A stretch of 64,000 nt of DNA from Balneolaceae bacterium (GCA_018401935.1 JAGYJQ010000001.1:1-64000), one strand, 5' to 3'. Shown: positions 1 through 64,000, counted from the stretch's first letter. Program-made: numbers and translations. Notes: generated by a model not told the origin, from the letters alone.

Positions 1-2
1 AG

Positions 3-1286
3 GTATCGGGAACCTATTCGTTTGCAGGGAAAAAAACTCCTTTCTTTAAGAACACTTTTCTAAGAAGCTCAGTACTTTTTTCACAAGAATTTAGTCGAGT
101 CGATCAAGTTGACCTCCAACTCTCCCGAAAGTTATTTAAAACAGGACGTGTCAACATCAACTTTTCTAATTCCTTTTTTACTAACAGTTCATTCATCCAA
201 GTGGGTTTAAATTTTAGCTTGTCAAAATGGGCTAGGTCAAGTACAAATATGAGGACCGATTTTCATGATGGAACAGTGCAACAGCGTATTCGAGGTTCAA
301 TAGGGGTGGACCATAAACATCGTTATTTAGAATTTACCGATCGTCAACAAGTAGGAAGAAGCAGTGCAACCGTTCGAATGTTCTTGGATAATGATGAAAA
401 TGGGAGATACTCAAGAGGAGATGTAATTATCCCGCATAAAGCAGTCGAGCTTGACCGGAGCGGAACGGTAAACCTAGGAGAAGATGGCCTAGTAAGGCTG
501 AGCCACCTCCAGAGTAATTATCGTTATAATTTGTCCGTCAATCGCAAATCTATACCTAATCCTTTATTGGTGCCGGATAGACAGTTCACAGAATTTTCCT
601 TTATTTCTGACCCAAATCAATATAAAATTATTGAAATACCATTTTATCAAGCTGGGGTAATTGAAGGAGTGGTGAATGTCCGCCGAAACGATGAATTAGA
701 AGGTCTAGGAGGGTTGCGACTATCCTTGAGCAGCTTGGATTCAGACTTTACAGCAAATTTACGAACGTTTCGAGGAGGTAGTTTTTATCAGATGGATGTT
801 CCTCCAGGAAAATATGCCTTAATAGCCGATCGACTTCAACTAGAAATGCTGGGCTTAACCCAGGAAAGTGGTGCCTATGAGGTGGAGGTAAAGAAAACAG
901 CCAATGGCGATTTTGTCCAGGGTTTAGAAATAATCTTATTACCGATCACTGATTCTGAGGAAGGTATTACCTACAATGGGTATTCATCAGCGTTGAACGA
1001 AAAGCAAAAGGTCTATGAAGAAGAATTGCGATTCGATCTTGCTAGAGCGTTGACCTATTTCACTTCGGCTCAACAGGCCTATTATCTACAACGCTATGAT
1101 TGGGCACTAGACTATATTGAAGATTCATTGGAATTATACAAGACACCACAATCTTTATCTGTAAAAGGGTCAATTTTATATTCAATGGGGGACGAGGCAG
1201 GGGCCAAAGCAGCATGGAGAGAAGCAGAGAGCTTAGATCCCGATTTGTTGTTGCCAAATGCTTCTCAAACTCTATTAAATGATTAA
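3..1286 (+). CDS. Usher-like outer-membrane barrel/TPR protein, 3' part (5' end outside window)
   Basis: The reading frame is open from base 3, so the GTG at 201 is an internal codon and the gene starts upstream of the window. The 427 visible residues begin with alternating hydrophobic and polar strands ending in aromatic residues, as in an outer-membrane barrel. A beta-sandwich follows (FLDNDENGRYSRGD), with a second one after EIPFYQAGVIEGVV ending in VPPGKYAL. This order resembles the C-terminal part of chaperone-usher type outer-membrane ushers. The last ~95 residues form one or two TPR-like helical pairs (YYLQRYDWALDYIEDSLELY). It lies 183 bp upstream of the FliF/FliG-like gene on the same strand. 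The usher assignment rests on motif resemblance only; another large surface barrel with carboxypeptidase-regulatory-like domains is possible. Confidence 0.6.
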   Translation, partial: VSGTYSFAGKKTPFFKNTFLRSSVLFSQEFSRVDQVDLQLSRKLFKTGRVNINFSNSFFTNSSFIQVGLNFSLSKWARSSTNMRTDFHDGTVQQRIRGSIGVDHKHRYLEFTDRQQVGRSSATVRMFLDNDENGRYSRGDVIIPHKAVELDRSGTVNLGEDGLVRLSHLQSNYRYNLSVNRKSIPNPLLVPDRQFTEFSFISDPNQYKIIEIPFYQAGVIEGVVNVRRNDELEGLGGLRLSLSSLDSDFTANLRTFRGGSFYQMDVPPGKYALIADRLQLEMLGLTQESGAYEVEVKKTANGDFVQGLEIILLPITDSEEGITYNGYSSALNEKQKVYEEELRFDLARALTYFTSAQQAYYLQRYDWALDYIEDSLELYKTPQSLSVKGSILYSMGDEAGAKAAWREAESLDPDLLLPNASQTLLND

Positions 1287-1469
1287 GTTATTTCTCGGAA
1301 ATGTGAAAAATAAATAGTAATTTAGATCAAGAACAACAATAGGGATTCTCACACACACAACATCGTTATAAGTTGCAAGATACGAGCGCTAAGGGTACAC
1401 ACTTTAGGTCAACAAAAGGTTGAGAAGCTCCCACTTACATTAGGTTAAACACTGGGTACAAAATACGCT

Positions 1470-3398
1470 ATGAAGCGGTTGCACTACATATTAGTTAAGG
1501 TATTGCTGTTAGGGATCACGATGGTATTCTCACTAACAACATTCATTTATGGATTCCAAAACGGAGAATCCAATAGCGAAGTTATTCCTGTTAATGATAT
1601 GAATTTATATATACTGAGTAATCAGTACGAAGCTTTGCTAGAGGAGCGAATTAACAAACGCCTTAGTCAGTATTTTCCAACATCAAGTTTTATAGTAGCG
1701 GTTGAAATAAACTTACTGGAAAATACTGAGTCCTTTGGATTGAACTCCGAAAATGAAGATACCCGGAACGATGATTCAAGATTATATACCGCTGTTCCAC
1801 AGTTTTTATTACCGGAATTAGGTGATCCAAATCCAGGCTCAGAGAATAATATAGATGTGCAGCTTGGAATTGATTTACAAAATATCAGCGTGATGGTAAA
1901 TCTAGACCAGAATGTAGATATCAATAATCAAGAGCAGGCATTCATACGCTTCGCTATCGAATCTATCATTAAATATGATGTAGATAGAGGGGATCAAATT
2001 ATATTGCAATCCCGATCTTTTCCACAACCGTTGAGTGCTTCATCAAATAATCTAGCTAACTCAAGTGCTAATGACCGTAGAATCACTTCTTTTGCTGATT
2101 CTTTACGAGCTTATTCTGGATTTAATTCTGCGGGTACAGGTGAGTTGATGGCTGTTACTTCTAGCTTGGAAAGTAGAATAAATCTATTGTTTCTTGCCAT
2201 AGTGTTAATGTTTGGTGCTGGGATTGCTTTTGTGGTATATGGTAAAAATTCAAAAGGAAATGAGACGTCTGTAGCTCCTTCAGTAATGCTGAGCACAGAT
2301 AATGGCAATAGTTATAGAGATGATATTAATGTTACTAATGATGTGGTCCGAAATTTAAACCATACGATAAAAAATGAGGGCTTAATAGAGTACTCGTTAA
2401 GTAATAATGATTCAAAAGAGGATAGAGAAACCGAAAGCTTACGCTTTTTAATGAAGTTAACTAGTGAGCGTCCAGCCGATATGGCAAGGATATTAGAATA
2501 TTGGTTTAGTACTGATATGCATAAGACTATTCAAATTATTCTTTCTGTTGATATTAAAATATTGATCATGCTTCGGCCTTATATCACCGATTCGGTGTAC
2601 AAAGAGTTGGTAAGTTTGATGAATGAGTATTTTGAAATGGATAATTATGAATACAAGCATAGCCTAGAGGATTTAGCAAAAGAAATAAAAGGCTTTGAAC
2701 AACCTCAGTCCTTTATTTTTAAATATCAACCAGTGAAAGATTTCAACTTCATTCAACTCATGAAGCTTGATGAATTAAAAACACTCATTGAAGTACTCGA
2801 CCTTACGGATACAGCCTTGGTACTAAGTCATTGCTCAAGGGATATGATTCAGCGACTAAGCGATATAATTGAAACTCAGTATTTAAACGAGCTTATTAAG
2901 CAGGCATATGTAGTTCAAAAAATGCCCTTATCGGAGTACCGAAATCACTCCAATAAAATTTTCAAAGAAATTCATTTAAACCAACAAGGAGATCATATGC
3001 CGGATTCATTGGTTTCTGATGTTGTGAGTATTATTGAGGGACTTAATTTAGAAAAGCAGCAGGATATTATTCGCTTTATGAAGAAAGAAGTGGATGCATA
3101 TACTCAAGACATAGCTCAAAAAGTGGTCACCTTAGATGTTATTGTAGATTTAGATAATGAAGAGTTAGATAAAGTAATTCGCCCGATAAAATCAGAAGTA
3201 TTGGCTTTAGCTATACGGGGTTTTGGATCAGGTATGCAAAATCGAATTATAGCTCTAAGACCAGAAAGAGAACAGATATTTATTGAACGAATAATGCATT
3301 CCGGAGAAGCAAGTTTGAAAGATATTAAACAAGCACAGTATCAACTTCTAAATCAACTCCGAAAGGTAGTACGACAGTCCAACACCGTAAATGTATAA
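1470..3398 (+). CDS. FliF-like/FliG-like fusion protein (rotor-type membrane protein)
   Basis: 642 aa. An N-terminal hydrophobic segment (residues ~7-28) is followed by a periplasmic region that follows the C-terminal FliF pattern: YEALLEERINKRLSQYF (53-69), then NISVMVNLDQ and a DRGDQI turn (172-177) matching FliF 'RGD.i.v'. A second membrane helix lies at ~236-257, where FliF has its last one. The cytoplasmic part resembles FliG: an EHPQ-like ERPA (333-336) and, from residue 552 to the end, a FliG C-domain pattern (LDVIVDLDNEEL, LALAIRG, IKQAQYQLLNQLRKV). R583 and R600 fall where E. coli FliG has K264 and R281; the D288/D289 and R297 positions are not clearly kept. FliF is normally over 500 aa and separate from FliG, so this is a shortened MS ring fused to a switch protein. 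The next gene starts 11 bp downstream. Confidence 0.72.
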   Translation: MKRLHYILVKVLLLGITMVFSLTTFIYGFQNGESNSEVIPVNDMNLYILSNQYEALLEERINKRLSQYFPTSSFIVAVEINLLENTESFGLNSENEDTRNDDSRLYTAVPQFLLPELGDPNPGSENNIDVQLGIDLQNISVMVNLDQNVDINNQEQAFIRFAIESIIKYDVDRGDQIILQSRSFPQPLSASSNNLANSSANDRRITSFADSLRAYSGFNSAGTGELMAVTSSLESRINLLFLAIVLMFGAGIAFVVYGKNSKGNETSVAPSVMLSTDNGNSYRDDINVTNDVVRNLNHTIKNEGLIEYSLSNNDSKEDRETESLRFLMKLTSERPADMARILEYWFSTDMHKTIQIILSVDIKILIMLRPYITDSVYKELVSLMNEYFEMDNYEYKHSLEDLAKEIKGFEQPQSFIFKYQPVKDFNFIQLMKLDELKTLIEVLDLTDTALVLSHCSRDMIQRLSDIIETQYLNELIKQAYVVQKMPLSEYRNHSNKIFKEIHLNQQGDHMPDSLVSDVVSIIEGLNLEKQQDIIRFMKKEVDAYTQDIAQKVVTLDVIVDLDNEELDKVIRPIKSEVLALAIRGFGSGMQNRIIALRPEREQIFIERIMHSGEASLKDIKQAQYQLLNQLRKVVRQSNTVNV

Positions 3399-3409
3399 AT
3401 AATGAGATT

Positions 3410-3937
3410 ATGTCTAAAAAATTAATAGTACGATTTAATCACAGAAGTTTAAATAGCTTATTAACTGGTAGCTTAGCTGCATGTATGATGGTATTAATGA
3501 GTTCATGTTCTAGTTCAAAAGACCTCGTCAGTAATAACCCGATTCCTTCTAATGCCGATACATCGGATACATTTTTAGTCCAGAATACGGGGGAAAATGC
3601 GATAAACTTGAACAACATAATGATCACCGATGTAGATGTCCTAGAATATTACAATAAGCAAGCTCAAACGGTGTTTGAACTATACGTTGAGGCGCAATAT
3701 CAATTTCGTAATATGAGATTTTATAATGCGCTAAGTTTACTAGACCGATCCATTGCAATCGTACCTACAATACAAGCGTATTTGTTGCAGGTTGTGATTT
3801 ATCACAGAATCGGTGAATCGGACAAAGCTATCCAAGTATATGCGCAAGCCGAGGAATTGAATAATGCTATGGGTGAAGACCTCATTCAACCTATTGAGCT
3901 TTTGACAGGGGTAACGGCTCGAAACAATAATGATTAA
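3410..3937 (+). CDS. TPR-like lipoprotein of the motor cluster
   Basis: 175 aa. The N-terminus has a charged start, a hydrophobic stretch and a lipobox-like LMSSC with the lipidated Cys at residue 33, so export and membrane anchoring are likely. Residues ~85-160 form a helical repeat typical of TPR proteins (ALSLLDRSIAIVPTIQAYLL, then GESDKAIQVYAQAEEL). It lies between the FliF/FliG-like gene and the MotA-like gene in the same direction, with 11 bp upstream and 70 bp downstream. By analogy with small TPR lipoproteins that help assemble secretins and pili, it may help place the outer-membrane component of this cluster. That role is inference; the protein family itself is not recognised. Confidence 0.6.
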   Translation: MSKKLIVRFNHRSLNSLLTGSLAACMMVLMSSCSSSKDLVSNNPIPSNADTSDTFLVQNTGENAINLNNIMITDVDVLEYYNKQAQTVFELYVEAQYQFRNMRFYNALSLLDRSIAIVPTIQAYLLQVVIYHRIGESDKAIQVYAQAEELNNAMGEDLIQPIELLTGVTARNNND

Positions 3938-4007
3938 AGCGAAATAAAGCGTGGTTTATGGACATCTCAATGGAACATTTTTTCCTAACGTATGATAGGG
4001 TAGTATT

Positions 4008-4838
4008 GTGAGATCCATGCGATTTAGCTTAGTTTCTTTAACACTGACCGTCATTGCTTTGCTAGTGCTTATCACTTCAGTGCTCGAGATTTCTGGATTT
4101 TTAAAGATTATACCTAGTACGGGAGCAATAGGAACACTTAATTTACCTAGCTTTGGAGTCATTATAGGAGGATTACTGTTAAGTTCAACATTATCCTATT
4201 CAGATACTGAAATAAAAAGTGCTCTTTCATTTACTAAGAATATCCTAATGCATCCCAGTTTTGGTAGAGAACTTGAGAGGAGGGATCTGCAAGAGCTGTT
4301 TCATTGGCAAAAAGAATTAAAAGCGAATTATAATATAGCTCGTAATGAACTTACCAAGACACTAAATAATACCTTTGAAGGCTATCTATTTACCTTAGCT
4401 AGTACTAATTATGAGCCGGAAAAGATACAAGAGTTAGGATTAATAAAAGCAAGGGAACGTTTTACTCACAAAAAGAATCTTTCAGCACTATTTGATCAGC
4501 TCAGTGATACCTCTCCGGCATATGGAATGTTGGGTACACTGGTTGGCCTTATTTTCATGTTACAACGCTTTGAGAGTGTTAAAGATCTTGGGGAAGGTTT
4601 GGCATTTGCGTTAATGACTACTTTCTACGGGCTTATTTTTGCCTACGTTATTTTTACTCCTCTATCGAAAAAAGCGGCACTTTATGCCGAGAAATCGTTA
4701 AAGAGGGATTTATTTATTTTGAATGGTTTCGTAATGATTCTCAAGGGAGAAGAGCCGTTGGTAGTGTTTGATTATCTTTGCGCTGATCGGGATGGATTCA
4801 TCTTTGACGATGAGCTCTCTGAAATAGGTTTGAGTTAA
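4008..4838 (+). CDS. MotA-like stator protein
   Basis: 276 aa with the MotA layout: two helices (~8-28 and ~41-62, the second with LPSFGVIIGGLLLSS), a cytoplasmic loop of about 100 residues, then two helices (~168-187 and ~199-220). The third helix carries SPAYGMLGTLVGLI, matching the conserved MotA proline region (P170), and the fourth ends in FTPLSKK (P218), matching the second conserved proline. These are the residues that couple ion flow to rotor contact in MotA. The length is normal for MotA (about 250-295 aa) and there is no long cytoplasmic tail of the ZorA kind. The GTG at 4008 opens the frame; the ATG at 4017 is an alternative start. It pairs with the MotB-like gene 50 bp downstream. 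Confidence 0.75.
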   Translation: MRSMRFSLVSLTLTVIALLVLITSVLEISGFLKIIPSTGAIGTLNLPSFGVIIGGLLLSSTLSYSDTEIKSALSFTKNILMHPSFGRELERRDLQELFHWQKELKANYNIARNELTKTLNNTFEGYLFTLASTNYEPEKIQELGLIKARERFTHKKNLSALFDQLSDTSPAYGMLGTLVGLIFMLQRFESVKDLGEGLAFALMTTFYGLIFAYVIFTPLSKKAALYAEKSLKRDLFILNGFVMILKGEEPLVVFDYLCADRDGFIFDDELSEIGLS

Positions 4839-4888
4839 AGTATTTTTTTTTCTGAACATGTATAGAAAAATTTGTAAATAATGACGGC

Positions 4889-5560
4889 ATGATACAGTAT
4901 CAAGAAGTACTAGAGACCTTAAAAAATGTCCCTTCTAAAGGTTCTTGGCAATCAAGTTTTTTGGATATAATATTACTGTTGATGTCGTTTTTCATCATTA
5001 TCGTGGGTATCTCAAAATTTGATTCATTTGATTCATCCATTGGATCAGATAAACAAATAACTGATAACTCTGTAGCAATTCAAGAACGATCCATCAATAA
5101 TTTATACCTTGAATTAAGTCTACTACTAGAGGCGGAAATAGGGCAAGGAGATTTGAACATCGAGTTAGAGAATAATGAAATAGAAATTACTCTGAGTAAT
5201 GAATTACTCTATAACGTGGGGTCTGCCGAGCTTTATCCAAGTGGCATGGATATTCTAAACCGTATAGCCTCAAGAATATTACTGGTAGAGGAAGAAGAGT
5301 TTTTTGTTGATGTAGAAGGGCACACCGACAATCGACCTATTAATGGGGGAAAATATGAGTCAAACTGGGACTTATCCACCGCACGATCTTCCAATGTGGT
5401 AAAAGTACTGCTTAATAAAGGCTTTAGTCCCCGCCGCATACGAGCTTCAGGCTACGCCGATGCACAACCATTGGTGCCTAACCTAGATCAATTTGGTAAT
5501 CCTATAAAAGAAAATCAGGCGAAAAATAGGCGTTTTGAATTGCGTATGTACATGAATTAA
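4889..5560 (+). CDS. MotB-like stator protein with OmpA domain
   Basis: 223 aa. A single membrane helix (~23-41) is preceded by WQSSFLDIILLLMSFF, which aligns with the MotB ADFMTAMMAFF signature. D26 sits at the position of the ion-binding Asp (D32 in E. coli MotB). A linker rich in charged residues leads to an OmpA/MotB peptidoglycan-binding domain (~105-222) with GHTDNRP (144-150), NWDLSTARS (159-167) and NRRFEL (213-218). The protein should insert in the inner membrane with MotA-like subunits and anchor the stator to the cell wall. It is shorter than many MotB proteins (about 260-310 aa). It is the last gene of the plus-strand cluster; the next gene is an unrelated metabolic enzyme. Confidence 0.8.
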   Translation: MIQYQEVLETLKNVPSKGSWQSSFLDIILLLMSFFIIIVGISKFDSFDSSIGSDKQITDNSVAIQERSINNLYLELSLLLEAEIGQGDLNIELENNEIEITLSNELLYNVGSAELYPSGMDILNRIASRILLVEEEEFFVDVEGHTDNRPINGGKYESNWDLSTARSSNVVKVLLNKGFSPRRIRASGYADAQPLVPNLDQFGNPIKENQAKNRRFELRMYMN

Positions 5561-5632
5561 TCTACTTGTAAGGGGCGAACTGCATGGATTTTTGGTGTCT
5601 CTAAAAAAAGTAAATAAGCCCACCATCGTTCA

Positions 5633-5662
5633 TTAGATTCTGTATTTTTCATTATATATAAT
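5633..5662 (+). promoter_or_regulatory. Possible sigma70-type promoter upstream of the CBS-like gene
   Basis: A perfect TATAAT lies at 5657-5662, with a weak -35 element (TTAGAT or TAGATT, 5633-5639) about 17-18 bp upstream. The expected start is about 25 bp before the ATG at 5694. An inverted repeat TAGATT...AATCTA overlaps it. The -35 match is poor, so this is only a suggestion. Confidence 0.3.
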
Positions 5663-5693
5663 CTAACTATGCAATTCCTTTAATTCTATCCCG

Positions 5694-6674
5694 ATGATAT
5701 ACAAATCAATTATTGATGCGGTAGGAAACACACCCATTGTTCAACTTCAACACATATATCAAGGCCTGGGATCTATGTTGGCTAAAGTTGAATACATGAA
5801 CCCCGGAAACAGCGTTAAAGATAGGATTGCTATCAAAATGATAGAAGACGCTGAGAAAAAGGGACTATTGAAACCAGGCGGAACAATCATTGAAGGAACT
5901 TCAGGAAATACCGGGATGGGGCTTGCGTTGGTGGCCATAGCCAAGGGATATAAATGTATTTTTACCACGACCGATAAACAAAGTCAATCTAAAATCGATA
6001 TTTTACGAGCTGTAGGCGCTGAGGTGCTTGTGTGTCCGACCAATGTTGAGCCAGAAGATCCACAAAGCTATTATTCGGTAGCTAAGCGATTAAGCTCGGA
6101 ATTATCCAACTCTTTTTATCCGAATCAGTACGATAATAAGAGTAATTTATTAGCCCATTATGAAACCACGGGACCCGAAATATGGGAGCAAACTGAGGGC
6201 GCTATAACTCATTATGTCGCTGGAATGGGGACTGGTGGTACCATATCAGGAGTGGGTAAGTTTTTAAAAGAGCAAAATCCCGATATTAAGGTCATTGGGA
6301 TTGATTCGTTTGGTTCAGTTTATAAAAAGTATTTTGAGACAGGTGAGTTCGATAAAAACGAAATAAAGCCTTACATGACCGAAGGCATCGGTGAGGATAT
6401 TATTCCCGGTACCATAGATTTTAGTTATGTTGATCAGGTCATTCAAGTCGGAGATAAAGAAGCGGCTCTTCGAACTCGGGAGCTCGCCTCTAAAGAAGGC
6501 TTGTTTATAGGATGGTCATGTGGCGCGGCTGTTGAAGGGGCGCTAGAGTACCTAAAAAATAATCCTCTATCCGCCAATGATACTATGGTAGTTATACTAC
6601 CAGATAGTGGAACCCGATACTTAAATAAAGTGTATAATGACGATTGGATGAAAGAGCAGGGTTTCTTAGAATAA
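5694..6674 (+). CDS. Cystathionine beta-synthase-like/cysteine synthase PLP enzyme
   Basis: 326 aa, fold type II PLP enzyme of the cysteine synthase/cystathionine beta-synthase family. The PLP-binding Lys is K42 in NPGNSVKDR. TSGNTG (69-74) binds the substrate carboxylate, and GMGTGGTISG is the phosphate-binding loop. The region VLVCPTNVEPEDPQSYYSVA followed by FYPNQYDNKSN resembles CBS rather than CysK. There is no C-terminal Bateman (CBS-pair) domain, as in bacterial CBS-like enzymes. It probably makes cystathionine from serine and homocysteine, or cysteine from an activated serine; the sequence alone does not separate these. The gene stands alone after the motor cluster, with its own possible promoter. 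Confidence 0.85.
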   Translation: MIYKSIIDAVGNTPIVQLQHIYQGLGSMLAKVEYMNPGNSVKDRIAIKMIEDAEKKGLLKPGGTIIEGTSGNTGMGLALVAIAKGYKCIFTTTDKQSQSKIDILRAVGAEVLVCPTNVEPEDPQSYYSVAKRLSSELSNSFYPNQYDNKSNLLAHYETTGPEIWEQTEGAITHYVAGMGTGGTISGVGKFLKEQNPDIKVIGIDSFGSVYKKYFETGEFDKNEIKPYMTEGIGEDIIPGTIDFSYVDQVIQVGDKEAALRTRELASKEGLFIGWSCGAAVEGALEYLKNNPLSANDTMVVILPDSGTRYLNKVYNDDWMKEQGFLE

Positions 6675-6720
6675 ACCTAGATTAGCCACTAACGTCATCA
6701 GACTTAAATATAATTACAGC

Positions 6721-7062
6721 ATGAATAGTAATAACAATACCCCGAAGCCATCTAAAGCTATAAAAGGACCTAAAGCAGGAACTATGGAGATTGAACTTAG
6801 TGAAGCCGAATCTATGGGAACCTATTCCAATCTGGTTATGATTACGCATTCACCATCGGAATTTATACTTGATTTTATTGCGGTTATGCCAGGAGTTCCA
6901 AAGGCCAAAGTAGCCAAACGAATGATTTTGACTCCGGACCACGCCAAACGCTTGATGAACGCTCTTCAAGATAATGTCTCCAAGTATGAAGCTGAACATG
7001 GAGTCATCCAGAACAAGACTAAGGATATTCCTTTGTATAGAGGCCCTCAAGCAGAAGCATAG
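6721..7062 (+). CDS. DUF3467 family protein
   Basis: 113 aa small soluble protein. The core from ~20 to 95 (MEIELSEAESMGTYSNLVMI, then EFILDFIAVMPG and RMILTPDHAKRLMNAL) is the DUF3467 pattern, common in Bacteroidota and relatives. Function is unknown. The N-terminus (~1-18) is rich in Asn, Lys and Pro and probably disordered. It lies 46 bp after the CBS-like gene and may be cotranscribed. It converges on the minus-strand lptG gene, with 51 bp between them. Confidence 0.8.
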   Translation: MNSNNNTPKPSKAIKGPKAGTMEIELSEAESMGTYSNLVMITHSPSEFILDFIAVMPGVPKAKVAKRMILTPDHAKRLMNALQDNVSKYEAEHGVIQNKTKDIPLYRGPQAEA

Positions 7063-7113
7063 TCTTTAAGCAGAAGCATAGGCTATTTGCTTCGCTATTA
7101 TTAAATAGGGTAC

Positions 7114-8193
7114 TTACTTTCGTATTTGTTTAAGACCGACTACGCCCACACACAAGAAAAGTAGATGTGGAATAAGTGCAGCCCAAATTGGAGGCAGTAG
7201 TCCTAGTGCACCAAAAGGTTCCATGATTTTCATGATAACCAAGTACAAGAAGCTGATCACCAAGCCGGCAGCAATGTACACCCCTTTGCCCCCTCTACGT
7301 CGAACAGCTGCCACCGCAAATCCAATAATCAAGACCACAATAATTGAGAAAGGGTAAGCCATGCGGGCATATAGTTGAACTTGAGGGATTTCAATTCCAC
7401 TCGCGCCACTACGCTTAATTCCATCAATATATTGAAAGGCTTGGGTATAACTCAATTGATAAATATCGGAGCTACTTCGCGCTAAATCTTGTGGAAGCAG
7501 GCTAAGTAGGGTATCGAATCCTGCTACATTACGCTCTACAAAGCCTGAATCGGTGAATACCCGTTCTTGAACGGTGGTTAGACGCCACTCATTTTTATCT
7601 TCCAACCACGCCATATTTGTGGCCGTTAGAAGTTTTTTCACACCTCTTTGGTCGAATTGAACCATCCGAATTCGATAGGCTGTTTGTTGGTCACGATCGA
7701 AATAATTGACCTGTAAATAACTGCCAGCAGATAGTTCTCGATAAATATCGCTACGATCCAGTTGTTCATTTTTTTGCTTAATGTATTGCTCTTCAAACTG
7801 AATCCTTTGGGCATTAGAAGCAGGAATAATCCAGGCATCTAAGGCGCTAAGTCCTACCGCACTTAGTAAACCAAAAAGTATAAAAGGTGCAAATAATCGA
7901 TAGAGACTCACACCCGCTGCTTTTAGGGAAGTAATTTCAAGACGCTCCGAGAGTTGACCCACCAAATATAAACAAGCCGTAAAAATGGCTAAAGGTAGTA
8001 CGAGTCGAATCATTTCGGGGATGTAATTGATATAATAATCGCCCCAAATTTCTCCCATGCTAGCACCCCGATCAGTAAAGTCATCGCTATTCTCTGAGAA
8101 ATCGATAATAACAAAAATGAATATTAGCACTATCAAAACAAGTGATGTGATAGAAACTAACCTAAGAATGATATAACGATCTAGGTGTTTCAC
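7114..8193 (-). CDS. lptG: LptF/LptG family permease (LptG position)
   Basis: 359 aa inner-membrane permease of the YjgP/YjgQ family, part of the LptB2FG transporter that extracts lipopolysaccharide and passes it to the periplasmic bridge. It has N-terminal helices (MKHLDRYIILRLVSITSLVLIVLIF is split by the first membrane crossing), the SLKAAGVSLYRLFAPF coupling region, a periplasmic jelly-roll (~130-260) and three C-terminal helices. Its ATG overlaps the stop of the upstream lptF-type gene by four bases (ATGA), so the two are translationally coupled. Which of the pair is F and which is G is assigned by order only. Confidence 0.85.
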   Translation of the reverse strand: MKHLDRYIILRLVSITSLVLIVLIFIFVIIDFSENSDDFTDRGASMGEIWGDYYINYIPEMIRLVLPLAIFTACLYLVGQLSERLEITSLKAAGVSLYRLFAPFILFGLLSAVGLSALDAWIIPASNAQRIQFEEQYIKQKNEQLDRSDIYRELSAGSYLQVNYFDRDQQTAYRIRMVQFDQRGVKKLLTATNMAWLEDKNEWRLTTVQERVFTDSGFVERNVAGFDTLLSLLPQDLARSSSDIYQLSYTQAFQYIDGIKRSGASGIEIPQVQLYARMAYPFSIIVVLIIGFAVAAVRRRGGKGVYIAAGLVISFLYLVIMKIMEPFGALGLLPPIWAALIPHLLFLCVGVVGLKQIRK

Positions 8194-9605
8194 GTACCCT
8201 TTTGTTCTGGTTTTTTTGGAATAAAAGAGCGTAAATCATAGCTCAAGTGAAGCAGAAGTGTTAGCCCGATACCCATGTATAGCATATTAAATGACCACAT
8301 TCCCAAAAAAGGGCTAATAAACAATCTATCGGCTAATTTCTCACCCTGAATTACCGATATCCAATATACCGTTAACACTAAAGAGGCAATAATTGCGGCG
8401 TACCCAACATTGCCTTTCCGAGTGAGTATTCCTATCGGTGCACCCAATAAGACAAATATAATGCAGGCAAAAGGAATAGAAAATTTTTTGTGTATCTCAA
8501 CCCAGTACCTTTGAATTCGTTTGACCCGCCACAATTCATTACTTTTAGCTCGCTCTATTTGAGATTGGGCATTTTCAACTTGGCTGTAGCCTAAATTTGC
8601 TAGACGAATTTGCTGGGTAGTCGAGCCGACTTGGTTCAGAATGAAGAGAGTTGATTGGGCTATATGTCCTGATTCAGTAGGCTTGGTCGATGCAGCACCA
8701 TGGTTGAAGGTACCGGGATGAAGCGTACTAATGGAATCCTCAACTATTTGATAGCGCAGTTCTTTTATTTCTTGCTCGAGGGTATCTACAACAAACGCCA
8801 TCGCTTGAATGCTCATGGTACGATCACTACGAGAAGTACCTGAGCCCCTACTGCGATTAAACGCTAAGTCCGAAAGATCAAAGGTTTTTCGGTGCTTGTG
8901 AAACTCGATTTGCTCCATATTTCGGTCTCGAGTAGCCGCTCGTTTACTTGGATATCGAAGAATTTCGCCATCGAATAAATGCAAGGTAAGCGCTTCAGTA
9001 CCCTCACTTGTTAAAAAACCTTTATCTGCTTTGATGTAGGCTCTATTTTGATTGTTGGTGGGCTCTTGAAACAGGGTGATGTTATATAAAGTATCCGAAA
9101 CAGGATCTATTCGGTCGACCAGAAAGGTGTAACCTTCAATGCCATCATAAAACACGTTGGGTTCTAACTCAAAACCAGGCTTTTTTAGTCGAATATCGAT
9201 AAATAGGCTTCTAGCTTTACTATTGGCTTCGGGGAGCACTGCATTTGAAAACCACATAAGCCCAACAGAAAGTAAAGTAGAGGCTACCAAAACGGGCATG
9301 ATTATCTGTAGGGTATTAACTCCAGATGCTCTGAGGGCAGTTAATTCATTGTTTTCAGAAAACTTTCCAAAAGCCATCATACTAGCAACTAACACTGCCA
9401 TAGGTGCTGCAAGAACAACCATATAAGCTAGATTGGTAATGATTAGTTCAAGAATAACCCCAAAAGGAATATCCTTACCGATGAGTTTATCGATATGTAA
9501 TACCAAGAACTGCATAAGTAGCACAAACATGACCCCGAAGAAACAAAAGAGGAACGGCCCCAAATGTTTTTTGAGTAAATCTATTTGTAAAGGGTTTAAT
9601 TTCAT
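8190..9605 (-). CDS. lptF: LptF/LptG family permease (LptF position)
   Basis: 471 aa, same family and overall topology as its downstream neighbour. Signature parts are the first helix (FCFFGVMFVLLMQFLVLHI), ELTALRASGVNTLQIIMPVL (the coupling helix contacting the LptB ATPase) and the C-terminal helices from FSIPFACIIFVLLGAPIGI. It is about 100 residues longer than typical LptF. The extra length lies in the periplasmic part (~240-340), which includes a helical, Gln- and Glu-rich stretch. It is the first gene of a two-gene minus-strand operon and is divergent from sprA, with 181 bp between the two starts. Confidence 0.85.
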   Translation of the reverse strand: MKLNPLQIDLLKKHLGPFLFCFFGVMFVLLMQFLVLHIDKLIGKDIPFGVILELIITNLAYMVVLAAPMAVLVASMMAFGKFSENNELTALRASGVNTLQIIMPVLVASTLLSVGLMWFSNAVLPEANSKARSLFIDIRLKKPGFELEPNVFYDGIEGYTFLVDRIDPVSDTLYNITLFQEPTNNQNRAYIKADKGFLTSEGTEALTLHLFDGEILRYPSKRAATRDRNMEQIEFHKHRKTFDLSDLAFNRSRGSGTSRSDRTMSIQAMAFVVDTLEQEIKELRYQIVEDSISTLHPGTFNHGAASTKPTESGHIAQSTLFILNQVGSTTQQIRLANLGYSQVENAQSQIERAKSNELWRVKRIQRYWVEIHKKFSIPFACIIFVLLGAPIGILTRKGNVGYAAIIASLVLTVYWISVIQGEKLADRLFISPFLGMWSFNMLYMGIGLTLLLHLSYDLRSFIPKKPEQKGT

Positions 9606-9643
9606 CGGTTATAGTTTTGGCAAAGAAAACCAGGAAAAGTCTT

Positions 9644-9667
9644 TATAATCTGCGACCGAGTCTCGGT
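9644..9667 (+). promoter_or_regulatory. TATAAT box with adjacent palindrome in the lptF-sprA divergent region
   Basis: A TATAAT lies at 9644-9649. Five bases later is a perfect inverted repeat ACCGAG-T-CTCGGT (9655-9667). The palindrome would cover the transcription start of a plus-strand promoter reading toward sprA, which is typical operator placement. No convincing -35 at 16-18 bp was seen, so the promoter call is weak. The palindrome itself is clear. Confidence 0.35.
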
Positions 9668-9786
9668 AAATGCTTTCAACATAGCCAAATATATGGTATT
9701 ATTGGAATCCATTTGCGAATAATCAGCCACCAAAACTCAAGTGCCTATAATCCATCGTTACTATTCTATTCATTAGTACTTTTTAG

Positions 9787-12700
9787 GTGCCAACACTACA
9801 GTTCAGATGCATTTGTATATGTTGGGCGACAATATCACTTATTTTCGCCTTGGTGGGAGATGTGCGTCTTTTTGCTCAGGAGCGTGGAGGTGGACAGAGT
9901 CGAAGCATGCAGCAGCAACAGCAGCAGCAACAACGGCAACAGCAGCAAGAAGATGAGGAACTTAGTCAAGATTCCCTGTTAATTGAAATAATACCGGATA
10001 GTTTACTTTTAGGTGTAAAATTATATCGGTACCAGCCAAAATTCGGAGCAGCCAAACTGTACGCTCCCAAAGTGGGGGCGTTGTACTCAAGTCCATCAAC
10101 CAGATGGGACATAGGAGTGCGCTGGGATAGCGTTTCAACCTACACCATTCAAAACTATTGGTATAGCACCGATATAGTTCCGCAAACCATTGTAGATTTT
10201 GAGGATTTTATATCGTTAAAAATGGAGCAAAATCAGCTGGCTATTCGCCAACAACTCATTCGCGAAGCTAAGGCGCAACAAGAGGAGAGTCGGGGATTGT
10301 TGGATTTTCGGATTTCGGTTCCAGGGGGCGAGAATTCTGCCTTTACCACCATTTTCGGTACCGATGAGGTAAGTCTAAGGGTGAACGGTTCAGCCAATAT
10401 GAACGTGGGCGCCTCTATTCAGAAACTTGACGACGGGACCCTGCCAGAAGATCTTCGTACTAGGGTAGATCCTACCTTTAACCAGAACCTACAGCTCAAT
10501 ATTCAAGGTAATATTGGGGATAAGTTAACCATTGCTACCGATTGGGATACCGAGCGACAATTCGATTTTCAGAATAGACTCAGTATTGTGTATGAAGGCT
10601 ACGAGGATGAAATTATTAAAAGTATTGAGATGGGAAACGTATCCATGGAAACCGGAAATTCCCTGGTTTCTGGTGGTAAATCACTCTTCGGAATAAAGGC
10701 CATTTCGGAGTTAGGCCCCCTTAAGTTAACCTCCGTAGTCTCGCAACAAAAAGGAAAGAGTAATTCCCAGAAAATATCAGGAGGTTCTCAAGAACAGGCT
10801 ATTGATATCACCCCTGCAGATTATGAGGATGGACGTCATTTTTTCTTGGATTTTTATAACCGTCAGCAATTTGAGCAAGCATTAAGCGATCCTCAAAACA
10901 TCTTGCAACCCTATCAGGTGTCAGAATTGTATGTGTATGTCCGCAGGGCTGAGCAAATTCCAGGCGAATCTGCGGTACAGGCCATTGCCTTACTCGATTT
11001 AGGGGTGAATAGGTTTAATGATCAGTTATACGGATTGCCAGGTAATGATCGGGATCGGTACGATGAGACCATCTTAAATGAATTGAGGGCGACCAACTCT
11101 AATGCCACCAATGAGGATTTTGGAGCAACATCTCAAGAATATGTAGATGCTCCATTTGAATTGCTGCAAGAGGGTATTGATTACACCTTTAACCGAGCAC
11201 TGGGCTTCATAAGTATGAAGAGCTACATTAACACAGGTGATGCGGTTGCGGTTGCCTATGTATACAACGATCCTGAGCAGGGTGGGGCACCCATAGCGGT
11301 AGGAGAGTTAAATTCCTCGGGGAATGATCGAATCTATTTAAAGTTACTGCGGCCAGGGGGGATGACCACCTCGGATAAAGCATGGGAGTTAACGATGCGA
11401 AATATCTATTCATTAGGCGTTTCTGGGATTAACCCAGAAGGATTTGAGCTTGAAATTGCGGATACACGAGGTAACATACCCGAAGTAAATTTACCTGGCA
11501 GGTCTACTACGTTGTTGCAGGATTTGGGACTCGACCGGTTAAATTCTGAAGGAGCGACTATTCCAGATAATCAGATTGATTTTACAGGAATTACCCTTGA
11601 TGCTGGAGCCGGTCGTATCATGTTCCCGTATCTAGAGCCATTCGGGAAGCGAATCGATGAAATTCTTGGGAACTCGGTGAGTGATTCGATACGTCAATCC
11701 CTAACCTTTGAGGAATTGTATGAGCTCAAACAAAGTGATGCCCGTGACATCTCCAAAAACCGAAATTATACGATATCCGGTAACTCCAAGGGTGGGGTTT
11801 CCGGATCTTTTTATCTTGGCTTTGGTCTTATTGAGGGCTCGGTTAAAGTGTTTGCTAACAATGTGGAGTTGACCGAAGGTACTGATTTTGAAGTCGATTA
11901 CTCGTTTGGATCACTCACCATCATGAATGAACGCTACCTTGCCCCAGGGCAAGAAATAGAAGTAGAGTATGAGAGTAACCAGTTCTCAATCATCGGGCAG
12001 AAAAATTTTACAGGTTTAAGAGCCGAATATCGCGTAAATGATGATATTCAATTTGGTAGTACTTTTTTCAAATTAAAAGAACAGCCACTGTCGGATAAAA
12101 TTCGAATTGGCAATGAGCCTATCAATAACACGGTCTTAGGCTTGGATGCTCGAGCCAATTTTGAAGCGCCTTGGCTAACTCAGGCTATCGATAGGGTACC
12201 ATTACTTCAGACCAAAACTCCGTCAAATATTCAATTTAGTGGGGAGTTTGCTCAGCTTCGCCCAGGAGTAGCCCAAACCAATGCGGTACAGGAAGCTATT
12301 GATAACAATGAACTGTATTGGGACGAAGAAAACGGGTTGGTTTTCATAGATGACTTTGAGGGGGCCGAATATACTATTAGTCTAACCAATCCAACCCGTT
12401 GGAATCTAGCTTCTGCACCAGCTGCTTTACCAGGCTATGCTCCAGATGAGACCTATTTTGCCAATCCAGATTTTACCACCCCTCAAAGTAGTTTTGACCG
12501 AAAGGCGCGAGCAGATTTACGATCTCAATTTTCATGGTACTCCATTCCTCGGAACATCAGTTCTATTCGTAATGCCATTGTTACTCCTGAATCGGAAACT
12601 ATTTTATTGAAGGATGTATTCCAGGGGCGGGAAACCAACAATCGCCAAGAAGATGTCATTACTTCGCTTGACATTCATTACAACCCAACCAAACGAGGGC

Positions 12701-15700
12701 CATATAATTATAATATGGATCTCAAAAACATGTTAGAAAATACGCCTGAGCATACATGGGGTGGGATGACCTATGTCATACCTTCTGGGCAAGAAGATTT
12801 GGTGCAAAATAACATCGAGTTTTTAGAGTTTTGGGTCCAGGCAATTTTACCAGGTGGCCAAGATCCAACCGGGGAAGAAGCCTTCTATGATGGTAAAATC
12901 TATCTGGATTTAGGTATTATTTCAGAAGATATCATTCCTAATGTTAGGCTTAACACAGAAGACGGCCTTTCTACGGTGTTAAATAACCTGCAAGAAGATG
13001 ATGCAGAGTCTCAGCCGCGTTCCTACATCCCACCATCCCCACCGGTCCCCCTCGGTCAATTTTCAAACGATAAAAGAGCTTTAGAGGATGTGGGCCTTGA
13101 TGGCGCTCCCAATCCAGGGACTCCAGGAGCCGAAAACAGGGATGAAGGAGCTCTTTTTGGGGACTTTATTGAGGCTATGCGGGCGCAGTATGGGGAAGGA
13201 ACAGAAGAATTCTCCATGATTCAAGAAGACCCCTCCAACGATGATTATGTCTATTATGGAGAAAACAAGGTGCTCGATTTCAAGCTACATGAACGCTTTT
13301 TTAGAATGTTAGGATATCACGAAGGGAACACCCCGGAAAGCGGTGGTAGTGATAATAAAACGGCCGTAACCTTAAAGCCCGATACAGAAGGCCTGGTCAG
13401 TGCGTCATCCATTCAACAAAGCAATTCGTATTATCAGTACGAAATTGACTTTAATCCTGCCGATGCTTCACAATTGAATATCGGTTCATCTGGTAGCTAC
13501 ATTGTAGACAAAATACCCCGAAATCCAGAGTACAAAACTTGGTACTTGGTACGCGTTCCATTGAGTGATTTTAAGCGAAAATTTGGGGACATAGAGAGCT
13601 TTCAGAACATATCTTATATCCGAATGTGGATGTCGGGGTACCAAAAACCATTTACCATGCGATTCGCAACCTTGGAGTTTGTGGGTTCTCAATGGAGAAA
13701 GGTAACCAATTTAAGTGATAGCCCAGTGAATCCAGGGGATTTTAAGTTATCCACGATTAATATCGAAGAAAATGCCAACAGAGAACCCTTTCCGTACCGT
13801 CAACCCGATGGGGCCATTAGAGCATTGAATCGAAGTGCACAAATTCAGGCGTTGGAAAACGAACAGTCATTAGTGCTAAGTGTGGAAAACTTAGAGGCTG
13901 GCAAGGTTCAAATGGTTAAGCGAGTGTACCCTGGTAAATTGAACCTCCTTAATTATTCAAATATGCGAATGTTTGTGCATGGGGAAGGTTTTGACAGGCG
14001 CGGAGATGCGGAGTTAGTGGTTCGTTTAGGAACAGATTTGGAGAACAATTACTATGAATATCGCCAGCCGGTAAGTCCATCGGAGCCTATGCCATTTAAT
14101 TACGACCCATCTGATGCGGGCCAATTAGAGGTAGAGGCTGCAGAAATTTGGCGATACGACGAAAATAATATGAACATTATCATATCGGCATTTAATGTAC
14201 TTAAGCAACTTCGGGACGATGCAGGCGCCGATCCAACCGAAGTGTTTGAACAAAAGGGTTTGTTAGATCCTGAAGTAGCGGTAGATGGGGCCGTGGTTTC
14301 GATTAAAGGGAATCCTTCTTTGGACCGAGTGACTGAAATAGGGTTGGGTATACGAAATCCATATGATCCACAGAATGTGAACTCAAAAGGTTCTCCTTTA
14401 TTAAATGCTGAGATGTGGTTAAATGAGTTACGGCTGTCTGGATTTGATAACGAAAAAGGCTGGGCGGCGAATGCCAAATCGAGTATTAAATTTGCCGACT
14501 TCGCTACCGTTAATGCTAATCTTACCCGAAGAACCAATGGCTTTGGGGGACTTGAATCGCGTTTAGGGGATCGAAGTGTGTCCGATCAAACCGCGTACGG
14601 AATTAGCTCAACCATTAACCTGCATAAACTTATTCCTGACCGTTTTGGGTGGAGCTTTCCAGTGACTATATCCAGCAGGGTTAATACGCAAACTCCGAAG
14701 TATTTACCATCACAGGGGGATATTCGCTTGACCGATTTTATCGATAAGGTGAATGCCGATGAATCGGTGCCATCTAATTTGAAAGAAGACGTTATTAATG
14801 CCAAGATCAATGATATTGAGACGGTAAACGAGACTTTTTCATTCAATGTTTCAAATATATCTAAGCGTAATTCTAAGCCAAAATGGGCTCAGTTAACCTT
14901 GGATAACACCAAGTTAAGTTATGTGTACAACGAGGGGTATTCTAAAAACCCACAATTGGTTTTTCAGAATAAGTGGGACTACAAAGCTTCTATTCAGTAC
15001 AATTTATCTCTGCGACGCATTAAGCTACTACAGCCATTCAAATTCACTCAGGGTATTCCTGTTCTTGGGGCATTATCCGAGCTTCGATTGGGTTATTTAC
15101 CTTCTTCTATAACGGCTTCCTCCACACTTACCCGGCGTTATGACGAATCCCGGAGACGTAACCTTAGTAATCCTGAGGAGATTCAAGCTCTGCAACAATC
15201 TCACGCATTCACCCAGCAGAATCGGTTTTCCTTTAGCTATAATTTTATGCCCTCGATTCCAATTACCTTCACGAGTTCATCCAATTTTGATTTTTCGAGT
15301 TTAGGTATTAACCCCAGCAATCGGGACGATGTGGATAGTTTATCCTACCGAATTAAACCAAGTTTTGATGTTATAAAAGGGGCGCTTAGAGATACCTTAG
15401 CGCCTCGGAGATCATCCTACCAAGAGAGTTATTCGGCTAGTTGGAGACCTAAACTTAACGCCATTGATGCTTTGAACTGGTTAACCTACTCCGCCTCTTA
15501 TGGGGGAGGCTATCAGTGGACCAATAGTCCTAGCGGTTCAGATTTAGGAGCCAATGTGTCTAATTCTTTTCAGCTTGATAACACCTTTAAGGTAAGCACG
15601 AGTCGACTCTTGGAAAAGTTTGGATGGTATGAAAAGGTGGAAGAGACCAACAAGAATGAAACGAAACTTCGAAGCGATGGTAAAGAAAAACGCAAAGAAG

Positions 15701-17142
15701 AAATTGAAAGCGGCGTAGCAGATAGCCTCAGAACTCCTAAACCACCCCCAGATTTGGTCAAGGATGTGCAGTATCTCTCACGTAAAGCACTACTTACCCT
15801 ATTAAGTCTAGAGGATATTTCTATTGGATATAAACGGCAAAAAAGTGGCTCACAACCTGGTTATTCAGGCTCTTCGGAGTTCTTTAAGTCATTCAATGAT
15901 GCATCCTCTGGCGATTATTCACCCCCATTGGCATACCGGCTAGGACTAAAAGATCGAATCCCAAAGCAGCAGCTAATTGGAAACTTAGATGGAGATAATA
16001 GTATTCAACTTCCAGCTAATAATACCCAAGGGGATAATTTTTCTGCGAGTACACGTATTAGTCCATTTGAAAATGTGACGGTAAACTTGGACTGGGATGC
16101 CAGTATTTCACAGAAAAGTACAGAAACAATTACTCTGACACCTACTAACGAGATTACATCCATCGGAACAGAATCGGGTTCGTTTAGTTCTTCGGTATGG
16201 GCCTTTGGTGGTGGATATAAGGATCTATTTCAACGTCAGCTGGAGACGGCGGTCCTGGATATTAGACCTGGTGAGCGTTCTATTGTGGATTCGTTGGGGA
16301 ATAGCGATGGACGAGGGGTATTAAACCGTACAACCCTCCAAGAAGACTACATGAAAGCTTATTTAGGAGCTGGATCTAATGGGTTAGGTGAAAAAGGGTT
16401 TATGGCGTTCCCTAAACCGGGTTGGCGAGTGACATGGAACCGTTTGGAAAAATATATACCCTTCATAGGGCAGTACATGACTAATGCCTCATTGAATCAC
16501 GCTTATCGAGGCACCTATAAAGTAGATTGGAGTTTGAATGCTTTGGTAGGCGAGCAGTCAGGACAGAATATTGGGGATTATTCTATTATAGATGTGCGTG
16601 GAAGTTATGAGCCGACCTCGATTAGGGCTGAGCGTCGGTTTTCACCATTTGTGAAATTAAATATGACCTGGCAATCGGGTTTAAAAACCGATATTGGCTA
16701 TGATAGAAGTACTATTTCTACCTTTGCAGTGAGCTCAAAGCGGGTTACAGAGACCCTGACTCAAGGGGTGGATGCCTCTATTAATTACATATTCCGGAAC
16801 GTACGGATTTCTTTCTTGCCTAAGCTTCGGAATAATATTGATATGAGCCTTCGTGGGAGCTATAAAAACGATACAGAAATATCCTATAAACTCGATACCG
16901 ATTTGGATAATGCGCTACAAGATGGGATAACGATGGATCAAGTTGGTAGCGCCGAAACACTTAGCGCAAGAGAAACAGGGCAGCAACGAATCAACGGTAG
17001 TTTTACCCTGGGTTATAAAATATCCTCTACTATCTCATCTAATTTTGAGTATACTTATTCAAGAATCGAGTCCAATAACATTCCCACTCGTACCAATCAT
17101 GATATTCGGTTTAACTTTAGGATAGCCATTCGGTCACGGTAG
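9787..17142 (+). CDS. sprA: SprA (Sov) type IX secretion translocon
   Basis: 2451 aa, in the size range of SprA, the giant outer-membrane barrel through which T9SS cargo crosses the outer membrane. The GTG at 9787 follows an in-frame TAG at 9784 and yields a signal peptide (residues 1-30, ending RLFAQ), so this start is well supported. The mature N-terminus has a glutamine tract (42-54), then repeated SprA-type beta modules (for example FGIKAISELGPLKLTSVVS and VFANNVELTEGTDFEVDYS). The C-terminus is barrel strands ending in DIRFNFRIAIRSR. It stands alone between the divergent lptF and convergent lnt genes. Its likely cargo in this window are the two proteins with type A sorting domains at 35211 and 41236. 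Confidence 0.9.
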   Translation: MPTLQFRCICICWATISLIFALVGDVRLFAQERGGGQSRSMQQQQQQQQRQQQQEDEELSQDSLLIEIIPDSLLLGVKLYRYQPKFGAAKLYAPKVGALYSSPSTRWDIGVRWDSVSTYTIQNYWYSTDIVPQTIVDFEDFISLKMEQNQLAIRQQLIREAKAQQEESRGLLDFRISVPGGENSAFTTIFGTDEVSLRVNGSANMNVGASIQKLDDGTLPEDLRTRVDPTFNQNLQLNIQGNIGDKLTIATDWDTERQFDFQNRLSIVYEGYEDEIIKSIEMGNVSMETGNSLVSGGKSLFGIKAISELGPLKLTSVVSQQKGKSNSQKISGGSQEQAIDITPADYEDGRHFFLDFYNRQQFEQALSDPQNILQPYQVSELYVYVRRAEQIPGESAVQAIALLDLGVNRFNDQLYGLPGNDRDRYDETILNELRATNSNATNEDFGATSQEYVDAPFELLQEGIDYTFNRALGFISMKSYINTGDAVAVAYVYNDPEQGGAPIAVGELNSSGNDRIYLKLLRPGGMTTSDKAWELTMRNIYSLGVSGINPEGFELEIADTRGNIPEVNLPGRSTTLLQDLGLDRLNSEGATIPDNQIDFTGITLDAGAGRIMFPYLEPFGKRIDEILGNSVSDSIRQSLTFEELYELKQSDARDISKNRNYTISGNSKGGVSGSFYLGFGLIEGSVKVFANNVELTEGTDFEVDYSFGSLTIMNERYLAPGQEIEVEYESNQFSIIGQKNFTGLRAEYRVNDDIQFGSTFFKLKEQPLSDKIRIGNEPINNTVLGLDARANFEAPWLTQAIDRVPLLQTKTPSNIQFSGEFAQLRPGVAQTNAVQEAIDNNELYWDEENGLVFIDDFEGAEYTISLTNPTRWNLASAPAALPGYAPDETYFANPDFTTPQSSFDRKARADLRSQFSWYSIPRNISSIRNAIVTPESETILLKDVFQGRETNNRQEDVITSLDIHYNPTKRGPYNYNMDLKNMLENTPEHTWGGMTYVIPSGQEDLVQNNIEFLEFWVQAILPGGQDPTGEEAFYDGKIYLDLGIISEDIIPNVRLNTEDGLSTVLNNLQEDDAESQPRSYIPPSPPVPLGQFSNDKRALEDVGLDGAPNPGTPGAENRDEGALFGDFIEAMRAQYGEGTEEFSMIQEDPSNDDYVYYGENKVLDFKLHERFFRMLGYHEGNTPESGGSDNKTAVTLKPDTEGLVSASSIQQSNSYYQYEIDFNPADASQLNIGSSGSYIVDKIPRNPEYKTWYLVRVPLSDFKRKFGDIESFQNISYIRMWMSGYQKPFTMRFATLEFVGSQWRKVTNLSDSPVNPGDFKLSTINIEENANREPFPYRQPDGAIRALNRSAQIQALENEQSLVLSVENLEAGKVQMVKRVYPGKLNLLNYSNMRMFVHGEGFDRRGDAELVVRLGTDLENNYYEYRQPVSPSEPMPFNYDPSDAGQLEVEAAEIWRYDENNMNIIISAFNVLKQLRDDAGADPTEVFEQKGLLDPEVAVDGAVVSIKGNPSLDRVTEIGLGIRNPYDPQNVNSKGSPLLNAEMWLNELRLSGFDNEKGWAANAKSSIKFADFATVNANLTRRTNGFGGLESRLGDRSVSDQTAYGISSTINLHKLIPDRFGWSFPVTISSRVNTQTPKYLPSQGDIRLTDFIDKVNADESVPSNLKEDVINAKINDIETVNETFSFNVSNISKRNSKPKWAQLTLDNTKLSYVYNEGYSKNPQLVFQNKWDYKASIQYNLSLRRIKLLQPFKFTQGIPVLGALSELRLGYLPSSITASSTLTRRYDESRRRNLSNPEEIQALQQSHAFTQQNRFSFSYNFMPSIPITFTSSSNFDFSSLGINPSNRDDVDSLSYRIKPSFDVIKGALRDTLAPRRSSYQESYSASWRPKLNAIDALNWLTYSASYGGGYQWTNSPSGSDLGANVSNSFQLDNTFKVSTSRLLEKFGWYEKVEETNKNETKLRSDGKEKRKEEIESGVADSLRTPKPPPDLVKDVQYLSRKALLTLLSLEDISIGYKRQKSGSQPGYSGSSEFFKSFNDASSGDYSPPLAYRLGLKDRIPKQQLIGNLDGDNSIQLPANNTQGDNFSASTRISPFENVTVNLDWDASISQKSTETITLTPTNEITSIGTESGSFSSSVWAFGGGYKDLFQRQLETAVLDIRPGERSIVDSLGNSDGRGVLNRTTLQEDYMKAYLGAGSNGLGEKGFMAFPKPGWRVTWNRLEKYIPFIGQYMTNASLNHAYRGTYKVDWSLNALVGEQSGQNIGDYSIIDVRGSYEPTSIRAERRFSPFVKLNMTWQSGLKTDIGYDRSTISTFAVSSKRVTETLTQGVDASINYIFRNVRISFLPKLRNNIDMSLRGSYKNDTEISYKLDTDLDNALQDGITMDQVGSAETLSARETGQQRINGSFTLGYKISSTISSNFEYTYSRIESNNIPTRTNHDIRFNFRIAIRSR
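9910..9948 (+). repeat. CAG/CAA tract encoding polyglutamine in SprA
   Basis: Thirteen codons encode 12 Gln and one Arg (residues 42-54), written as mixed CAG and CAA triplets. The tract sits just after the predicted signal peptide cleavage site, so a change in its length would not disturb the barrel. Confidence 0.9.
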
Positions 17143-17151
17143 CTTTAAATT

Positions 17152-17213
17152 ACATGCAAGCCACAGGTAAGCAACATTTGCAACATGCAAGCCACACGCA
17201 AGCAACAAGTGTG
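17152..17213 (+). repeat. Two-copy direct repeat, period 31 bp, downstream of sprA
   Basis: The 25 bases starting at 17152 recur at 17183 with two mismatches (ACATGCAAGCCACA... in both). Smaller GCAAGC-ACA units are visible inside. The repeat fills part of the 130-bp convergent gap between sprA and lnt. An unrelated inverted repeat CCACAC/GTGTGG (17192-17214, 11-base loop) overlaps the second copy and could act as a weak terminator; there is no T run. Confidence 0.7.
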
Positions 17214-17272
17214 GAACCATTCTCAGGTACTAGCCACAAACCTACCTCAAACAGCCAACATCAAGTCTTCTA

Positions 17273-18874
17273 TCACCGTTTTCTAGTCACCCAACCATAT
17301 CCTACGCTTAATAGCACAAGGAAAAAGCACAACATGGATAGCCAGTCTCCATATCGAGCATAAAAACTAAGATCGTTGCGCAAGGGTACATCGGCGCTAA
17401 AGGAGGTACGAGTCCAATAATCTGTTCTGTGTTGGACACTCCCATCAGGGCTTATGATCCCCGATGTTCCGTTATTAGCACTTCGAACCACCCAACGGCG
17501 AAACTCAATGGCTCGAAGCCTAGCGTAGGCGAAATGCTGTAAGTGACCGCTTGAATTCCCCCACCATCCATCGTTGGTTATGATGGTCAATATTTGAGCT
17601 CCCTCTTGAACAAATGCACGATTCCATGACGGGAATACCGAATCATAGCAGACCAAGCCAGGACTTATAAAGCCAGAGGAACTCTTAAGCATCGAGGGTT
17701 CATCACCTTGACCAAAGCCGGCATGTTTGCCCCAGTCGACCCAATTAAATACATCTATTTTGTTCAGAAACTCTACAAAAGGAAATCGTTCTACAAAAGG
17801 TACTAATTGAGCCTTGTCATAACGGGATAACTGTCCAGTTGAGTCGGCAAAAAGGGTGGAGTTGTAGGCATTATAGTGAACCCCATTCACACTAGAACGA
17901 TAAATTTCAGGGGTTTGGTCGGGGTAAAGAGTGTAGAGCCCCGTCCCAATGATAAAATTGGTCTGCCAGGTTTTTGCTGAATCTGCAATGCGAGCAGCGT
18001 GCCAAGAATCCATTTGAATTGGTTTATCAATGGCGTTTTCAGGCCAAACGATGAGTTCCGTCTCCCTATTTCTGTGGACACTAGATAAGTTGAACAAGCT
18101 ATCCAAAACCTCTACAGTCCCACTCATTCCCCCATAATCTTGGTAGGAATCATGATTAGGTTGGACGACCACCACTTCAATGGAATCCCCCTTTAACTCT
18201 TGGAGTTCTTGGGATGATACCCCAAAAGAAATCATAGATGCTAGGGGTGGTAGGACAAAAATAAAGACCAGCAAGGCGGTCATCGCACCTTTTTTTTGGG
18301 GTAACTGTAGCCAGTGAGCACACAAAAAACTCCCAAACACCACCCAAAAACTAATACCCAAGTGCCCTGTGATTGAGATGTATTGGATTACTGATATGTG
18401 ATTAGCCCAGGCATTACCTACCCCGAGCCAAGGCCAAGCTAAATCCCAGTGATGATGAAGATATTCATATAAAATCCATGCGGCAGCCTGGAAAAGGGCG
18501 GTCCAGCCAAAAAGGCGATAGCGATGATGAATAAATCGAATAACCATCATAGGCAATAGCATGACCGCGCTGTTTGCCACGATAGCGGCAACGCCTGCTG
18601 GAACACTCGCCATAATAAGCCAGTAGGTAGTCCCTAGATTCCATACAAAGAAGGCTGGGTAGCTAATTAGTGCAAGGTGCCGGTAACTATGGCTTAAAAG
18701 TACCAATTGGTATAGTCCAACAAACCCAAAAAAACTCAAAAAAGAAGCATTTACCGGTGGAAAACTCAGGCTTAATAGCAGTCCTACTCCAACAGATAAA
18801 ATCCAAGGGTTATGGGCCCAAGTTAACCTAGGGGGGAATAGACTTGATGGATTTATCGATGAATAGCTTCTCAT
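17273..18874 (-). CDS. lnt: Apolipoprotein N-acyltransferase
   Basis: 533 aa inner-membrane enzyme that adds the third acyl chain to lipoproteins. The N-terminal half has several membrane helices and the C-terminal half is a nitrilase-fold domain. The catalytic triad is visible: E279 in WPENA, K354 in YDKAQLVPF and C409 in LVCYDSVFP. The TNDGWWGNSSG motif is typical of Lnt. A longer frame begins at 18925, but the ATG at 18874 overlaps the rsmI stop as ATGA, giving translational coupling and the normal N-terminus, so this start is preferred. The parvulin, FKBP, amylase and TPR lipoproteins of this window are likely substrates. Confidence 0.92.
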   Translation of the reverse strand: MRSYSSINPSSLFPPRLTWAHNPWILSVGVGLLLSLSFPPVNASFLSFFGFVGLYQLVLLSHSYRHLALISYPAFFVWNLGTTYWLIMASVPAGVAAIVANSAVMLLPMMVIRFIHHRYRLFGWTALFQAAAWILYEYLHHHWDLAWPWLGVGNAWANHISVIQYISITGHLGISFWVVFGSFLCAHWLQLPQKKGAMTALLVFIFVLPPLASMISFGVSSQELQELKGDSIEVVVVQPNHDSYQDYGGMSGTVEVLDSLFNLSSVHRNRETELIVWPENAIDKPIQMDSWHAARIADSAKTWQTNFIIGTGLYTLYPDQTPEIYRSSVNGVHYNAYNSTLFADSTGQLSRYDKAQLVPFVERFPFVEFLNKIDVFNWVDWGKHAGFGQGDEPSMLKSSSGFISPGLVCYDSVFPSWNRAFVQEGAQILTIITNDGWWGNSSGHLQHFAYARLRAIEFRRWVVRSANNGTSGIISPDGSVQHRTDYWTRTSFSADVPLRNDLSFYARYGDWLSMLCFFLVLLSVGYGWVTRKR

Positions 18875-19572
18875 AAAGCTTCCGATTGTTCTTCCTGATA
18901 GTTCGGCGGGGCAATAACTACACATATTTCCCCCTTTATTTTGGTACGATTCTCAAATATAGGAAGAACCTCAGATAGCTTCCCACGGACAATTTCTTCG
19001 AAGGCTTTTGTGAGTTCTCTACATACGGCCACATAACGATCTTCTCCAAGGTAGGTTGTGGCTTCGGTGAGAAATTTTAGGATTCGATGAGGACTCTCAT
19101 ATACAACCAAAGTACAGGACATGTTAGCAAGGAAATCCCATTGTTTTTGGCGGCCTTTTTTATGAGGCAGAAAGCCGTGGAAATAAAATGAATCGCTGGG
19201 TAAACCGCTGGAAATTAAGGCGGTGGTAACCGCGTCAGCGCCTGGAATGACGCTAACGGTATGACCCGAAATGTGAGCAGCGCGAACAGCTAGAAATCCA
19301 GGATCCGAAATTCCTGGCATACCTGCATCGGTAATTAAAGCAAGGTCTTGTCCAGCATCTAGGTGTCGAATGAATTGATCTACCTTATGGTGCTCATTGT
19401 GTTGGTGTAGCGAGCGAGTCGGGGTAGAAATTCCATAATGCTGGAGAAACTTGGACGAGGTACGAGTATCCTCACAAGCGATTAAAGAAACCGTCTTAAG
19501 TACTTCTAAGGCTCTTTCCGAAATATCCTTTAGATTTCCAATGGGTGTTGCAACTATGAATAGGGTGGACAA
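18871..19572 (-). CDS. rsmI: 16S rRNA (cytidine-2'-O)-methyltransferase RsmI
   Basis: 233 aa, tetrapyrrole-methylase-fold enzyme that 2'-O-methylates C1402 of 16S rRNA. The N-terminus LFIVATPIGNLKDISERAL and the motifs CEDTR, LITDAGMPGISDPG and VYESPHRI are family hallmarks. It is somewhat shorter than the E. coli protein (286 aa), lacking the C-terminal extension. Its stop overlaps the lnt start by four bases. It is divergent from the VOC gene, with 136 bp between starts. That gap contains an inverted repeat GTAATT/AATTAC (19656-19674). Confidence 0.92.
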   Translation of the reverse strand: MSTLFIVATPIGNLKDISERALEVLKTVSLIACEDTRTSSKFLQHYGISTPTRSLHQHNEHHKVDQFIRHLDAGQDLALITDAGMPGISDPGFLAVRAAHISGHTVSVIPGADAVTTALISSGLPSDSFYFHGFLPHKKGRQKQWDFLANMSCTLVVYESPHRILKFLTEATTYLGEDRYVAVCRELTKAFEEIVRGKLSEVLPIFENRTKIKGEICVVIAPPNYQEEQSEAL

Positions 19573-19708
19573 AATATGTCAGGGTAGTACTCGAATAGCA
19601 CCCAATAACGCAAGTTTTAGGCTAATTCGGGTGGTTAATTATAAAATGAAACACTGTAATTGCATCAAAATTACGTATTTTACAGCTTAACTAAATTACA
19701 CTTTCGCC

Positions 19709-20086
19709 ATGTTTAAGCCAAAAGGTCTCAATCACATTACTATTCGAGTAAATCGTATAGAAGATTCCAAGTATTTCTATGGAGAGGTACTTGGTCTTGA
19801 ACTTGTTAAAACAATGGGGCAGAGCATGGCGGTGTATGATATTGGAAACGGTGACACACTGGTCATCGTAGAAGCAGAAACCAGCTATGACCCCAGTTCT
19901 CGTGATTTCCGTGTGGACCATTTTGGTTTTTATGTGGATGAACCCAAGCAGGTCGATGAATTAGCAGAGTATTTTAGGAAATATGAGGTGGCCATTGTAA
20001 GTGGTCCCGCTAATCGTAAAAAGGGACGTTTTTTGTTTGTCACTGACCCGGACGGGAATATGATCGAATTCTTTCATGAAGAGTAG
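19709..20086 (+). CDS. VOC family protein (glyoxalase/dioxygenase-like)
   Basis: 125 aa, a complete vicinal-oxygen-chelate domain made of two beta-alpha-beta-beta-beta modules. Likely metal ligands are H9 (LNHITIRV), H71 (VDHFGFYV) and E120 (DGNMIEFF). The DPDGN turn before the last strand is typical. The family includes glyoxalase I, fosfomycin and bleomycin resistance proteins and extradiol dioxygenases; nothing in the sequence fixes the substrate. It lies 15 bp before the ATP-grasp gene, so the two may be cotranscribed. Confidence 0.85.
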   Translation: MFKPKGLNHITIRVNRIEDSKYFYGEVLGLELVKTMGQSMAVYDIGNGDTLVIVEAETSYDPSSRDFRVDHFGFYVDEPKQVDELAEYFRKYEVAIVSGPANRKKGRFLFVTDPDGNMIEFFHEE

Positions 20087-20101
20087 CCAGCGCACGAAGG
20101 G

Positions 20102-21022
20102 ATGAGCACATTGATTTATTTTGTAACAGAAGATCGTTACATAAGCCCCATTCCTGGAAATACTTACGTGGAAAATATCTTTCGAGAAGACGAGCTGTTA
20201 GGCAGCGCTCTTGCCGGTTTAGGCTACGAGCACAAGCGAGTTAGTTGGAGGGACTGCTCTATTGATTGGGAGCGGGTAGAGTGGGTATTGATTAGGACAA
20301 CCTGGGATTATTTTGATCATTTTGATGAGTTTAGTCGATGGTTACATCAACTCCCTGCGAGGGCGTGTATGAATCCTAAGGCCTTACTGAGCTGGAATAC
20401 CGACAAACATTATCTATTGGATTTGGCTCAAAAAGGCATTCCTATTGTGCCTTCAACCATCATACCAAGGCAGCACCCCAGCCCCTTAAGTCAGTGGGCC
20501 GCGCATTTAGAGTATGAGCATATTATTGTCAAACCCACCATTGCCGGCGCGGCGCGGCTAACGTACCAGCTAAAGGCAGAGCAAATAGGGGAGTTTGACC
20601 GCGAATTTACCAAGTTAAATGCTAAAGAAGACTTTATCCTTCAACCTTTTGTTTCGAGCGTTACAAGTTTTGGAGAATTATCACTCATGGTTATGGGTGG
20701 GAAATGCACACATGCGGTCCAAAAAAAGGTGAAAGTAGGGGATTTCAGAGTTCAGGACGATTTCGGAGGAACGGTGCATCATTTTACTCTCACACCAGAA
20801 CTTATTGAATTTGCTGAAATGGTCATGGGACTCATAGACCCAAAACCGCTTTATGGGAGGGTGGATATCTTGCGAAACGATGCCGATCAATGGATGGTTT
20901 CAGAGGTAGAATTAATTGAGCCCGAACTATGGTTTCGTACCGCCCCTGAAGCGGTAACACATCTAGCAATGGCTATTCACACTCATATTCAGCATTATCA
21001 TGAGAACCACTCGAACCCGTAG
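20102..21022 (+). CDS. ATP-grasp (RimK/glutathione synthetase-like) ligase
   Basis: 306 aa. The N-terminal domain carries the RTTWDYFDHFDEFSRWL pattern seen in a family of ATP-grasp proteins near DcsG and glutathione synthetase. The central part has the ATP-binding lysine strand (HIIVKPTIAGAARLTYQL) and the Mg2+/ATP-binding residues in YGRVDILR and SEVELIEPELWF. It most likely joins a carboxylate to an amine or thiol using ATP. The substrate is unknown. The next gene starts 23 bp inside its 3' end, which points to coupled translation with the FAD oxidoreductase. Confidence 0.75.
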   Translation: MSTLIYFVTEDRYISPIPGNTYVENIFREDELLGSALAGLGYEHKRVSWRDCSIDWERVEWVLIRTTWDYFDHFDEFSRWLHQLPARACMNPKALLSWNTDKHYLLDLAQKGIPIVPSTIIPRQHPSPLSQWAAHLEYEHIIVKPTIAGAARLTYQLKAEQIGEFDREFTKLNAKEDFILQPFVSSVTSFGELSLMVMGGKCTHAVQKKVKVGDFRVQDDFGGTVHHFTLTPELIEFAEMVMGLIDPKPLYGRVDILRNDADQWMVSEVELIEPELWFRTAPEAVTHLAMAIHTHIQHYHENHSNP

Positions 21023-22523
21023 TAGCGAAGGCCTTTCCAGTGAATGGGATGTGGTAGTAGTTGGTTCAGGGATGGGGGGATTGTCCGCGGCGAGTCTGTT
21101 GAGTACGGATGGAAAAAAAGTACTCGTTCTTGAAGCAGGCTTGCATCCTGGTGGGTGTAGCTCCTCCTATACCAGGAAAGGCTATGTATTTGAGTCCGGT
21201 GCGACTACTTTGGTTGGATTTGACCCAGGCCAACCCATGAAATTTTTGGAAGAACATACGGGTATGCATATTCCAAGGCATGAATTAAATCCATCCATGT
21301 CGGTGTGGTTAGATGATCAAAAGCCGGTTATTCGAATGAAAGACAAGGCAGAATGGGTAGATCATTGTATTAGCCATTTTGGCGAGGAAAAAGCGCAGCG
21401 AAAATTTTGGGATAAGTCATTTTATGTGGCCGATAGAGTGTGGAATATTTCGTTGAAGAACACCTTTTTTCCACCGGCCAAACCGGCAGATTTTTTCCGG
21501 TTAGCTCTCAACAATTCTCCTAAAGACCTTGCCATACTTCCATATATGGTACGTTCCGTTGCTCAGGTAGCTCGGTCTAGTGGAATAACCGAGGATCGAT
21601 TTTACAGGTTTTTAGATGAACAGCTCATCATTACGGCTCAAGCAGGGGCTACTCAAACACCGTTCATATTTGGTGCAGCAGCCATTTGCTATCCTAATTC
21701 TAGTAATTTTTATGTGCCGGGTGGTTTAATCGAGATGGTATTTACCTGTCTAGATCATCTAGAGTCTAACCAAGGGCAGTGGCTTAACAAGCAAAGGGTG
21801 GTACAAATCAACCAGGATAAAGAGGGCTATCGTATTACAACCGATAGGGGACTCGAAGTACAAGCGCCAATTGTCATATCTAATATACCACTTTGGAATA
21901 TGCCGGATATAACCGATGGCCAAATGCACGACTATTTCAATAAAGAATCCGTCAAGTATTCCGATGCTTGGGGGGCTTTTACCATGGGTATAGCCATAAG
22001 CGATACTTTGGCCGATGAGTTATCCCTGCATCATCAATTTCACCTTCCCGCAGAGCATCCATATTCTGATTGGATTGCTCGTTCTTTCTTTGTTTCCATT
22101 TCTATGCGCGGGGATACCCAACGTGCGCCTGAAGGCCAAAGGGTGCTCAATGTTAGTACGCATTGTTCACCCGAGCAGTGGTTATCATTGGATCAAGATG
22201 GGCATGAAAAAAAGAAGTTGGAGGTACAGAAGTACTTGTTTGAGCAGGTGCAACAACGCCTTCCTGGGGCCGACCGTGCCGAATGTCTTCAAGTGGATGC
22301 GGCTACCCCGAGGACGTGGGAAAAATGGGTGTATCGAAAAGATGGCCGAGTGGGAGGGATTCCGCAATCCATGAAGCGTGCTGTTTGGGACTGGACCTCT
22401 CCTGTTACCCCTTTTAAGGGATTGTATTTAGTTGGGGACACCACCTATCCAGGACAGGGAATTCCTGGCGTAACTTTAAGTGGTATTAACGTATATTACC
22501 GTATAGCAAAGGACTTTAAATAA
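21000..22523 (+). CDS. CrtI/CrtD-type FAD-dependent oxidoreductase
   Basis: 507 aa flavoprotein of the phytoene desaturase/carotenoid isomerase family. The FAD-binding Rossmann motif VVGSGMGGLSAASLL (~20-34) is followed by VLEAGLHPGGCSSSY, and the C-terminal FAD signature is GLYLVGDTTYPGQGIPGVTLSG. The substrate could be a carotenoid (desaturation or isomerisation) or another polyunsaturated compound; no phytoene synthase or other crt gene is adjacent. Its ATG lies inside the ATP-grasp gene. The rhomboid gene follows after 12 bp. Confidence 0.8.
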   Translation: MRTTRTRSSEGLSSEWDVVVVGSGMGGLSAASLLSTDGKKVLVLEAGLHPGGCSSSYTRKGYVFESGATTLVGFDPGQPMKFLEEHTGMHIPRHELNPSMSVWLDDQKPVIRMKDKAEWVDHCISHFGEEKAQRKFWDKSFYVADRVWNISLKNTFFPPAKPADFFRLALNNSPKDLAILPYMVRSVAQVARSSGITEDRFYRFLDEQLIITAQAGATQTPFIFGAAAICYPNSSNFYVPGGLIEMVFTCLDHLESNQGQWLNKQRVVQINQDKEGYRITTDRGLEVQAPIVISNIPLWNMPDITDGQMHDYFNKESVKYSDAWGAFTMGIAISDTLADELSLHHQFHLPAEHPYSDWIARSFFVSISMRGDTQRAPEGQRVLNVSTHCSPEQWLSLDQDGHEKKKLEVQKYLFEQVQQRLPGADRAECLQVDAATPRTWEKWVYRKDGRVGGIPQSMKRAVWDWTSPVTPFKGLYLVGDTTYPGQGIPGVTLSGINVYYRIAKDFK

Positions 22524-22535
22524 AGGAATTCAATT

Positions 22536-23162
22536 TTGGACCAATTTCAGCCCAACACCCGTTTTTCAATATTTCCACCCGCAATCAAATACTTACTCAT
22601 TGCTAACGCGATTGTGTTTTTAGCGACCAAAAGTATATTTACGGGAGTGTGGACTCCACTCGGAGCGGTCATTGCCGAAAATTTTGCGCTTTGGTCTATA
22701 GGAAATGGCTTTATGCCTTGGCAGCTACTTAGCTACATGTTTTTACATGCTGATATGGGGCATTTATTTTTCAACTTGTTGGCTTTGTGGATTTTTGGCC
22801 AATCTATCGAGCACCTATGGGGCACACGGCGATTTATTACCTATTATTTACTTACTGGGGTAGGAGCCGCTATTATTCACATGTTGGTGAGTGGCTATTT
22901 TACCTACACTATTGGGGCATCGGGCGCCGTATTTGGAATTTTGTTGGCCTTCGGGATGATGTTTCCCAACCAGTACATTATTCTGTTGTTTCCCCCTATA
23001 CCCATAAAAGCGAAGTATTTTGTTGGAATTTATGGAGGTATAGAATTGTTATCTGGTTTAACAAGACCCGATAGTGGTGTTGCACATTTTGCTCACCTTG
23101 GGGGCTTAGTTGTCGGATTTTTACTCATTAAATATTGGAAAATTAAGCGACCCGCTCTATAG
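22536..23162 (+). CDS. Rhomboid family intramembrane serine protease (first copy)
   Basis: 208 aa, six predicted membrane helices. The catalytic dyad is S129 in GASGAVFG and H187 in FAHLGGLVVG. The HADMGHLFFN loop (~71-80) is the conserved HxxxxHxxxN-like element. The frame starts with TTG at 22536. No earlier start fits and internal ATGs would remove helix 1, while an AAGGA element sits at 22522-22526, so TTG is the likely start. It cleaves transmembrane helices; targets are unknown. A second rhomboid follows 45 bp downstream. Confidence 0.9.
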   Translation: MDQFQPNTRFSIFPPAIKYLLIANAIVFLATKSIFTGVWTPLGAVIAENFALWSIGNGFMPWQLLSYMFLHADMGHLFFNLLALWIFGQSIEHLWGTRRFITYYLLTGVGAAIIHMLVSGYFTYTIGASGAVFGILLAFGMMFPNQYIILLFPPIPIKAKYFVGIYGGIELLSGLTRPDSGVAHFAHLGGLVVGFLLIKYWKIKRPAL

Positions 23163-23207
23163 AGGTAACCTCACCTAAACGTTGCTTGCTAACTCTGCTA
23201 CTCAACT

Positions 23208-24188
23208 ATGGCATACGATTCATTTGGTTCATCAGTAAAAAGAGGATTTTTGGCTATGCCTGTAGCCATAAGAGCCATTATTGGAATTAATACCGCTGTG
23301 TTTTTAGCACAAATTGTAAGTTCCATTTTTGGCATTTCACTTATACAGGGATTAGCCTTCATTCCAGACCCAATCACCGCGGTCACCCAACCGTGGAGAC
23401 TGATTACCTACATGTTTACCCATTCGCTGTTAAATCCATTTCATTTCATCTTTAACATGCTTTGGTTGTGGTGGATGGGACGACCCGTGGAAGAGACCAT
23501 AGGAGCACACAGTTTTTTAAGTATTTATTTTGGGGCTGGATTGGTAGGCGCCCTGGTTGATGTATTTGTCAGCCTTGTTGGGGTAGCTAATCCAGTTATT
23601 GGTGCTTCTGGAGCTGTATATGGGGTAATGGTAGCATTTGCCATGCTCTATCCCCGAACACCAATTATGTTGCTGTTGCTTCCACCCTTGGAGGCCAGAT
23701 ACGTAGTAACAGGTATTATCGCACTCGATGTACTGTTATTGAATTCAGGTGGTAATGTGGCACGATTTGTCCACTTAGGTGGAGCTTTAGGAGGCTACGG
23801 GTTAATGAAATTCCGCCAAAACGGGGGAGATTTGACTTTGGTTCCCCGATACATTGAATATCTTTATACAAGATATCTCTCCCCCTTGCTCTCGCCGTTG
23901 TTTGGATCTTTCAGTGGTAGTGGGAAAACAAGAAATCCGGGAACCAGTACGAACTCTACTATGTACTCTTGGACGGCCAAGCAAGCGGAACCTGCCAAAA
24001 AGCGTAGTAGAGCTAGTCGGGGCACAGCATCTGGCTCAGCGGATGTTAGTGACGCAAAGATTGTGGAAGAAGTAGAACAGAGTGAATTAGATGCCATATT
24101 GGACAAAATATCCAAAAGCGGCTATAACGCACTTAGTAAGCAGGAAAAAAAGACGTTATTTGAATTGAGTAAGCGAAAAGAACCCTAA
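23208..24188 (+). CDS. Rhomboid family intramembrane serine protease with C-terminal extension (second copy)
   Basis: 326 aa. The rhomboid core (~20-205) has S134 in GASGAVYG and H189 in [11 protein letters not shown], with a [12 protein letters not shown] element in place of the usual loop. After the last helix comes a ~120-residue cytoplasmic tail: a Ser/Thr/Arg-rich linker and a short helical unit ([20 protein letters not shown]) of the kind found at the C-terminus of Bacteroidota rhomboids (DUF6576-like). It differs from the first copy in length and loop sequence, so this is an old rather than recent duplication. ispG starts one base after its stop. Confidence 0.9.
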
Positions 24189-24189
24189 T

Positions 24190-25407
24190 ATGCAGCCAAC
24201 TAAACGAAGAGATTCTATACAAGTAATGGTCGGAGGTGTTCCCGTTGGAGGAGGAGCTCCCATTGTAGTGCAATCGATGACCAACACCGATACCGCAGAT
24301 ATTGAAGCTACTATTGAACAGGTGGACCAGTTACACTTAGCGGGTTCTGAATTAGTTCGCCTTACCGTGAATAATGAAGAAGCGGCAAAGGCGGTACCCT
24401 ATATAAAGGAGGGCTTAATCAACAAAGGGGTCATGGTTCCACTGATTGGAGATTTCCATTATAATGGCCATGTGTTGCTCAGTAAATATCCTGATATGGC
24501 TCAGGCCTTATCAAAATATCGTATTAACCCAGGGAACACAGGTACCAAAACACGTGACAAAAATTTTGCTACCATTGTTGAACAAGCAATCAAACACGAT
24601 AAACCAGTACGCATTGGGGTAAATTGGGGCTCATTAGACCAGCAGTTACTGGCCGAAAAAATGGACCAAAACAATCAACTTTCAGTTCCTAAGTCGGCAA
24701 AAGAAGTGATGTTCCAAACCATGGTGGAAAGTGCCGTTCGATCATCACGATTGGCCGAGGATGTGGGACTAGCTTCCGATAAAATTATTATTTCCTGTAA
24801 AATGTCAGGGGTTCAAGATGTCATCGAAGTATACTCCAGATTAGCCAAAGAAATCCCCTATCCTCTGCATGTGGGATTAACAGAGGCAGGAATGGGTATG
24901 AAAGGAATGGTGGCTAGTTCAGCGGCCCTTTCAGTTATTTTACAACAGGGAATTGGTGATACTATTCGGGTGTCTCTAACCCCGGCCCCAGGAGCAGATC
25001 GAAGTTTAGAGGTTAATGTTGCCCAGCAAATTCTACAATCCCTGCATATACGTAGTTTTACGCCACAAGTAACAGCATGTCCAGGATGCGGAAGAACAAA
25101 GAGCACTTATTTTCAAGAGCTAGCAGAAGAAATTCAAGAGTATATCAAGGAATCTATGCCCATTTGGAAGGAAGTATATCCTGGGGTAGAAGAAATGGAA
25201 GTGGCCGTGATGGGCTGTGTGGTAAATGGCCCTGGTGAGTCAAAAGCTGCAAACATTGGTATATCATTACCCGGAACCTTTGAAGAACCTAAAGCCCCAG
25301 TATATATGGATGGGGAACACTATACGACCCTAAAGGGGGATCACATTGGGGCAGAGTTTAGAGCCATCCTCAACGACTACATTGTTCGCAATTATAGTAA
25401 GAGATAA
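24190..25407 (+). CDS. ispG: 4-hydroxy-3-methylbut-2-enyl-diphosphate synthase
   Basis: 405 aa iron-sulfur enzyme of the MEP isoprenoid pathway, converting methylerythritol cyclodiphosphate to HMBPP. The N-terminal TIM barrel opens with [13 protein letters not shown]. The three Fe4S4 cysteines are C297 and C300 (CPGCGRTK) and C343 ([10 protein letters not shown], with the cluster-binding Glu). The length fits the short E. coli-like form rather than the ~600-aa form with an inserted domain found in many Bacteroidota. It supplies precursors for carotenoids and quinones, in line with the CrtI- and CrtO-like genes of the window. Confidence 0.95.
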
Positions 25408-25446
25408 GAATTACGTCTTTTCTGGGATAGATACCCGGTCGGTACA

Positions 25447-25458
25447 GTCTGCGCAGAC
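25447..25458. terminator. Perfect 12-bp palindrome downstream of ispG
   Basis: GTCTGCGCAGAC is a perfect palindrome 40 bp after the ispG stop. It may be a small hairpin ending ispG transcription or a protein site. There is no T run right after it. Confidence 0.3.
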
Positions 25459-25472
25459 CAAGCGGTATAAAA

Positions 25473-25488
25473 ATGTAAGCCCTTACAT
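25473..25488. promoter_or_regulatory. Upstream LacI-type operator candidate
   Basis: ATGTAAG-CC-CTTACAT has perfect 7-bp arms around two bases. Its core TGTAAGCCCTTACA differs from the promoter operator at 25568-25581 at only two positions. Its centre lies 94 bp upstream of that operator's centre, close to nine helical turns, which would suit DNA looping by a tetrameric or paired LacI-family protein. Confidence 0.55.
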
Positions 25489-25559
25489 TCGTTCGTATTG
25501 ACCTGCCTTTAGAGCACCAAAAAAAGCGGTTTTCTTTTTTTCAAACAAAAAATTTTGGC

Positions 25560-25588
25560 TTGAAAGATGTAAGCGCTTTCAGTATTAT
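25560..25588 (+). promoter_or_regulatory. Sigma70-like promoter of the glucan locus
   Basis: TTGAAA (25560-25565), a 17-bp spacer and TATTAT (25583-25588) form a good -35/-10 pair ending 28 bp before the GTG start of the parvulin gene. The LacI-type operator fills the spacer, so binding there should block RNA polymerase. The Bacteroidota TAnnTTTG element was not seen here. Confidence 0.55.
25568..25581. promoter_or_regulatory. LacI-family operator between -35 and -10
   Basis: TGTAAGCGCTTTCA matches the LacI/CcpA-type consensus (TGWAANCGNTNNCA) at every fixed position and contains the central CG step recognised by the hinge helix. It lies exactly in the promoter spacer. The LacI-family gene at 40173 in the same locus is the obvious candidate to bind it. 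Confidence 0.7.
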
Positions 25589-25616
25589 TATAGTGTTAAC
25601 CAAATAATACTACAGC

Positions 25617-27296
25617 GTGAAATCGAGTCGTCTACTCTTACCGGGGATTTTTAGTTGTATTCTGTTAATCCAGTGCACCCCTTCGATGAATGAAGGTGAT
25701 AACGCTGTTTTAGCAGAAATTGATGGGTATACGGTCTCGGAAGCCCATTTTCTTACCAGTTTTAAGGAGTTGTATTATCGCACTGGTCAAGCCATAGCCC
25801 CAGATCCATCAACCAGAAAAGCCGTCTTGGATTCCGAATTCAATACCTATGTGCTGGCCGTGCACGCCATGGATCAAGGCCTAGATAAGCGAGAGGATGT
25901 AGAGTTTTTAAAGGCTAGGATTCAGGCGCGAGTTTGGACCGAGGAATTCAAGCGCCAGTTGCTATTAAGTGAGTTAGAGGTGAATGAATCTGACCTGCGT
26001 GAGTATTTTGTACGCTTTAACTCCAAAGTGAGAGCCTCCCATCTGTATGCAGAAACCCGTGAAGAAAGTGAGCGACTTTTAGCGCGACTAGAGGCGGGTG
26101 AATCTTTTGAGGAGCTCGCTAGGGAGGTGTTTGGAACGCCTTATTTGCAGGAAAAGGGGGGCGATGTGGGTTTTTTTGGCACCGATGACATGGATGTTTC
26201 TTTTGAGGAAGCGGCATTTACAAACCCGCCGGGTAGCATTGTTGGGCCCGTTCAAACCGCCCAAGGATACAGTATTATTAAGGTAACGGACCGGGTTCAG
26301 AATCCCATATTGACCGAGGCTGATTTTCAGCGACAACGGCCAGAATTAGAACAATACGCTCGAAAAAAACTAGAAGAATTGCATGAGCGAAAGCACTTGG
26401 AAGCGTTTATGGAGACCGTTTCAGTAGATCAGGAATTTATTGTAGCGCTTTTGGGTGAGATTAAAGGACAACAGGGTAGAGAATTAGGAATTCAGCGTAT
26501 AGTACCACCAAACTGGAACGTGGATGATCCCATTATACGACATAAATACGGTATAATGACCTTGGAAGATTGGGCCGCTCAGTGGCAAATAACTCCTGTG
26601 GAATATCTCGAAGGTATATCCTCAGAGTATCATCTTAAATCGGTTCTAAGTGGAATGGCATACCGGTCCTACATGAGTCAGCAGGCTTATGAAGCTGGAA
26701 TTCCAGAACAACCAGCAGTTCAGGCATCTATTCAACAAACCTATTTGAATGCCTTGGCTCGGGAAGTTGAGAGTGAAATTAAAAAGTCAATCGAGTTCAA
26801 CCCGGCTGAATTATATACCACCTTTCAGGCGAATCCTGACCGCTTTATTCAACCAAAACAGGTGCTTCTGCAGCGTATTGTAGTTTCCTCGGAGGAAAAA
26901 GCCGCGCAGGTGTATGATGAACTTGAAAATGGTCAAGATTTTACGAGGATGGTTCAGCTTTACACCGAATCTAATGCTGATTTGATGGTTGATGGGATGA
27001 TGAATTATGAGCAATGGGCTCGTTTGGGCCATTTAGGGCAAGAGTTGCAACAATTAGAGACGGATTATATCACCCGACCCATAGCCTATCAGGCCAATGA
27101 GTACCATATATATAAGTGTTTGGATGTAGTTGAAGCTCGTTCATTGCGATTCGACGAGGCCAAGGAAGCGGTTCAAGATATTTTATTAGAACAAAAATTT
27201 AGAGAAGCCAGGGCTGAGCTAATTGATCAGGTAAAGATAAAACATAATGCGTTCATCGATCTGGAACGTCTAGAAGAAATAACCATTGAAATTTAA
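25617..27296 (+). CDS. SurA/PpiC-type peptidyl-prolyl isomerase lipoprotein
   Basis: 559 aa. The GTG start at 25617 gives a signal peptide with lipobox LLIQC and lipidated C20. A SurA-like helical chaperone part (~25-130) precedes a parvulin (PpiC) domain at ~137-230 (VRASHLYAETREESERLL, GGDVGFFG, GPVQTAQGYSIIKV). A second, more diverged parvulin-like unit lies at ~413-510. Such proteins escort outer-membrane barrels through the periplasm. It is the first gene after the operator-controlled promoter and ends near the TonB receptor start. This suggests a dedicated folding factor for the receptor or other barrels of this locus; that link is inference. Confidence 0.82.
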   Translation: MKSSRLLLPGIFSCILLIQCTPSMNEGDNAVLAEIDGYTVSEAHFLTSFKELYYRTGQAIAPDPSTRKAVLDSEFNTYVLAVHAMDQGLDKREDVEFLKARIQARVWTEEFKRQLLLSELEVNESDLREYFVRFNSKVRASHLYAETREESERLLARLEAGESFEELAREVFGTPYLQEKGGDVGFFGTDDMDVSFEEAAFTNPPGSIVGPVQTAQGYSIIKVTDRVQNPILTEADFQRQRPELEQYARKKLEELHERKHLEAFMETVSVDQEFIVALLGEIKGQQGRELGIQRIVPPNWNVDDPIIRHKYGIMTLEDWAAQWQITPVEYLEGISSEYHLKSVLSGMAYRSYMSQQAYEAGIPEQPAVQASIQQTYLNALAREVESEIKKSIEFNPAELYTTFQANPDRFIQPKQVLLQRIVVSSEEKAAQVYDELENGQDFTRMVQLYTESNADLMVDGMMNYEQWARLGHLGQELQQLETDYITRPIAYQANEYHIYKCLDVVEARSLRFDEAKEAVQDILLEQKFREARAELIDQVKIKHNAFIDLERLEEITIEI

Positions 27297-27300
27297 GGAT

Positions 27301-30300
27301 ATGCGACTAGAAATAGCTGCCTACATAGCTAGGTGGAAAACCGTGCAAATATGGATTCTGTGCCTTTTTATGGGGGTGCTATTCATGGGCAACGCCCTAG
27401 CCCAGTCGGGTAAAATTACGGGAACACTCCTAGATGCGGAGACCAAAGAACCCCTTATTGGGGCTACTGTTGGAATTAAAGGAACCACCAAAGGAGCCAT
27501 AACCGATGTAGATGGAAATTATCTCATGCTTAATGTTGCTCCTGGAACCTATGTGCTGGAAGCGAGATACATAGGTTACGCAACGGGAGTCGTTCAAGAG
27601 GTCATTGTACGATCCAATCTAACCACCAACCAAGATTTTGAATTAATCTTGGAATCTTTTGAGGGGGAAGAAGTGGTTGTGGTCGCTGAAAGGCAGACCG
27701 TCATTAAGGATATAACCAGTTCCGAGGCGCGCGTTAGCAGCGATGAAATTGCCAAATTACCCGTTCAAGAATTAACGGATGTTATACAGCTGCAAGCGGG
27801 TGTTAACGTGGGAAATGACGGAGGAATTCACATTCGGGGTGGACGAACAACGGAGGTTTCTTATGTGGTGGACGGGATTCGTGTGACCGATGATTATGAC
27901 GGAAGTAATGGTCTGCGACTAGAAAATGAGTCTATACAAGAACTTCAGGTCATCTCAGGCTCTTTTAACGCCGAGCATGGTCAGGCCTTATCCGGGATAG
28001 TCAATGTAGTAACCAAGGCAGGAAACAATAATTTTGAAGCCTCTTTTAGCGGATGGGGTGGGGGGTATTTAGCCACGAACGAATCTCAGCTTTACGACGG
28101 TATTGGAACTGACTTAGCTAGTTTTAACCCTACTAGAATGTATAATTATACCGCTTCGGTTTCTGGTCCTATCATCCGGGATAAACTAACCTTTTTTGCT
28201 ACCGCTCGAAAATTTCAAAACGAAGGGTGGCTAAACGGGCGAAACGCCTACTCTCCCCACGGAAAATATGTGGAGCGGGTACCATTAGGAACCGATTTGT
28301 CTACCTATCAAACATTATATGGTGAACGGGTCGATTTATCCATGCCCTACTATACCGCTGACACGGTACTGGTGCAAGGACAAGAGTATTTAGAAATTCG
28401 AGACGATGGGACTCGTGATAGTAGTTTGGTTTCTATGAATCGCTTCGAGACTCAAAGTGTTCAGGGGAATTTGGAATTCAAGCCTTTGACCTGGTTAAAA
28501 TTCAATCTGATTGGAACCTATGCTCAGGAAGAAGGGGGTGGATTTGACTTTGGTAACCGCTTTGTGCCTAACGGGATGAGCAACACCTACCGGAACAATT
28601 ATTCGTTGAATTTCAAAACAACCATTACCCCAGCTGCAAACACCTTTATCACGGTGAATCTTGCTAATAGGTTCAACGAGTATAATAGTTACTTGTACGA
28701 AGATCCATGGGACCCTCGGTATTTTAATTATGAAAACCTGTCGCATCCATTATTTGGAACTTCAAATGTGCTATACGGGAATCAAATTACTAGCGCAGGC
28801 CAATTCAATACCTATGGGACCAATAATTCTCGCTTTAACCGATTCACCGATTCCTACATCGCTAAGGCCGAAATTTCTTCACAGATCAATGAACACCATT
28901 TTATAAAAGCAGGAGTCAGTGCTCAATTTGACGAGATTTTCTTTGAGAGTATTAGTTTATCACCCTTGAGTCAGCAGGGAGTATCCATTCCAGATGGAAC
29001 TCCCCAGGAGCTGATTGATAAAGGCCTTATCGAATTGGGATATCCCGAAATAAATTCCCCTGGCTTTCAGCGATACACCGAAAGGCCAAGAAATTATAGT
29101 GCATACATTCAGGATAAGATTGAATACGATGATCTGATCATCAATGTAGGGGTGCGATTCGACTACTTTGACCCGAATACCGATGTTCCAGCCGATCCTG
29201 AAGACCCGGATATTAATCTTCCTACAAAATCAGAGAATCTGTATACCGATGCCAATGGGAATGGTCAACAAGACGAAGGTGAGCCCAGCTTAACCGTCGC
29301 CGACCGGCAAGCATATTGGTGGAAAGCTGCATCCGCAAAATATCAAATAAGCCCTCGAATTGGAGTGGCCTATCCCATTAATGAAGGGGGGGTAATTTAC
29401 TTTTCCTATGGGTATTTCTTTCAAATGCCTTCCTATGACCGGTTATATACCAACAGCCAAATTTTACTTTCTCAAACGGGTGGCGATCAAGGTTTGTTCG
29501 GAAATCCAAACCTAGAAGCAGAAAAGTCCATTCAGTATGAATTAGGGTTAAAGCAAGAAATCTTTGAGGGCACGGCTATTGAGCTAACGGGGTACTATAA
29601 AGATACCCGTGACTATGTTTCTTCTCGGCCTCAAATTACGGGCGCGCCATCCATCACCTACGGAATTTATTATAACAGAGATTTTTCAAAATCGTTGGGG
29701 ACTACCTTCGCCTTTAACCAGTTTGTGAATCAGCGTTTTAATTTTGGATTGGATTACACCTTTAGTGTAGTTGAGGGAAGTAATAGTGATCCCGCATCGG
29801 AGTATTTTGCGATACTAGCACAGGGAAGCCAGATAGATTCGACCAATCAAACCAACACCCTGACAAAAATTGTCCAACCCCTAAATTGGGATCGAACCCA
29901 TATTATCAATGGCTCTATGTTCTTCACTGGCGATACCTGGGGAACCAATGTGCTGGCTCGTTTTGCCTCTGGTACCCCTTATACCCCTGATCGAAATATC
30001 CCTGGCGTGCTAGTGGGCGAGGTTGCATCAACCAGAGACTTGCGTAACACCGCACGATTACCCAATCGTTTTACCCTGGATATAAACGCGTACAAAAATA
30101 TTGACCTACAGGGAGACGCTCAGCTACAAGTCTTTTTTAATGTATATAACCTACTCGACACTAAAATAGTTAACGGGGTGTATTCCGATTCTGGATTGCC
30201 TACGCGTCCACTGCCCGCGCGAGTGATTCCCGGTGCTCATCCCGATTATTACAACAACCCAACCTTTTATGCTGAGCCTCGACGAGTCCAACTCGGAGTT

Positions 30301-30315
30301 CAATTTTCATTTTAA
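27301..30315 (+). CDS. SusC-like TonB-dependent receptor
   Basis: 1004 aa from the ATG at 27301; a TTG at 27286, inside the previous gene, would add five residues. A signal peptide ends at NALAQ (~35). A carboxypeptidase-regulatory-like domain follows at ~38-115 (KITGTLLDAETKEPLIGATV, GTYVLEARYIGY). The TonB plug (~125-235) includes LPVQELTDVIQLQAGVNV, IHIRGGRTTEVSYVVDGI and ALSGIVNVVTKAG. The 22-strand barrel ends with VQLGVQFSF. In this locus it probably imports maltodextrins. No SusD-like glycan-binding lipoprotein follows, unlike Bacteroides SusCD pairs; instead a 1277-aa secreted protein starts two bases after its stop. Confidence 0.88.
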   Translation: MRLEIAAYIARWKTVQIWILCLFMGVLFMGNALAQSGKITGTLLDAETKEPLIGATVGIKGTTKGAITDVDGNYLMLNVAPGTYVLEARYIGYATGVVQEVIVRSNLTTNQDFELILESFEGEEVVVVAERQTVIKDITSSEARVSSDEIAKLPVQELTDVIQLQAGVNVGNDGGIHIRGGRTTEVSYVVDGIRVTDDYDGSNGLRLENESIQELQVISGSFNAEHGQALSGIVNVVTKAGNNNFEASFSGWGGGYLATNESQLYDGIGTDLASFNPTRMYNYTASVSGPIIRDKLTFFATARKFQNEGWLNGRNAYSPHGKYVERVPLGTDLSTYQTLYGERVDLSMPYYTADTVLVQGQEYLEIRDDGTRDSSLVSMNRFETQSVQGNLEFKPLTWLKFNLIGTYAQEEGGGFDFGNRFVPNGMSNTYRNNYSLNFKTTITPAANTFITVNLANRFNEYNSYLYEDPWDPRYFNYENLSHPLFGTSNVLYGNQITSAGQFNTYGTNNSRFNRFTDSYIAKAEISSQINEHHFIKAGVSAQFDEIFFESISLSPLSQQGVSIPDGTPQELIDKGLIELGYPEINSPGFQRYTERPRNYSAYIQDKIEYDDLIINVGVRFDYFDPNTDVPADPEDPDINLPTKSENLYTDANGNGQQDEGEPSLTVADRQAYWWKAASAKYQISPRIGVAYPINEGGVIYFSYGYFFQMPSYDRLYTNSQILLSQTGGDQGLFGNPNLEAEKSIQYELGLKQEIFEGTAIELTGYYKDTRDYVSSRPQITGAPSITYGIYYNRDFSKSLGTTFAFNQFVNQRFNFGLDYTFSVVEGSNSDPASEYFAILAQGSQIDSTNQTNTLTKIVQPLNWDRTHIINGSMFFTGDTWGTNVLARFASGTPYTPDRNIPGVLVGEVASTRDLRNTARLPNRFTLDINAYKNIDLQGDAQLQVFFNVYNLLDTKIVNGVYSDSGLPTRPLPARVIPGAHPDYYNNPTFYAEPRRVQLGVQFSF

Positions 30316-30317
30316 GC

Positions 30318-33300
30318 ATGCGAATGTATCCTATGTCCTATAAATACCTTTATATCACCCTATTCATTGTCTTGTTGGGGATTTCAAACCCGGAAGGCTT
30401 CGCACAAGTCTCTGATTATGAGCCTAGTGAGGAACGCTCGGATTTTAATAACCGTAAAATTTCCATTATGGATGGGAACAGGTTGCGGGCTACCTATCAT
30501 AATAATGGACATGCTGGGCGTCGAAATTCTGGTGCATTGAACGAACTATTATTTGAATTTCCTCGAAACACGAACAGGGAGTACATGTATTTTATGAGTG
30601 TGATGTTCGGTACGGAAGTGCCCGATCAAAGTACTCCTGAAGAAGATGTTTTTCCTCTGGTGAACACCGCCTCGTACAAAACATCCCGAGATGGGCGGAG
30701 TAACTGGTCATTGAATCCTATAGATGGATATACCCGAGATAATTCGGATGAGATGGCCCGTAGTGATCGTGGCCCTGAGTCACCATTAGGGAATACTTGG
30801 CCCAATGCGTGGCCCGATAAATTTGAAGATGGTGGCGATGGCTGGGCCGGTTCTTGGAATGGTTATTTTGGCCGCGATCAATTCAATGCCGATGTGGAGT
30901 TCTATTACAAAGCCGGGGATGATACTTATACTCGTTATGTGGGTTCTCGCTATCAACCCGATGAGACCGATCCTACTAGAGGTGGCTTAGGTTTAATATT
31001 GGAAACTCGAATCCTGGCTTGGTCCCAGACCTTAGTAAATGCAACTCATTTCAATCTATTTGAGCTTAAAAATGATGCGAGTTACGATTACCCAAGAATG
31101 GCCTTTGGTTTATGGATTGCTGATTTCGTTGCTGGAGGTGGTCCTACCGATACCCCTCTGTTCGATAATATTAGAGCCATTGCCTATTTGACGGATACCG
31201 ACCGCCTAAGTGGTGGAAATGTATTTGATGGGGGGCTTATTGGCGAAATGGGGTTGAAATTTATTGAAACACCAGGAAATCCTATTGACGGTATTGATAA
31301 TGATGGCGACAGCGATACCTATAATACTAGCAGTGATATTTTTGACCCGGACAATGTAGACCTATTCAGTCGATTAACGACAGCAGGGGGTGGGTTTTAT
31401 GACAATATTTCTACGGTTCGAGATACTTTAATTAGAGTCTTTAATGCCGGTGATTTTGAGGAGCGAGTGGTCAATATAGGAGATCCAATTGTCCTTATTC
31501 TTGAAGATTACAGCCGGGTAATTCATACCTATGACGGGAACCCTTTTACATCCCAAGGTCGAAGCTATGATTTTGGCGGATCGCCTTTTACGGTTCACGA
31601 AGACCTACTACCAGAAACGGACGAAGATTTTGGCATTCATATAGATGGGTTAGATAACGATTTTGACGGGTTAATTGATGAAAACCAGCCGAACCACTTG
31701 ACCAAAAGCACCTACGTTCCATCCTTGGATCAATTCCAAACCCGCCCCGTACGATTTATTAACTATCTGGAATTCACCGCAGGTGACACCCTACAACGAG
31801 GCTTAATTGTTCCTAACCAGACCATACGAGCACGAATGGCTTCTGATGCTGCCTTTGCTTCGCTGGTCAACGATGAGTATTCCGGGCGTCTTCAGAACTT
31901 TCATACGAGTGCTCCTATGATCGATGAAGGTCGTGAAGATTATTTTGATAATGACGATGATTGGAATATTCTGATCGACGATGTGGGTATTCAAGGCGAT
32001 CCCAATTCGGCTAGTTTAGGGCAGGGCGACGGATTTCCAACCTCGGGTGCCGGGACCGTATTTCCAGGAGAATCCGGTATTGATAAAACGGATGTGAGCG
32101 AAACCGATCTCATTGGGGTATCACGAGTCCGTATTTTTGATGCAGGTGCGCTTCAAGTAACCCAAGACACCGATATTTGGTTGCGTTATTTGATTCCCGG
32201 GGAATTCGTGGAAACCCAAGGAACCGATTCCGATATTTATGTTTCGTCCGGTTTATTCCCGCTGGCAAAAGGAACTTCCGAACGATTTGCTGTGGCAATT
32301 ACGGCAGCTCAAGAAAATCAACAGAACGCATTATTTGATCGTCAACGGGTTAATCAGCGATTAAACGACGCAACCAAGGCCTATGAAGCCGATTATCAGT
32401 TCGCTGTTGCGCCTGATCCACCTATTATTACCGCCGTGCCTGGGAATGGTAGAGTTACCCTATACTGGGACACCAACTCAGAGAATTCATTTGACCGTTA
32501 TATGAACCTTCAAACCGGTAATGGATATGATTTTGAAGGCTATAAAGTGTATCGCACTACCGATGTATCTTTTGAGGAGATTAGAAGTATTACTGACGGC
32601 CGAGGTGGGAAGACCTTCTTACAACCTGAGGCTATTTACGATCTGCAGAACGGAGTGTTTGGGTTTCATCCAGTTTCTGAAAATGGACTTCAGTTTGATA
32701 TGGGCAGTGATTCTGGTATACGTCGTATTTATGAAGATACTACCGTGGTAAACGGGCGTAAATACTATTATGCCGTTACGGCCTTTGACCGTGGTTTAGA
32801 AATAGCTGGCATAAGTCCTTCTGAATCACCCGTTCAGATCTCTCTAAATCCTGATGGAAGTGTAGATTTTGGGCAAAATGTCCTTGAGGTTCGAGCTTCT
32901 AGAGAACAGGCTGGGTATATAAGTCCAACGAGTCCTTTAGCGGCTATTTATCAAGGTGCGCCAGGGGGCACTGTTGAAGTAGAAGTGATCGATCCCAAGG
33001 AGTTAAAGCCAGATAACCTATATGAAGTTGTTTTCGAAGATACTTTAATTAGTGGTGGTTCGAATCCCGACACCCTCAAAACAAAAAACTTTACCTTGCG
33101 AAACATTACTACAGGTACTCCAGATACCTTACTTTCTCGGTTTACCAGCTTAAATGGCGTAGGAAACCCAGTAACCGAAGGCTTCACAGTGCGAGTTGCC
33201 AATATCGAATCCTTTGGGTTAAATGTAGCGCGTTCTGGTTGGTTTACCGGAGACACAGAGGCTATGGATATCCATGGATTTTCCTTTATTACCCAAGCCG

Positions 33301-34151
33301 CCCCAAAAGTGTCAGATTATGAGTTGATTATAGGAGATAATGTTGGATTTGGGCAATCAATCGAAAAAGAAATTGAGGTAGCCACAGGTTTTTTCCAAAC
33401 CTTACCGTCCATTCCAACTAATTTCAAGGTGGTGAATACCTATACCGGAGAAGAGGCTAAGTATGCTTTTGCTGATTTAAATGTGAGTACCTCTTTTCAG
33501 CAAAGATGTAATCCAACGATCATCGTGCCCGGCAATTATACCCCACCGGAACCAGGTGAATTATCCGCTGTGGCCGGCTTTAGTGGACGCTGCTCGGACG
33601 TGTTGTTTTTGATAGAAGATTTTAGAGGAGTGGAGGATACGCTGACCTACAAAATTGAAATGGCGCCCCTATTAATAAATGGCAATCTAGAAACCAGAAA
33701 CCCAGTGGCAGGTGATACACTCAAAATCTTTACCACTAAGCCATTTTCTTCGAATGATATTTTTCGCTTTCGTTTCGACAGTGAAAACGTACCCCGAATT
33801 GACGCGGATTCAGCAGCATCTGCACTGGATGATATATTGGTTATACCGAACCCATATAAGGTGGCCAATATTTACGAACCAAGTGTAACAAACACCAATT
33901 TTCAACATAACAGAGAATTGCATTTCACCGGAATGCCGGCTCCAGCTACTCTTAGAATATTTACTGTTTCTGGGGTTCTACTTCGTGAAATTACCATTAC
34001 AGAATCGGATTTAACCAGTGCGTATGGGGGATCCTATGTTTGGAATATGCTAACCAAGGACAACTTGGAAATTTCCTATGGAATCTATCTATATCATGTG
34101 GAAGCACCAGGTGTTGGGGAGAAGGTGGGTAAATTTGCGGTTATTAAATAA
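30318..34151 (+). CDS. Large secreted protein with FN3-like and calcium-loop motifs
   Basis: 1277 aa with a signal peptide (to ~30, GFAQ). The first ~670 residues are not recognised. They contain two Asp-rich loops of the thrombospondin-type-3/calcium-binding kind: GIDNDGDSDT and GLDNDFDGLIDENQ. A third acidic stretch is DYFDNDDDWNILIDD. A fibronectin type III-like region lies at ~700-850 (VPGNGRVTLYWD, GYKVYRT, YYYAVTAFDRG). The last ~110 residues resemble a FlgD-like/T9SS sorting domain (VIPNPYKV, ATLRIFTVSGVLLREI, YGIYLYHVEAPG, GKFAVIK). It sits where SusD would be in a Bacteroides locus and may be the receptor's surface partner. That role is inferred from position only. Confidence 0.65.
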   Translation: MRMYPMSYKYLYITLFIVLLGISNPEGFAQVSDYEPSEERSDFNNRKISIMDGNRLRATYHNNGHAGRRNSGALNELLFEFPRNTNREYMYFMSVMFGTEVPDQSTPEEDVFPLVNTASYKTSRDGRSNWSLNPIDGYTRDNSDEMARSDRGPESPLGNTWPNAWPDKFEDGGDGWAGSWNGYFGRDQFNADVEFYYKAGDDTYTRYVGSRYQPDETDPTRGGLGLILETRILAWSQTLVNATHFNLFELKNDASYDYPRMAFGLWIADFVAGGGPTDTPLFDNIRAIAYLTDTDRLSGGNVFDGGLIGEMGLKFIETPGNPIDGIDNDGDSDTYNTSSDIFDPDNVDLFSRLTTAGGGFYDNISTVRDTLIRVFNAGDFEERVVNIGDPIVLILEDYSRVIHTYDGNPFTSQGRSYDFGGSPFTVHEDLLPETDEDFGIHIDGLDNDFDGLIDENQPNHLTKSTYVPSLDQFQTRPVRFINYLEFTAGDTLQRGLIVPNQTIRARMASDAAFASLVNDEYSGRLQNFHTSAPMIDEGREDYFDNDDDWNILIDDVGIQGDPNSASLGQGDGFPTSGAGTVFPGESGIDKTDVSETDLIGVSRVRIFDAGALQVTQDTDIWLRYLIPGEFVETQGTDSDIYVSSGLFPLAKGTSERFAVAITAAQENQQNALFDRQRVNQRLNDATKAYEADYQFAVAPDPPIITAVPGNGRVTLYWDTNSENSFDRYMNLQTGNGYDFEGYKVYRTTDVSFEEIRSITDGRGGKTFLQPEAIYDLQNGVFGFHPVSENGLQFDMGSDSGIRRIYEDTTVVNGRKYYYAVTAFDRGLEIAGISPSESPVQISLNPDGSVDFGQNVLEVRASREQAGYISPTSPLAAIYQGAPGGTVEVEVIDPKELKPDNLYEVVFEDTLISGGSNPDTLKTKNFTLRNITTGTPDTLLSRFTSLNGVGNPVTEGFTVRVANIESFGLNVARSGWFTGDTEAMDIHGFSFITQAAPKVSDYELIIGDNVGFGQSIEKEIEVATGFFQTLPSIPTNFKVVNTYTGEEAKYAFADLNVSTSFQQRCNPTIIVPGNYTPPEPGELSAVAGFSGRCSDVLFLIEDFRGVEDTLTYKIEMAPLLINGNLETRNPVAGDTLKIFTTKPFSSNDIFRFRFDSENVPRIDADSAASALDDILVIPNPYKVANIYEPSVTNTNFQHNRELHFTGMPAPATLRIFTVSGVLLREITITESDLTSAYGGSYVWNMLTKDNLEISYGIYLYHVEAPGVGEKVGKFAVIK

Positions 34152-34158
34152 GATATTT

Positions 34159-35181
34159 ATGAAAACAGAACGAATGACATCTCGCTTAGTTTGGACACTT
34201 ATGCTATTAACCTTACCGATGGTCGCGTATCCGCAGCTATCCAAAGTAGGGACATCCGCTGCTGAATTTTTGCGAATACCCGTAGGAGCAAGAGCCTCTG
34301 CAATGGGTGCATACACAGCTAACATGAACGATGGGTCATCTATGGTGCTGAATCCTGCTGGATTGGCCTCCTTATCCAATAATGAAGTTCTTGTAGAAAT
34401 AACTCCGTGGTATTTGGATATGACCCATAGTTTCTTTGGCGCAGCTATGCCTACTGATAAAGGTGTTATTGGAGTCCATGTTCTTTCGTTGAATTATGGT
34501 GAATTTGAAGAAACCACCGCGGAGGCACAGGGATTAACGGGGCGTACATTTAGTGCTTACTCGGTATCATTTGGCCTGAGTTATGCCCGGCAGTTACTCC
34601 CACAATTTAGTGTTGGTGGCACGGCAAAAGTGGTGCATGAACAAATTGCCAAAAGTTCGGCATCGGCCCTTGCCTTCGATATAGGAACAGTCTATCAAAC
34701 CCCATTTGATGACATCCGATTTGGAGTGAGTGTAACTAATTTTGGCTCTAAATTGCAGATGAATGGAAATGATTTAATCATTAGTTCGGATCCTGATGAG
34801 TCTCAATCTGGTAATTATGAGCCGGACGCCATACTTGCCACCCAATCGTTTGATTTGCCATTGATGCTGAAAGTGGGGCTTACCTGGGATGCGTTTGAGC
34901 GTGAAAACGCCCGTTTAACCCTATCTGTGGATGGAAACAATCCTACTAACAACACCCAGAGTGTGAGTATGGGTGGTGAATTATCGCTGGCCAACGAACA
35001 AGTTATGCTGCGAGCAGGCTTGCCGTACTTAGGGCAAGAGGACAAAATTGAGACCTTTACCTCGGGAATAGGAGTTCGATACCGTACCCCTAACGGTTTA
35101 GGACTTGGATTTAATTACAGTTATCACGGATATAACTATTTGGGAGATGTCAACAAATTGAGTGTACAGATTTTCTTTTAA
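34159..35181 (+). CDS. PorV/PorQ family outer-membrane barrel protein
   Basis: 340 aa from the ATG at 34159. The frame extends back to 34078, but this would overlap the previous gene and remove the signal peptide from the N-terminus, so 34159 is preferred. A signal peptide (~1-26) is followed by the family hallmark SAAEFLRIPVGARASAMGAY and SMVLNPAGLA. A FadL-like barrel ends in VNKLSVQIFF. In T9SS, PorV shuttles cargo from the translocon to the attachment complex, while PorQ-like members have related roles. Its place between a TonB receptor unit and a T9SS cargo gene suggests a locus-specific cargo shuttle. Confidence 0.82.
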   Translation: MKTERMTSRLVWTLMLLTLPMVAYPQLSKVGTSAAEFLRIPVGARASAMGAYTANMNDGSSMVLNPAGLASLSNNEVLVEITPWYLDMTHSFFGAAMPTDKGVIGVHVLSLNYGEFEETTAEAQGLTGRTFSAYSVSFGLSYARQLLPQFSVGGTAKVVHEQIAKSSASALAFDIGTVYQTPFDDIRFGVSVTNFGSKLQMNGNDLIISSDPDESQSGNYEPDAILATQSFDLPLMLKVGLTWDAFERENARLTLSVDGNNPTNNTQSVSMGGELSLANEQVMLRAGLPYLGQEDKIETFTSGIGVRYRTPNGLGLGFNYSYHGYNYLGDVNKLSVQIFF

Positions 35182-35199
35182 CCTAAACAACAACAAAAT

Positions 35200-35205
35200 A
35201 AGGAG
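35200..35205 (+). promoter_or_regulatory. Strong Shine-Dalgarno sequence
   Basis: AAGGAG lies five bases before the ATG at 35211. Most genes here have weak or no such site, so this one suggests high translation of the starch-binding protein. Confidence 0.7.
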
Positions 35206-35210
35206 TCAAA

Positions 35211-38200
35211 ATGACCCATATTTACAATAACATACTCCAATGGAGTATTCGAGGCATGCTTAGTGCCGTTGTGTTGTTGAGCTTATTTTCGCTCACATCC
35301 ACAACCGCACAAGCGCAAGACCCCGTTTGGACCGTAAATGCTCCAGAGAGCGATTGGTTTGGAACAGGGGACGCCGAGCGTGGTATGACCTTTAATCCTG
35401 CAACCGGCCACATTATAGTAGCTAGTCGTCAAGGAGGGGTAAAGCCCGCTGTAATCGATGCTGCCACAGGTGCCTATCTAAACGATTTAGATAACACCGG
35501 TATATCGGGTGGTACTTTTGCATTTAATCAAATACGTGCAACCGAAGATGGTCAGATATTCACGGCAAACTTAACCACGGCCTCTGCAAGTTCAAACATC
35601 AAAATATACCGTTGGGCCGATGAAGACAGTGCTCCAACTCTTATCTATGATGCTACCTATGCAGCAGACATCCGATTTGGTGATTCATTTGGTGCTTACG
35701 GTTCCGGTAATGATGTTACTTTATTACTTAGTGGATCAAATCCAGGTGTGATTTTAAAATTCGCTTGGGATGGAACTAATTTAACCCTAGCCGATGAATG
35801 GACTGTTGATCAAAATGATGGACGTGGTGGGTTTTCGCACCATACCGTTCAAATTTCCGAGGATGGAGATTTGGGTGTAATGATTACTGGTTCTGGAATC
35901 AGTCCAAGTATCATTAGCCTTACAGATGGATCCGATTATATACCAGCACTTAGCAGTGATGAAGTACCATCAGGAACCTTTAACTCGGTTATGTACGCTG
36001 ATTTCGCTGAATTTGGAATGCAGACCTTAATAGTTACAGGTCCTGCTTCATCCGATAAAAAGTTCTATGCATTTGTACCTAGTGCACTAGCACCAAATGT
36101 ACTAGTTAAAGTAGGTGAAATGGGCCCATTTACTACTAATGCTAATCTTAATAATACAGGTGGTGTTGTTATCGATGATGAAAATGCAATGGTATACATC
36201 ATGAACACCAACAATGTGTTATCGGCATACGATGTGTATGATTTCATCGATTATCCAACAGCAGGTAATCTTATTATCTCAGAGTACATTGAGGGTTCTT
36301 CCAACAACAAGGCTCTTGAGATTACTAACTTAGGGGATACACCTGTTGATTTAAGTTATTACCAAATAGCTCAATCTAGTAACGGTAATGGATGGCAGTA
36401 CTATCATGAATTCGCTGAAGGTGCGGTACTTGATGCAGGTGATCAATATGTATTGATCACGGATCAAGTATCAACGGATTTATTTCCGGCAGAGGCAGCC
36501 GATGAAGTTTTAGGTTTCCCTAGCCCAATTCACTTTAACGGGGATGATGCGCGAGCCATTATTTTTATTGGACAAACCGATACAACAGTATTGGATGTCT
36601 TTGGTGATCCTGATAACGATCCCGGCAGCGGCTGGGATGTGGCTGGTGAAAGTGCGGTAACACGAGAAGCTTCTTTATTACGTAAGCCTACAGTGACCAC
36701 GGGTAACACAACTATTCTAGGTTCATTTGGAACAACACCAGGAACATCAGAGTGGTACGTGCTCGAGCAGAATGACTTTTCTAATTTAGGCATGCCTACT
36801 CCCGTTGAACCAGCAAATACACCAGTTATGGCTGAGTTATCAGACGGTCAAGTATATTCGGTATTCAGTGATGATTTCACTAATGATGCAACCGTTGATA
36901 CTTGGAGAACGTCATGGAGTGCTGCTGATTATGAAGAGGTAGTTCTCAATGGAAATACCGTAAAGAAATATTCAAATTTAGATTTCGTCGGTGTGGAAAC
37001 GGTGGCTAACCAGATTGATATTTCTGGGATGACCCATGTACGTTTTGATGTATGGACGCCAAATGCGACCACATTTCGAATCAAATTAGTAGATTTTGGT
37101 GCCGATGCAGCCTTTGCTGGGGGTGACGATGTTGAACATGAAATCGTTGTCGAAAATCCAGTACAAGGGGAATGGGTTACTTATGACATTCCATTATCGG
37201 AATTTACAGGCCTTACTACCAATAAAAACATTGCACAACATGTCTTCTCAGCTCTGCCAACAGGCACCACAACGCTGTATCTAGACAACTATATGTTTTA
37301 CAATGAAAATGAAGCAGAACCGGTTATTGTAACCTTCCGAGTAAATACCTCGACCATGCCTGATACCCTGCAAGAGACTCATACCATGCAAATTCGTGGT
37401 GGTTTCTCAGGTCCAGATGTCGCTAATGCTGGTGCAATAAATATGATTACCTGGGATTCAATGTCTCGCCATATGTACAACGATGGTGGCGATTATTGGT
37501 GGGCAGATTTCCCAATGTCACCTGGCGATACCTTAAACTATAAGTTTTGGGCAGGTACTAGTCCTGAAACTGCGTTAATTAACGGCAATGAGCAAGGATG
37601 GGAAAGTGGAGATAACAACGTCTTTATTTTACCTGCCGACTTTGCTGGAGCAGATACAACTTCAGACTTACAGTTCTACGAAACACGAACGGCGCCTTAT
37701 ACATCTCATGAAGACAGTATTGCTCTGTTCTTCCGAGTAAATATGGGACCTGCTATAAAAGCGGGTAGTTTTAACCCAGCCACTGACAGTGTTGGTGTTC
37801 GGGGAAGTTTTGACGGTTGGGCAAGTGGAATCACCTTAAAGCCAGGTGCTAATCAGGGTGATAATTACTTCTTTGAAGGAACTAAGCAACTAAGTCTTGG
37901 CGAAGCAGAACCAATCACCGATGTTAGCTACAAGTTCATGACCTTATCAGGTGGTCAGATTGGTTGGGAATCAGATCCAAACCGCACCTTTACCATGCCG
38001 GCATCGGACACCACCTTACATTGGGATTATTTCGATCGATTAGGTTATCCTTCATCGAATGCGAACACCGATCCTGTGAACGTAACTTTCACGGTGAATA
38101 TGGCCACCTTAATGGATACGTTGAGAGAGCATCATAATGTTCAGATCAAAGGAGCGCCAGTAGGAGCAGATGGAGCGGGTACAGGATTAGGTAGCATAAT

Positions 38201-40058
38201 TACCTGGGATTCTGGCTCACTTCAAATGACCAACATTGGGGGAGACCTATGGCAGGCAAGTTTCGATATGTCACCAGGCGACCAACTTAACTATAAGTTC
38301 TGGGCTGGAGTAGATCCTGAAACACCATTGGTCAATGGAACCGAACAAGGATGGGAAAGTGGAGATAATAACAATGTATTTGTACTTCCTCCTACTGCCA
38401 GTGGGGATACTGTACTCCCAATACAATGGTATGAAACTCGCATGAAACCATTTGAGTCGAAGACAGATTCGGTGGGAATTTGGTTCCGGGTTAATGTTGG
38501 AGCCGAGGTTCAACTAGAAAACCTTGATCCTGAAACTCATACATTGGCGGTTCGTGGAACTCCTATGCCACTGGCTTGGGACGATTCAGCCCCAACATTG
38601 AATTACGAAGGAGCAAATGGAATTAATCACTTCTACTCAGGGGTAATTTATTTCGATAGTGATGAACTAGCTGCTTCAGCACCGGATAATCGCCCTGCCC
38701 AAACGGTGAAGTATAAATTCTTCATGAATAATGGCACGGGAGACGGGGGGTATGAATCAGGTTCTGACCGCTTTGTTACCTTAGGCAGTTTGGCAGATAC
38801 GACTTTCCATTGGGATTATTTCTCAGGAAAAAGACCTTCTGACTCACCTGTATTAAACACAACACTTAACTTTGAAGTGAATGTGGGTATTTTGGAAGGG
38901 CTAGGATACTTTAACTCTTCTATCGATACCGTATTCGCCAGAGGTACCTTCAATGGATGGGGTCAAAACCAAATGGCGTTTAATTCCTTCTCCGGTACTT
39001 ACGAAGCTTCAAATATTCCATTTACCACTACAGTAGGGGCAGATGTTGCTTATAAGTACTACGTTAAGTGGGACCAATCCAGAGATGATGAAACCAGTGT
39101 GAACTATCTTGCTGGTATTACTCATGATGGTTCTGGATGGGAAGAGCCAGGAGTGACCGGTGGTGGTGATCGTCTTTTCCAAATTGTGGACGCTGAAAAC
39201 CAGCCAAAAAGGTCTGAATTCTTCAATGGTGTGGAACCAAAAGCCTTGATGACGTCTGCGAATGTAGATGGTGGAGCAATGACCGTTAATTTCTCTATTG
39301 ATATGTCACCTGCTGTGCAAAATACATCTCAACCATTTGATGCATCTAACGACTCGGTGTACTTATTTGTAGACACACCATTCTTTGCCTTAACCAATGG
39401 TATCACGGTACCTGGTGATGGTGGGGACCAATGGTTACTAATTAGTGATGAAGAGCGTGAAAGACTCAGATTCACAGATGAGGACGGTGACATGATTTAC
39501 GAACTAGCTTTAGAGCTTCAGTTACCAACGCTAAACCATATTGGGTTCCGTGTTTCTTACGGTGAGCCTACCTCACAAGATGGATCATTGTTTACTCATG
39601 GTTCAGGTTTTGCTGCTGGTCGTAGACATTACCAGTATGTTCAACCTATTGTCGCTGAGAATGGTAGCGTAAGCTGGCCAAGTAGTTATACTATGCCCAC
39701 CTTGACTTGGAAAGTTGACAATCTGGATTGGGAAACTCCACCAGATTACAATACTCCTAATACTTCCTCAGAGTCTGAGGTAGAAGTGGTGAGAGAATTT
39801 GCCTTGAATCAAAACTACCCTAACCCATTTAACCCGACAACCAACATCAGCTTCAGTCTAGCCGACGCAGCTCCTGTTAAATTGACGGTTTATAACCTAT
39901 TGGGTCAGGAAGTAGCGACCTTGATCAGTGGTAATGTGATGACTGCAGGTACCCATACGGTTGCCTTCAATGCTTCTTCTCTATCATCAGGTGTGTATAT
40001 CTACCGCCTAGAAGCTGGTAGTTTTGTAAGCAACAAACGCATGACATTAATTAAATAA
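35211..40058 (+). CDS. T9SS-exported multi-domain starch-binding protein with CBM20-like repeats
   Basis: 1615 aa. A signal peptide ends at TAQAQ (~36). Domains in order: a beta-propeller-like region (~37-345); a lamin-tail-like domain (~350-525, NLIISEYIEGSSNNKALEI); a carbohydrate-binding jelly-roll-like region (~545-700); then five beta-sandwich units starting near 703, 833, 953, 1085 and 1216, each opening with a V-x-F-x-VN strand. Several carry the CBM20 signature around GW, YKF and WE..NR (for example VRGSFDGWAS and GWESDPNRTF). A type A T9SS sorting domain (~1530-1615) has NYPNPFNPTT and ends KRMTLIK. No catalytic domain was seen. It probably holds starch at the surface, as SusE and SusF do in Bacteroides. 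Confidence 0.78.
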   Translation: MTHIYNNILQWSIRGMLSAVVLLSLFSLTSTTAQAQDPVWTVNAPESDWFGTGDAERGMTFNPATGHIIVASRQGGVKPAVIDAATGAYLNDLDNTGISGGTFAFNQIRATEDGQIFTANLTTASASSNIKIYRWADEDSAPTLIYDATYAADIRFGDSFGAYGSGNDVTLLLSGSNPGVILKFAWDGTNLTLADEWTVDQNDGRGGFSHHTVQISEDGDLGVMITGSGISPSIISLTDGSDYIPALSSDEVPSGTFNSVMYADFAEFGMQTLIVTGPASSDKKFYAFVPSALAPNVLVKVGEMGPFTTNANLNNTGGVVIDDENAMVYIMNTNNVLSAYDVYDFIDYPTAGNLIISEYIEGSSNNKALEITNLGDTPVDLSYYQIAQSSNGNGWQYYHEFAEGAVLDAGDQYVLITDQVSTDLFPAEAADEVLGFPSPIHFNGDDARAIIFIGQTDTTVLDVFGDPDNDPGSGWDVAGESAVTREASLLRKPTVTTGNTTILGSFGTTPGTSEWYVLEQNDFSNLGMPTPVEPANTPVMAELSDGQVYSVFSDDFTNDATVDTWRTSWSAADYEEVVLNGNTVKKYSNLDFVGVETVANQIDISGMTHVRFDVWTPNATTFRIKLVDFGADAAFAGGDDVEHEIVVENPVQGEWVTYDIPLSEFTGLTTNKNIAQHVFSALPTGTTTLYLDNYMFYNENEAEPVIVTFRVNTSTMPDTLQETHTMQIRGGFSGPDVANAGAINMITWDSMSRHMYNDGGDYWWADFPMSPGDTLNYKFWAGTSPETALINGNEQGWESGDNNVFILPADFAGADTTSDLQFYETRTAPYTSHEDSIALFFRVNMGPAIKAGSFNPATDSVGVRGSFDGWASGITLKPGANQGDNYFFEGTKQLSLGEAEPITDVSYKFMTLSGGQIGWESDPNRTFTMPASDTTLHWDYFDRLGYPSSNANTDPVNVTFTVNMATLMDTLREHHNVQIKGAPVGADGAGTGLGSIITWDSGSLQMTNIGGDLWQASFDMSPGDQLNYKFWAGVDPETPLVNGTEQGWESGDNNNVFVLPPTASGDTVLPIQWYETRMKPFESKTDSVGIWFRVNVGAEVQLENLDPETHTLAVRGTPMPLAWDDSAPTLNYEGANGINHFYSGVIYFDSDELAASAPDNRPAQTVKYKFFMNNGTGDGGYESGSDRFVTLGSLADTTFHWDYFSGKRPSDSPVLNTTLNFEVNVGILEGLGYFNSSIDTVFARGTFNGWGQNQMAFNSFSGTYEASNIPFTTTVGADVAYKYYVKWDQSRDDETSVNYLAGITHDGSGWEEPGVTGGGDRLFQIVDAENQPKRSEFFNGVEPKALMTSANVDGGAMTVNFSIDMSPAVQNTSQPFDASNDSVYLFVDTPFFALTNGITVPGDGGDQWLLISDEERERLRFTDEDGDMIYELALELQLPTLNHIGFRVSYGEPTSQDGSLFTHGSGFAAGRRHYQYVQPIVAENGSVSWPSSYTMPTLTWKVDNLDWETPPDYNTPNTSSESEVEVVREFALNQNYPNPFNPTTNISFSLADAAPVKLTVYNLLGQEVATLISGNVMTAGTHTVAFNASSLSSGVYIYRLEAGSFVSNKRMTLIK
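37317..38855 (+). repeat. Internal A-B-A-B repeat of CBM-like modules
   Basis: Two copies of a two-module block can be read: A1-B1 from 37317 and A2-B2 from about 38067. The A modules share long stretches at DNA level, such as CAAGGATGGGAAAGTGGAGA at 37593 and again at 38346, giving a spacing of 753 bp (251 codons). The B modules share WFRVN or FFRVN openings and a final TT-FHWDYF or TTLHWDYF but are more diverged. Confidence 0.75.
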
Positions 40059-40069
40059 TTCTAGTAACA

Positions 40070-40098
40070 ATGGAGCAGAACAGTTGACCCAGCTCCAT
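40070..40098 (+). terminator. Inverted repeat downstream of the CBM gene
   Basis: ATGGAGC and GCTCCAT form a 7-bp stem with a 15-base loop, 11 bp after the stop of the starch-binding gene. There is no T run. It may protect the upstream mRNA's 3' end or act with the stronger hairpin that follows. Confidence 0.4.
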
Positions 40099-40118
40099 GT
40101 TATTTGAACGTCTTAACT

Positions 40119-40144
40119 CACAGAGGCGGTGAAAGGCCTCTGTG
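40119..40144 (+). terminator. Strong hairpin upstream of the LacI-family gene
   Basis: CACAGAGGC and GCCTCTGTG form a perfect 9-bp GC-rich stem with an 8-base loop, followed by TATTTA. It sits 28 bp before the TTG start of the regulator. It fits a partial terminator separating the highly expressed surface genes from the regulator and enzymes. Confidence 0.55.
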
Positions 40145-40172
40145 TATTTAACCAAATAAAACGAACTCACCA

Positions 40173-41183
40173 TTGGCTTCGACCATATACGACATAGCAG
40201 CAAGAGCAGGCGTTAGTATTGCCACGGTATCTCGTGTCTTTAACCAGAGTACGAGTGTTTCGCAAAAAACTCGCAACAAAGTCTTAAAAATCGCCGAATC
40301 AGTAGGTTATCATCCTCAGGCCTACGCCCAAGGTCTGGCCAGTAAGAAGCTGAACACCATTATGGCGGTGGTACCGGTAATGTCGAATTATTTCTTTATG
40401 GAAATATTGGGAGGAATTCAGGATAAGCTAACCCAGTTGGGCTATGAGCTCAGTATTTTTAACGTTACTGGTACGGGAGATAGTTTTTTTGAGCAGGTGG
40501 AGCATGTTATCCGACGTAGAGCGGCAGAAGGCTATTTGTTTATTTCTATTCATCTAAATCCTGACCAATGGGATAAGCTGCTCAAGTACCCAGTACCCAT
40601 TACCCTGGTAGATGAATTTTATGATGGCTTTGATTCGGTGTCCGTAGATAATGTCCAAGGAGCCTATACGGCAACTAAAACACTATTAGATGCAGGATAC
40701 AACAAGGTAGGGATGATCTCGGCACTTGAGAGTTCCAAACCCATAAAAGATCGTATAAAGGGCTATAAATTGGCTTTTGAGGAGTCCAAAAAACCATTAG
40801 ATACACGTTTAATTGTCTGTGGGGACACCGATTACCGGGACGGTTTTACCGAGCGTGGTGGGTATACCGCTATGCAACGAATGATCGAAGTACATTCCGA
40901 GGTGGATGCCTGTTTTTGTTCATCGGATATTCAGGCAGTAGGGGCGCTTAAAGCGATGGAAGATTTGGAGCTTTCTATACCATTAATTGGTTACGATGAT
41001 ATAGAAATCTCGGAATACATTGGATTATCTACGGTGCGTCAACCCATGCGGGATATGGGAGCAATTGCCACTCAAACTTTATTGGACCGAATGAAGAATG
41101 AGGATAAGGCCATATCGCAAACCATTTACTCGCCACAGTTGATCCTTAGAAAATCGACCAATGGTATTCTAAAACGGTCTTAG
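40173..41183 (+). CDS. LacI-family transcriptional regulator of the glucan locus
   Basis: 336 aa. The DNA-binding helix-turn-helix covers residues ~3-25 (TIYDIAARAGVSIATVSRVFN), followed by the hinge region ending GLASKKLNTI. The periplasmic-binding-protein-like sensor domain (~60-330) has VPVMSNYFFMEIL and PLIGYDDIEISEYIGLSTVRQP. The start is TTG at 40173; the homology begins at residue 3, so no later start works. It lies inside the locus between the surface-binding gene and the first GH13 gene. A maltose- or maltodextrin-responsive repressor acting on the 25568-25581 operator is the simplest reading. Confidence 0.88.
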   Translation: MASTIYDIAARAGVSIATVSRVFNQSTSVSQKTRNKVLKIAESVGYHPQAYAQGLASKKLNTIMAVVPVMSNYFFMEILGGIQDKLTQLGYELSIFNVTGTGDSFFEQVEHVIRRRAAEGYLFISIHLNPDQWDKLLKYPVPITLVDEFYDGFDSVSVDNVQGAYTATKTLLDAGYNKVGMISALESSKPIKDRIKGYKLAFEESKKPLDTRLIVCGDTDYRDGFTERGGYTAMQRMIEVHSEVDACFCSSDIQAVGALKAMEDLELSIPLIGYDDIEISEYIGLSTVRQPMRDMGAIATQTLLDRMKNEDKAISQTIYSPQLILRKSTNGILKRS

Positions 41184-41235
41184 ATTTCACACAATCAGTC
41201 AAGTACTGAATTCTTAATACTATTCATCAAAACCT

Positions 41236-44139
41236 ATGAAACGTTTTTTTCCATTTCTATATAGCCTGATAATGATACATCTAGTGGTATCTCTTGGTAG
41301 CGTGCATGCCCAAGTAGTAAGCTTTGAGCCCAGTTTTGCCACACAGCACGACTCGTTAACCGTCTATTTCGATGCTACACAAGGAAACGGAGCTTTAGAG
41401 GGTTTTACGGGACGGGTTTTTCTTCACACCGGAGTTATTACCTCACAGAGTAGTAGTGGTAGTGATTGGAAATATGTCCCTGCAGGATGGGAATCGTATC
41501 CTTCAAGACTCGAAGCGGAGCAGGTGGGTGAAAACCAATGGAAGTTCACTTTTGCCCCTGATATTCGATCCTTTTTTGGAATTACTGAAAGCAGTGAGGA
41601 AGTCCTTGAGATTGCCATGTTGTTTAAAGGTACTCGGACCCTATCTGGAGCTCCTGTTGCAGTGGGTAGGGATGAAGGAGACAGTGATATATTCATAGAA
41701 TTGAGCACTGGTGGTGTAGAAGCTCGATTTGTACAACCAGCCAATGAACTGAGTCTGATAAAGCAGTCGGATTCTTTACAAATAATGGGGCTTGGTAGTG
41801 CTACCACTGGAAACTTACAGTTACGTTTGTTTGAAGATGATCAATTAATTGAACAGACATCTAATGATACGATTGCCTATATATTTAAGCCCAGCGATAA
41901 TCAGGCACAGGTGATTTTTTCGTTAATCGCAGACAATGGGCAAGGCCTAAGCGATACCACCACCACAATGGTGGTTGTGCGTCCAGATGAGCTTAGTTCT
42001 ACACCTAGGCCTGCACACACTCAGGACGGCATTCAGTATCTCTCCGACAGCTCGGTTTTGTTGTCCTTATTTGCCCCTTATAAGGAATTTGTATACGTAC
42101 TTGGGGACTTTAATGATTGGACACCTACCGCTGATTATCTCATGCATAAACAAATACATGGGACGGATAGTACGTGGTTTTGGCTAGAAATTGACGGTCT
42201 AACTCCAGGTCAAGAATATGCATTTCAGTATCTGGTCGATGGAGACCTTCGCATCGCAGATCCCTACAGTGAGCTCACTCTTCATCCCGATGATGATCCA
42301 TACATTCCATCCAATATATACCCAGATATCCCAGCCTATCCCTATGGGAAAACCAGTTTTTCAGTGGGTGTACTCCAACCTGGTGCCGAGGAGTATGCTT
42401 GGAACTCCACGAATTATGAGCGACCAGAAACCAAAGATTTGGTCATTTATGAGCTTCTTCTTAGGGATTTTTTGGAAGATCATAGCTATCAGACTTTGAT
42501 AGATACCTTGGATTACCTAGACCAGCTAGGAGTGACGGCCATTGAGCTTATGCCGGTTAATGAGTTTGAGGGAAATTTGAGTTGGGGATATAACCCTGCT
42601 TTCCATCTTGCGCTAGATAAGTTTTATGGTACACAAAACGCTTTTAAGGCTTTTGTAGATGCGGCGCACTCCAGAGGAATAGCGGTTATACTAGATGTGG
42701 TGCTGAATCATGCATACGGTCGAAGCCCCATCATTCGTCTTTGGAACGAAGGGGATTACGGAGCTCCCACCAGCGAAAATCCTTATGCTAATACTGTTGC
42801 AAAACATCCCTATAACGTAGGTTATGATTTAAATCATGAAAGTTCAGCAACCCGGTATTTTTCCAAACGTGTTATGCAATATTGGTTAGAAGAATACAAC
42901 ATAGATGGCTTCCGGTTCGATTTGAGTAAGGGGTTTACCCAAGTGGATAATTTGAATGATGTAGGGGCATGGGGGAGTTTTGACGCCTCCAGAATTACTA
43001 TTTGGAAAGACTATAATAATTTTATCCGTTCTATTGATAGTACGGCTTATGTCATACTTGAGCATTTTGCCGACAACTCCGAAGAACGAGTCTTGGTTAA
43101 CGAAGGGATGCTTATTTGGGGCAATATGAACCATGAGTACAATGAAGCTACAATGGGCTATAACTCCGATTTACGGGGTGTATTGGCCAGTCATCGAGGC
43201 TTTTCTCAACGGAATTTAATTGGCTATATGGAAAGTCACGATGAACAATGGTTAATGTTTAAAAATATAGCCTTTGGAAATTCCTCAGGTGAGTACAACA
43301 TCCGCGAATTATCCACGGCATTGGATCGTATGAAATTGGCCGGAGCCTTCTTTTTTACTTTACCAGGCCCGAAAATGTTGTGGCAATTTGGAGAATTAGG
43401 CTATGGCTATGGTAATGCGGGTGAACAGTGTTTGAATGAGGCTAGCTACTGCCCATCCATTGCCCCAGGTCGAACAGCCGTTAAGCCTATCAGGTGGGAT
43501 TATCGAGAAGATCCTGAACGCTATGCACTCTATGAAACATGGAGTAACATCATAGCCCTTCGTAGAGCTTCTCCTGCCTTTACTTCCCCAGAAAGCTTTA
43601 CTCATCAACTCCAAACCTCTATTAAACTCATCCGACTCAGTCATGGTGAGGAAAACGTGGTTATTGTAGGTAATTTCGGTGTGGATGCTACTACGGGATC
43701 CATCAATTTTCCTGAAGATGGGCAATGGTTCGACTATCTTAACAAGACCGAACAACAGGTAAGTGGTGGAGCCTTAGAGTTGAGCTTAGCGCCGGGTGCC
43801 TTTCATATATTTACCAATAACGATTTTTCAGAGCTAGTAACCTCAAGGGAGCCTATGGAAATCTTGCCGGAAAAAGCTAGCTTTGCTCTTCTGCCCAATT
43901 ATCCTAATCCGTTTAACCCAACTACCCAAATTTCATTCAGTCTAGCTCAGCATGGGGCTGCTTCCTTACGGGTTTATGACCTATTAGGTCGTGAAGTGGC
44001 CACCTTGGTAGATAAGCCGATGAGCCAGGGGAGTCATACGATTCAGTTTAGTGCAGCAGGGCTTTCTAGTGGGGTATATTTTGTGCGCTTAGTACAAGGT
44101 TCAAACACACAAACACAAACCATCACCTTGATTAAGTAA
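41236..44139 (+). CDS. T9SS-exported GH13 alpha-amylase-family enzyme
   Basis: 967 aa. A signal peptide ends at SVHAQ (~26). An N-terminal beta-sandwich (~28-160) of a starch-binding kind and a second Ig-like stretch precede a CBM48-like domain (~255-365, VYVLGDFNDWTP). The GH13 barrel (~390-790) has region I ILDVVLNHA, the nucleophile D562 in GFRFDLSKG, the acid/base E609 in ILEHF and D669 in MESHDEQ. A type A T9SS sorting domain ends the protein (NYPNPFNPTTQISFSLA, LLGREVATL, QTITLIK). It should act outside the cell on starch or related alpha-glucans. The exact specificity (alpha-amylase, pullulanase or branching-type) cannot be read from the sequence. Confidence 0.85.
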   Translation: MKRFFPFLYSLIMIHLVVSLGSVHAQVVSFEPSFATQHDSLTVYFDATQGNGALEGFTGRVFLHTGVITSQSSSGSDWKYVPAGWESYPSRLEAEQVGENQWKFTFAPDIRSFFGITESSEEVLEIAMLFKGTRTLSGAPVAVGRDEGDSDIFIELSTGGVEARFVQPANELSLIKQSDSLQIMGLGSATTGNLQLRLFEDDQLIEQTSNDTIAYIFKPSDNQAQVIFSLIADNGQGLSDTTTTMVVVRPDELSSTPRPAHTQDGIQYLSDSSVLLSLFAPYKEFVYVLGDFNDWTPTADYLMHKQIHGTDSTWFWLEIDGLTPGQEYAFQYLVDGDLRIADPYSELTLHPDDDPYIPSNIYPDIPAYPYGKTSFSVGVLQPGAEEYAWNSTNYERPETKDLVIYELLLRDFLEDHSYQTLIDTLDYLDQLGVTAIELMPVNEFEGNLSWGYNPAFHLALDKFYGTQNAFKAFVDAAHSRGIAVILDVVLNHAYGRSPIIRLWNEGDYGAPTSENPYANTVAKHPYNVGYDLNHESSATRYFSKRVMQYWLEEYNIDGFRFDLSKGFTQVDNLNDVGAWGSFDASRITIWKDYNNFIRSIDSTAYVILEHFADNSEERVLVNEGMLIWGNMNHEYNEATMGYNSDLRGVLASHRGFSQRNLIGYMESHDEQWLMFKNIAFGNSSGEYNIRELSTALDRMKLAGAFFFTLPGPKMLWQFGELGYGYGNAGEQCLNEASYCPSIAPGRTAVKPIRWDYREDPERYALYETWSNIIALRRASPAFTSPESFTHQLQTSIKLIRLSHGEENVVIVGNFGVDATTGSINFPEDGQWFDYLNKTEQQVSGGALELSLAPGAFHIFTNNDFSELVTSREPMEILPEKASFALLPNYPNPFNPTTQISFSLAQHGAASLRVYDLLGREVATLVDKPMSQGSHTIQFSAAGLSSGVYFVRLVQGSNTQTQTITLIK

Positions 44140-46608
44140 ATGCGAATGAGGGAAAAGAATAGCAATCATTACTCACTTAACTACTTGGCAAAGGACAGAG
44201 CCGTTTTTGGCTCCTTTTTCCATGTATTATTGGTAATGATCCTATTATTGACTGCTTGTGGTAGCCCCTCCAAAACGAATGAGACTTCTCCATTTATTGG
44301 GCTGAATACTCCAATAATTTTATCTGATACCACCGAGGTTATATGGGCCGATTATGTATGGGAACCCGCAGATCTGAAGGTGGCCAAGCTACCTTCCGGA
44401 ATACAACATATCCGGCTTAACGAAGAGCGTTCTCGCTTGATCGGGCGACTACAGCAACCTGCTGAATTCATTGAACTATTGGTAAATGATGAGCAAAGAC
44501 ATATCCTCCTAAAAAATAGCGGTTATGTTACGGTGAGTTTTAGTTACCCAGATCCGCAAAGGAGCTTTGAATTGGTCCAATTAAAGGGTGAGATGAACGG
44601 CTGGAATGCGGTGGCCAACCCAATGCACTATCGCGATGGGGCCTGGCGGGTTGAAATGAAGGTAGAATCTGGTGTATATGCCTATAAATTTGTGGTTGAT
44701 GGTATTGAATTGATCGATCCAGCCAATCCACGCAAAGTACCCAATGGATTTGGGGACTATAATAGCGTGATAGAAGTAGGACAGAGAAGTACCCACCCGG
44801 CGGTGTTGTTGCCAACCGAGGCTAGTGGAAGTCGGCTAAGCTTTAGAATGGAATCCTATCTACCTTTGGACCAGAGCCTAGGACAATTTTCGTCAGAGCA
44901 GTCTACATCAACCAGTGGGAAAGAGAATAAAACTCCCAATCAATTTTCTACTAATGAGCATAAACTTTGGGTAATGTGGGAGAACGAGGCGGTGGAAGTG
45001 CAAGAGATGGGAGCTTACTGGGAGTTGGAAATCCCGGCGCGGGCTGCCTTTCATGATCGTAGTCATCTTAGGCTTTGGTTGACCAATGAGGTTGAGGTAC
45101 TGCATAACTTGACCATCCCTTTACAGAATGGGCAAATTGTGCATAAGAGGGATGATCTTAAGCGAAGTGATCGATCTGCTTGGAATATGTACTTTGTTTT
45201 TTTAGACCGCTTCAAGGATGGAAATTCACAAAATAACCGTCAGGTTGAGGATCCTGAAATTCACCCTTCGGTCAATTATTATGGGGGTGATTTACAAGGC
45301 CTTATCGAGGTGATTAAAACAGGTTATTTCGATTCACTTTCGGTGAATACCTTATGGCTTTCTCCAATTATTCAAAATCCAGAAGGAGCCTATGGATTGT
45401 GGGACCAAGGAGGTGTTCGAAGCACCTTCTCTGGGTATCATGGTTACTGGCCAATTTCGTCGTCTAGGATCGATGATCGCATGGGAACAAAAGAAGACTT
45501 GAAGGAATTGCTTGAGCTTGCTCATGATCGTGAGATGAATATTTTGCTCGATTATGTGGCTAATCATGTGCACGAAGAACATCCGGTAATGGAGCAACAT
45601 CCGGAATGGAAAACCGATTTATATCTCCCAGACGGAACTATGAATACCCAACTTTGGGACGAGCAACGCCTGACTACTTGGTTCGACACGTTCATGCCTA
45701 GTTTGGATTTTTCACAAGAAGCAGTCGTGCAGGCAATGTCGGATTCTGCCCTGTACTGGATTCAAGAATTTGATATCGACGGATTTCGACATGACGCAAC
45801 TAAGCATATTCCGTTGGAGTTTTGGCGTACGCTCACACAAAAAATAAACCAGGAGGTGAAGGGCAATCCAGGGCGAAGTTTTTATCAAATTGGAGAAACG
45901 TACGGAAGCCGACCCCTCATTGCTAGTTATGTTCGGAGTGGGTTATTGGATGCCCAATTTGATTTTAGTCTCTTCGATGCGGCCCAAGCAAGTTTTGGGC
46001 AGAACCAGTCATTGCATTCATTGGCGGAGCAACTCAGGGAAAGTCTTCGCTATTACGGAATGAGTAACCAAATGGGGGTTATATCAGGTAATCATGATAA
46101 AGCAAGGTTCATTAGTTTGGCTAGTGGTGAAGTGCGTTGGGACGAGGATGCGAAACTCGCTGCTTGGACACGGGATATCCCCCATCCTAAAGAAGAAGGC
46201 CATGCTCGGCTTCAACTCATGCACACATGGATGTTTACCGTTCCGGGAATTCCAGTCACGTATTATGGAGATGAATTTGGACTCCCTGGAGCCAACGATC
46301 CTGATAACCGACGACCTATGAAATTTGAAGGGCTGAGTGCACTCGAACAGCAAAGCCTATCTCATTATAGAAGCATGGCTCGACTTCGTGCTAATCACCT
46401 AGCGCTTCAGTATGGATCGCTCCGATTCGAAACCATTGAAGATGAGGTGTTGATTTATGAACGGGCCTATTTTAATGAATCGGTCTGGGTGTTCTTCAAT
46501 ATGGCCGATCGTTCCGAGCTAATCACCTTTGAGCATCCTTTTACTGGTGAATCTATTTCAGTTGAGCTTCCACCATTGAGCTCTCTGGTTCAGGTATTTC
46601 ACCCTTAA
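44140..46608 (+). CDS. GH13 lipoprotein (neopullulanase/cyclomaltodextrinase-like)
   Basis: 822 aa starting directly after the stop of the previous gene. The signal peptide is long, with lipobox LLTAC (C40). An Ig/CBM48-like domain lies at ~125-215 (LKGEMNGWNAVANPM, GVYAYKFVVDG). The GH13 barrel has region I ILLDYVANHVHEEHP, nucleophile D552 in GFRHDATKH, acid/base E586 in QIGETYG and D653 in SGNHDKAR. The domain order resembles SusA-type neopullulanases, but it is larger. As a lipoprotein it may face the periplasm or the surface; the residues after C40 (GSPSKTNE) do not settle this. It likely trims maltodextrins after uptake. Confidence 0.83.
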   Translation: MRMREKNSNHYSLNYLAKDRAVFGSFFHVLLVMILLLTACGSPSKTNETSPFIGLNTPIILSDTTEVIWADYVWEPADLKVAKLPSGIQHIRLNEERSRLIGRLQQPAEFIELLVNDEQRHILLKNSGYVTVSFSYPDPQRSFELVQLKGEMNGWNAVANPMHYRDGAWRVEMKVESGVYAYKFVVDGIELIDPANPRKVPNGFGDYNSVIEVGQRSTHPAVLLPTEASGSRLSFRMESYLPLDQSLGQFSSEQSTSTSGKENKTPNQFSTNEHKLWVMWENEAVEVQEMGAYWELEIPARAAFHDRSHLRLWLTNEVEVLHNLTIPLQNGQIVHKRDDLKRSDRSAWNMYFVFLDRFKDGNSQNNRQVEDPEIHPSVNYYGGDLQGLIEVIKTGYFDSLSVNTLWLSPIIQNPEGAYGLWDQGGVRSTFSGYHGYWPISSSRIDDRMGTKEDLKELLELAHDREMNILLDYVANHVHEEHPVMEQHPEWKTDLYLPDGTMNTQLWDEQRLTTWFDTFMPSLDFSQEAVVQAMSDSALYWIQEFDIDGFRHDATKHIPLEFWRTLTQKINQEVKGNPGRSFYQIGETYGSRPLIASYVRSGLLDAQFDFSLFDAAQASFGQNQSLHSLAEQLRESLRYYGMSNQMGVISGNHDKARFISLASGEVRWDEDAKLAAWTRDIPHPKEEGHARLQLMHTWMFTVPGIPVTYYGDEFGLPGANDPDNRRPMKFEGLSALEQQSLSHYRSMARLRANHLALQYGSLRFETIEDEVLIYERAYFNESVWVFFNMADRSELITFEHPFTGESISVELPPLSSLVQVFHP

Positions 46609-46654
46609 TTTTATACGTAACCCATTGTATCTGTAATCTTTCAATTATTTAATC

Positions 46655-48052
46655 ATGAATTCAACAACCAGTTTTTCACCGTCGCGCTTATTTAGTCTAT
46701 GTATTATAGCGGGTCTCTTTATTTTGTCAGCCGCTTGCACTCAACCTACGACCATGGATGCGGTGGCTCCGGTGTCCAAAGTAGAACATCCAGAATGGAG
46801 CAAAAACGCCACAATTTATGAGGTGAATGTGCGTCAGTATACCCCTGAAGGTACGTTTAATGCCTTTTCTGAACATCTACCACGCCTAAAGGAGATGGGA
46901 GTGGATATTCTTTGGTTCATGCCTATCCATCCAATTGGTAAAATTAACCGAAAAGAGAATGAGAATAGTATGGGGAGTTATTATTCGATACAGGATTACA
47001 AGGCGGTGAGTAGTGATTATGGTACAGCGGAAGATTTCAAAGCATTAGTTCAACAGGCTCATAGTCTCGGGATGAAGGTGATTCTGGATTGGGTGCCAAA
47101 TCATACGGCTTGGGATAATCCATGGACAGAAAATAAGGATTGGTATGTGCTCAATGATGATGGTGATTTCATTCCACCATTAGGGACCGATTGGACCGAT
47201 GTCATTCAGCTGGACTATACCAATGAAGAGATGCGAGCGGCAATGATCGATGCGATGAAGTATTGGGTGGCTGAATTTGGAGTAGACGGGTACCGCTGCG
47301 ATGTGGCGGGTAAGGTTCCCACTGATTTCTGGGTACGGGCACATGCCGAATTGGACGAAGTAAAGGATGTATTTATGCTTGCCGAAGATGGGGAGCCTGA
47401 ATTGCTCATAGAGGCATTTGATATGAACTATGCCTGGGAATACGCTCACATCATTAGAGAAATTGCGAAAGGAGCGATGACATTCGATCGATTGGATTCG
47501 TTACTAACAGAAGATGCTAAAAAGTTCCCAGACAATTCCTATCGTATGTATTTTACATCCAATCATGACGAAAATTCTTGGAATGGAACCGATATCGAAA
47601 TGTACGGGGATAATTTCCAAAACTTTGCGGTACTCTCAGCGACTATTGACGGCATGCCTTTGGTCTATAGTGGACAAGAAGCGGTGCTCGACAAACAACT
47701 GCTATTCTTTGAAAAAGACGAAATCGAATGGAAAGACTATGCCTTAGTCGATTTTTATACCGATTTGCTAGAGTTGAATAAGCGAAATGAAGCCCTATGG
47801 AATGGCGCTTATGGAGCAAATCCCGTACGTATATCCTCTCCAGAAGGCACCTATGCCTACCAACGAAACAAGGGTGATTTTGGCGTGTATGTCGGGCTTA
47901 ATAATACCCAAATGACTCAAGAAATCAGCTTGCCATTAGAAGCTGGCTCTATATATAAGGTATATGGAATGGAAACTACTGAGTACGAGGCAAACGGCAA
48001 CGATGTCATGAGTGTGCCAGCAAATTCATGGGTGATATTAAGTACTCACTAA
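46655..48052 (+). CDS. GH13 alpha-amylase-family lipoprotein
   Basis: 465 aa. Lipobox LSAAC with C28 follows a clear hydrophobic segment. The compact GH13 barrel begins at ~48 (NATIYEVNVRQYTPEG) with region I VILDWVPNHTAWD, nucleophile D216 in DGYRCDVAG, acid/base E244 in MLAEDGEPE and D305 in TSNHDENSW. A short C-terminal beta domain follows. No starch-binding module is present, which suits an enzyme for short oligosaccharides. It lies 46 bp after the preceding GH13 gene and 67 bp before the MFS transporter, in the same presumed transcript. Confidence 0.85.
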   Translation: MNSTTSFSPSRLFSLCIIAGLFILSAACTQPTTMDAVAPVSKVEHPEWSKNATIYEVNVRQYTPEGTFNAFSEHLPRLKEMGVDILWFMPIHPIGKINRKENENSMGSYYSIQDYKAVSSDYGTAEDFKALVQQAHSLGMKVILDWVPNHTAWDNPWTENKDWYVLNDDGDFIPPLGTDWTDVIQLDYTNEEMRAAMIDAMKYWVAEFGVDGYRCDVAGKVPTDFWVRAHAELDEVKDVFMLAEDGEPELLIEAFDMNYAWEYAHIIREIAKGAMTFDRLDSLLTEDAKKFPDNSYRMYFTSNHDENSWNGTDIEMYGDNFQNFAVLSATIDGMPLVYSGQEAVLDKQLLFFEKDEIEWKDYALVDFYTDLLELNKRNEALWNGAYGANPVRISSPEGTYAYQRNKGDFGVYVGLNNTQMTQEISLPLEAGSIYKVYGMETTEYEANGNDVMSVPANSWVILSTH

Positions 48053-48119
48053 TTAATTACATTTTATGATCAGCCTCAAAAAACTCAATTATTATCCTAA
48101 TCATTATTTGGAGTAACCA

Positions 48120-49481
48120 ATGAATCGAACGAAACCCAATCTGCGAAAAGCTGATATTTGGAACATGAGTATGGGCTTTTTAGGTATTCAAATGGGCTTT
48201 GCCCTGCAGAATGCTAACGCCAGTAGAATACTTCAAACCTTTGGAGCCGATGTTGAGCATCTCTCTTGGTTTTGGTTAGTAGCACCCATCACCGGGATGA
48301 TTGTTCAGCCCATTGTAGGACATTACAGTGATAATACATGGACTCGTTTGGGGCGTAGGCGGCCGTACTTTTTGGCAGGGGCTGTACTCGCTAGTTTGGG
48401 GCTCATACTTATGCCAAACGCGGGCTTATTTGCGGCCTTTATCCCTGCCTTATGGGTAGGTGCTGGTATGCTCATGATTATGGATGCCTCCTTCAACATT
48501 GCTATGGAGCCTTTCAGGGCCTTGGTTGCCGATAAGCTACCTAGCTCTCAGCGTACCCTAGGTTTTTCGGTTCAAACCGTGCTTATTGGAATTGGAGCTG
48601 TAGTGGGGTCTTGGCTACCCTACATTCTGGCCGAAGGCTTTGGATGGGGTAAAACAGCTGGCGAAGGTGAAATTCCATTGAATTTGATCATTTCATTTGT
48701 GGTAGGTGCGGCTATATTGCTGGGTTCTATACTATGGACGGTGGTCACTACCACTGAGTATAGCCCGGAAGAGCTAGCTGAATTTGACGATGAGGAAGAT
48801 GAAACGGCCTTAATAGAAGAAGAAAAACCTTCTTTGGTTCATATCTTTAGGGATTTTGCTTCCATGCCTGAAACCATGAAACAATTGGGGCTGGTTCAAT
48901 TCTTCTCCTGGTTTGCATTGTTTTCGATGTGGGTATTTACCACACCAGCGATCGCCGAACATGTTTTTGGGGTAGCTAAAGGGGATACTAGTTCTCCATT
49001 ATTTCAAGAAGCTGGAAACTGGGTTGGGGTTATTTTCGGGGTGTATAACGCTGTTTCTGCTGTATTTGCCTTTTTCTTGCCAAAAATTGCCGCATCAATG
49101 GGGCGTAAAAAAACACATGCTATTTCATTAATTCTAGGTGGATTAGGTCTTATTTCGATTTATTTTATTCAAGATAAGTATTGGCTCCTGCTTTCCATGG
49201 TTGGTATTGGCATAGCTTGGGCGAGTATTCTAGCCATGCCTTATGCTATTTTAGCTGGTTCCATTCCCGCAAAAAAAATGGGGGTCTACATGGGCATTTT
49301 CAACTTTTTCATCACCTTTCCACAAATTGTAAATGGAATTATTGGAGGGCCTATTGTTAAGCATTTGTACGGTGGGCAGGCGATTTGGGCCTTGGTCACT
49401 GCAGGTGTATTTATGCTACTAGGCGCATGGTCGGTCATGAGAGTAACAGATGTGGATGCAGATGAGGCCATTCAGGTATAA
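48120..49481 (+). CDS. MFS sugar transporter (SLC45/maltose-type)
   Basis: 453 aa with about 12 membrane helices. The N-terminus IWNMSMGFLGIQMGFALQNANASRIL and IVGHYSDNTWTRLGRRRPYFL match the glycoside-pentoside-hexuronide/SLC45-like sugar porters found in maltodextrin loci (SusT/MalA type). The cytoplasmic loop after helix 6 is acidic (EFDDEEDETALIEEE). A GGAG Shine-Dalgarno (48110-48113) precedes the ATG by six bases. It likely carries maltose or maltodextrins from periplasm to cytoplasm with an ion. The stop and the next gene's ATG share one base (TAATG). Confidence 0.87.
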   Translation: MNRTKPNLRKADIWNMSMGFLGIQMGFALQNANASRILQTFGADVEHLSWFWLVAPITGMIVQPIVGHYSDNTWTRLGRRRPYFLAGAVLASLGLILMPNAGLFAAFIPALWVGAGMLMIMDASFNIAMEPFRALVADKLPSSQRTLGFSVQTVLIGIGAVVGSWLPYILAEGFGWGKTAGEGEIPLNLIISFVVGAAILLGSILWTVVTTTEYSPEELAEFDDEEDETALIEEEKPSLVHIFRDFASMPETMKQLGLVQFFSWFALFSMWVFTTPAIAEHVFGVAKGDTSSPLFQEAGNWVGVIFGVYNAVSAVFAFFLPKIAASMGRKKTHAISLILGGLGLISIYFIQDKYWLLLSMVGIGIAWASILAMPYAILAGSIPAKKMGVYMGIFNFFITFPQIVNGIIGGPIVKHLYGGQAIWALVTAGVFMLLGAWSVMRVTDVDADEAIQV

Positions 49482-51319
49482 TGATTCATTCCATGAGTCG
49501 ATGTAATTTGTTGTGTTTCCTGATGCTTTGTTTGAGCCCTAGTACTATGATTTGGGCTCAGGCACCGGAATGGTCTAATGGACTGGTTTGGTATCAGATT
49601 TTCCCAGAACGGTTTCGAAATGGCGATTTAACCAATGAACCCAATAAAGAGCGTGCAAGGGGACCTGAAGGGTGGAGTCTGAGTTCATGGACTTCGGATT
49701 GGTATGCCAGAGCGCAGTGGGAACAGCAAGCGACGCCCAATTTTTATGATATCGTTCGAGAACGCCGATATGGAGGAGATCTTCAAGGGGTCATGGATCA
49801 ATTAGACTATTTGCAGGAATTAGGCATTGGAGCTATTTATTTTAATCCTGTTTTCGATGCTCAGTCTATGCATAAATACGATGCAACCTACTATCATCAC
49901 ATCGATCGTCATTTTGGCCCCAATCCTGCTGCCGATGTGGCTCAGTTTGCCAATGAGGACCCCGCTGATCCATCTACATGGGAGTGGAGCAGCGCTGATT
50001 CCCTATTTTTGGAACTCATACAACAAGCTCACCAGCGAGGGATTAAGGTGATTATCGATGGAGTATTCAATCATACCGGTACTGAATTCTGGGCATTTCA
50101 ACATCTTTTGAAACATCAAGAAGAATCACCTTATAAACATTGGTATACCGTTCGGTCCTTTGATGATCCGTCTACTTCGGTGAATGAGTTTGATTATGAA
50201 GGTTGGTGGGGGTTTAAAGGATTACCGGTATTTGAAGAAACCGGCGGAAATCTTTCCACCGGAGCTAAGGAACATATTTTCGCGATTACCAAGCGTTGGA
50301 TGGATCCCAATGGGGATGGGGATCCCAGCGATGGGGTAGATGGGTGGAGATTAGATGTAGCATCGGAGGTTGGGAAAGGTTTTTGGCTCGAGTGGCATGC
50401 TCTGGTTCGATCTATAAACCCAGAAGCGTTTACCGTGGCTGAAATTTGGGACGAAAAAGGCCTAGACTACGTGGGTGATTCATTATTTAGTTCGGTGATG
50501 AATTATCCTTTTGCTTATGCATCTAAGGGGTTTTTTATTGATGAAACTATTGATGCCAATGAACTAAGTAGTCGTTTGATGAACCTTCAGCGCAGATACG
50601 GTCCTGGGTATGAGCATAGTTTACAAAACCTATTCGATTCACATGACACCCCAAGAATTGCGACTCAAATTAGGAATCCTGGTGCGCCATATAATCCAGA
50701 TGCCTATCCAAAGCAAGGATACAAGGTAGGAGCTCCCACTAAGAAAGAGCTTCAAGTACTGAGTTTAATGGCAGTTTTTCAACTAAGCTGGCCTGGTGCT
50801 CCCATGATATATTATGGGACGGAAACAGGAATGTGGGGGGCTGATGACCCCGATGATCGAAAACCTATGATTTGGCCCGATGTCCAGTATGAAGCTGAAA
50901 AAAACCACCCTTATGGATGGGAGAGAGGAGTGGATTCGGTTGGTTTTAACGCTGATTTATTTGAGCATTATTCGGGTTTAGTTCAACTTAGAATGAATTC
51001 AGAGGCGCTAAGAAAAGGGGAGCTATCGGTACTTGAAACGGATAACCCGAAGGTGCTAGCTTATGAGCGTATAACGGAAAAAGATGCGGTTTTGGTGATT
51101 ATCAACCATCAGGATAGTGTATTTTGGATGGAATCGAAGCTTTGGAATCAAGTTTCAGCTAAGTACGGTACCGTGTTTACTTCACAAGGCCAAAAAACTG
51201 ACCCTAGTGTTACTGAACACGTGCAAAACTATGAAGTTCGAAGTAACGGCCTCGTTATTCAGGAGAAAAAGCGGGGTATCTCATCCTATTCATATGTCAT
51301 TTATCGAGCGCACAGATAA
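49481..51319 (+). CDS. Periplasmic GH13 enzyme (cyclomaltodextrinase/neopullulanase-like)
   Basis: 612 aa. A signal peptide without lipobox ends at MIWAQ (~27), so the protein is soluble in the periplasm or exported. The GH13 domain starts with GLVWYQIFPERFRNGD and contains the extended NFYDIVRERRYGGDLQGVMD segment typical of neopullulanase-like enzymes. Catalytic residues are nucleophile D292 (GWRLDVASE), acid/base E321 (VAEIWDE) and D389 (DSHDTPR); region I is VIIDGVFNHTG. It starts on the last base of the transporter gene (TAATG), so the enzyme and transporter are made together. It is the last gene of the glucan locus. Confidence 0.86.
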   Translation: MIHSMSRCNLLCFLMLCLSPSTMIWAQAPEWSNGLVWYQIFPERFRNGDLTNEPNKERARGPEGWSLSSWTSDWYARAQWEQQATPNFYDIVRERRYGGDLQGVMDQLDYLQELGIGAIYFNPVFDAQSMHKYDATYYHHIDRHFGPNPAADVAQFANEDPADPSTWEWSSADSLFLELIQQAHQRGIKVIIDGVFNHTGTEFWAFQHLLKHQEESPYKHWYTVRSFDDPSTSVNEFDYEGWWGFKGLPVFEETGGNLSTGAKEHIFAITKRWMDPNGDGDPSDGVDGWRLDVASEVGKGFWLEWHALVRSINPEAFTVAEIWDEKGLDYVGDSLFSSVMNYPFAYASKGFFIDETIDANELSSRLMNLQRRYGPGYEHSLQNLFDSHDTPRIATQIRNPGAPYNPDAYPKQGYKVGAPTKKELQVLSLMAVFQLSWPGAPMIYYGTETGMWGADDPDDRKPMIWPDVQYEAEKNHPYGWERGVDSVGFNADLFEHYSGLVQLRMNSEALRKGELSVLETDNPKVLAYERITEKDAVLVIINHQDSVFWMESKLWNQVSAKYGTVFTSQGQKTDPSVTEHVQNYEVRSNGLVIQEKKRGISSYSYVIYRAHR

Positions 51320-51415
51320 ATCGACCCGAATAAAAAAATTGTGCCAGAACTCAGTATATCATTTTTCTTGTAGCTCAGATTTCTAACGCCTAGCCATATT
51401 AAATAAGGCGATAAA

Positions 51416-52081
51416 GTGCAGAATACCATAACTTTGAGTATGAGATTAGATTCCAAACAATTTGTCCCATTTGTGCTGGTGTTAGCATTCATAGGATTGG
51501 TCGCTATAGTGTTTTCTTCCTTCAATTTTAATTCAAAACAATTGGAGACCTTCAATAGCGGCCTACAAGAAGGCACCGATCAGTTTTTAGGTACCTATGT
51601 ATCTGTATTGCAAACAGGGTTTTTAGAGCAAGAAATAGATAGTGTACAAATGGCTACATTTATCGATGAACCGATCATCATCCTATTTGCTGCACGTTGG
51701 TCGGATAAGTCAGCTCAAGTGGTGGAACAATTAGAACAAATCATCGCTAGATTTGATTCTGTTTCCTCGATTTATAATCCAATGACTCCAAAACTAGTTA
51801 TAGCTCTAGTTTTAGATACGCGAGAGGGATATGTTCAACAAGTAGAGGGAGAGAAGCTAGAAAGAAACAACGGTGTATCTTATGAAAGTGATGAAGTGTT
51901 TTCCGAGCGACATCTTATAATAGATGGTAGTGCCTTGTTTAACGAATTTCAAATCCCAGGGATCCCCACCCTTGTCTATTTAGTCAATGAACAAATCCTT
52001 TGGACGCAGGTTGGCTTTAGAAATTCATCACAATTAGAGCCTTTAATCAGTCTACTAGAGGGAGATTTTGGGAACAAATAA
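51416..52081 (+). CDS. Membrane-anchored thioredoxin-fold protein lacking the CXXC cysteines
   Basis: 221 aa. One N-terminal membrane helix (~16-35) places the rest in the periplasm. The strand IIILFAARWSDKSAQVVEQL (~87-106) matches the thioredoxin active-site strand, but the CXXC positions read S-D-K-S after the Trp, and no Cys occurs in the protein. A GIPTLVYLV element near the C-terminus matches the cis-proline loop. It therefore has no redox centre and may act as a binding or chaperone-like protein. The start is GTG at 51416; the ATG at 51440 would still keep the helix. It overlaps the PabC-like gene by 14 bp if that gene starts at the TTG. Confidence 0.65.
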   Translation: MQNTITLSMRLDSKQFVPFVLVLAFIGLVAIVFSSFNFNSKQLETFNSGLQEGTDQFLGTYVSVLQTGFLEQEIDSVQMATFIDEPIIILFAARWSDKSAQVVEQLEQIIARFDSVSSIYNPMTPKLVIALVLDTREGYVQQVEGEKLERNNGVSYESDEVFSERHLIIDGSALFNEFQIPGIPTLVYLVNEQILWTQVGFRNSSQLEPLISLLEGDFGNK

Positions 52082-53012
52082 GTCCGAGAAAAAGAGAACA
52101 GATAAGCCCGGAAAACTAAAAGCAGACGGACCCTCACCGTTGAAAGAAAACCTAGACTCTGTGCTAAATGAGCCGTTGGTCTGCCTAAATGGGACTTGGT
52201 TGCGAGAGTCTAAGGCGAGCATTCCTGTTGAAAATAGAGGCATGATGTATGGGGATGGTTTATTTGAAACAATGCTTAGCGTTAATGGGCAGGTTATGTT
52301 ACTAGACTTGCACCTAAAGCGTTTAAATAAAGGCTTAGATTATTTAGGTATTGATTTGCAAATATCCTCCGAAGAGTGGGGACGCTTGTTTAAGGTTGGA
52401 ATAAAAAAGAATGAACATTTAGGCACACAACACATCCTACGTTTGCAGTGTTGGAGGAATGGGGGAAGAGGGTATCCTAGTACAAGCGCGAAGGGGTCTT
52501 GGTTTCTTTCTTACTACCCAATGCCCGATCAATTAGACCAATCTTCAAGTCTCCGGCTCATGAAAAGTTCCTTTCATTTGCCCGTTAAAGCAGCAGAGAT
52601 GAGTACATTAAAATCATCTAATGCTTTATTGTATGTACTGGCTGCTACTGAGGCTCAACGAAAAGGCTATGATGAGGCACTACTTTGCACCGAAAACGGC
52701 TATATTGGAGAGAATAGTTCGGCCAATATTTTTTGGATAAATAACCAGACAGTGTATACCCCCTCTATAAATTGTGGTATATTAAGAGGCACCAGACGCG
52801 ATGCTTTGTTGGCTGCCTTACACAGTCACTCGAAATTTAGTATTCAAGAGGGACTGTATCACATTGAATCACTGTACGAAGCAGAGGTGGTTTTTTCCAC
52901 TAGTACCATAAAAGGAATTCAACCCATACAAAGCCTAAATGAAATTCAACTTGGCAAAGATGAGGACTCACTTGACATGATCAGAAACATATATCAATCA
53001 ACTATTTCGTAG
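52068..53012 (+). CDS. Class IV aminotransferase, probably aminodeoxychorismate lyase (PabC-like)
   Basis: Up to 314 aa. It is a fold type IV PLP enzyme with GMMYGDGLFETM near the start, the PLP lysine K182 in STLKSSNALL, and ENSSANIFWI plus GILRGTRRDALL later. Family members are branched-chain or D-amino acid aminotransferases and PabC. Location just before folC favours PabC, which makes 4-aminobenzoate for folate. The first ~35 residues are Lys-rich and outside the family. The TTG at 52068 overlaps the previous gene; a GTG at 52161 would give 283 aa, close to normal PabC length. The start is therefore uncertain. Confidence 0.75.
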   Translation: MGTNKSEKKRTDKPGKLKADGPSPLKENLDSVLNEPLVCLNGTWLRESKASIPVENRGMMYGDGLFETMLSVNGQVMLLDLHLKRLNKGLDYLGIDLQISSEEWGRLFKVGIKKNEHLGTQHILRLQCWRNGGRGYPSTSAKGSWFLSYYPMPDQLDQSSSLRLMKSSFHLPVKAAEMSTLKSSNALLYVLAATEAQRKGYDEALLCTENGYIGENSSANIFWINNQTVYTPSINCGILRGTRRDALLAALHSHSKFSIQEGLYHIESLYEAEVVFSTSTIKGIQPIQSLNEIQLGKDEDSLDMIRNIYQSTIS

Positions 53013-53034
53013 GAAATATCCAAAATCGTAGTCA

Positions 53035-54285
53035 ATGCCTAAAGAATTTAGTCATATTAAAGATGTCGAGACATACTTAAATACCCTCCCAAAATTTAGT
53101 ATGGTTGGAGCCAAAGCGGCTAATTTTTCATTAAAAAAGGTGAAAGCTTTTTTACAAGAATTGGGCAATCCTCATAAAAATTTCCCCTCTATTCACGTAG
53201 CTGGAACGAATGGAAAAGGCACAGTATGTCACCTTCTCGAAGCTACCTACCGCCGTGCTGGATATAAAACAGCTTTATTTACATCACCCCATTTAATTTC
53301 GTTTAACGAACGATTTCGCATACTCGGTAAACCCATTTCTGATAAGAAATTAGTGGCCTTTTTTGCCCAAGTTTCCAGCTTACTAGACACATACAACCTT
53401 ACTTATTTCGAGTTAAGTACGGTCATTGCATTCACCATATTCGAGCATGAATTCGTCGATATAGCTATCATAGAAACAGGCCTGGGAGGACGATTAGATG
53501 CAACCAATGTACTACTACCATTATTAAGTATTATTACAAGTATTTCCTACGATCATACCGACATACTTGGAGAAGATTTAGCTTCAATTGCCTGGGAAAA
53601 AGCAGGTATCATAAAGAAGAAGGTACCTTGTATTGTGGGTAAGGTGCCCGATGAAGCCTATAAGGTGATTGCTGAGCGTGCAGTTAAACAGAATGCACCT
53701 TTATTTGATGCGGAACAATTAAACCCAAGTTTTTCAAAGAAGAATATCACACTAAGTGAACCCAACATAACGCTCAAAACTTCTTTTTTTGAACCTGTTA
53801 ATGCTTGGAATGTAGCTATGACCTACCAATCAATTCAGTGTTTAAAGAATCGATTTCCGGTACGTGATGAAGATTTTATTGCGGCTATAGAAGAATTCCC
53901 TGGCGCTCCAGGAAGGTTTGAACGTATGCATCCCACCTTCGCTTGGTATTTCTCCGGCTCTCATAATTTAGAAGGAATCACATCTACCATTAGCACTGTT
54001 AAGTCGTTTAAGAACAAGCGAAAAGTTATTGTAATGGGAATGATGAAGGACAAAATAAGTAAGGAAATTTTAGATGAAACACTTGGTTTTGCCGACCGAT
54101 TTTTTTACAAATTAGAAGGGGATAGGGCCGCTTCTTTGGCAGGTATTCCGTCACATTTGCATATGAAAGCCATACATGACGGCGATGTAGAATATATGTT
54201 AAGTGAATTGAAGACATCTTTGGTTATTTTTACCGGAAGTTTTTACTTTTACTCTACTGTTAAACATTGGATGAGCCGAATGTGA
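53035..54285 (+). CDS. folC: Folylpolyglutamate synthase/dihydrofolate synthase
   Basis: 416 aa Mur-ligase-like ATP enzyme that adds glutamate to folates and makes dihydrofolate from dihydropteroate. The P-loop GTNGKGT is at 57-63, followed by LFTSPHLISFNERFRI; the central ETGLGGRLDATNV and SYDHTDILGE motifs are diagnostic. The C-terminal domain has PGAPGRFERM and a GSHNLEG element. It follows the PabC-like gene by 22 bp, which forms a small folate pair. The length is normal. Confidence 0.93.
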   Translation: MPKEFSHIKDVETYLNTLPKFSMVGAKAANFSLKKVKAFLQELGNPHKNFPSIHVAGTNGKGTVCHLLEATYRRAGYKTALFTSPHLISFNERFRILGKPISDKKLVAFFAQVSSLLDTYNLTYFELSTVIAFTIFEHEFVDIAIIETGLGGRLDATNVLLPLLSIITSISYDHTDILGEDLASIAWEKAGIIKKKVPCIVGKVPDEAYKVIAERAVKQNAPLFDAEQLNPSFSKKNITLSEPNITLKTSFFEPVNAWNVAMTYQSIQCLKNRFPVRDEDFIAAIEEFPGAPGRFERMHPTFAWYFSGSHNLEGITSTISTVKSFKNKRKVIVMGMMKDKISKEILDETLGFADRFFYKLEGDRAASLAGIPSHLHMKAIHDGDVEYMLSELKTSLVIFTGSFYFYSTVKHWMSRM

Positions 54286-54329
54286 ATTTGCTTTTCTTGT
54301 GCGGCCAAAATTTTGACTCCCTTACCATC

Positions 54330-54350
54330 CATGAATTCAACGTATTCATG
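54330..54350 (+). other. Inverted repeat between folC and rho
   Basis: CATGAAT and ATTCATG form a perfect 7-bp stem with a 7-base loop, 45 bp after folC and 36 bp before rho. It may be a weak hairpin or a protein site in the rho leader. Confidence 0.4.
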
Positions 54351-54386
54351 ACGTCGGTACTAACACGTTTATTTAATTAAATTTTT

Positions 54387-55997
54387 ATGTCATCACGAAC
54401 GAATGATGGGCATTCTTGGAATGACCCTGAGCAATTGAAATCTAAAAAACTACCGGATTTACAAGCTATAGCCAAGTCTATAGGGGTGAAGAGGGTAACA
54501 GGGTTAAAAAAGCAATTGCTTATTGATACCATTCTTGAGGCAAGTGCCGGGCAAAAGACCCATCAGGAAAAAAACGAAGATCATGCACCCAAGGCTACCA
54601 GAACTCCAGATTTATTCAACGAAACTCGTACGGCGACCCAAATAAATACCGCTGCGAATAACTTATATGGTGGCGGTGAGCATGTGGTTAGTTATAAAGA
54701 AGAAAAAGCTGAAGCCGAAGAACCCAAAAACAAAGGGCGCAGTGGCAACAGAGAGTCCAACGACCATCATAATGCACCAAATAGAGCGAGAAATCGTAAA
54801 AAGCATGAGCATGACGAACTTCCAACTTCGGATGCACCTACCTTAAAGGAGCGCTTAGCAGAATTAGAGCCTCAGCTTGGGCCCTATCTTATTAATGAGG
54901 GGACCTTAGAAATTCTTCCCGATGGCTATGGATTTTTAAGATCCGTGAATTATAATTACAAGGCTAGTCCAGACGATATTTATGTATCCCCTTCGCAGAT
55001 CAAGCGTTTTAGACTCCGACAAGGCGATAGTGTAATAGGTATCATTCGTCCTCCTAAAGTGGGTGAGCGATATTTTGCTCTGCTTAGAGTGGAAGGGGTC
55101 AACGGGCATATTCCTCGTGATGTAGACAACAGAGGCTATTTTGATGAGTTATTGCCCGTGCATCCTGAGCACCGTTACCGGTTAGAATATGCTCCAAACG
55201 AGTACACCACCCGATTAATCGATTTATTTGCTCCAATAGGTAAAGGTCAACGAAGCCTGATTGTTGCACAACCAAAAACAGGAAAAACCACCATACTGCG
55301 TAACATCGCCAACGCGGTCAGTCAAAATCATCCAGAAGCAAAAATATTAATCTTACTGGTTGATGAGCGCCCTGAAGAGGTTACCGAGATGGAGCGAAGT
55401 GTACGAGGGGCAGAAGTAGCGGCTTCTACCTTCGATGAAAAACCAGAAAATCATGTTGGCTTATCAGAAATTGTATTTGAAAAAGCCAAAAGATTGGTTG
55501 AGAGTGGGCATGATGTTCTATTATTGTTGGATTCAATTACCCGTTTGGCACGAGCCTATAATGTATGTGCGGGTAACAAAGGAAGAACCATGAGTGGTGG
55601 AGTGGATTCGGAAGCACTTAAAGTGCCAAGGCAGTTATTCTCGTCTGCCCGTAACATCGAAGGAGGAGGCTCTTTAACCATTGTTGCAACCGCATTAATT
55701 GATACCGGTTCTCGTATGGATGATGTTATATTTGAAGAATTCAAAGGAACAGGAAATAGTGAAATTGTACTCGATCGTCGTATATCGGATCGTAGAATTT
55801 ATCCAGCCATTGATATTTTCCGATCTGGAACGCGACGAGAAGAGCTGTTGGTTAGTGAAGAAGAGCGGGAAAAGGTGGTTTTATTACGTCGACATTTAAC
55901 CAACATGAGTCCCTTTGAAGCTATGGAATTCATCCTTGATAAAATAAAAGGTACTCGAGACAATTTAGACTTTCTAGTCTCGATGAATAAACGTTGA
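54387..55997 (+). CDS. rho: Transcription termination factor Rho
   Basis: 536 aa RNA-dependent ATPase. A SAP-like Rho N-domain lies at ~12-50 ([14 protein letters not shown]). A ~100-residue charged, Asn- and Gln-containing low-complexity insert follows (~55-150), as in many Bacteroidota-type Rho proteins. The RNA-binding cold-shock domain is at ~165-240 ([15 protein letters not shown]). The RecA-like motor has Walker A QPKTGKTT (~295-302), [13 protein letters not shown], the Walker B-like [14 protein letters not shown] and the R-loop region [14 protein letters not shown]. The insert makes it longer than E. coli Rho (419 aa). Confidence 0.96.
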
Positions 55998-56002
55998 TTT
56001 GG

Positions 56003-56043
56003 GTTCACCTTAGTAACCAAAGTGCGTGGACTAGTAGGTGAAC
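56003..56043 (+). terminator. Stem-loop downstream of rho
   Basis: GTTCACCT and AGGTGAAC form a perfect 8-bp stem around 25 bases, and TAGT/ACTAGT extends it past a 2-base bulge. It begins 6 bp after the rho stop. There is no clear T run, so it is better read as a 3'-end structure than a classic terminator. Confidence 0.4.
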
Positions 56044-56145
56044 ATGCTGCGTAATGAACCTATTTATTGCTTGCGCTAGCTTTATAAGCTGAAACCCATT
56101 GTTTAATCGGGTAACGGTAGAACACTAAACCATTAAATAGTATAT

Positions 56146-57765
56146 ATGAACCTTTCATCGCCCTCTTTTGACACCATTGTAGTAGGTTCGGGACACAATG
56201 GGTTAGTCACCGCTTGTTATCTTGCTAAAGCCGGCTACAAGGTCTTAGTTACCGAAAAAAATGATACCATCGGTGGGGCAGTACGTACTGAGACCATGTT
56301 TGAATCTGCTGAAAATCCTCACGGGTTTCGCATGGATGTGGGTTCATCGGTTCATATTATGATTCACCAAACCGGAATTATTGAAGAATTAGAATTGGAA
56401 AAATACGGCTTGGAATACATCGATATGGATCCCATTATGTCCTATCCAGTTCCAACGGCCAAAGGAGTCATACATTTTTGGAAAGATTTGGATAGAACCC
56501 TAGAGTCTATCGCTAGTGTTGCTCCCCAAGATGTTAAAAACTATAAGGATTTCATTGATTTTTGGACGAAAATAAATAGGGGAGTGCTCGCTTCCTTTAT
56601 GACTCCCCCTAAGGGAGGTAAAATCGTTAGTGAAATTGTTAAAGCTCAGATCCGAGATGGCTCTATGTTTAATAAAGGGGAACATATGAGTGGCTTGCAG
56701 CGCATATTATCAAGCTATGGAAAAGTAGTCGATGACGCCTTTGAGAGTCCCTATTTGAAAGCGGCCTTAGTTTGGTTTGCTGCCCAATCTGGCCCCTTGC
56801 CCGACCAGAGCGCCACAGGTGATTTTGTGGGATGGCAATCGATGTTACATGAGTCCGGAGCAAAGCATCCTAAAGGAGGTAGCGGGATGCTTACCCAAGC
56901 CATGAAGAACCTCATTCAGGCTTATGGAGGTACTATTTTAACCGATACTCCTATAGAAAAAATATTGGTCCGTTCTGGTCGTGCCATCGGCGTTCAAACC
57001 GAAGAAGGCCAAGAATTTCTAGCACCCATTATCGTTTCTAACGCTCATGTTCAAACGACCATGCTAAAAATGGTTGGCCCGGATCATCTGGCCAGTTCTA
57101 TGGTAAAAAAAGTCGAAAATATTAACGTTGGGAATGGATTTGGGATGGTTATTCGATGCGCGGTGGAGGAGTTACCTATTTATACGGCAGCCCCAGAAGA
57201 TCCCTTTATCCATAATGGTATTCAGTTGTTGGCACCGTCGGTGCAGTACATGAACGAAGCTATTGGAGACTACATGCAATCCAAACCGCCACGTAAACCA
57301 GCAGCACTTGCGATGACCTTTTCTAAAATTGATCCAGAAGTGGCGAAGGATGGGAAGCATACTATGTTCGTTTGGGCTCAATGGCATCCTTACAACCTAG
57401 CAAATGGCGAAAAGTGGGACAATATCCGTGAGCGGGAAGCTCAAAAAATCTACGATGTAGTGGTTGATTACGCCCCAAATATGAAAGACAAACTCATCGA
57501 TTGGTACATCCAAAGTCCCCTGGATATAGAGCGAAAGCATGGGCTGCTCAAGGGTAATGTAATGCATGTCGAAATGAGTTTTGATCAAATGTTTATGTTT
57601 CGACCTATTCCTGAAATGAGCGCATACGAAACACCAATTGAGCACCTTTACTTATCCAGTGCTTCCTGCCACCCAGGTGGTGGGGTATTTGGTGCGGCGG
57701 GTTACAATGCCGCTCAGGTTATATTGAAAAAGTACAAAAAACGCTCATGGCTTCAGAGTACATAG
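56146..57765 (+). CDS. CrtO-like carotenoid ketolase/phytoene dehydrogenase-related oxidoreductase
   Basis: 539 aa flavoprotein. The FAD motif IVVGSGHNGLVTACYLAKAG (~11-30) with the GHNGL variant, then VTEKNDTIGGAVRTE, is typical of the CrtO branch (beta-carotene ketolases and relatives). The C-terminus HLYLSSASCHPGGGVFGAAGYNAAQ is the matching FAD signature. Ketocarotenoids are known in Salinibacter and related bacteria. The substrate here could be another carotenoid, and some members of this branch have other roles. It lies between rho and alr, with alr beginning inside its last 19 bp. Confidence 0.75.
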   Translation: MNLSSPSFDTIVVGSGHNGLVTACYLAKAGYKVLVTEKNDTIGGAVRTETMFESAENPHGFRMDVGSSVHIMIHQTGIIEELELEKYGLEYIDMDPIMSYPVPTAKGVIHFWKDLDRTLESIASVAPQDVKNYKDFIDFWTKINRGVLASFMTPPKGGKIVSEIVKAQIRDGSMFNKGEHMSGLQRILSSYGKVVDDAFESPYLKAALVWFAAQSGPLPDQSATGDFVGWQSMLHESGAKHPKGGSGMLTQAMKNLIQAYGGTILTDTPIEKILVRSGRAIGVQTEEGQEFLAPIIVSNAHVQTTMLKMVGPDHLASSMVKKVENINVGNGFGMVIRCAVEELPIYTAAPEDPFIHNGIQLLAPSVQYMNEAIGDYMQSKPPRKPAALAMTFSKIDPEVAKDGKHTMFVWAQWHPYNLANGEKWDNIREREAQKIYDVVVDYAPNMKDKLIDWYIQSPLDIERKHGLLKGNVMHVEMSFDQMFMFRPIPEMSAYETPIEHLYLSSASCHPGGGVFGAAGYNAAQVILKKYKKRSWLQST

Positions 57766-58901
57766 AATTACCACCGGATGATGCAACTAAGTTGAGTCCA
57801 AACGTCCATCCTAGTTTAGAGGTTGACCAAGCTAGTTTGGATCAACACGTGTCGATAGACCTTTCAAAGTTGGATCAAAATATTGAAGCCATTACGAACA
57901 CTGTAGCTCCTAACACCCAACTTTGGCCTGTAATTAAGGATGATGCATATGGACATGGAGCCATTCCCATAGCCAAACGGTTAGCCCCTCAAGTTCATGG
58001 GTTTTGTGTAGTTCGTCCGTCGGAAGGGGTGAGATTACGGGATGCTGGGATAAGGCTACCAATATTGGTGTTTGAGCCTCCAAATGAGCGTACCGCACCT
58101 TTCTATAGCACTCATGATTTAATGGCTTCCGTGAGTCATTCTAGGCACTTAGACCTGTTACAGCCTGGTTGCTCATATCATGTGAATATAGATACTGGGA
58201 TGAAGCGTTTAGGTGCCCCGATCGAAGAGCTACCGGCACTGCTACAGGCCATTCAAAAGCGAAAAGATATTTATGGCAAAGGGGTTTATACCCATTTTTA
58301 TAAGGCCGATGATCCCGGTTCATCAACAGTAGCCGAACAGCTAGATTTATTTCAAAGGCTTCAATCTCAGTTTCCAACAGAGTGGCTTCGTCATACCGCT
58401 AATAGTGGGGCTATTTTTCATTATGCAAAGCAGCTACCATTATCATTTGATGCAGTACGACCTGGTGTTTGTTTATACGGGTATAGTGCGGGCGATCAAG
58501 CCATTGATTCGCTGCGTCCTTTACTTTCATGGCAGAGCCGGCTGGTTCATCATCAACCCGTGAAGAAAGGGGAATCGGTGAGTTATGGAGCAAGATGGAG
58601 AGCGCCACGCGACGGTTGGGTAGGGGTCATTCCAGTAGGCTATGCTCATGGATTGCCTCGCCTATTAAGCAATAAAATGCAACTATGCATAAATAACGAA
58701 TTGTACGAACAGGTGGGCTCAATTACGATGGATTTCACCCTTATTTGGCTTGGTGAGGATAAGGTACCTCTGGAAACACCGGTTTTTTTACTTGATGCTG
58801 AGCATCTTCGGGCCAATGTATGGGCGGAAAAAACCCAAACCATTGCCTATGAAATTACGACAAGAATATCCCCCAAGGTACCTAGGGTATATGTAGGCTA
58901 A
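57747..58901 (+). CDS. alr: Alanine racemase
   Basis: 384 aa fold type III PLP enzyme making D-alanine for peptidoglycan. The PLP lysine is K64 in VIKDDAYGHG (more often VKANAYGHG), and the catalytic tyrosine is Y280 in SVSYGARW. VNIDTGMKRLG, HTANSGAIF and RPGVCLYGY are family motifs, and GSITMDFT matches the C-terminal GxxxMD signature. The first ~34 residues precede the usual start of homology (HVSIDLSKLDQNI) and overlap the end of the crtO-like gene by 19 bp. A later start is possible but no better ATG is in frame. Its 3' end overlaps the convergent FKBP gene by four bases. Confidence 0.9.
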   Translation: MASEYIELPPDDATKLSPNVHPSLEVDQASLDQHVSIDLSKLDQNIEAITNTVAPNTQLWPVIKDDAYGHGAIPIAKRLAPQVHGFCVVRPSEGVRLRDAGIRLPILVFEPPNERTAPFYSTHDLMASVSHSRHLDLLQPGCSYHVNIDTGMKRLGAPIEELPALLQAIQKRKDIYGKGVYTHFYKADDPGSSTVAEQLDLFQRLQSQFPTEWLRHTANSGAIFHYAKQLPLSFDAVRPGVCLYGYSAGDQAIDSLRPLLSWQSRLVHHQPVKKGESVSYGARWRAPRDGWVGVIPVGYAHGLPRLLSNKMQLCINNELYEQVGSITMDFTLIWLGEDKVPLETPVFLLDAEHLRANVWAEKTQTIAYEITTRISPKVPRVYVG

Positions 58902-59401
58902 TAGGCAATATAATCTAGCGTTAGATTCCAGTATACCAAATCTCCGTAAGCGTTGAGTGAGTCAGGAACCTGAATCACTCGATGTTCTCCTTCGGTCATT
59001 CCCAAAACTCCTCGAACAAATCCGACACCTCGAGAGTCTTGATAAGTGCCTATTTCAGCAAATTGAGTAGAAGCTTGTGACCCATTTAGGTAGGAGCTGT
59101 CTACGATGTTGTCTCGAGATGTCCCCCCTCTAAAAGTTGTATAGTATAAAAAGATATTGTCACGAATCGTTACTTCTTGGGTACCCGTTCCACGCTCCAT
59201 GATGTATACCACAACTCCATCATCATAGCTAATGGTTTCTATGGCTTCGGTGACGTCGGGTAAACTGGGGGCGTCAGAATAATCGTAGGTGAAATAAAAG
59301 GGATCCTCTTCACAACCTGAGGTCAGTGTGACGATTAGAACCAGCATGAAAAAGCCGAGGGATGTTCTAGAAATAGTAGAAAAATAGGTATTGTTTTGCA
59401 T
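58898..59401 (-). CDS. FKBP-type peptidyl-prolyl isomerase lipoprotein
   Basis: 167 aa from the ATG at 59401. A longer frame to 59575 overlaps tatC and would bury the signal peptide, so it is not used. The lipobox LTSGC has lipidated C30. The rest is an FKBP domain: DGVVVYIMERGTG, IFLYYTTFRGG, VDSSYLNG, VRGVLGMTEGEHRVIQVP and LNAYGD. It probably folds proteins in the periplasm. It is the last gene of the minus-strand run and overlaps the convergent alr stop by four bases (58898-58901). Confidence 0.82.
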   Translation of the reverse strand: MQNNTYFSTISRTSLGFFMLVLIVTLTSGCEEDPFYFTYDYSDAPSLPDVTEAIETISYDDGVVVYIMERGTGTQEVTIRDNIFLYYTTFRGGTSRDNIVDSSYLNGSQASTQFAEIGTYQDSRGVGFVRGVLGMTEGEHRVIQVPDSLNAYGDLVYWNLTLDYIAY

Positions 59402-59471
59402 AAAACTCGTAGATGTAATGATGATAAAATATAGGGCTCTTTTACGACATTTTCCCCCTTGCGCGCAAGAG

Positions 59472-60317
59472 TTACTCCTCACCAAACGCTTTGCGTAATT
59501 CTTTAGTACGTTGACGTACAGCGATAGCAGAAACTCCAATAGCAATTTCGTATAAAATGACCAAAGGGATGGCAATTAAAATTTGAGATATTGGATCTGG
59601 TGGGGTTAAAAAAGCGGCCATCACTAAACACAGAATGATGGCATGTTTTCTGTAGGTTCGAAGAAATTGAGGGGTTAGAAATCCTGCTTTTGACAAACCG
59701 TAGCTTAGAACGGGTACTTGGAAAATAATCCCACAGCTGATTACCCACATGGCCAAAGAACTGAAGTAGGCGTTTATGTCAAAGTCATTTCGTACCAGTC
59801 CACTATCTGAGATGTTGAAATTGGCAAAAAATTGTAAGGCAAAGGGGACGAGGATGAGATATCCAAAAGCGATACCAACGCCAAAAAAGAATGTGATAAA
59901 AAAGGCGGTCAGTATAGTTTTCCAACGTTCTTGTTTCTCTAAAGCAGGCGCAATAAAAGCCCATATTTGATAGAAAAACAACGGCGAACCAATGATGAAT
60001 CCAGAAATAAATAACATGCCCCAATACGTGAAAAACTGCCCGGGTAATTTCCTGGATTGTAGGGTGAGATCAATCGCATCAACACGAATGATATCATACA
60101 TAAAAAATGACGCTCTAGTCGGGCCCAGGAGCAAGGTATCTATGATGAAATCGGAAAAAATAAAGGCTCCGATTACGCCAATTACAACGCCGACCATACC
60201 TTTGATCAAACGCCAGCGAAGCTCTTCTAAATGCTCCAAAAAAGACATCTGATCTGTACGGTCCTTGGGCTGCTGAGCCTTCGGTGGAGTGCCTTTCATA
60301 ATTTGGCGTTCCTTCAA
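59472..60317 (-). CDS. tatC: Sec-independent translocase TatC
   Basis: 281 aa, six-helix membrane protein that recognises twin-arginine signal peptides. The signature SFLEHLEELRWRLIKG opens the homology (~25-40). FISGFIIGSPLFFYQIWAF and CGIIFQVPVLSY are conserved helices, and LTPPDPISQILIAIPLVILYE closes it. The start is ATG 60317 or ATG 60299. No tatA or tatB gene is adjacent. It lies 24 bp after glyA in the same direction. Confidence 0.94.
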   Translation of the reverse strand: MKERQIMKGTPPKAQQPKDRTDQMSFLEHLEELRWRLIKGMVGVVIGVIGAFIFSDFIIDTLLLGPTRASFFMYDIIRVDAIDLTLQSRKLPGQFFTYWGMLFISGFIIGSPLFFYQIWAFIAPALEKQERWKTILTAFFITFFFGVGIAFGYLILVPFALQFFANFNISDSGLVRNDFDINAYFSSLAMWVISCGIIFQVPVLSYGLSKAGFLTPQFLRTYRKHAIILCLVMAAFLTPPDPISQILIAIPLVILYEIAIGVSAIAVRQRTKELRKAFGEE

Positions 60318-60341
60318 AATGAGCCTCTGTTTACTTGAAGA

Positions 60342-61625
60342 TTAATAGAGTGGATATTGATCACACATCTCTTTAACCCGACCAGCCACTATATTGTGAT
60401 TCGATTCACTCTGTGGATGTTGTATTACTTGATCGATCAGGTTTGCAATCTCAATGAACTCACTTTCTTTGAATCCTCGGGTGGTCATTGCGGGGGTTCC
60501 TATTCGTATTCCAGAGGTTACAAAAGGACTTTCTGTATCAAAGGGAACCATATTCTTGTTCACGGTGATGGCTGCTAAACCTAGCGCTTCCTCAGCTACC
60601 TTGCCGGTTACATTTTTGTTCCGTAAATCAATTAAGATGAGGTGATTATCCGTTCCTCCACTCACAATAGTGTATCCAAGCTCCAAGAAACGATTTGCTA
60701 GTGCTTTAGCATTGGCTTGAACCTGGGTTTGATATTGTTTGAAATCGGGCTCAAGTGCTTCTTGATAGGCAACGGCTTTTGCCGCAACCACATGCATAAG
60801 TGGTCCGCCTTGCGTACCTGGGAATACAGCAGAGTCAAATAGTTCAGACCAATTTTTAGTTCTTCCCGATTTGGCTGCAACGACGCCTAGAGTATTAGGG
60901 CCATCCTTGCCCACTAAGATCATTCCACCCCGAGGTCCCCTCAGTGTTTTGTGGGTGGTAGTGGTAGCAACATGGGCATGGGGCAGGGGGTCGTTTAGGT
61001 TACCCGTTGCTATAAGTCCAGCAGTGTGGGCCATATCCATCCAAAGTAAAGCACCTACTTCATCCGCAATGGCTCGAAATGTTTTATAGTCGTAATCTCT
61101 AGAGTAGGCAGAGGCTCCAATGGAAATGAGTTTGGGTTGAACCTTTTTTGCTTTGTCTCGGATTTTGTCATAATCCAAAAGTCCAGTATGTTCATCCACC
61201 CCATAGAACTCGGGTTTAAAATAAATTCCTGAAAAATTTACCGGTGAACCATGGGTTAAATGTCCCCCGTGTGCTAAATCAAAACCCAGTAAGGTTTCAC
61301 CTGGTTTCATAAGCGCTAAGTACACCGCCGCATTCGCCGAAGCTCCAGAATGAGGTTGTACATTCACCCAGTCAGCACCATATAATTTTTTAGCTCGATC
61401 TCTTGCCAAATCTTCGATAACATCGGCAAACTCACACCCACCATAGTATCGTTTTCCTGGATATCCTTCGGCATACTTATTGGTTAGTATACATCCATTT
61501 GCCTCCATAACCGCTTTAGAGGCGAAATTTTCAGATGCAATGAGCTCTAGATTATCATTTTGCCGAGTGGTTTCTTTTTGTAATAAATCAAAGATAGTGG
61601 GGTCTTGAGATTGAATAGTATTCAT
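60342..61625 (-). CDS. glyA: Serine hydroxymethyltransferase
   Basis: 427 aa fold type I PLP enzyme that interconverts serine and glycine with tetrahydrofolate. The PLP lysine is K226 in [39 protein letters not shown] and [14 protein letters not shown] are hallmarks. The length is normal for bacterial GlyA. It lies 17 bp downstream of rpiB and 24 bp upstream of tatC on the minus strand, probably in one transcript. Confidence 0.96.
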
Positions 61626-61642
61626 AGATGATAGCTAATAAT

Positions 61643-62095
61643 TTATGAGTGAGATGAGGTTAGGCTAGAGATTTTTTGGACGCGACGTTCATGGCGCCCC
61701 CCTTCAAACGGTGTTTCTAACCAGCTTTTTAGAATATTTTTAAGTACTTCAGGTTCATTTTCTAAACTTCGTCCTGGCAGACATAGTATATTGGAGTTAT
61801 TGTGCTGGCGAGTCAGGGCAGCGGTTTGCGCATCTTGGACTAATGCGGCTCTCACGCCACTATACTTATTGGCCGTCATGCAGACTCCTTGACCACTGCC
61901 ACAAATAAGAATGCCTAATTCGGCATCGCCTTGATCAATTCGTTCTGCTACTTGAACAGCGTATTCTGGATAGTCAACGGAATCTTCGCTATGGGTGCCT
62001 AAGTCGTCTACATCAACCTGAAGATCCTTTAATATTTGCACTACAACACGCTTTGCCGCGTATCCTGCATGATCACTTGCAATGGGGATTTTCAT
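61643..62095 (-). CDS. rpiB: Ribose-5-phosphate isomerase B
   Basis: 150 aa. The family pattern is clear: IASDHAGYAAKRVVV with the phosphate-binding DHAG, VDYPEYA, and the active-site ICGSGQGVCMTANKY with the catalytic-base Cys in the GV-C-M position (C72). It interconverts ribose-5-phosphate and ribulose-5-phosphate, though some RpiB-like proteins act on other sugars. It heads the minus-strand run and is divergent from the inositol monophosphatase, with 197 bp between starts. Confidence 0.93.
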   Translation of the reverse strand: MKIPIASDHAGYAAKRVVVQILKDLQVDVDDLGTHSEDSVDYPEYAVQVAERIDQGDAELGILICGSGQGVCMTANKYSGVRAALVQDAQTAALTRQHNNSNILCLPGRSLENEPEVLKNILKSWLETPFEGGRHERRVQKISSLTSSHS

Positions 62096-62200
62096 AAAAA
62101 TAAGTAGGGTTACTAGATGATTAAAAAGTACGCTAAATATCTCTAAAAAAACGCTTAGTTTAAAGAAGAAAGCCTAAATTGTGAAGGAGCTTGTAAGTTT

Positions 62201-62244
62201 ATGCCCCCCCATCAAAGAGGCGGGAAAGGGGCGAATAGGGGCAT
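62201..62244 (+). other. Structured C-run/G-rich leader element upstream of the monophosphatase gene
   Basis: A run of seven C (62204-62210) and four G-runs (GG, GGG, GGGG, GGGG up to 62241) lie between ATGCCCC (62201-62207) and GGGGCAT (62238-62244), which can pair as a 7-bp stem. It is the only strongly GC-skewed stretch in the rpiB-monophosphatase gap and ends about 50 bp before the ATG. Confidence 0.45.
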
Positions 62245-62292
62245 TGAACTCATTCTAAGGCCTGAAAGACTATCTATTAACCAGTCATATCG

Positions 62293-63117
62293 ATGAAAAG
62301 TTTAACTGAAAAAAGCTACGAAACCGAACTCAATGCCCTTAAAGCACTACTGCCCGAATTGGATGAAATTATTCACAAGATCAGAGCCGACACCCAGTTC
62401 AAAATCGAGCGTAAAGCTAAAAATGACTTAGTAACCTCCGCGGATCTTGCCTCAGAGGCGTTCATAGTTAATCGGTTGAGTGAATTATTTCCGGATGATG
62501 TGATTTGGGCCGAGGAAAATCATGCCCAGCCAGAGGAGTTAGACCAACGAATTTGGATTATAGATCCCATCGATGGCACGACCAATTTTTCACATGGTTT
62601 TGCGCCTTATTGTGTTTCTATCGCTCTTTGGGACCGAACGGAGTTGGTGCTTGGGTTAGTCTATGAGTTGGCGCATAAACAATGTTTTTATGCTACAAAA
62701 GGACAAGGGGCTTATTTGGATGGCTCTGTACTTTCCGTCAGTGCTTGTACACAGCCCGAAGACTCTCTCATAGCTACAGGCTTTCCCTACACGGAATTCT
62801 CACGGGTTCATTCATTTTTGACTTTGCTTAAGGTACTGTTTCAAGAAACTCATGGTGTTCGAAGAGCGGGGGCGGCTTCGTATGATTTATGTGCGGTTGC
62901 CGCTGGTTGGGTGGAAGGTTTTTTTGAAGAAGGTTTAAAGGCATGGGATGTAGCAGCCGGTGGGTTCATTGTTCAAGAAGCGGGGGGATATATTTGCGAT
63001 TGGGAAGGCGGAGATCAGTGGCTTACTGGAAAGCAAATAATTGCAGGGAACAAACCTATAAAAAAATATTTACTCGAACGCATACAGGGTATTTATCCAG
63101 GATTTGGTTCTACGTAA
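62293..63117 (+). CDS. Inositol monophosphatase family protein
   Basis: 274 aa Mg2+-dependent phosphatase. Metal ligands are in WAEENH (E74/E75) and DPIDGTTN (91-98), and the later AWDVAAGGFIVQEAGG is the third signature. The family includes SuhB, 3'(2'),5'-bisphosphate nucleotidase (CysQ) and fructose bisphosphatase-like members; the sequence best fits the SuhB-type monophosphatases. The next gene, a carbon-nitrogen hydrolase, starts 39 bp downstream. Confidence 0.88.
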   Translation: MKSLTEKSYETELNALKALLPELDEIIHKIRADTQFKIERKAKNDLVTSADLASEAFIVNRLSELFPDDVIWAEENHAQPEELDQRIWIIDPIDGTTNFSHGFAPYCVSIALWDRTELVLGLVYELAHKQCFYATKGQGAYLDGSVLSVSACTQPEDSLIATGFPYTEFSRVHSFLTLLKVLFQETHGVRRAGAASYDLCAVAAGWVEGFFEEGLKAWDVAAGGFIVQEAGGYICDWEGGDQWLTGKQIIAGNKPIKKYLLERIQGIYPGFGST

Positions 63118-63156
63118 ATTGTATAGTTAATTTTCTATGATCCAGAGTTTAATTCT

Positions 63157-64000
63157 ATGTCTATGAGTCCCTCTATCCATTCAGAGCAAATCCGAGAAGC
63201 CACTTTTGCACTCATCCAAATGAGCTGTGGTACCGATTCAGATGAAAACCGCGAAAAAGCGGTTGCCAAGATTCGAATGGCTGCAGAACAGGGAGCACAG
63301 GTGATGGTTCTGCAAGAGTTATTTGCCTCACAATATTTCTGCTTCACTGAAGACTATGAGCATTTTGGTTTGGCTGAGTCGATTCCAGGTCCATCGACTC
63401 GAATCTTTTCTGAACTCGCAGCAGAACTGGGTGTTGTCATTGTAGCCTCCCTGTTCGAAAAACGGGCTCAAGGACTTTACCACAATACCGCGGTTGTCAT
63501 CGATGCCGATGGTGAGATGGTTGGAATGTACAGAAAAATGCATATCCCAGACGATCCTGGCTATTATGAGAAATTTTATTTTACTCCGGGAGATCTTGGT
63601 TACAAGGTTTTCCCCACGCGATTTGGCAGAATAGGAGTGCTTATTTGTTGGGACCAATGGTATCCAGAAGCAGCTCGATTAACCGCGTTAAAAGGCGCTG
63701 ATGTGTTGGTGTACCCGACTGCCATTGGATGGGCTCAATCACAAGATCCTGAAACCAACGATGAGCAGCATCAAGCTTGGCATACTATACAGCGTTCTCA
63801 TGCTGTGGCTAATGGAATTCCCGTACTTTCAGTTAACCGAGTTGGGGTAGAAGGTGACATGCAGTTCTGGGGACAATCATTTGCATGCAATGCCTTTGGC
63901 AAGGTGCTTTGTCAAGCCTCTGAAGGCAAAGAAGAAGTTTTGATTCAATCGATTAATTATAGCCAATCGGATGCCTACAGAATTCATTGGCCATTTCTAC
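63157..64000 (+). CDS. aguB: N-carbamoylputrescine amidase (3' end outside window)
   Basis: 281 codons are visible from the ATG at 63157 and the frame is open at the window end. It is a carbon-nitrogen hydrolase of the nitrilase fold. The catalytic triad is E54 (VLQELFASQYF), K127 (YRKMHIPDD) and C164 (VLICWDQWYPEA). The motif PGYYEKFYFTPGDLGYKVF is highly characteristic of AguB, which releases putrescine from N-carbamoylputrescine in the agmatine route. An agmatine deiminase (aguA) would be expected next but lies beyond the window. Family proteins are about 290 aa, so only the last few residues are missing. Confidence 0.9.
   Translation, partial: MSMSPSIHSEQIREATFALIQMSCGTDSDENREKAVAKIRMAAEQGAQVMVLQELFASQYFCFTEDYEHFGLAESIPGPSTRIFSELAAELGVVIVASLFEKRAQGLYHNTAVVIDADGEMVGMYRKMHIPDDPGYYEKFYFTPGDLGYKVFPTRFGRIGVLICWDQWYPEAARLTALKGADVLVYPTAIGWAQSQDPETNDEQHQAWHTIQRSHAVANGIPVLSVNRVGVEGDMQFWGQSFACNAFGKVLCQASEGKEEVLIQSINYSQSDAYRIHWPFL

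Follow-up and report, generated by a model that had tools for sequence, protein, structure and literature searches.

A gene for an outer-membrane usher and genes for a flagellar-type rotor and stator lie together in one operon at the beginning of a 64,000-nucleotide stretch of DNA from a Balneolaceae bacterium (GCA_018401935.1, JAGYJQ010000001.1:1-64000; hereafter the window), an association which suggests a type of pilus machine, ion-powered and possibly rotating, of which the literature that was searched gives no description. Both the linkage of these genes and the identity of the motor parts are well supported. Ion flow through the stator may turn the rotor ring and move an outer-membrane structure, a proposal backed by the strict co-occurrence of the motor with a TPR tail on the usher.

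Gene content and conservation of the usher locus

In the window, five genes (3-5560) follow one another head to tail on the + strand, in the order usher C-terminal part, FliF/FliG fusion, TPR lipoprotein, MotA and MotB (Table 1). The initial annotation, which had described five closely spaced genes of one direction here, was right about all of them, and its outer-membrane barrel/TPR protein has proved to be the C-terminal part of an usher of ~1000 residues. An unrelated cysteine synthase-type gene lies at 5694, after the motor genes, and consensus promoters and terminators occur at chance level only. Farther along the window, an LptF/LptG-like pair on the opposite strand (7114-9605) and, near the motor cluster, a very large SprA-like gene (2451 aa; 9787-17142) of the type IX secretion/gliding type have been called by their appearance.

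Table 1. Features assigned to the usher and motor genes at the start of the window.
Feature	Position	Strand	Evidence
Outer-membrane usher, C-terminal ~427 residues (barrel end, periplasmic Ig-like domain, TPR tail)	3..1286	+	Alignment to full ushers of relatives; 5' part lost at contig end
Usher C-terminal TPR tail; within the usher family, in motor-linked members only	984..1286	+	TPR_2; tail comparison across the family
FliF/FliG-like rotor fusion, 642 aa	1470..3398	+	FliG_C; FliG profile; AlphaFold model matching FliF and FliG structures
Periplasmic RBM3-like (FliF ring-building) domain, residues 42-182, FliF-like 'RGD...FP' motif	1593..2015	+	Model; Foldseek; YscJ_FliF_C 0.018
Transmembrane helix, residues 226-259, joining periplasmic and cytoplasmic parts	2145..2246	+	Long helix in model; hydrophobic sequence
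FliG middle and C-terminal (torque) domains, residues ~399-635	2664..3374	+	FliG_C; FliG profile; residue comparison
TPR lipoprotein, lipobox Cys near residue 33	3410..3937	+	TPR matches; homology group in common with usher TPR tail; N-termini compared
Flagellar-class MotA, 276 aa, four transmembrane helices, ~100-residue cytoplasmic loop	4008..4838	+	MotA_ExbB 2e-15 (Pfam)
MotB: one transmembrane helix with Asp26 (codon 4964-4966), plug, OmpA-type peptidoglycan-binding domain	4889..5560	+	OmpA 1.5e-14, MotB_plug 1.3e-4 (Pfam)

Contig C1 ends at base 1 of the window, which leaves the genes upstream in this organism unreadable. The genome measures 2.6 Mb and is 94% complete, and neither the N-terminus of the usher nor a chaperone of the usher-linked family was found on its other contigs; given the missing chaperone, this genome's own copy of the system could be incomplete. 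A survey of gene neighbourhoods, which the initial annotation had called for, revealed the order pilin-like genes, chaperone, usher, rotor, TPR lipoprotein, MotA and MotB in relatives, the full order being found on contigs labelled Balneolota, Bacteroidota and Ignavibacteriota. Pilin-like and candidate chaperone genes, which it had proposed to look for upstream, are thus present in relatives, whereas in the window's own genome, where their place is beyond the contig end, they were not found. Chance is excluded as the source of the arrangement, since about 20 distinct genomes share this gene order. In two further copies of the usher-motor locus (L042:9857-13966 and L177:7895-12839), the rotor gene is shortened or damaged (354 and 522 aa) and no MotA or MotB was detected within the stretch; both are perhaps decaying duplicates.

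The first gene gives a Pfam match to TPR_2 (E = 7.5e-7). The full-length usher of a relative (about 1000 aa) has been modelled with AlphaFold (pLDDT 86), and the model shows the plugged beta-barrel fold of FimD/PapC topology, matching FimD at E = 4.4e-30 in a fold search whose best 19 PDB matches were all FimD or PapC. This fold was recovered by structure search only: two full-length members gave no match to the Pfam usher signature at E 0.5, and usher and chaperone profiles compared with the PDB by sequence alone found no usher or PapD. Upstream of the usher in relatives, the chaperone-like gene has weak PapD_N matches in 9 of 31 cases (best 6.7e-4), while DUF4402 was detected in 16/30 of the small, secreted pilin-like proteins (best 9.9e-11). 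In some genera, the pilin-like genes come after those for a DUF4900 protein and for a small secreted protein (fam22, fam21) (L034:18586-19998, L039:704-2173, L046:848-2320). Ushers have also been found on contigs labelled Thioalkalivibrio, Nitriliruptoraceae and an archaeon (L072, L075, L084); they nest among Bacteroidota sequences in the usher tree, so that these bins are probably mislabelled or contaminated.

Rotor and stator proteins

The FliG profile, the structural model, the Foldseek matches and the matches to genuine FliF proteins together identify the second gene product as a fusion of the FliF RBM3 domain with FliG. Pfam gave FliG_C at E = 2.6e-11 and a weak YscJ_FliF_C match (0.018), and a profile built from nine usher-linked rotor relatives matched FliG structures across the middle and C-terminal domains at 4.6e-27. 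The window's rotor has been modelled with AlphaFold at modest overall confidence (pLDDT 71, pTM 0.35). The model comprises a signal helix, a periplasmic domain of the form alpha-beta-(insert)-beta-alpha-beta, one transmembrane helix and FliG-like helices, and Foldseek searches with it returned FliF RBM3 ring structures at about 1e-4 and FliG at about 1e-6. The rotor family profile matches the C-terminal half of genuine FliF proteins adjoining genuine FliG, and the N-terminal half of the rotor matches the flagellar FliF of the window's genome, which lies beside a true FliG, at E = 4.9e-7. Profile and structure tests therefore bear out the FliF/FliG-like fusion first proposed from the sequence, which was to be abandoned had profile searches shown no such similarity. 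The FliF part is reduced, since Pfam YscJ_FliF (PF01514), found on the genome's true FliF, has no match on the fusion and the RBM3-like region alone was found; the fusion also reaches only 29.4 bits against the NCBI FliG equivalog cut-off of 226.7.

Residues important in FliG have been compared across 25 rotor family members, numbered on an E. coli segment presumed to be correct, whose R281 and D289 columns agree with those of T. maritima FliG. The equivalent of R281 is kept in 24/25 and that of D289 is acidic in most members. The torque residues corresponding to K264 and D288 are mostly lost, which counts against a motor acting on the usher, and the FliM-binding EHPQ motif is absent in all 25. 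The usher-linked rotors group together in the FliG tree (95/93), which separates them both from flagellar FliG (100/99) and from the non-flagellar sister groups B and C (described below), with details made uncertain by some long branches (L090, L097, L117).

The MotA-like and MotB-like calls have survived profile tests, and the stator is of flagellar class. The MotA family profile matches solved MotA/PomA at 1e-47 and TolQ only at 8e-3, and MotB combines a transmembrane Asp with an OmpA domain. Across motor-linked and flagellar copies, P170, T204, T205 and P218 of MotA are invariant, as are the channel residue Asp26 and the peptidoglycan-binding GHTD motif of MotB. SPOR repeats have been found on MotB in several Balneolaceae. 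In usher-type loci of this family (L034:6790-8520, L048, L050, L051, L053), MotB has a long extension beyond the OmpA domain, bearing in L034 SPOR repeats, the same kind of domain as on the tails of motorless ushers.

The loss of some torque residues and the absence of switch proteins would fit a complex that performs no mechanical work, the FliF/FliG ring and MotAB serving as a scaffold or as a load sensor that reports fibre tension. Such a role is considered very unlikely, as neither the ion-channel residues nor the peptidoglycan anchor varies.

Co-switching with the usher tail and independence from flagella

A single-sequence scan of genome contigs with the fusion protein gave no match, and an alignment of ushers was used instead, yielding 80 loci of the usher family. 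Wherever the usher has a C-terminal TPR tail, a rotor gene lies directly downstream, and where the tail is lacking there is none, even where as much as 10 kb can be read. When rows whose downstream sequence is unknown are left out, the TPR tail is present in 21/21 motor-linked and 0/43 motorless loci, with no mixed cases. The tail was scored with a TPR-only model, as an HMM built with motorless ushers among its sequences called TPRs spuriously on account of its mixed tail. A quick tree of the barrel region only (77 rows) indicates that the motor has changed about nine times, and on well-supported branches the TPR tail switches together with it in all eight independent pairs (8/8, p = 0.0078). 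Two phylum surveys with rotor and usher profiles, covering 393 genomes, agree with this pattern: among the matches listed, each full-length TPR usher has an adjacent rotor match (for example in G012, G017, G024, G029, G030, G032, G036, G042, G093, G107, G148, G203, G215, G231, G335 and G396). One candidate, L090, taken for a TPR usher without FliG, was rejected, its protein being the TPR lipoprotein and not an usher. In the Balneolaceae isolate ANBcel3, ushers have a TPR tail that starts at the end of a contig.

Motorless ushers either end with the barrel or carry tails that are mostly peptidoglycan-binding (of 37 tails, 29 with SPOR and 4 with OmpA). The tail swap may be read as an exchange, by which the usher would either be anchored to the wall or be handed to a motor. 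By analogy with GldLM, which powers type IX secretion, the motor might energise secretion and fibre assembly rather than movement of the finished fibre, with ion flow driving conformational work in the usher such as plug opening and subunit passage. In this cluster type, the outer-membrane component that invariably accompanies the motor is the usher, and it is the usher tail that changes with the motor, the pilin-like genes being similar in loci with and without it. However, most loci of the same usher family have no motor, known ushers need no external energy (PMC3960871), and a FliF/FliG ring with peptidoglycan-anchored, flagellar-class stators seems more than gating requires. Powered assembly is held to be unlikely.

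The usher-motor cluster contains no FlhA export gate, FliM/FliN switch, rod, hook or filament genes, in agreement with the initial annotation, which had seen no export apparatus, rod, hook or flagellin. A separate flagellar set (FliF, FliG, a FliI-type ATPase, FliM, FliN, FliP, FlhA and its own MotA) lies on contig C34 of the window's genome (G000). A full flagellar gene set with the cluster as a normal part of it had been named as grounds for giving up the interpretation; the set exists, but the cluster does not belong to it. FlhA and FliM/FliN were absent from 13 motor-bearing genomes (G012, G020, G024, G030, G036, G042, G057, G093, G107, G148, G203, G215 and G231), which carry usher-type or sister motor clusters, and since the cluster persists in relatives that lack FlhA and FliM/FliN altogether, it is no part of the flagellum. 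The presence of a true flagellar set in the window's genome would suit a degenerate remnant, flagellar genes stranded beside an usher with no joint function. This is judged extremely unlikely, given an order conserved across distant lineages, a rotor group separate from flagellar FliG, the loss of the FliM site in all members alongside retained channel residues, the presence of the cluster in genomes without flagella and its repeated co-switching with the usher tail.

Two sister arrangements have also been observed. In the window's genome, a second non-flagellar motor cluster (type B; L031:7970-13221, G000:C3) encodes a FliF/FliG fusion, a barrel-like protein, a TPR lipoprotein, MotA and MotB, with no usher. 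Type B is also found in L035, L037, L038, L041, L047, L166, L169, L170, L173 and L174, from the same family; several members of the window's genus in which the usher type was not found have it. Its barrel-like protein (~360-400 aa) has no Pfam match and resembles a small barrel of the outer membrane. Type C, a third arrangement (L161:4914-10211, L162:8772-14242, L163:5123-10399, L164), comes from another family of the phylum and has the order barrel-like protein, TPR, MotA, MotB and FliF/FliG; the barrel-like proteins of types B and C appear to be distant relatives (hhalign E 7e-5).

A special form of the motorised usher would be a gliding or tread machine, in which many ushers with adhesive fibres ride the edge of the turning ring and the cell crawls. 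The parallel is with SprB adhesins, for which the T9SS motor is believed to provide the drive. Many carriers of the cluster lack flagella, and in types B and C the rotor is the same but its outer-membrane partner is another, barrel-like protein, which suggests a general way to move outer-membrane proteins. Nothing in the sequences points to lateral movement, and gliding of this kind is regarded as rather unlikely.

A putative motorised usher and known systems

The reading considered probable is that of a motorised chaperone-usher machine, in which MotAB would drive a FliF/FliG ring coupled through TPRs to the usher. In MotAB/FliG motors, ion flow turns MotA around MotB, pushing FliG, and a push of this kind is likely here in view of the kept channel residues, the peptidoglycan anchor and the FliG C-domain. 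Ion-passing MotA/MotB units, anchored in the peptidoglycan through the OmpA domain of MotB, would push the FliG-like C-terminal domains of an inner-membrane ring. This ring would be built by a single protein, with FliF RBM3 in the periplasm and FliG in the cytoplasm, and would operate with no FliM/FliN, rod, hook or type III export. Torque could then pass from the RBM3 ring to the TPR lipoprotein and on to the TPR tail of the outer-membrane usher, the tail standing in place of the SPOR or OmpA peptidoglycan anchor of many motorless ushers of the family. The TPR tail and the related TPR lipoprotein would be the obvious couplers to the ring. The usher and its pilin fibre would be moved, or their assembly energised; the favoured form is a ring that carries round or rotates ushers and fibres. 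The coupling geometry counts against a motorised usher, as one or two barrels make up an usher, against ~30 subunits in a FliF ring. Nor is the need for a motor obvious, because chaperone-usher pili are thought to require no external energy (PMC3960871).

Among the 5.39 million open-access papers searched, no description of a system of usher, FliF/FliG and MotAB was found; an earlier description may exist in preprints or closed-access journals. The main text of a 2025 survey of MotAB diversity (PMC12505986) mentions neither ushers nor Bacteroidota. A review lists only three proton-driven rotary machines, namely ATP synthase, the flagellum and the T9SS motor (PMC9127263). A conserved FliF/FliG-MotAB module in an usher operon would add a fourth machine, supply pili with power and indicate how little a working flagellar-type motor needs, namely one ring protein and two stator proteins. 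The chances appear evenly balanced that this is a new class of ion-driven rotary nanomachine, in which a minimal FliF/FliG-MotAB motor turns usher pores and pili, the sister types B and C drive other barrels, and the flagellar rotor-stator pair is a transferable power module outside the flagellum.

The cluster shares with the bacterial flagellar motor the RBM3 ring domain, the FliG M and C domains, a flagellar-class MotA, and a MotB with channel Asp and OmpA anchor. It differs in that FliF and FliG are fused, with FliF reduced to RBM3 plus a transmembrane helix, and in that the usher cluster is without FliM/FliN, export gate, rod, hook and filament and occurs in genomes without flagella. The question of flagellar origin is touched, since this motor occurs in the absence of an export gate, a switch and a rod. 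To our knowledge, no FliF/FliG ring accompanies AglRQS/Glt, TolQR, ExbBD or ZorAB. AglRQS/Glt gliding, TolQR, ExbBD and the ZorAB proteins of Zorya are other non-flagellar users of MotA/MotB-like units (PMC12505986, PMC9389320). In comparison with TolQR and ExbBD, the MotA described here sides with MotA/PomA and not with TolQ. Zorya defence was rejected as an identity for the stator genes: MotA (276 aa) is without a ZorA-like long tail and had no PADLOC match, no ZorC/D or ZorE adjoins, and MotB matches ZorB through the shared MotB/OmpA region only.

With chaperone-usher pili (FimD/PapC, PapD and archaic types), the system has in common the usher fold and, upstream in relatives, a putative PapD-like chaperone and several small secreted pilin-like proteins. 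These pili have been described as forming without an external energy source (PMC3960871), whereas the ushers studied here, too divergent for the Pfam model, have a C-terminal TPR tail and an adjoining rotor and stator. GldLM, a proton-driven motor of 5:2 type, serves outer-membrane secretion in Bacteroidota (PMC9389320, PMC9127263). No Gld family was found among the Pfam matches of the MotA and MotB proteins or among their NCBIfam matches (for MotB, the best 25 listed). As in the type IX secretion/gliding motor, motor units of an ion-driven type are linked to an outer-membrane secretion component, but here these are a FliF/FliG rotor and a MotAB stator, and the component is an usher rather than SprA.
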